IMG/VR virus record: IMGVR_UViG_3300031772_000323
Location: 1 to 22,040 of that record
Length of the DNA: 22,040 bases
From: a virus
Reading direction: 5' to 3' (one strand)
Part shown: positions 1 through 22,040 of the stretch, piece by piece
How the letters are laid out: the number at the start of each line of letters is the position of its first letter
Position numbering within the stretch: position 1 is the stretch's first letter
Program-made: the position numbers and the translations under genes
The notes under the pieces: generated by a model
The model's database searches: none
What the model saw: the letters and a program-made list of their open reading frames with translations, nothing else
What the model was told of the DNA's origin: nothing

Positions 1-2
1 AT

Positions 3-119
3 TGTAATTGTTTTGTTGAGCCTGATAATGGCAAGATAATTGGTTGTCACTTAAGTATATCCAATAGCTGTTGTGGTGGTTACATAACAGACACTATGTT
101 AAAGAAGGTTAAACCATGA
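3..119 (+). CDS. C-terminal fragment of an unrecognised Cys-containing protein (cut by window edge)
   Basis: An open frame enters from the left edge and runs 38 codons to a TGA at 117-119. The visible tail contains six cysteines or histidines (CxC near the start, a GCH, a CCGG) and ends in a basic stretch. The next small gene starts inside this stop as an ATGA overlap, which supports it as the end of a real gene. No family is recognised, and the start lies outside the window. Confidence 0.45.
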   Translation, partial: CNCFVEPDNGKIIGCHLSISNSCCGGYITDTMLKKVKP

Positions 120-211
120 AATCAAAATATATTTTGATTCATATTTTAGCTTTGCCGTTTTTAATATTGCGACTTATGATTTCATTTGCATTGAGGTTAA
201 GATATGGTTAA
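116..211 (+). CDS. 31-residue hydrophobic membrane peptide
   Basis: This short frame begins with an ATG that overlaps the previous TGA (ATGA at 116-119) and ends in a TAA at 209-211, inside the first codons of the methyltransferase-like gene at 204. The peptide starts MKSKY and is almost entirely Ile, Leu, Phe, Met and Ala, with a few basic residues at the C-terminal end (RLRYG), so it would form one membrane helix. The overlaps on both sides suggest translational coupling in a packed operon. A perfect 20-bp palindrome (120-139) covers codons 2-8. No function can be assigned. It could also be only a coupling leader peptide for the downstream gene. Confidence 0.4.
   Translation: MKSKYILIHILALPFLILRLMISFALRLRYG
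120..139. repeat. Perfect 20-bp palindrome over a gene start
   Basis: The sequence from 120 to 139 (AATCAAAATATATTTTGATT) is identical to its reverse complement. The ATG start codon (116-118) and a CAT (140-142) extend the pairing across one bulged A, so the start codon would lie in the stem of an RNA hairpin. It could be an operator for a dimeric regulator, an RNA switch on the start codon, or chance in AT-rich DNA. Confidence 0.4.
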
Positions 212-719
212 AACATTCGTAACAAGGTTGATTAGAAATATATTACAAGATAGTTTTATCAATAGAAAGAAAGCTATAAAGAAATACAGAAAAGATAAAT
301 CACTAGATATTTGCTGTGGTTATGGAGATTATACTAATTTTATAGGAATAGACAACGATGAAAATTGCATAAAATTTGCTAGAGAACATCATAATCCATG
401 TTTTTTTAATTTTCTTCTAGGTTCTGCTTTAGATTTGTCATTTAAAGCTAAATCATTCAATCAAAGTATGTTGATAGACTGTTTGCACCATTTTAAAGAC
501 AAACAAGCAGTTATAAAAGAGGCTAAAAGGGTTTCTAATGAAGTTCTGATTATAGAGGATATTAAACCTAATTTCTTGTTAAGATGGATAGACAAGGGAA
601 AATATTTTTTAACTGAAAAAGAATTGATGGAATTAGGGAATGTTGCTATGATTTATGATTGTGGATTTTATAGGGAAATGGTGATAAGAGAAAATTCCAA
701 AGGAGAAAAGGGGTGTTAA
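204..719 (+). CDS. Class I SAM-dependent methyltransferase-like protein
   Basis: This 171-residue protein carries the N-terminal half of a Rossmann-type methyltransferase. Motif I is LDICCGYG at about residues 34-41 (the SAM-binding Gly-rich loop), followed by the acidic end of strand 2 at Asp50 (FIGIDND). LGSALDL at 72-78 matches motif II, and the LHHF at 94-97 sits where Methyltransf_11 proteins often have a similar motif. The C-terminal third has no catalytic motif I recognise, so the substrate (DNA, RNA, protein or small molecule) is unknown. The protein is at the short end for the family. It starts inside the preceding small gene and is followed after four bases by the ASCH gene, so the two may be co-translated. 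The gene is very AT-rich. Confidence 0.7.
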   Translation: MVKTFVTRLIRNILQDSFINRKKAIKKYRKDKSLDICCGYGDYTNFIGIDNDENCIKFAREHHNPCFFNFLLGSALDLSFKAKSFNQSMLIDCLHHFKDKQAVIKEAKRVSNEVLIIEDIKPNFLLRWIDKGKYFLTEKELMELGNVAMIYDCGFYREMVIRENSKGEKGC

Positions 720-723
720 ATAA

Positions 724-1452
724 ATGAAGATAATAAGCTTTAGTGCAGTAGAAATACTACCTGCTTTGTTAAATAAGACTAAGACACAGACTATAAGACC
801 TTTGAAATCAATTATGACTCAAATTCAAAAGTTTAGATATGACTATCAAAAAAACTTTGATGAATCGCCAGAACAAATCTACATTAGTGAAGAAGATTTT
901 CATAATTTGTTACAACAAGAAGAAGATTATAACCAGTACATTGGTTCTCAGGATTTCAAGACCATTTTTGGTATGGAAATAATTAAAGGATTATATGATG
1001 GAGGAACAATAACCTTAGCAGGGAAACATGCTACGAGACACTATAAAATTCACAAACTTCGTTTTAAAATAGGAGACAAAGTAAAAATGTTGTGGAAGCA
1101 GAGAAGCAAGTATAAATGGGTCTGCAAGAAATGTGGGAGCCCAATTGTAGATTTTCCATATGTTTGTTCTAATGATAATTGCGATGATACACAAGGGAGT
1201 TACAATTTAGAAAAGATAGCATTCCCAAAACTTCTCGGAACAGGGACTATAACAAAGGTATTTCAGATTGAGATGGGTAGAAATTATATAATAATGAATG
1301 GTGTATGGTTATCAATATATGATTGTGAACAAATAGCAAAATTAGATGGTTTTAAAACAGTGGATGATTTCTTTCATTATTTCAATAAGCATTATGATTT
1401 AAGCACACTCAAGAGGTTTGCAGTCTATCGCTGGAGATGGGATGGAATATGA
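724..1452 (+). CDS. ASCH-domain (PUA-like) protein with an inserted zinc ribbon
   Basis: The 242-residue protein starts with the K-T-x-T-x-R signature of ASCH-type domains (KTQTIRP, residues 20-26). It continues with FKIGDKVKMLWKQRSK (114-129), the GTGTIT strand (172-177), a KLDGF helix (206-210) and a terminal YRWRWD. ASCH domains have a PUA-like fold and are thought to bind RNA or modified nucleosides; one branch is an N4-acetylcytidine amidohydrolase. The activity here is not known. A four-cysteine insert (Cys134, 137, 148, 153) looks like a zinc ribbon placed inside the domain. An insert of about 80 residues follows the N-terminal motif. A GGGTG ribosome-binding site at 711-715 supports the ATG at 724. 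The gene probably shares an operon with the methyltransferase. Confidence 0.7.
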   Translation: MKIISFSAVEILPALLNKTKTQTIRPLKSIMTQIQKFRYDYQKNFDESPEQIYISEEDFHNLLQQEEDYNQYIGSQDFKTIFGMEIIKGLYDGGTITLAGKHATRHYKIHKLRFKIGDKVKMLWKQRSKYKWVCKKCGSPIVDFPYVCSNDNCDDTQGSYNLEKIAFPKLLGTGTITKVFQIEMGRNYIIMNGVWLSIYDCEQIAKLDGFKTVDDFFHYFNKHYDLSTLKRFAVYRWRWDGI

Positions 1453-1625
1453 TAGTAATCGAGAAGATAAAAGATTTGTTCAGGACAGACCCTAAAAAAG
1501 ATAACCTACAAGATTTATTAGCAATCATAGTCATGTCACCAATCTTATTCATCGTAGGACCAATGATAGTTATTATTCTTTTAGAGGAATTAAAAAACAA
1601 AATAAAAAGGTGGTTTAACAGATGA
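1449..1625 (+). CDS. Small membrane protein, holin-like in layout only
   Basis: The 58-residue product has a charged N-terminal helix, one long hydrophobic stretch (about residues 23-46, which could pass the membrane once or hairpin twice) and a basic tail ending KRWFNR. I chose the ATG at 1449 because it forms an ATGA overlap with the ASCH stop; an in-frame ATG at 1437 is possible but overlaps more. Its own TGA overlaps the next gene's ATG (1622-1625), so these genes look translationally coupled. Size and charge pattern resemble small holins. There is no sequence family behind that idea, so treat it as an unknown membrane protein. Confidence 0.6.
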   Translation: MIVIEKIKDLFRTDPKKDNLQDLLAIIVMSPILFIVGPMIVIILLEELKNKIKRWFNR

Positions 1626-1951
1626 ATAAAATAATAGTCGTTTTGCTGGTCGCTTTAGTGTTGAACAGTTTATATTTTGTTTATCAGAACTGGAACAAAG
1701 ACCAGCAACTAAAGAATTACAAGGAAATCTTAATTGAGAAAGATATCGAAATAGAATGGAAAACCAGCGAGATAGATTCCTACAAAGAAACAATCAGAAC
1801 TAAAGATTTTTTTTGTAATGAGAAGGTAAACGATGTTGTTCAAAAATGTAGTGAATCGATAAAGGATGTCGCAGCGTATGCAGTCAAAGAATGTAAAAAT
1901 GCAATTCAAATAGCCAGGACAGATTGTTTAAAAGATTGTTGGAGTTGGTGA
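1622..1951 (+). CDS. Membrane-anchored coiled-coil protein with C-terminal cysteines
   Basis: The 109-residue protein starts with a short Lys-containing end and a hydrophobic segment (residues 4-22), followed by a polar, heptad-like helix rich in Lys, Glu and Ile (about 25-65). The C-terminal third carries five cysteines, including the final CLKDCWSW. The topology would be an N-terminal signal anchor with the coiled coil outside the membrane, superficially like a phage inner-membrane spanin. No family is recognised. The start is fixed by the ATGA overlap at 1622-1625. A run of eight T lies at 1807-1814 inside the gene. The stop overlaps the ribosome-binding site of the next gene. Confidence 0.6.
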   Translation: MNKIIVVLLVALVLNSLYFVYQNWNKDQQLKNYKEILIEKDIEIEWKTSEIDSYKETIRTKDFFCNEKVNDVVQKCSESIKDVAAYAVKECKNAIQIARTDCLKDCWSW

Positions 1952-1956
1952 ATAGA

Positions 1957-2235
1957 ATGATAGATGATTTTAAGATAGAAAGAGTTGGAGACAAGTTCAA
2001 GATAGTAAGGCACTCGGAAGACGTACAGGAAGCAGGGTTCATAAATAATGTTTATACAGAAATATTAAGGAGCATAGACATAAAAAAAGAACAGTTAAAA
2101 CAACTGCCCAAGCAGAAAGAGATGATGGAGAAAGAGATAGAGATACTGGAATCAAGACTAGAAGCAATAAGGCCGTTTTTAAATGATATAAAGGTATTAG
2201 CAAAGAAGGACGAACTGAAAGCAAAAGGAAAATAA
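1957..2235 (+). CDS. Small coiled-coil protein of unknown function
   Basis: This 92-residue, highly charged protein has a short N-terminal beta-like part (IERVGDKFKIV) and a long helix with heptad spacing of Leu and Ile (about residues 35-75), then a Lys-rich end. I place the start at the ATG at 1957 because GGTGA at 1947-1951 gives a ribosome-binding site at good spacing; an upstream in-frame TTG (1924) would overlap the previous gene further. A scaffold- or chaperone-like role is possible, but nothing in the sequence shows it. Confidence 0.55.
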   Translation: MIDDFKIERVGDKFKIVRHSEDVQEAGFINNVYTEILRSIDIKKEQLKQLPKQKEMMEKEIEILESRLEAIRPFLNDIKVLAKKDELKAKGK

Positions 2236-2236
2236 C

Positions 2237-2428
2237 ATGGGGAGCAGGGTAAAATCTATTGCTTGTCCATTCTGCTATCCTGAGACATTCTTGACCGCAT
2301 CATCTTCGAGGTCAAGGAAGGCCAGGGAATGCCCATACTGCAGAAGGACGTTCTTCTACTGGAAGGAAAGGTATTACATCTGCGTTAACGACATAAGGTC
2401 TGTGCGCATGGGGGCTGGTATTCAATGA
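2237..2428 (+). CDS. Small zinc-ribbon protein
   Basis: The 63-residue protein has two CxxC knuckles, CPFC at residues 10-13 and CPYC at 33-36, separated by a Ser/Arg-rich linker, which fits one treble-clef or ribbon zinc site. The rest is basic and aromatic. Small proteins of this type often bind nucleic acid or transcription machinery in archaeal viruses, but that role is inferred here. It follows the previous stop after one base and its TGA overlaps the next ATG (2425-2428), so it is co-translated with a second zinc-ribbon protein. Confidence 0.65.
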   Translation: MGSRVKSIACPFCYPETFLTASSSRSRKARECPYCRRTFFYWKERYYICVNDIRSVRMGAGIQ

Positions 2429-2646
2429 CAAAAGTCAATAGATACAGCACAGAAGACAAACTTCTGCACATGAACAAGCCATTTTCCATGAGGAAGTGGC
2501 AGAATCCTGTGCAGAAGAGAAGAAGGTACGGCAACACTCTAGTGTTCTTTATATGTGAAGAATGCAAAACAGACTTCCATGGTAGGTTCTGCCCTAAATG
2601 TGGGCTAGAAGCCAAAGACTGGAAGAAGTTTAATACAATTCCTTAA
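2425..2646 (+). CDS. Small basic zinc-ribbon protein
   Basis: This 73-residue protein has a basic N-terminal half (QKRRRYG near residue 30) and a C-terminal zinc ribbon with Cys44, Cys47, Cys56 and Cys59 (CEEC and CPKC). It begins in an ATGA overlap with the preceding zinc-ribbon gene and is the last gene before the promoter of the terminase unit. A nucleic-acid-binding role is plausible but unproven. The pair of adjacent zinc-ribbon genes need not be paralogues: outside the cysteines I see little similarity. Confidence 0.65.
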   Translation: MTKVNRYSTEDKLLHMNKPFSMRKWQNPVQKRRRYGNTLVFFICEECKTDFHGRFCPKCGLEAKDWKKFNTIP

Positions 2647-2659
2647 AAATAATACATAA

Positions 2660-2678
2660 TTGGTATATAAATTAGAAA
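2660..2678 (+). promoter_or_regulatory. Archaeal promoter of the terminase unit
   Basis: TTGGTATATAAATTAGAAA contains a good archaeal TATA box (TATATAAAT at 2664-2672). Counting about 26 bases from the box centre puts the transcription start near 2692-2696, leaving a leader of about 25 bases before the ATG at 2720. The same 19-bp pattern recurs at 4738, 13820 and 16642. Confidence 0.65.
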
Positions 2679-2705
2679 ACTATTTATTAATATTACAAAC
2701 AAGAA

Positions 2706-2718
2706 TAGATTAGATTAG
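2706..2718 (+). repeat. TAGATTAGATTAG leader repeat, copy 1
   Basis: Five-base tandem units (TAGAT) fill the short predicted leader just before the ATG at 2720, where a ribosome-binding site would normally be. The same 13 bases occur at 13863-13875 in the leader of the protease gene. Whether this is a regulatory element is unknown. Confidence 0.45.
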
Positions 2719-2719
2719 T

Positions 2720-3292
2720 ATGGGGTACCACGCAACTATTTCTAAGGAGTGTATAGAGTTCATTAAACAGCAGGCAAAGCAGGGAATCAAATTCACACAG
2801 ATAATGAAACTATGTAAAGAGAACGGCAATAACGTAACCTACATGCAGGTATGCTACCATGGGGGGAAAGTCTACTCACAGAAGAAGAAAAAGATGATAG
2901 AACTAAATTTTATAGAGTCAACGACCACTCTATGCCAGGAGATGACAAGCTGGATAAGGATGTTGAGAAAAGAGTACGATGAGCTGCATCCAGACAGTCT
3001 GATTGACAGCATAGCAAGTCTAAGGGCAGATGGGCAGCTTTTAGTAGGGGAGCAAGAAAAGGCGGCCAGGGAGGAAGAGCTGAAGATAAGATTGAGAATG
3101 CTATCATTCCAGAGGGGGGACAAGAGGGATTTACGCTTTGCACTGAACAAGGGATTTGAGAACTTCGTCAATCTGTTAAAATCACCAGCCATACAAACAA
3201 CCCAGGTGAACATACTACAGCAACAATTAGAGCAGAGCTTAGGTGATATTATACATGACAGAACAACAGGCCCTATCAAAATCTCAAATTGA
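2720..3292 (+). CDS. Probable small terminase subunit (by context)
   Basis: The 190-residue protein lies directly upstream of, and overlaps by 38 bases, the large terminase gene. This is the usual place for TerS, which binds the viral packaging site and loads the TerL motor. The N-terminal 50 residues (ISKECIEFIKQQAKQG, then a second helical stretch) could be a helix-turn-helix DNA-binding domain. The middle is helical and charged (about 60-150), as in TerS oligomerisation domains, and the C-terminal tail is polar (QQQLEQ). No family-specific motif proves the assignment. There is no clear ribosome-binding site before the ATG at 2720. Confidence 0.55.
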   Translation: MGYHATISKECIEFIKQQAKQGIKFTQIMKLCKENGNNVTYMQVCYHGGKVYSQKKKKMIELNFIESTTTLCQEMTSWIRMLRKEYDELHPDSLIDSIASLRADGQLLVGEQEKAAREEELKIRLRMLSFQRGDKRDLRFALNKGFENFVNLLKSPAIQTTQVNILQQQLEQSLGDIIHDRTTGPIKISN

Positions 3293-4571
3293 GTCGGTAT
3301 GGAAAGACCCGATAGTCTTCTACAGGTTCCTGACAGGGAAGATACCAACAGAATACCAGGCTGATTTCCTGAGAGACAAATCTACACGCAAGTCATTCAG
3401 AAGCGGAAGAAGATGCGGCAAGACCGAGATTATAGCAGCAGATGCCCTATACAATGCAATAACCTATCCCAACGAGGAAATCCTACTATTAGGTCCATTT
3501 CAAGAACATGCCCAGATACTAATAGAAAGGGTATTTGACTTCATAGCCAACAATATGTTCATCCAGACTTTAATATCACATCAGACGCAGACAATGGTGT
3601 TCTTCAGGCATAATAATTCTAGGATATTAGCAAGGACGATAGGCAGGACTGGGTTGGGCGTGAGAGGTCGCTCACCAACAAGGATTTATATTGATGAGGC
3701 AGCATTCGTGCCAGACTCTGCATTTGTGGCTGTTGAGATGTGCCTAGCCACCATTGGCACCAGGTATCTTACTTATTCAAGCACACCCTTTGGAAAGAGG
3801 GGCAGGTTCTATATGTCGTGCACAGACCCCGAGTCTGTATTTTCCACGTATTACATCAACGCCGAGGACAGCCCGATAGTCAACAAGGATTTCTTAAAAG
3901 AACAGAAGAACATATTGACAGAATTAGAATACAAGCAGGAGGTACAAGGAGAATTTATAGAGGAAGCAGATGTGTTTATAACCAGAGATTTGTTCCTAAG
4001 CTGCTGTGAGGACATTGCTGACAAACTACAGTCAGATGCTGATAAGGATTATTTCTTGGGTGTTGATGTCGCTAGATTTGGTACAGATGAGACTGTGTTT
4101 ATGATAGCTGAAGTGACTTATGAAGGTCTATTAAGTATAGTACATATAGAGGCCACAAGCAATAAATCGCTCACAGACACAGCAGGAAGGATAATAAATT
4201 TAAATAGACAATTTAATTTTAAGAAGATATTTGTTGATGAGACTGGATTAGGTGGTGGAGCTGTAGACATGCTGCAGGAGCAGGATATCCCTGTCACGCC
4301 CATAACATTTACTCTGAGGGATAAGGCTGATATGTATCGTCATTTCAAATGGTGCTTTGAGAAGAAGATGATTAAAGTACCACCGAATGTCAAGCTGATG
4401 AAACAAACCATTAACCTGATGTACGAGTACTCTTCCACAGGCATATTGAGGATACACCACGTAGAAGAGTCAAGGGCTCATGACGACTATCCAGATGCAT
4501 GTGCTTTAGTATGCTTATCCATATTCAGGCCGAAGGAAGACACTGTGATAGACCTGGAGGTGGCAGAATGA
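3255..4571 (+). CDS. terL: Terminase large subunit (packaging ATPase and nuclease)
   Basis: TerL pumps viral DNA into the prohead and cuts the concatemer. Numbering from the ATG at 3255 (438 residues), the ATPase domain has Walker A GRRCGKT (51-57) and Walker B IYIDEA with Asp147 and catalytic Glu148 (144-149). The coupling motif TYSSTPFG follows at about 173-180. The RNase H-like nuclease domain has its first Asp at 271 (GVDVARFGTDET), a second acidic site at Asp328-Glu329 (FVDETGLGGG) and the C-terminal DDYPDA (410-415). The protein appears complete and of normal length. A GGTGAT ribosome-binding site at 3242-3247 favours this ATG over an upstream GTG at 3243. The gene lies between the probable small terminase and a small unknown gene that starts on its stop codon. 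Confidence 0.95.
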   Translation: MTEQQALSKSQIESVWKDPIVFYRFLTGKIPTEYQADFLRDKSTRKSFRSGRRCGKTEIIAADALYNAITYPNEEILLLGPFQEHAQILIERVFDFIANNMFIQTLISHQTQTMVFFRHNNSRILARTIGRTGLGVRGRSPTRIYIDEAAFVPDSAFVAVEMCLATIGTRYLTYSSTPFGKRGRFYMSCTDPESVFSTYYINAEDSPIVNKDFLKEQKNILTELEYKQEVQGEFIEEADVFITRDLFLSCCEDIADKLQSDADKDYFLGVDVARFGTDETVFMIAEVTYEGLLSIVHIEATSNKSLTDTAGRIINLNRQFNFKKIFVDETGLGGGAVDMLQEQDIPVTPITFTLRDKADMYRHFKWCFEKKMIKVPPNVKLMKQTINLMYEYSSTGILRIHHVEESRAHDDYPDACALVCLSIFRPKEDTVIDLEVAE

Positions 4572-4741
4572 ATCTGCAAGAGAAGCTGAAATCAACTTTC
4601 GACAATGTAATTGTTTTTTTGAAGGGAGAAGAATCCGAAAAAAAATCGCAGATACCGCTATACACAAAGGAAGAAAAGAGGGAATTATACAATATTAAGA
4701 AAGATATTGAACGTTTCCCAAAGAATTCTGAAGAAAGTTGA
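4568..4741 (+). CDS. Small charged protein downstream of terminase
   Basis: This 57-residue protein is coupled to TerL by an ATGA overlap (4568-4571) and a strong GGAGGTGG ribosome-binding site at 4556-4563. It has a short amphipathic start, a Lys/Glu-rich middle and no cysteine. Its TGA stop (4739-4741) is embedded in the promoter motif of the next unit. The gene contains a run of seven T (4614-4620) and a run of eight A (4638-4645). No family is recognised; a small packaging accessory protein is possible from the position alone. Confidence 0.55.
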   Translation: MNLQEKLKSTFDNVIVFLKGEESEKKSQIPLYTKEEKRELYNIKKDIERFPKNSEES

Positions 4742-4756
4742 TATTTAAATTAAAAA
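4738..4756 (+). promoter_or_regulatory. Archaeal promoter of the portal unit
   Basis: TTGATATTTAAATTAAAAA carries the TATA box ATTTAAAT. The predicted start of transcription is near 4770, followed by a leader with GGAGG at 4783-4787 and the ATG at 4798. The TGA of the upstream gene is part of the motif. Confidence 0.65.
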
Positions 4757-4797
4757 TTATAAAACTTAATTATAAGATTAACGGAGGATAGATTAAA

Positions 4798-5244
4798 ATG
4801 TCAAAATTTGCTAGTATAATGCAATTGTTAGATTTGAAGAACTACGAGGTTAAGGACAGGCAGTTCCCAAACAATGTGAAGCCCTTCTACAAGCAAGAAG
4901 TATGTGTAATCCCACTAAAATTACCTAAATTAAATTCACTTTGTGAGAAGTGTCAGTTTCACGATGTGATAAGCACACAGGGCAAAGTGGATGAATTGGG
5001 TGTTGATGGATATATGACAAACCAGCCAGACCCATTAGAACCAGTAAAGCATAACCCCTCGAGAGGTGTCAGCTTGAGAGACCCGAGGACTATCATAATG
5101 GCGGCAGGCCAGGTGTTCATCTGCAGGAACCCGAAACAAGTGAGTACGAGTAATTTCTTCCTGACAGAGAAGCAGCCAGCGTGTTCATTGTTTTTAAAAA
5201 GGGCAGAGCTGGAATATGAAAAACTGAAAAAAGAGAAAGAGTAA
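4798..5244 (+). CDS. Unknown Cys-containing protein between terminase and portal
   Basis: The 148-residue protein is the first gene of its transcription unit, with a GGAGG ribosome-binding site ten bases upstream. It has cysteines at 36, 49, 52, 109 and 129. The CEKC pair with the two later single cysteines could coordinate zinc or an iron-sulfur cluster, although the wide spacing is not a classic ribbon. The C-terminal 15 residues are a Lys/Glu helix. I do not recognise the family. Because it opens the unit that contains portal and head morphogenesis genes, it is probably made late and involved in assembly, but this is inference from position. Confidence 0.65.
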   Translation: MSKFASIMQLLDLKNYEVKDRQFPNNVKPFYKQEVCVIPLKLPKLNSLCEKCQFHDVISTQGKVDELGVDGYMTNQPDPLEPVKHNPSRGVSLRDPRTIIMAAGQVFICRNPKQVSTSNFFLTEKQPACSLFLKRAELEYEKLKKEKE

Positions 5245-5248
5245 TTAA

Positions 5249-6718
5249 ATGCCTACATTAAGAGAGAGGGTCAATGCTTTCATGCGACCCACAGCAGAAA
5301 GAGATACGTTTAGCTCTCTAAGTTATGATTATGCGATTACAGGACGCAGAGCATTGTTGCCTGAATGGTATTTCCAGGCACCGTATGGACAGCCAAGAAA
5401 GATAAATGCAGATGAGATTAGGGAATTAGCCAAGACCCCATTCATACAATTATGCACCACTACTATAATAGAAGACTTTGCTACGACGCCCTGGTTAATC
5501 GTACCGAAAAACAAGGACGAATTTGACCAGTCGCATGTCGACGAAGAGACATTTTTCTTAAATAATCCAAACTTGAACAAAGAAACACTGCCCGACCTGA
5601 TGAGGCAGTGGGCGAGGGATTTATTGGAACTGGACGCAGGGGTGTTCGTAAAAGTATTCGACGAGAGCAGCTATGAGACATCGGAATTTAGCACGGCAGA
5701 GCACAAGTATTACAAGTTTGGCGAGAAGGATGGACTGTTTAAATGCGATGTCGAAGTAAAAAAGAAAATGAAAAAATTAAATAAATCGCTAAAAGAAAAA
5801 GGTAAAAGGGTGCTTAAAGAGTTATATGTCAGGGATGGTACTACATTCTTGAAAGACGGTGACTACACAGGATTTGTGCATCGTTATTATCAGTATGCTT
5901 TTAAACTACCAAGAAGAGACCCTCAGATATTTGACAGGGATGAGATTGTCTATTCGATGAAATGCCCAAGGAGTTATTCGTTCTATGGTTGGTCCCCAAT
6001 TCAATCATTAGAGGATTTAGTCAGGGCATTGAAAGAGCAGATAATTTACCACTTAGCTTTTGCAAGGGAGAAGGGGGTGCCAGATGGGATATTATCCATC
6101 ATGGATATTTCGACTGTAGAATTAAACAGGTTAAGGGAATATTGGAAGAAGGAGATAAAAGGCAAGGCTCATAAGTTTGCTGTCATAGGCAGGGAGGCTA
6201 AGTTCACATCGACCCAGGTGACATCAAGGGACATGGAGATGTTATCAAGCCAGCAATGGTTTATGAAGATAATAATGGCTTGTTTTAATTTAAATGTCCC
6301 GATATTATCTTTGATAGGAGAAGCACCTAAAGCAGGTACTTGGGCTTTACAACAAAGAGAGAGACATAAAGCCATTTTACCGTTACTACAGTTATTTGAG
6401 AATGAGATGAACACGGAGATACTTTCTGAGTTTAATTATCCAGATGTTGAGTTTAAGTTCCAGACTTATGACTTAGAAGAAGACAAGATGAAGAGGGACA
6501 TGCAGATATCTGATTTGAATGTGGGAGTGACTACAATAAACGAAGTGAGGACAGAGGAGAGAGGGAAAGACCCTGTAGCTTGGGGTGATGAGCCATTCAG
6601 TCTAGGTATTCATGCTATGCAGACAGGTGGACTACCAATGACCCAAATGCCTAAATCATTAGAAAAAAACAAGCCTACTCTTGACGAATTTAAGAAGGTC
6701 ATAACAAAGGTGGATTGA
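5249..6718 (+). CDS. Portal protein (HK97/SPP1-type)
   Basis: The portal forms the dodecameric ring at the unique capsid vertex through which DNA enters and to which the neck attaches. The 489-residue protein has the expected length and position after the terminase. Portal-like features are the N-terminal clip (TPFIQLCTTTIIEDFATTPW near 64-83), the stem region with DRDEIVYSMK (about 230-239) and SFYGWSPIQSLEDLVRAL (about 244-261), then the conserved C-terminal part with LIGEAPKAGTWALQQ (about 357-371) followed by a long helix and INEVR before the end. The C-terminus is Lys-rich. Its TGA overlaps the next start as TGATG. No frameshift or truncation is visible. Confidence 0.85.
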   Translation: MPTLRERVNAFMRPTAERDTFSSLSYDYAITGRRALLPEWYFQAPYGQPRKINADEIRELAKTPFIQLCTTTIIEDFATTPWLIVPKNKDEFDQSHVDEETFFLNNPNLNKETLPDLMRQWARDLLELDAGVFVKVFDESSYETSEFSTAEHKYYKFGEKDGLFKCDVEVKKKMKKLNKSLKEKGKRVLKELYVRDGTTFLKDGDYTGFVHRYYQYAFKLPRRDPQIFDRDEIVYSMKCPRSYSFYGWSPIQSLEDLVRALKEQIIYHLAFAREKGVPDGILSIMDISTVELNRLREYWKKEIKGKAHKFAVIGREAKFTSTQVTSRDMEMLSSQQWFMKIIMACFNLNVPILSLIGEAPKAGTWALQQRERHKAILPLLQLFENEMNTEILSEFNYPDVEFKFQTYDLEEDKMKRDMQISDLNVGVTTINEVRTEERGKDPVAWGDEPFSLGIHAMQTGGLPMTQMPKSLEKNKPTLDEFKKVITKVD

Positions 6719-7260
6719 TGCCTGGAATAGATTATCCAATCACAGGAGTCATAAAAGACACTGACGAGTCCTTATTAGAAGGGGCTACAGTAAGGGTATG
6801 CAATATAAAGACCGCTGAAGTACTGTCGGCAACTACAGAATCAGATGGAAGTTATTCGGTCACATTCACAACATATTCAAATAAGGATTTTATTGTCGTT
6901 GAGGCAAGAAAGGCAATCTCAGCTACGATGGAGAAGATAGGCATAGCTGTTACTGAGATAGATACAGGTGTTGCTGGGAAAGATGTCAATATCACAGTTA
7001 ATCTTAGAGTTGATTTAGGAATTGAAACACTTGTTTTAAGAGCCCCTCAGCAAGACAGGGACATAAGGATTTTCTCTCCAGAGTTCAATGCTATAAAGAC
7101 AGTCAATACAGGGTTTGATTGCAAGCAGGTCACACTTACAAAGAACAGCGATAATTATGTCACAGACATAGAAGAGTCGGATGGCATACACATCAAGAAG
7201 ACAACATTCACCAGGGATTCTAACAATTATATAACAAGCATTGCGGAGAGGATTAAATGA
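6718..7260 (+). CDS. Transthyretin-like (carboxypeptidase regulatory-like) beta-sandwich protein
   Basis: The 180-residue protein begins with a transthyretin-like domain: YPITGVIKDTDESLLEGATV (about 6-25), then the typical S-D-G-S-Y-S-V turn (about residues 42-48) and an FIVVEARK strand. The second half is also beta-rich and contains two related stretches of the form TLTKNSDNYVTDI and TFTRDSNNYITSI. Such domains in viral virion genes usually decorate capsids or tails. There is no signal peptide, unlike the next large genes, so it probably stays in the cytoplasm and joins the virion. It starts at the ATG of a TGATG overlap with the portal stop, with GGTGG at 6709-6713. A similar protein lies at 19869. 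Confidence 0.7.
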   Translation: MPGIDYPITGVIKDTDESLLEGATVRVCNIKTAEVLSATTESDGSYSVTFTTYSNKDFIVVEARKAISATMEKIGIAVTEIDTGVAGKDVNITVNLRVDLGIETLVLRAPQQDRDIRIFSPEFNAIKTVNTGFDCKQVTLTKNSDNYVTDIEESDGIHIKKTTFTRDSNNYITSIAERIK

Positions 7261-7403
7261 ATGTTGCAGAGCATATTAAAACCCACATTGTGCTTGGATT
7301 AGATTTTAGATTTCCTGCAGAGGGAAATACTTATTTCAAGTTTTCGGCTACGAAGGTAGAATTGTATATAGACGGTGTATTAAAATTAGAGTGGACATCT
7401 TAA
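7257..7403 (+). CDS. Short beta-rich protein, probably real
   Basis: A 48-codon frame starts in an ATGA overlap with the preceding stop and fills the space before the next gene, overlapping it by 13 bases. The product starts MNVAEHIKTH and ends in KVELYIDGVLKLEW, a strand-turn-strand pattern that often ends tail or decoration domains. The coupling to the upstream gene and the clean fit in the gap support it as a gene. It could be a detached C-terminal domain of the preceding beta-sandwich protein, or a small decoration protein. No named family is recognised. Confidence 0.6.
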   Translation: MNVAEHIKTHIVLGLDFRFPAEGNTYFKFSATKVELYIDGVLKLEWTS

Positions 7404-9367
7404 AATTGACGATATTGTTATCATTTTTATTAATTATAAGTACTGTCTATGCTACCCAGACTATCTACGATAATGTCAATATAACAGGAAGCATAACAGG
7501 TGGTGGATTAAAGGTCGCTAGTTGTGATATAAAAGCGTCTATTAATGGGACCTTGTATTGTGGTACTGATTTAGCAGGTAGTGGTGGTAATACAACTGCT
7601 GAGATGAGGACTGCAGTTAATCAAAGCCTCTACTATAATTTCACATCCAATTCAACGACCTGGTGGGCAAATGTAAATGATTGGACTTCAGGTTATTTTA
7701 TAAAATCAGTAAATAGTCTGGATTTCAACGAGACGAAATTAAACAATACTATAGATGACAGGTTGACTTCATTCACATTTTATCCGATTACAAACAGGAC
7801 AATCTATGGGACAGAGACAGGAGGGAACAATATAGGTAATTTAAGTTACTATGATGGACAGTCTTTTAATGTCACTGAGATAGCTGGAAGCAATCCGTTG
7901 GAAGTCAGGATTAATTTCACTGGGATAGTTACATTTGATAATATCCTAATAAGGGAAAGATATGATGGGGGGAGTGGACATGAGATAGATGTCGAACTGT
8001 GGAACTATGTGGATGGTATTTGGGACAATTATTTTGAGATAACAGACCAATCACAGCTTACTCAATTACCAGCAATACCAGTTCCGGACTCTACAGAACA
8101 CATAAGCGGTAATGTCGTGATGTTAAGGTTCAATCATGTAACCACTCCAGGAAACACACAGCATAAATTCTACATTGATTATGTCCAACTAATAGATGGG
8201 ACTTCTACATTGACAAACATAGCACATGACAGCCTAAGCGGTAGGGATAACATCTGCATCAACCATCCATGGATTTGTATTTATTATTTGAACACTTCGC
8301 AGGTGGTCGGTTTCAATTACTGGAACTTCACATGGTCGGGGTTCAACAAGACCTACGCAGACACCTTATACATCGGTGTGGGAAATGCGACTATAACATC
8401 ATTGAAGAATTATATGAATGCCAATGTATCATCCATCTCAAATAACAGTCTGTTTTTCAATGGACTAGGTACAGGTTATTTTCAAAATGGAACAGAGACA
8501 GATACTGCGAATACTACTACCCAGATGAGAGATGCACTAAACCAATCATTATATTATAATTTTACTTCAAATAGGACTTTGTACATAGACTGTACTGGTA
8601 TCTATGGTGGGAGTGATGCTGACTTTTGTGCAGATGCTACAGGTGGTGGAGGTGGTGTCAATTACTTGCAAGTTAGTGGTGTCTGGATGTGGAACAATGC
8701 TACATCGGGAGGACAGCCAAATATAAATTTCACAAAAGTAAACGCTACTACTTTTTATGAGGATGGTGTATCATTAATTAACAAATATGTGAGCGTAGGG
8801 AATGTTACTATCAACGCTGCTACTATAGATGGTTATGATTCTGCATTCTTCATGCCTTTGAACGTATCAGGACTTAATACTGCTTGGACAAGTAAGTTGG
8901 GTTTTGGTAACATCACAGACTATAATCTTGACGTTACATGGAGAAACAAGTTAGAATGGGGCAACATATCAAATGACCCACAGTACAATGCTACAGTAAA
9001 TACCTTTATAACTAAAAATGTTTCTTCTATTGCAAATAATAGTTTGTTCTTTGGTGGCTATCCAACAGGGTTTTATTTAAATGGTACGGATATAGATACA
9101 GCTAACACTACTGCTCAGATGAGGAACGCTATCAATCAGACGTTGTACTATAACATCACAGTCAACGACACAAAGAACTATTTCGGTGGGTACCCGACTG
9201 GATTTTATCAGAATGGTACTGAGGTAGCTAATACTTCGACACAAATTGTCAATGTGTTTAATACAACAGGATTGCAGGTCAACGACGATGTTAAAATCTA
9301 CTTCGGTACTGACCGGGACGTCTTCATCCAATACAACACGACCGCAAGTGCAGGCCAGTTAGGGTGA
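7391..9367 (+). CDS. Exported, heavily sequon-rich protein with tail-fibre-like repeats
   Basis: The 658-residue product begins with a signal peptide (a Lys, then a hydrophobic run to about residue 20, and VYA before TQT). By eye it has about 40 N-x-S/T sequons, roughly one per 16 residues. The unit NNSLFFxGxxTGxxxNGT occurs at about 352-369 and 551-568, with a partial third copy near 597, and QMRxAxNQxLYYN occurs three times (about 70, 378 and 575). The G-x-x-T-G-(F/Y) turns resemble the short repeats of phage tail fibres, and the end (DVKIYFGTDRDVFIQYNTT) resembles a motif common near fibre C-termini. A jelly-roll-like region spans about 130-270. The GTG start at 7391 is the first that gives the signal peptide. 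Receptor-binding spike or virus-encoded surface glycoprotein are both possible. Confidence 0.75.
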   Translation: MDILKLTILLSFLLIISTVYATQTIYDNVNITGSITGGGLKVASCDIKASINGTLYCGTDLAGSGGNTTAEMRTAVNQSLYYNFTSNSTTWWANVNDWTSGYFIKSVNSLDFNETKLNNTIDDRLTSFTFYPITNRTIYGTETGGNNIGNLSYYDGQSFNVTEIAGSNPLEVRINFTGIVTFDNILIRERYDGGSGHEIDVELWNYVDGIWDNYFEITDQSQLTQLPAIPVPDSTEHISGNVVMLRFNHVTTPGNTQHKFYIDYVQLIDGTSTLTNIAHDSLSGRDNICINHPWICIYYLNTSQVVGFNYWNFTWSGFNKTYADTLYIGVGNATITSLKNYMNANVSSISNNSLFFNGLGTGYFQNGTETDTANTTTQMRDALNQSLYYNFTSNRTLYIDCTGIYGGSDADFCADATGGGGGVNYLQVSGVWMWNNATSGGQPNINFTKVNATTFYEDGVSLINKYVSVGNVTINAATIDGYDSAFFMPLNVSGLNTAWTSKLGFGNITDYNLDVTWRNKLEWGNISNDPQYNATVNTFITKNVSSIANNSLFFGGYPTGFYLNGTDIDTANTTAQMRNAINQTLYYNITVNDTKNYFGGYPTGFYQNGTEVANTSTQIVNVFNTTGLQVNDDVKIYFGTDRDVFIQYNTTASAGQLG

Positions 9368-9373
9368 TTGTTA

Positions 9374-12073
9374 TTGGCTTACAAGAAGATTGTCTATTCA
9401 AGTGCTTTGGCGACAGTGGTTGCGGTATTAATCTACCTTTCATCTATTCCAGGCGTGAGAATAACAACCTCTGGTGACATAACCTGTTCTGTATGTACTT
9501 CTTACTTCAACATCACATCATCGAATTATAGTCTGAAGTTCTATAAATTCGACCAGAGATTGACATTCTCTCCAGAAATAAAGAATTATACTCTCTACAG
9601 ATACACCTACGGAAAATGGAGAGAGACGAAATTCCCTATAAACATGACCAAAGGGACTTTGTATAGGTTCAAATTAGTAGGTTATAAATTCAATCCTAGT
9701 GATAAAATAAAATGGGCTATATCTTCAGGAGATGCAGAGATAGACCCATATTGGTTGGGTGAAAAGGAAGTCAAACTAGCCAGTACAATCTACCATCCAG
9801 ACTATGACGAGGAAGTCTATTCAGACGGCTCAATTAAATGGTCTTTCATAGGTCAGGGATTAAGGAATGTTTGGGAAGACAACAGATGGAAGAGGGCAGA
9901 AGATGCAAGAAGCTGGAAGGACTACTTAGGCTACATAGAAAAGATATACCTAGAAAAAGACCCTGACTTTGACATGGACATCATAGACATCAATGCCACT
10001 TTTGCTGAACTGAACCTTACTTTCAATCCAATCAGCAACATAACGGAATTAAAGGAAAGATATCCAGAATGCGGGGCATCAAAGACAAACGACATAAAGT
10101 GCGACTTCAAACTAACTGTGAAAGAAGAAAATGGGACTGAAACAAAGTTCCAGTACAAATATCAGGAAAAGAATGGTATAAAGGAAGACTTGAAGTATGT
10201 CTTAAAAGGAAATCCTTTTGACAAGGAATACACCTTTGGCGGTAATTCTACGACAATCAAGTTCAACAACGGTAATGTGACTGACGACACGCACCTCTAT
10301 CAAAAGGGGCAAGGAGGAGATTATGGAGCAGATGATGATTTGGTCGCAGCAGGAGTTGCGACAACATTGAACTTTCCCATAGTAAAGATAAAATGGAATG
10401 GGAATATGCCAGCAAATCAGGAAATACTAGATGCTCAGTTGGCTTTGTATGTTGAAGCTGAATTACTTGACACAGGCGAGTCATGGAACTATGATGCCAA
10501 GCATGTTTACGACAGGACTAAATATAATATATCTGGTTCTGAATGGACTGAAGGTGGCTCCACTGCAACAGCAGGTTGTGCTGAGATTGGGGGAGCAACA
10601 ACAGGCTCAGAGATAAACTGGACATATGCTCCTAATGAACCAAATATAGAATATAATGATACTTATGAAACTAGGAAAACAGATGCTGCTGCTGGTAGTT
10701 CAAGCGTGTGGTATAACTGGACTATCACTAACATGGTTCAAAAGGAATATATGGCTGGTCGTTCCAATATAACCGTACTTCTTAATGTATCAATTGGTGC
10801 TGGTACTCCTGCAAATACAGACTGCGTATATTTTACTTCGGCTGAAGGGACAAACAAGCCTTATCTCAACATAACATTCCAGCCAGATTTAAATCCACCA
10901 ACTTGGAGCTTGAACCAGACAAACTCTACAGTCGCAGGAAGCTGGGTCAAGCATTCTTTAAACTGGACAGATACGGCACAAGGCGGAATAACTCCAGGAC
11001 TGAGCGGTTATATATTCAGCTTCTGCAACGGGACTTGGAACGGGACTGATTGCGGCCATTATGAAAATGTGACACATATATTAGCTATAGGTGCGGGTAA
11101 TGTCAGCAATGTCAAGTCATTTAAAGCTTCTAGTAATACATATCCACTAGCTACATTGGCAGGTGGAACTGAATTATCAGCCAGTGATTATAGTGCTGTG
11201 AACTCAAGCAATGATGTTAGAGCAACCCAAGCAACAGGAACAGGTTATGATTTTCCCTACTTTAAATTCAATTTCACATTACCATCCTATAATAAAGTCT
11301 TTTGGATAAACTTTAGTGTTGAGGGGCAGTCGGAGATTACTGATATGGACTGGTATATTTATTTTTGGAATTTCTCAGGCAGTTCATGGGAACAAAAATT
11401 GTATTTTGATGTACCAGTTGCAGCCACTGATTATACGGTAAAATACAACGAGACAAACAGCCTAAATATTAGCGACACTATAGAATCAGATTTGAGAACC
11501 ATTACAATATTATTTATTGGGGATGACGATAGTGGGACTGGATATGATATTGTAGTGGATTATGCCTATCTTACGGTTATGTACAACAGTTCGGATTTCA
11601 TAACAGATTTCGTAAACGACACATTAGTAGCATTCAATTCAAACACATGGTCTAATGCATCTAAAGTTGTCAATTCAACAACTGGTGCACATATGGCTTG
11701 GAGGGTCTATGCAAATGATACATCAAACAATTGGAACACTTCGAGTGTGTTTACTTATGATACGACTGCTGGAGAAACGACAACATCAACAACTACAACA
11801 TCGACCACTTCAACATCAACGACAGTACCAGCAGACTCTTGCACGCCTCCTGCTGATGCAGAATGGGTGTTGACTGACCAGTGCGTGAAAGAGACTTCTG
11901 TAAACAACTGTCCTTACGGTACTAATATAACTTCTACAGGTTCACTTAACATGTCAGGTTCAGGCGTCATTCTCAACACAAGTCATATTTATTGGTCTCC
12001 TATCTCTGCAGGTTACTATTTCAGGTTACTATGGGAGAAGGGGGCTAAGATATATTGGGGGTGGTGTACGTGA
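9374..12073 (+). CDS. Large exported multi-domain surface-type glycoprotein
   Basis: The 899-residue protein has a basic N-terminus and a hydrophobic segment (about 7-25), a CxxC at 38-41, then a region ending GDAEIDPYWLG (near 120-130). A DNRLRE-like beta domain spans about 290-505 (LDAQLALYVEA, NMVQKEY, VYFTSAEGTNKPYLNITF). An Ig-like segment follows (about 507-570), then a beta-rich segment to about 745, a Thr/Ser linker at about 800-820, and a Cys-containing C-terminal domain. Sequons are frequent throughout. This is the architecture of archaeal S-layer or adhesin-type proteins. The start is the TTG at 9374, six bases after GGTGA (9363-9367); a TTG at 9368 is too close to that site. It follows the repeat protein directly and is coupled to a membrane protein downstream. 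Confidence 0.75.
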   Translation: MAYKKIVYSSALATVVAVLIYLSSIPGVRITTSGDITCSVCTSYFNITSSNYSLKFYKFDQRLTFSPEIKNYTLYRYTYGKWRETKFPINMTKGTLYRFKLVGYKFNPSDKIKWAISSGDAEIDPYWLGEKEVKLASTIYHPDYDEEVYSDGSIKWSFIGQGLRNVWEDNRWKRAEDARSWKDYLGYIEKIYLEKDPDFDMDIIDINATFAELNLTFNPISNITELKERYPECGASKTNDIKCDFKLTVKEENGTETKFQYKYQEKNGIKEDLKYVLKGNPFDKEYTFGGNSTTIKFNNGNVTDDTHLYQKGQGGDYGADDDLVAAGVATTLNFPIVKIKWNGNMPANQEILDAQLALYVEAELLDTGESWNYDAKHVYDRTKYNISGSEWTEGGSTATAGCAEIGGATTGSEINWTYAPNEPNIEYNDTYETRKTDAAAGSSSVWYNWTITNMVQKEYMAGRSNITVLLNVSIGAGTPANTDCVYFTSAEGTNKPYLNITFQPDLNPPTWSLNQTNSTVAGSWVKHSLNWTDTAQGGITPGLSGYIFSFCNGTWNGTDCGHYENVTHILAIGAGNVSNVKSFKASSNTYPLATLAGGTELSASDYSAVNSSNDVRATQATGTGYDFPYFKFNFTLPSYNKVFWINFSVEGQSEITDMDWYIYFWNFSGSSWEQKLYFDVPVAATDYTVKYNETNSLNISDTIESDLRTITILFIGDDDSGTGYDIVVDYAYLTVMYNSSDFITDFVNDTLVAFNSNTWSNASKVVNSTTGAHMAWRVYANDTSNNWNTSSVFTYDTTAGETTTSTTTTSTTSTSTTVPADSCTPPADAEWVLTDQCVKETSVNNCPYGTNITSTGSLNMSGSGVILNTSHIYWSPISAGYYFRLLWEKGAKIYWGWCT

Positions 12074-12306
12074 AGATTAGATTAGATAAGATGAAATTAT
12101 ATGCTGTAATTGTGACTGTTTTATTAATAGCAATAGTTGTTTACTTCGTAGGTATAAAAGAAATGAACAATTATTGCAGCAGTTGCAGACAGCAAGGATT
12201 TGATAATGCCTTAAAAGGAATAATAAATGAAGTTAAAAATAGGCAAACAGGCATTGAGATGACAGTAGGAAATGATAAGTTAATTTGTACCGTGAGAGGT
12301 GTTTAA
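12070..12306 (+). CDS. Small single-pass membrane protein with CxxC
   Basis: The 78-residue protein has a basic N-terminus (KIRLDKMK), one membrane helix (about residues 10-29) and a soluble C-terminal part with a CSSC motif at about 36-39 and a further Cys near the end. I chose the GTG at 12070 because it overlaps the preceding TGA (GTGA) and has GGTGGTG at 12061-12066. Being coupled to the large exported protein upstream, it may partner with it in the membrane or assist disulfide formation; this is speculation. The first codons contain GATTAGATTAGA, close to the leader repeats at 2706 and 13863. Confidence 0.65.
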   Translation: MKIRLDKMKLYAVIVTVLLIAIVVYFVGIKEMNNYCSSCRQQGFDNALKGIINEVKNRQTGIEMTVGNDKLICTVRGV

Positions 12307-13254
12307 GTGCCAAGAATATCGTTAGATTTCGATGGATTTATTAATCTGGAGAACAGGCTTAAGTTGCAGACGTTTTATGTAGAGACGCCAAAAGACTTTA
12401 CAATCTTTATGCTTTTAGAGGGGCAGGTGTTCTACACTACAATGACAATGGAAGAGATACAACTGAGGTTCGGCAGGTCTGCATATGTGGTAGAGCTGTT
12501 CAAAGCAACGTATATAAGGGACGGGATAAAGGTCAAGACTCTAGAGACGACTACAGAGATAATAAAGGATGTAAATATTGAGACAACAAACCTGAAAGAG
12601 ATTCTAGATAATTTTCTACATAGTTTTGAGAAAATAACAACTACAGCATCAGGGGGGCAAGGCACGGCAGGATATGCCATGATACCAGTGAGGATGAGTG
12701 ACGGGAAGCCAAAAAGATGCATGGACTGCGGGAATATAATATTGTCAAATGAGACAGTATGCCCATCATGTGGCTCATATAACATCAAAGAGAAAGACGT
12801 GGAACTGGATACGAAAAAGTGGGTAGGGTTCGATTTTACGGGTGATATTAAATATATGTTGGAGTTTTTAGAAAAGTATGATTTTGCTCGTATAACAACA
12901 TTGGACAAGAAACAAAAAAAGACAATAAAACAGATGTTGATAGACAGTCTTATTCAGGGATGGAATATGAATAAACTAGAAAGCGAAATAGAGACAGTTA
13001 CTAAAGATGAAAATTTAGCTAGAGTTATAGCAAGGACAGAAATAATGGTAGTTGCGAACCAAGGTGCTATCTTACACTACGAAGATAAGGGAATTGAAAA
13101 GGTTCGTTGGATAGCAGTACCTTCAGCACCAGGTGGTCGTACTTGTGACAAATGTTTATCGTTACACGGGAAGGAATTTTTAATAAAAGACATAAAAGAC
13201 AAACTTGTAATCCATCCATACTGTAGATGTACAATCGCCCCTGTTGTCGAATAA
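12307..13254 (+). CDS. Head morphogenesis protein, SPP1 gp7/MuF-like, with internal zinc ribbon
   Basis: The C-terminal part is the diagnostic region: ARTEIMVVANQGAILHYEDKG (242-262), KVRWIA, then RTCDKC (278-283) and HPYCRC at 303-308. Proteins of this family bind the portal and are packaged in small numbers in the capsid; some are ejected with the DNA. The N-terminal 110 residues are not recognised. Residues 116-128 read GGQGTAGYAMIPV, closely matching the major capsid protein at 130-142. They are followed by a zinc ribbon (Cys138, 141, 152, 155) that is not usual for the family. The GTG at 12307 directly follows the upstream stop, with GAGGTG before it. The gene is complete and is the last of the portal unit. 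Confidence 0.85.
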   Translation: MPRISLDFDGFINLENRLKLQTFYVETPKDFTIFMLLEGQVFYTTMTMEEIQLRFGRSAYVVELFKATYIRDGIKVKTLETTTEIIKDVNIETTNLKEILDNFLHSFEKITTTASGGQGTAGYAMIPVRMSDGKPKRCMDCGNIILSNETVCPSCGSYNIKEKDVELDTKKWVGFDFTGDIKYMLEFLEKYDFARITTLDKKQKKTIKQMLIDSLIQGWNMNKLESEIETVTKDENLARVIARTEIMVVANQGAILHYEDKGIEKVRWIAVPSAPGGRTCDKCLSLHGKEFLIKDIKDKLVIHPYCRCTIAPVVE

Positions 13255-13261
13255 TTAAAAC

Positions 13262-13271
13262 ATTTTAAATA
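13262..13271 (+). promoter_or_regulatory. TATA box of the HNH gene, probably giving a leaderless mRNA
   Basis: ATTTTAAATA is centred about 26 bases before the ATG at 13293, so transcription should start at or next to the start codon. No ribosome-binding site is visible between box and ATG, which fits a leaderless transcript. It does not share the longer motif of the four other promoters. Confidence 0.55.
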
Positions 13272-13292
13272 CAAAAATACAAGTATAATTTA

Positions 13293-13823
13293 ATGGAACT
13301 TAGAGATTTTAGAGGTAGATTTGTTAAAGGAAGTAAAATGCCTAAAGATTATATAGAACGAAGAATAAAATCGAGAGAAGGTTATAGACATTCTGAAGAT
13401 ACAAAGAGGAAGATAAGAAAAACTAATAGTGGAAAATGTTATTCTCCCCAAACATGTTTTAAGAAAGGGCATAAAACATTAAAAGGAATAGAAAAAGGAC
13501 AATTTAAGAAAGGCCAAAATATAGGTCATATCCCTTATGGGGGATTTGAAACAAGATTTAAAAATGGGATTCTGCACCCCAACTGGAAGAATGGAAGTTC
13601 ATTTGAACCCTATGGATTAGAATTCAATAAAAAATTAAGAGAAGAAATTAGAAAGAGAGATAATCATATCTGTCAAAGATGTGGCATTAAGGAAAATGGG
13701 GAAAAATTAGCCGTACACCATATAGATTTCAACAAGAAGAATAGCGTGCCAGAAAATTTGATAAGTCTGTGTAATAGTTGTCATTCTTTTATAACAACAA
13801 ACAAAATAATAAAAAGTAATTGA
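13293..13823 (+). CDS. Free-standing HNH endonuclease with NUMOD3-like motifs
   Basis: The 176-residue protein has short DNA-binding repeats in its N-terminal half: RGRFVKGS, HSEDTKRKIRKTNSG (the NUMOD3 pattern, about 33-47), FKKGHKT and GQFKKGQN. The C-terminal half is an HNH nuclease: RKRDNHICQRCG with CxxC (about 120-131), AVHHIDFNKKN (about 139-149), and LISLCNSCH (about 155-164) supplying the second CxxC and final His. Such enzymes cut DNA at a specific site and often spread as homing endonucleases. It sits alone between two morphogenesis units with its own promoter, is AT- and Lys-rich unlike its neighbours, and has no intron or intein nearby. It is therefore probably a mobile insertion. 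An HNH packaging role is less likely given the NUMOD motifs and position. Confidence 0.88.
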   Translation: MELRDFRGRFVKGSKMPKDYIERRIKSREGYRHSEDTKRKIRKTNSGKCYSPQTCFKKGHKTLKGIEKGQFKKGQNIGHIPYGGFETRFKNGILHPNWKNGSSFEPYGLEFNKKLREEIRKRDNHICQRCGIKENGEKLAVHHIDFNKKNSVPENLISLCNSCHSFITTNKIIKSN

Positions 13824-13838
13824 TATTTAAATTAGAAA
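13820..13838 (+). promoter_or_regulatory. Archaeal promoter of the protease-capsid unit
   Basis: TTGATATTTAAATTAGAAA contains the TATA box ATTTAAAT and differs from the 4738 copy at one base. The TGA stop of the HNH gene (13821-13823) lies inside it. Transcription should begin near 13852, giving a leader of about 55 bases. Confidence 0.7.
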
Positions 13839-13862
13839 CAATAAAATACATTTAGTCAAGTT

Positions 13863-13875
13863 TAGATTAGATTAG
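13863..13875 (+). repeat. TAGATTAGATTAG leader repeat, copy 2
   Basis: These 13 bases are identical to 2706-2718 and again lie between a TATA motif and the first start codon of a unit. Here a normal ribosome-binding site (GGTGG at 13892-13896) follows separately, so the repeat is not a substitute for it. Confidence 0.45.
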
Positions 13876-13907
13876 ATAATTCTGCGAAATAGGTGGTAGG
13901 GTTAATT

Positions 13908-14834
13908 ATGTTTGAAAAATTTGAGCATACTTTTGATATAAAGTCTATCGACAAAGAAAAAAGAATAATCCGTGGCATTGCATCCTTAGAGGAGGTCGAT
14001 AGGGATAAAGAGATTATTGCCTTAGAAGCAATAGAAAAGAGTCTTGAAGGTTACAAGCAAAATCCTATCATAAGGTTTAAACATCAAGAACCAATAGGAA
14101 GGGCTATTCCTGAGCAGACATTCGTCGACAGGATGGACAAAGCCTTTATAGTGACGGCTTACATAACAGACAAGACACAAACAGGCAAGGAGGCATGGGC
14201 ATTGATTGAAGAGGGCATAATCAAGTCATTCAGCATAGGCGGGAAAGTACTAGAGAAAGAGGCGGTGAAAGAAAATGGCAGAGAGATAACTAAAATAACT
14301 AGCATGGAATTATATGAAGTATCGGTCGTTGACATCCCTTCCAACAGGAAATCATTCTTCGAGGTCATAGCAAAGTCAATAGGGAAACAATCAAAAGATG
14401 AAATCGCACAAGACATGTTCAACAAGCCTTATTCTGAACTGACGCCCGAAGAGAAGGAGAAAGTTGACGCTAAGTCAAAACCTGAAGAGAAGACTATTAT
14501 CCAAGATTTAAACAAGCCTGGTGCAGGCACTCATTCAGCTAAGTGGGACAGGTGCGTAGAGCATGTGAGAGCAAGCGGTGGTGTAGATAGCCCAGAAGCA
14601 GTATGTACTGCACAATTAGGTGAAGAAAGTTTTAATCGTTCTGTGGATTTGCCACCCGAAGAAATAAAAGAAATTGATTCCTTTGTCAAAAAATTAAATT
14701 CATACTTATTAGAAAATAAACTCGGCAAGATGACAAGCACGATTGACGAGCCTAAAAATAAAATGGAGGAAGAACAATGTCAGAAGAAGTTAAAATTGAA
14801 ACAAAAACTATTGACCCAGTTGAAGCAGAACTAA
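13908..14834 (+). CDS. Prohead protease (HK97 gp4-like, U35 family)
   Basis: This protease is encapsidated with the prohead and removes the scaffold domain of the capsid protein during maturation. Numbered from the ATG at 13908 (308 residues), the protease domain spans about 1-155: IRGIASLEEVDRD (21-33), catalytic His59 in RFKHQEPIG, catalytic Ser109 in IKSFSIGG, and the ELYEVSVVDIPSN strand with Glu137. After a Lys/Glu-rich linker comes a compact motif, SAKWDRCVEHVRASGG to AVCTAQLGEESF (about 210-242), which I have seen on other phage head proteins. The in-frame GTG at 13893 is less likely because GGTGG (13892-13896) would then be inside the gene. The 3' end overlaps the capsid gene by 58 bases. 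Confidence 0.85.
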   Translation: MFEKFEHTFDIKSIDKEKRIIRGIASLEEVDRDKEIIALEAIEKSLEGYKQNPIIRFKHQEPIGRAIPEQTFVDRMDKAFIVTAYITDKTQTGKEAWALIEEGIIKSFSIGGKVLEKEAVKENGREITKITSMELYEVSVVDIPSNRKSFFEVIAKSIGKQSKDEIAQDMFNKPYSELTPEEKEKVDAKSKPEEKTIIQDLNKPGAGTHSAKWDRCVEHVRASGGVDSPEAVCTAQLGEESFNRSVDLPPEEIKEIDSFVKKLNSYLLENKLGKMTSTIDEPKNKMEEEQCQKKLKLKQKLLTQLKQN

Positions 14835-15994
14835 AGACCGAAGTAGAGAAGATGGTTTCTACAAGAATCGCTGAAGAGATGGAGAAATTCAAAAAGGAGA
14901 CTCCAGTCTACAAGATGATAAAAGAAGACACAGAGGGCGAGAAAGTCGAGACAAAGGAGGCAGAACCAACAATAGCAAAGTTTGCTATTAGTTACGGGCC
15001 TTACGACAGGCAGGAGGCATTAACTAAAGTCTTACCAGAATCTAGTCCAGCAGGTAATGAATATTATGGTGGAATAATGAATCCATCCATAGATAAGAGA
15101 GCTGGTGGAACAAGATTCAAACAAGCTTTAGAAGATTTCCATAAATACACATACACACAGACAGGCGGTGCTGGTACAGCAGGTTATGCTTTGATACCAG
15201 TCTATGTCGACCCAGATATAATCGATAGAACGAGAAGAGAGATTCCGTTCATCGAGATGTTGCCAAGAAGGGCTACTCAAGGTTTGACATACGACTACAA
15301 CGCAATAACCACATTGACAAACGCAGTCACCCTAAATGAAGACGCTTCATTAGACGATTTGACTGATGTTTACGACAGATTGAGTGTAAACATGACATAC
15401 ATTTATTCAACAGGAAGAGTAACAGGACCAACAATAGCAGCAAGAAAGGGTTATGTTGACGCTTTGAACCTGGAAGTCCAGAATAGGACGATAGCTTTGA
15501 AGAGATACGAAGACCAGTTGTGCTTACAATCCACATCAACAAGCCCTGAGATGAGTTCATTGACGGAACTAATCGTAACGGGAGCCAATGAGACAGCATT
15601 AGGTGGGCCTTTGACAATATTAGCGATAAGAACAGAATTAGCCCAATGTAGAGATGCAGGCGGTGTTACTAACCTAATCGTCTTGACTAATACATTATCT
15701 AACTCATTGAAGGGTTTGATGATGGATTACCAGAGATGGGTTGATACTACCAAGATTGCATGGGGCATTGAGACGATGAGTTTCGACGGAATACCAGTGA
15801 TAGTTGACAGATACTGTCCATCAGGATATGTGTTGTTAATAGATATGTCAGTTGTTTTCATGGCTGTGTTGCAAGACATAGTCTATGAGGAATTGGCTAA
15901 GGCAAACGACTCAGTTAAATTCACACTAAAGGCATACGAAGCGATAGTCTGTAGAGCGCCAGATTTTTGTTCTATCTTGACAGGGTGTACCTAA
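14777..15994 (+). CDS. Major capsid protein (HK97 fold)
   Basis: The 405-residue protein follows the prohead protease and has GGAGG eight bases before its ATG. Residues 1-60 are charged and helical, like an HK97 delta (scaffold) domain. The mature-like part starts around the Gly-rich GGAGTAGYALIPV (130-142), followed by DPDIIDRTRREIPFIEMLPRR (145-165), which matches the N-arm and the start of the spine helix. Further family features are the LSVNMTYIYSTGRVTGPT strands (about 206-223), a long helix with a conserved pattern, the P-domain segment GIPVIVDRYCPSG near 345-357, and a beta-rich C-terminus. The protein is complete. The scaffold should be removed between about 110 and 130 by the protease encoded just upstream. 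Confidence 0.88.
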   Translation: MSEEVKIETKTIDPVEAELKTEVEKMVSTRIAEEMEKFKKETPVYKMIKEDTEGEKVETKEAEPTIAKFAISYGPYDRQEALTKVLPESSPAGNEYYGGIMNPSIDKRAGGTRFKQALEDFHKYTYTQTGGAGTAGYALIPVYVDPDIIDRTRREIPFIEMLPRRATQGLTYDYNAITTLTNAVTLNEDASLDDLTDVYDRLSVNMTYIYSTGRVTGPTIAARKGYVDALNLEVQNRTIALKRYEDQLCLQSTSTSPEMSSLTELIVTGANETALGGPLTILAIRTELAQCRDAGGVTNLIVLTNTLSNSLKGLMMDYQRWVDTTKIAWGIETMSFDGIPVIVDRYCPSGYVLLIDMSVVFMAVLQDIVYEELAKANDSVKFTLKAYEAIVCRAPDFCSILTGCT

Positions 15995-16285
15995 ATGGGA
16001 GAAGACATCTCATCAACGTGTACCTACAAAAGGTACATTCCAGGTAGACTCCTAAAGATAGAGACAGTCGCTACTGCAGACGATACCGATACAATAATCC
16101 TAACATTAGCCGATTATGGTATTTCCACAATCGAATCGATATTAGGGTTTACACATTCAACTACAGATAGCATAGTAATAACACAAGCACCAACAACTTC
16201 AGTAACGTCAGGAGTTTTAACCATAACAGTGGGCGGAAGCACAGACGACAAGAAGAGAGTATTTTTAGTATTCGGAGACTCTTAG
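15995..16285 (+). CDS. Small beta-rich structural protein, paralogue A
   Basis: The 96-residue protein starts at an ATG directly after the capsid stop, with GGGTG at 15983-15987. It is beta-rich and polar, with the landmarks STCTY, LKIET, TLADYG, HSTTDSI, APTTSV, SGVLTITVGG and KKRVFLVFG in order. The next gene is a paralogue of the same length, about two-thirds identical by eye. A small beta-protein encoded right after the capsid gene is typically a decoration or capsid-stabilising protein, expected in many copies, but no named family is recognised. Confidence 0.75.
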   Translation: MGEDISSTCTYKRYIPGRLLKIETVATADDTDTIILTLADYGISTIESILGFTHSTTDSIVITQAPTTSVTSGVLTITVGGSTDDKKRVFLVFGDS

Positions 16286-16293
16286 GTGATATC

Positions 16294-16584
16294 ATGGGAG
16301 CAATAACAAGTACTTGCACATATACCAGAATAATACCTGGTAAATGGTTAAAGATAGAGACACCAGCCACAGCAGTCACAGATGATACTATTGTCTTGAC
16401 ACTTGCCGATTATGGCATGGCGACACTTGAAGCGATAGTTGGATTTAATCATTCAACAACTGATAGCATAATAATAACAGAAGCACCTACGACAGCAGTA
16501 GCAAGCGGGGTATTGACAATTACAGTAGGCGGAACAGCATCGACAAAAAAGAGAGTATATTGGGTCTTTGGAGAATCGCCTTAA
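16294..16584 (+). CDS. Small beta-rich structural protein, paralogue B
   Basis: This 96-residue protein repeats the whole of the preceding one: STCTY, LKIET, TLADYG, HSTTDSI, APTTAV, SGVLTITVGG and KKRVYWVFG all recur at the same positions. It is preceded by AGGTGAT (16285-16291) close to its ATG. The substitutions spread over the gene rather than cluster, so the duplication is not recent. The two copies could form hetero-oligomers or occupy different capsid positions. It is the last gene of the capsid unit. Confidence 0.75.
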   Translation: MGAITSTCTYTRIIPGKWLKIETPATAVTDDTIVLTLADYGMATLEAIVGFNHSTTDSIIITEAPTTAVASGVLTITVGGTASTKKRVYWVFGESP

Positions 16585-16589
16585 GTTTC

Positions 16590-16640
16590 GGGGTTAATTA
16601 TTTACCCTAATCCCACAGGGGAAGGTAGGTCGGGTTGGGA
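16590..16640. other. GC-rich, potentially structured intergenic element
   Basis: The gap after the second paralogue is much richer in G and C runs than the other intergenic gaps. CCCTAATCC (16605-16613) can pair with GGGTTGGG (16632-16639), with one bulged T and one G-U pair. A shorter alternative stem pairs GGGT (16591-16594) with ACCC (16604-16607); the two cannot form together. It may terminate the capsid transcript or be a small structured RNA. No strong poly-T follows it. Confidence 0.35.
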
Positions 16641-16641
16641 T

Positions 16642-16660
16642 TTGATATTTAAAATAGAAA
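16642..16660 (+). promoter_or_regulatory. Archaeal promoter of the fourth morphogenesis unit
   Basis: TTGATATTTAAAATAGAAA is the fourth copy of the shared motif, with the TATA box ATTTAAAA. The predicted transcription start is near 16674, only about 15 bases before the ATG at 16689, with AGAGG at 16678-16682 as ribosome-binding site. Confidence 0.65.
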
Positions 16661-16688
16661 ATAGAATAAAATATAAAGAGGAAAAATT

Positions 16689-16964
16689 ATGGCAGATGCA
16701 ACGATTGAATTGTTTGTCGAAGGGTTACCTCCAAGTATTGAGGTAGTTCGTCTTGAAGCTACAGATGGTGACTTATACAAAAGTAGAAAATTCAAATATG
16801 TAACAGCAGCGACTTTATGTATGAATGAAGATTCAGATTCAGCTCATCCAAACGTTGAGAATGAAGATGACACTGAAATTGATGGAACAAGCCAAACTGT
16901 GCAATTAAACTTAAACGGGATAACCGACAAGACAGTCACTTTGACACTTTATGGAAGGCACTAA
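16689..16964 (+). CDS. Small acidic beta-rich protein
   Basis: This 91-residue protein begins MADATIELFVEG and is rich in Thr, Asp, Glu and Val, with an acidic loop (NEDSDSAHPNVENEDDTE, about 47-64) and a C-terminal strand pair ending VTLTLYGRH. There is no signal peptide. It is the first gene of the unit and follows the capsid cluster, so a minor head or decoration protein is a fair guess. I recognise no family. Confidence 0.65.
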   Translation: MADATIELFVEGLPPSIEVVRLEATDGDLYKSRKFKYVTAATLCMNEDSDSAHPNVENEDDTEIDGTSQTVQLNLNGITDKTVTLTLYGRH

Positions 16965-16983
16965 ATACTTCGGAGGCAAAACT

Positions 16984-17253
16984 GTGAAGAAGTATAAAAA
17001 TGTTAGTGGGAAGGATATAGGGTTTATAATAGACGGCAAAACCTACGACTTCCAGAATGGGCAAATAGTCGCTGTACCCGAAGGAATAAAAGAGAGAGTG
17101 GACTACCTAATTTCTAAAATTGTTCCTGTAGAAGAGGCTGTTGTTCCAGTTGTACCAATTATTATAAAACCTAAGATAGAACCTTTTAATATAGAACCTA
17201 AAATAGAAACAGTCGTGGCTAAACCTAAAAAGAAATCGGTGAAAAAGAAATGA
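16984..17253 (+). CDS. Small structural-type protein with basic Pro/Lys tail
   Basis: The 89-residue protein has a compact N-terminal beta domain (KKYKNVSGKDIGFIIDGKTY, then IVAVPEGIKERVDYLIS), which resembles small decoration or joining domains seen in phage head clusters. It is followed by a long Pro/Val/Ile/Lys tail ending KKKSVKKK. The tail could contact DNA or acidic partners. I chose the GTG at 16984 because GGAGG (16972-16976) sits seven bases upstream; the ATG at 16951 would put that site inside the gene. The stop overlaps the next start (ATGA at 17250-17253). Confidence 0.6.
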   Translation: MKKYKNVSGKDIGFIIDGKTYDFQNGQIVAVPEGIKERVDYLISKIVPVEEAVVPVVPIIIKPKIEPFNIEPKIETVVAKPKKKSVKKK

Positions 17254-19151
17254 AGAAAATATTAATATTACCATTGATTGCATTGATGTTTATTGTTTGT
17301 AGCATGGGTATTGCTTCAGCACATGTTGGGCATGACAATATCTCTGTCACATTTGATTTCCCTAAAAATGGTAGCACCCTTTTAAACAATACTTGGACTA
17401 CTCAAAGGTTCAATATAACATTGAACGAAAGTGTTAACAAATCATGTGAAGCAGAATTTAATTCTAATGGCACATGGATTGAAATGACAGCTACTGCCGC
17501 TACGAATGTGTCCTATTATTTTGATTTTACAAGTTCTACGTTGACTGGTGATTGGCAAGCTGTCATATACAGGTGCGGTAATGTAACTGGGTTTAAATCA
17601 TATTCTAATTTTACAGATTCTGTTCTTTATTATAAATTAAGTAATGCTGTATTGGCGCCTTTAAATCGCGCTTTCCTTAACAATAGTATAATAGCTAGGA
17701 ACGAAGCGTTAAACGTAACTACAGGTAGTTTAAATGCGTCCAACTGCACGTATCAGCTAGACGGAGGAGTGGGCAGGGTTTGGTTAAATCAAACAGGGCT
17801 TATGACAAGGACAGGTGGCTGGCAATGGTGGACAAACACATCTGAAATGGCTTTGTCGAATACTACTTTTGGAACAAATCCAGGCACTTATCATAATATA
17901 ACATTCAATTGTTCAAACTCTATCGGTACGTGGTATTCTTCAGATACAATCTTCTTCAAAGTTGATGCTATCCAACCTACCATATTATATTCAGGGATGG
18001 CTTATACTTTAGGCAACGCAACGACTGGAGGCAATTATCTAAATGTCACTTTTAACATAACAGATAACAATCCAAGCAGGTGCTATCTTAAATTGAGATG
18101 GGGCAGTGATAATTCCTTTAAGAACGTATCGTCCTGGCTTACTTATGACCCGACTCAATATATAACAAGTTCGACTAATAATACCGCAAACGGTGTCTGT
18201 AAGGTCAGCATATTACCAACGGATGTGACAAAAGATGGTTATGTAGAAGTCGTACCTTCTGCACAAGACGAAGCAGGTAATGGCAATTCGACTACTCTTT
18301 GGAACCAGTCTTATATATTTTACAGGATGAAAACAGGTTGGAATTTGGTAGCAGGATTTGAAAACAAGTCTTTGACAGCAATAGGTAATGAATTCAAGAA
18401 TGTAACTTATGTCAGTGTATGGGACAATCTGGCTAATATGAAGAACTTTACAACTTGGACATTCGGTGGTTCTACTAATGGAGCTACTATAGTCAATTTC
18501 TCAACAACTCAAGGCAGTGGCGGTACTTACATCTATGTCTCGGCAGACATAGTTTCAATAAGAAGGTATTATGATATGCCTGTAGGTTGGTCCAATGTCT
18601 CATTATATTCAAATACATCTGTAGGCAAGACTACCTGGAACATGGTCGCTATCAACAGGAACATAACAAACATAAATGCTTCTTTGTTCAGCAACGTGGC
18701 TTGTACAAATCTTACTTATGAAATAACAAACCAATCAATTAATTTTGCAGCCAATGACACCGACTATGCATTAGGTTACTATGCGTTGAGCATCATATCA
18801 ATAAAGAATCGTACACATATTTTCTACAGCAGCAATTACACTGGCGGGAGTAACTGGACCGTATCGACAAACTTATCCTATATAAGGATAAACGTAGACG
18901 GTGGGAATATAATAGGGGTTTACAATGTCAGTTACATAGGGTCATTGAACTTGGTACGTGCCTGTAACAACATAACATGGGTGAGCTGGTATAACGTCCA
19001 GTTAGGCAAGCCTTGTTCATTCTTTAGGAACAGACTGGCTACATCATGCCCAGGTTATCTGTCAAATAGCATATCTGTAGACAGAGGAGATGCAATCTGG
19101 ATAGCTATCCAGAATGGTGTAAATATAACTTTCGATAGGAGCAAATGGTGA
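17250..19151 (+). CDS. Exported, sequon-rich surface-type protein
   Basis: The 633-residue protein has a clear signal peptide (MKKILILPLIALMF, with ASA at 22-24 before HVGHD). The mature part is a string of Ig-like beta domains (for example PKNGSTLLNNT near 38-48, DAIQPTILYSG near 240, DEAGNGN near 345), followed by a region beginning TGWNLVAGFENKSL (about 364) with many Trp and Asn residues. N-x-S/T sequons are very frequent. The pattern is that of archaeal cell-surface glycoproteins. No C-terminal membrane anchor is present; it ends TFDRSKW. The start overlaps the preceding TGA, with GGTGA at 17239-17243. It lies inside the virion unit, directly before a membrane-anchored exported protein that could hold it at the surface. 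Confidence 0.75.
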   Translation: MKKILILPLIALMFIVCSMGIASAHVGHDNISVTFDFPKNGSTLLNNTWTTQRFNITLNESVNKSCEAEFNSNGTWIEMTATAATNVSYYFDFTSSTLTGDWQAVIYRCGNVTGFKSYSNFTDSVLYYKLSNAVLAPLNRAFLNNSIIARNEALNVTTGSLNASNCTYQLDGGVGRVWLNQTGLMTRTGGWQWWTNTSEMALSNTTFGTNPGTYHNITFNCSNSIGTWYSSDTIFFKVDAIQPTILYSGMAYTLGNATTGGNYLNVTFNITDNNPSRCYLKLRWGSDNSFKNVSSWLTYDPTQYITSSTNNTANGVCKVSILPTDVTKDGYVEVVPSAQDEAGNGNSTTLWNQSYIFYRMKTGWNLVAGFENKSLTAIGNEFKNVTYVSVWDNLANMKNFTTWTFGGSTNGATIVNFSTTQGSGGTYIYVSADIVSIRRYYDMPVGWSNVSLYSNTSVGKTTWNMVAINRNITNINASLFSNVACTNLTYEITNQSINFAANDTDYALGYYALSIISIKNRTHIFYSSNYTGGSNWTVSTNLSYIRINVDGGNIIGVYNVSYIGSLNLVRACNNITWVSWYNVQLGKPCSFFRNRLATSCPGYLSNSISVDRGDAIWIAIQNGVNITFDRSKW

Positions 19152-19155
19152 TGAA

Positions 19156-19866
19156 ATGAAGAGAATGATTCCGATAATAATGATTTTATTAAGTCTAGCT
19201 GCAGTAACAGCAGTAGACCCTTGCCCGTTTGCATTCAGTTTTATTACTTCACCCCCTGATGCAAATGTGGGATTGACAGTCCAGTTAAAATATGGCGACA
19301 GGACATGGATTGTGCCAGAAGGTTATCCTGGAGAATATGTGACAGATTTAGGTGGGATAGAACCTCCAATAGCAAATTGCATATATCAGAATTTTGAACT
19401 GACAGTAAAAGATTGCGAAGCTAATTCGGTCTGCCATTCTACAGTCTCTTTTAACCCCCAAGGATATACAACTTTAGACATAAGTTCTGCCAATCTATTC
19501 AAGCAGACTACAACGTCTTCTACAATCGAACCAACAACTACAACTGAACCAACAACGACAATACCAATTACTACGACTGTAACTGAAGAATGTGAAGAGT
19601 GTGAAGTATGCCCTGATGAGACAATAAATTATTTAGTAACAGGAATAACAGCAGCAATAGCTTCAGCAGGGTTGACGTATGCTTATGGATTAAAAATACG
19701 AAAACCCGTATCTGGTGGACCTGTAGACGAACATATGCATCCTGGAATTGTAAATTATCATTCTATTAACACAGTTCATACAAATCTAAAGATAAGGCAC
19801 CCAAAAGGTATGGTAGCACCGAAATATGAAAAGATAGGTACCGAATGGAAATATAAAGGGGTTTGA
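19156..19866 (+). CDS. Type I membrane protein: exported domain, Thr-rich stalk, His-rich cytoplasmic tail
   Basis: The 236-residue protein is built from a signal peptide (about 1-19, cut near TAVDP) and an exported domain with cysteines at 23, 75, 87 and 93 (two possible disulfides). A Thr/Pro stalk follows (about 117-142), then CEECEVC (146-152), a membrane helix (about 159-177), and a tail of about 57 residues starting with basic residues. The tail has a His-rich stretch, HMHPGIVNYHSINTVH then IRHPKG (193-218). The topology places the tail in the cytoplasm, where it could contact virion or host components. The stalk and Cys cluster are typical of archaeal surface proteins. GGTGA at 19147-19151 serves the ATG at 19156. 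Function unknown; docking factor or anchor for the upstream exported protein are ideas only. Confidence 0.7.
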   Translation: MKRMIPIIMILLSLAAVTAVDPCPFAFSFITSPPDANVGLTVQLKYGDRTWIVPEGYPGEYVTDLGGIEPPIANCIYQNFELTVKDCEANSVCHSTVSFNPQGYTTLDISSANLFKQTTTSSTIEPTTTTEPTTTIPITTTVTEECEECEVCPDETINYLVTGITAAIASAGLTYAYGLKIRKPVSGGPVDEHMHPGIVNYHSINTVHTNLKIRHPKGMVAPKYEKIGTEWKYKGV

Positions 19867-19868
19867 AT

Positions 19869-20423
19869 ATGCCAAATTTACCCTACACGATTTCTGGGAT
19901 TTGCTACGATGTCAATAGTACCGATGTAACCCCTGTTGTAATGACATCTGGCACATGTATGATTTTTAACACTACCACCCATACGACAACTACAGGCAAC
20001 ATAGAAATAGATGGCAGTTTTGCAGTTGACATATCGGCATTGGCAAGTTATTCTAACGCCGACAAATTACAGGTTGTGTTATTTAATTCTGACAAGACCA
20101 AATCAACAGAGTTCAGGCATACTGTAGATACGGCAGAAGAAGGAGATGATGTAGGAAGTGTTTACATGCACTGGACAAAACCAATCCTGGGAGAGGCAAG
20201 GTTACACGCTGTAGTGATATCAAATAAGAATGACAGCAATGAATACACAGTCGATTTCTATGATAGGTATAACGACGCTAAAATATTAAGTTGCGATGTT
20301 AATGTCAACAGTTCATTCTCGCCCAATCTGTCATTCCAAGGATTAATGTTCAAAGGAGGTATTTGCGTTATAAGGCAGAGTGATGTAGCAAATGAAGTCG
20401 ATGTAGTGATGGTTGTGAAGTAA
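19869..20423 (+). CDS. Second transthyretin-like beta-sandwich protein
   Basis: The 184-residue protein begins MPNLPYTISGICYDV and shows the same layout as the protein at 6718: an N-terminal Y-x-I-x-G-x-x-x-D strand, a central IFNTTT strand, the turn DGSFAVDISALASYSNADKL (about 48-67) and a following VVLF strand. The second half is a separate beta-rich part with the motif FYDRYNDA. No signal peptide is present. It is probably a virion component such as a tail or capsid decoration. The ATG at 19869, three bases after the upstream stop, follows AAGGGG (19856-19861); a TTG at 19863 is less likely. Confidence 0.65.
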   Translation: MPNLPYTISGICYDVNSTDVTPVVMTSGTCMIFNTTTHTTTTGNIEIDGSFAVDISALASYSNADKLQVVLFNSDKTKSTEFRHTVDTAEEGDDVGSVYMHWTKPILGEARLHAVVISNKNDSNEYTVDFYDRYNDAKILSCDVNVNSSFSPNLSFQGLMFKGGICVIRQSDVANEVDVVMVVK

Positions 20424-20681
20424 ATGCCCGAAGACTTGCCGTTTGATAAAAAGAAAGACAATCCTCATGTAAGCATCGGAACATGCAATGCAAGACATGC
20501 AAATGTCGATGCAAATCTGAATAAAATACTTGAAGTCCTAAGGGGGGATGAAAAAACAAATTATGGGATAATCGGCGACTTGAGGGATATAAAAAGAGAC
20601 AAAAGATGGACATACGCTATAATAATATCGTTTATAATCCCTGTAGTATTCCTATTGATTAACTATGCGATGAGGGGGTAA
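20424..20681 (+). CDS. XhlA-like small membrane protein (holin-accessory type)
   Basis: The 85-residue protein has a polar N-terminus, an amphipathic helix around HANVDANLNKILEVLRGDEK (25-44), a GDLRDIKRDKRW stretch (51-62) and one C-terminal membrane helix (about 63-82). This order, charged helix then terminal membrane span, resembles haemolysin XhlA-type and related phage proteins placed near holins. The similarity is of layout, and the family call is tentative. It begins at the ATG directly after the upstream stop, without a strong ribosome-binding site, so it may depend on reinitiation. If it is part of lysis, it is separated from the head genes' usual order. Confidence 0.55.
   Translation: MPEDLPFDKKKDNPHVSIGTCNARHANVDANLNKILEVLRGDEKTNYGIIGDLRDIKRDKRWTYAIIISFIIPVVFLLINYAMRG
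20672..20678 (+). promoter_or_regulatory. Ribosome-binding site without a canonical start codon behind it
   Basis: GAGGGGG at 20672-20678, inside the end of the XhlA-like gene, is a strong Shine-Dalgarno-like sequence. The only start-like codon at normal distance in the connector frame is the ATA at 20684, five bases downstream; no ATG, GTG or TTG in that frame occurs before 20717. Confidence 0.45.
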
Positions 20682-20716
20682 TCATATCGTATTCAGCGGT
20701 ACTCGATGTAGTTCGA

Positions 20717-21583
20717 TTGAGTGGCATTTCTAACCAGGTATTAAATGAAAGCGTAGGCACTGGAGACGCCATAGTAAAAGCATTTTCTCTGGACAATGAT
20801 AATGTTGTTGACAATAGCGAGACCATCTATCTTAGCGGTACAGCAAAGGTGAGGAACATTGATTATACGATAAACAATGACAAAGGTACGATAGAGTTTT
20901 CATCTGCACCAATCCAGAATGCCGCCATAACAGCTAAATATAAATACTTCCCAGACACAGTCGATTTGACTAATGACGACATAGAAGACTTCATAACTCA
21001 GGCTGATGCAGAGATAGAGAACTGGACGGGAAAGAAATATACAGATTCCAATTCTGCTACTGAATACTTCTCGGGCAGGGCAGAGAAGATACAAGCAACT
21101 GATAGCGTACCTGAAGGGCAGTTCTTCTCGGAGACAGAGGAGGACAAATACGTATTAATGTTATCAAATTACCCTATCCAAACCATCACTTCTTTACAAT
21201 TCCTGAAAGACGATGGTACTGTGGACGATACATTAGTAGAGAATACCGACTTCCAATTCTGGGATTATGGCAAGGTTCAATTAATTACGTCTTCGATACC
21301 TACAGGTAGGGGAAAGAAAAAGGTGAAGATAGTCTATACCCATGGATATTCAAGTGTCCCTGCAATCGTTAAAAGATTGTCGGCAGTCATGGCTTCTATC
21401 ATTGCTTTTACCAATCTAACAGGCGGTAGCTTTGATGAGATTACATCCTATTCGTTAGGCCCTAAGAGTGTTTCAGTGGGTGAACCTTACATGAACATGA
21501 GGGCGGCAATAGAGAGATTGGAAACAATGAAAGCCAGTTTATTAAACCAAATAGGTAGAGAATTTAGAATGGTCGTGATTTAA
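20717..21583 (+). CDS. Head-tail connector (gp6-like) with inserted beta domain
   Basis: The adaptor bridges portal and neck. Residues after the insert match the family: DLTNDDIEDFITQADAEIENWTG (about 74-96), a long loop region, YPIQTITSLQFL (about 155-166), VKIVYTHGYSSVP (about 206-218), then a long C-terminal helix. An inserted beta domain near the N-terminus (VGTGDAIVKAFSLD to YKYFP, about 13-72) is of a kind I have seen in other phage proteins. The TTG at 20717 is the first ordinary start codon. Upstream in the same frame, from the ATA at 20684, the reading gives SYSAVLDVVRLSGIS, which matches the usual N-terminus of such connectors and has a strong ribosome-binding site. The true start may therefore be 20684. 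Confidence is high for the gene, lower for the start. Confidence 0.75.
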   Translation: MSGISNQVLNESVGTGDAIVKAFSLDNDNVVDNSETIYLSGTAKVRNIDYTINNDKGTIEFSSAPIQNAAITAKYKYFPDTVDLTNDDIEDFITQADAEIENWTGKKYTDSNSATEYFSGRAEKIQATDSVPEGQFFSETEEDKYVLMLSNYPIQTITSLQFLKDDGTVDDTLVENTDFQFWDYGKVQLITSSIPTGRGKKKVKIVYTHGYSSVPAIVKRLSAVMASIIAFTNLTGGSFDEITSYSLGPKSVSVGEPYMNMRAAIERLETMKASLLNQIGREFRMVVI

Positions 21584-21949
21584 TTGGCATTCGCACAAGG
21601 GATAATGACGCAAGCCTGGAATCAGATTTTCTCAGATAATAAAAGGGCTGTTACATTGTATCATGTGACTAAAAGTAAATCCAATTTGACAGGGACAGAA
21701 CAGTTGTCATATGATTCTGGAGCAAGCGTCGAGTTGATATTCTTCAAGACAGATGTGAGATATGAATTTGGTCTGGAAGGTCTTATAGAAAAAGGAGACT
21801 GTTTGGTATTTGACAAGCCGAATAACAACAGCTTACAGAGGGATGATAAGATTGTAGTCGACGGAGAAACATTCTTAATCAGACAAGTGATTACGTGGAG
21901 AAGCAGGGACTTGTATGTTTTTGATGCTTGTAATGGTTATAAGATATGA
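21584..21949 (+). CDS. Head closure / head-tail joining protein
   Basis: The 121-residue protein follows the connector with no gap (TTG at 21584 directly after TAA). Its beta-rich sequence, with VTLYHVTKS, VELIFFKTDVRYEFGLEG, KGDCLVFDK, RDDKIVVDGETFLIRQV and a final YVFDACNGY, fits the small beta-barrel stopper or head-closure proteins (SPP1 gp16-like) that plug the neck after packaging. Position between connector and gp10-like gene agrees. The family match is by pattern and order, not by a unique motif. An ATG at 21605 is an alternative start but would remove the N-terminal 7 residues. The TGA overlaps the next ATG. Confidence 0.65.
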   Translation: MAFAQGIMTQAWNQIFSDNKRAVTLYHVTKSKSNLTGTEQLSYDSGASVELIFFKTDVRYEFGLEGLIEKGDCLVFDKPNNNSLQRDDKIVVDGETFLIRQVITWRSRDLYVFDACNGYKI

Positions 21950-22040
21950 AATTTGACGAGGAGCATTTCAAGGCTAGTCTTATTCCTTTATTGGATAAAA
22001 TTGGGTTTGCAATAGAAGGCAAGGCAAAAGAATTATGTCC
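21946..22040 (+). CDS. Start of a gp10-like neck/tail-completion protein (cut by window edge)
   Basis: An open frame of 31 codons starts in an ATGA overlap with the preceding stop (21946-21949) and runs off the right edge. It reads MKFDEEHFKASLIPLLDKIG, then IEGKAKELCP. A helix followed by A-K-x-L-C-P is the usual beginning of HK97 gp10-like proteins, where the next residues are normally a V-D-T-G segment. The position after the head closure gene agrees. Only the first part is visible. Confidence 0.7.
   Translation, partial: MKFDEEHFKASLIPLLDKIGFAIEGKAKELC

Follow-up and report, generated by a model that had tools for sequence, protein, structure and literature searches.

What could secreted, sequon-packed proteins be doing among the assembly genes of a tailed virus? 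Tailed viruses are the standard example of particles put together wholly in the cytoplasm, and their fibres normally lack signal peptides. The question is raised by the window, an entire IMG/VR record of 22,040 bp, in which two consecutive plus-strand genes are bordered on the left by a portal gene (5249-6718, plus strand; Pfam Phage_portal, 3.5e-27) and on the right by a MuF-type head morphogenesis gene (12307-13254, plus strand; Pfam, 8.5e-13). The original prediction had placed ORFs of 658 and 899 residues between portal and head morphogenesis genes, and both are real. S1 (7391-9367) is a predicted exported, fibre-type protein of 658 residues that begins at a GTG codon at 7391. S2 (9368-12073) is a predicted membrane-anchored, adhesin-type protein of 901 or 899 residues, depending on whether the TTG at 9368 or that at 9374 is used; the latter agrees with the start in a 95%-identical relative. 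Upstream of the pair lies a signal-less, clade-conserved Ig/CarboxypepD_reg-like protein of 181 residues (6715-7260, plus strand). The window also encodes a large terminase, an S78 prohead protease, and an SU10/HK97-type major capsid protein (MCP; 14777-15994, plus strand), the last followed by a pair of paralogues of 96 aa each, more small genes, two exported proteins, and genes for a connector and a neck protein.

The MCP served to place the virus. Among cultured viruses, the haloarchaeal siphoviruses HCTV-2 and HHTV-2 come nearest by this protein (23-25% identity over 63-65% of the MCP), and the host is therefore likely an archaeon. These members of the Saparoviridae have the same order of portal, MuF, protease, SU10-like MCP, connector, and tape measure, but the MCP is only about 24% identical and a close genome-wide relation was not found. 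An MCP profile recovered 54 viral loci, hereafter the MCP-related set, and within species genomes it matched one Bacteroidia bin contig and a contig of a Nanoarchaeota MAG (L072; 35%) on which no chromosomal flank was visible. IMG/VR contigs are fragments, and the absence of a gene from them is weak evidence.

Judged by gene order, S1 and S2 are viral genes, and this is well supported. G003 and G004, whose portals are about 62% identical to that of the window at the amino acid level, have the same succession of portal, 181-aa Ig-like protein, exported S1, and S2; in G003 it runs on into the small membrane protein and MuF, and G001 and G002 retain the downstream part. The S1-S2 pair is also present in the distant G005. 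Among the other MCP relatives whose contigs carry both portal and protease, the majority have these two genes almost side by side, and the portal-side slot is therefore a feature of a few lineages: the window clade, G005, L034, and L058. Unrelated host genes flanked by insertion boundaries, named beforehand as grounds for abandoning the idea, were thus not what was found: the pair occupies a slot conserved among syntenic viral relatives. The 35-kb G002, which is without S1 and S2, has no large signal-less fibre candidate in its gene listing.

The pair also appears to have moved between viruses. Between the window virus and G005, S1 matches over 983 bp at 87% DNA identity (63% in protein) and S2 over 397 bp at 90% (95% across the first 129 residues, then divergence), whereas the capsid proteins are only 29% identical. 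This disparity points, with good support, to S1 and S2 having been swapped like host-interaction genes, and module exchange of this kind is a usual mark of genes whose products contact the host. S1 is a mosaic, its first ~55 residues resembling G003 and G004 and its middle G005. In S2 the first ~130 residues are constant, the remainder is exchangeable, and a T-rich linker lies near the C-terminus; the N-terminal anchor is common to S2 and to the relatives' S4-type proteins, and the outer parts are variable (DUF2341, Kelch).

The assessment of export used hydrophobicity, charge, and the -3/-1 rules for cleavage sites, and it bore out the claim that both proteins begin with export signals. In each of them the N-terminal segment is the most hydrophobic 14-residue window, and its hydrophobicity was matched by only 2 (S1) and 8 (S2) of 5000 shuffles of the same residues. 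S1 carries a Sec-type cleavable signal with an AxA-type site (cleavage between VYA and TQ); S2 has no such site, and its segment is predicted to be an uncleaved signal anchor, N-in and C-out by charge. Nor does the choice of start codon remove the signal, which had been proposed as a way for the idea to fail: the hydrophobic segment is kept with every near start codon of S1 and S2, and only the farthest downstream start tested for S2 (GTG at 9455) loses it.

The unit had been described as otherwise cytoplasmic, which does not hold. A third exported sequon-packed protein, S3 (17250-19151, plus strand; 633 residues), lies between the capsid and connector genes, and next to it is ss236 (19156-19866, plus strand), a signal-peptide membrane protein that accompanies S3 in every relative found. 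Small membrane proteins are encoded at 12055-12306 (sm83, plus strand; N-anchored, two cysteines behind the membrane segment, conserved after S2) and at 20424-20681. The exported genes thus fill two slots in the window (S1/S2 and S3/ss236); both the two additional exported genes and the recurrence of the arrangement across a lineage go beyond the original prediction. The layout of ss236 consists of a signal peptide, an ectodomain, a Cys/Thr-rich stalk, a membrane segment, and a His-rich inner tail, with no sequons. The spaced histidines of the inner tail are conserved (H.H...YH...H...H.KG), and the protein may connect the two sides of the membrane. In relatives, too, small membrane proteins whose cysteines are regularly spaced lie behind exported fibre genes (L034:6161-6445 and L072:13298-13741), as sm83 does behind S2.

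The second signature is the abundance of N-x-S/T sequons. About 40 had been estimated by eye in the first protein; the counts against the reversed motif S/T-x-N are 42:14 in S1, 39:15 in S2, and 44:16 in S3, as against 26:25 for the pooled remaining plus-strand proteins of the window. Shuffles of the same composition average 15.1 (S1) and 13.6 (S2) sequons, and the observed value was reached in 0 of 2000. The sequons are selected, not compositional. In most pairs of S3 homologues, sequon asparagines are retained more often than other asparagines. Among proteins of at least 200 aa in the MCP-related set, the ratio of N-x-S/T to reversed motif is 2.23 in 45 signal-bearing proteins (1110:497) and 1.11 in 324 signal-less ones (1163:1045), with a Fisher p of about 1e-24 for homologues that are not independent and with a contrast lowered by a few anchored proteins that fell in the signal-less class. 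Sequon enrichment therefore appears to track export across this set, and as signatures read from sequence, the export and N-glycosylation of S1 and S2 are well supported. By signal or anchor and by sequons, both proteins differ from conventional tail fibres, which are cytoplasmic and have no export signal. Repeats were considered as a source of the sequon count and set aside, with only three 63-nt copies in S1 and none in S2.

The principal new finding lies in the relatives: what looks like a docking domain is joined there to a fibre without a signal or is encoded apart from an exported body. The docking domain is a fibre N-terminal domain of ~75 aa with the motif WDDTK..DDF.SADWN.MVTDQK. Directly behind the connector gene lies either a signal-less fibre that starts with this domain, or the domain as a gene of its own with an exported protein next to it. 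Scanning with a profile yielded 28 viral loci, to which L072, from the Nanoarchaeota bin, was added. Fusion to a fibre lacking a signal occurs in 8 contigs, and in 18 of the 20 cases where the domain stands alone with a readable next gene, that gene encodes a fibre body with a strong signal; the fused cases lack an N-terminal signal by construction, and the informative part is that long separate bodies are always exported. The two exceptions, L109 and L111, have unrelated short genes next to the domain. Summed sequons follow the same division, at 484 vs 255 reversed in the 18 exported bodies and 76 vs 62 in the 8 fused fibres. Half of the docking domain resembles the N-terminus of a protein from the cultured Pseudomonas phage F10, whose gene lies between those for tape measure and tail fibre. 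Some of the exported proteins match fibre or related families. L040:15125, directly behind a stand-alone docking gene, is a direct homologue of the PHROG tail fiber family (phrog_5668; 6e-34), and L034:3336 has matches to YadA_head and to families of virion structural proteins and tail spikes. A domain of the exported L058:14453 is common to signal-less proteins of L066 and L064 (39% identity over 157 aa and 31% over 175 aa). The split docking domain and the fibre homology of some relatives are both well supported, and the split or fused state of the domain offers a direct genetic handle on the question of fibre export.

Does the window share this arrangement? Just before S1, a signal-less 48-aa ORF (7257-7403, plus strand) overlaps the S1 start by 13 nt and is a candidate cytoplasmic docking segment. 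Four viruses, namely the window virus, G003, G004, and G005, keep it immediately before S1 (E-values 9e-21, 2.5e-19, and 1e-4). The G005 copy, a 51-aa ORF followed by an exported S1, bears the motif FNPLSGQFD, which among the examined loci occurs near an N-terminus in only one other protein, a signal-less fibre-like protein of 1191 aa in the same slot of L064 (slot A, MuF-protease). No fused version of the window's own 48-aa ORF was found. Through this single motif and a short protein of 38% identity, the window seems to fit the split-fibre pattern.

The original prediction offered two roles, decoration of the host surface or spikes added at exit. The signatures on which both rest have stood, both roles are plausible, and the evidence leans to fibres because relatives split the docking domain from exported bodies and because L040 and L034 match fibre and spike families. 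We therefore rank first, tentatively, the reading in which S1 is a rerouted, glycosylated fibre body and S2 its anchored partner, with the fibre most likely joining virions as they leave. S1 would be the body of a tail-fibre-type adhesion protein, sent through the Sec system, N-glycosylated at the outer membrane face, and encoded apart from the 48-aa ORF, which would be its short docking segment in the cytoplasm. S2 would be its membrane-anchored glycosylated partner, with exchangeable domains. Both would be made late, together with the head and tail proteins, and would do their work on the exterior of the infected cell, where they touch host surfaces. Kept at the cell surface by anchored partners, the fibre would join virions at release and give them glycosylated receptor-binding fibres. 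That a whole archaeal tailed-virus lineage makes exported, glycosylated, surface-held bodies and virion-side docking segments, the halves joining at exit, is a bolder and more doubtful proposal. Should fibres be exported and glycosylated, then either attached at a later stage or put to use on the surface of the infected cell, the way in which receptors are bound and host range is set would differ from the usual one across a large share of archaeal viruses that is still uncultured.

Known systems resemble the window only in part. Like tail fibres and adhesins of Caudoviricetes, for which the hafunavirus adhesins served as comparison (PMC8651126), the proteins combine a fibre-like architecture, exchangeable domains, and a position in the head-tail module; they differ in the signal peptide or membrane anchor, the strong sequon selection, and the separately encoded docking segment. 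The fibre/LamG proteins of HCTV-2 and HHTV-2 are signal-less, unlike S1 and S2, and the long structural-module proteins checked in these two viruses have no signal and no comparable sequon excess. Sequon-bearing glycosylated proteins are likewise found in SSV1, SSV19, and the spikes of pleolipoviruses, but budding archaeal viruses are enveloped and exported spikes suit their assembly, whereas the window virus is of the non-enveloped tailed type. In HRTV-DL1, virion proteins are revealed by glycostaining (PMC10384203), and its candidate attachment protein has nine sequons, far below the 39-44 of S1, S2, and S3. In the open literature searched, no account of tail-fibre export by archaeal tailed viruses turned up, which is not proof of its absence. 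The streptococcal prophage proteins PblA and PblB are tail-type phage proteins that serve as adhesins on the cell surface, although their display comes after lysis, and we know of no Sec signal or N-glycosylation in them.

A cell-surface role comes close behind the exported-fibre reading. The exported, anchored glycoproteins may, with nearly as good a claim, coat or modify the infected-cell surface and never form part of virions, acting in superinfection exclusion, receptor masking, cell-cell adhesion that aids spread, or S-layer mimicry. The S2 and S4 types are anchored with their bulk outside, and for S2 itself the anchor favours display at the cell surface; an uncleaved anchor of this kind is unsuited to a naked virion. 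Relatives carry lectin-like or adhesin domains (DUF2341, 1.5e-19; Kelch, 1e-15; Laminin_G, 7e-38, with Laminin_G_3 in L033; BclA_C, 1e-9, in L039 and L053), several large copies occur per genome, and rapid exchange fits an arms race. S1 is also without a detectable fibre family match and without a fused counterpart of its 48-aa partner, which tells against a virion fibre: searches of S1 and S2 against Pfam, PHROGs, PDB, and phages by tblastn gave no match, homology to tail fibres being confined to L040 and L034, and AlphaFold2 models from alignments of 4-5 sequences were unusable (pLDDT 28). Exported fibres, moreover, could meet a non-enveloped tailed virion only at or after lysis, for which we know of no precedent. 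Against a purely surface role, the genes lie in the assembly module, in slots that relatives fill with fibre-like proteins lacking a signal, and the stand-alone docking domain, needless for pure surface proteins, is retained.

The remaining explanations fare much worse. Virion proteins with hydrophobic helices exist, and S1 and S2 might stay inside the cell with the helix as a virion part, for example membrane-active or fibre-anchoring, and with incidental sequons; this is improbable given the basic-hydrophobic-AxA layout in the S1, S3, and ss236 types, a directional N-x-S/T bias largely confined to signal-type N-termini, and the preferential conservation of S3 sequons. Programmed frameshifting could fuse docking and fibre ORFs so that part of the product is a conventional fibre, and in several loci the ORFs do share about 4-38 nt; such overlap is equally ordinary for coupled translation, the fused product would hold the hydrophobic signal internally, and we consider this very unlikely. 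Least probable of all is a recent capture or insertion of host surface-protein genes, since, for all that T-rich linkers and sequons are in the style of archaeal surface proteins, the slot is identical in several viruses, and 371 Nanoarchaeota genomes gave no match to S1 and one weak match, with in-frame stops, to the S2 domain.

Several further features of these viruses can be noted. The terminase of the window (3243-4571) has no match in G002, G003, and G004, whose portals are about 62% identical to its own, and appears to have been swapped. MuF and MCP have a 25-residue stretch in common (GG.GTAGYA.IPV, 64% identical), in relatives too. Behind the capsid gene, the 96-aa protein is in tandem duplicate (15995-16584; copies 71% identical, one copy in relatives) and is a candidate capsid decoration protein. 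The MuF-protease interval holds an HNH-like gene (13293-13823), and similar genes lie elsewhere in G001, G002, and G003. An exported viral protein of 1133 aa in L033 (9414-12812) matches calcineurin-like phosphoesterases besides Laminin_G_3 and is possibly an exported enzyme. Finally, the contigs of L011, L016, L017, and L015 end inside or beside S2/S4-type genes, as if these were too variable or too repeated to assemble.
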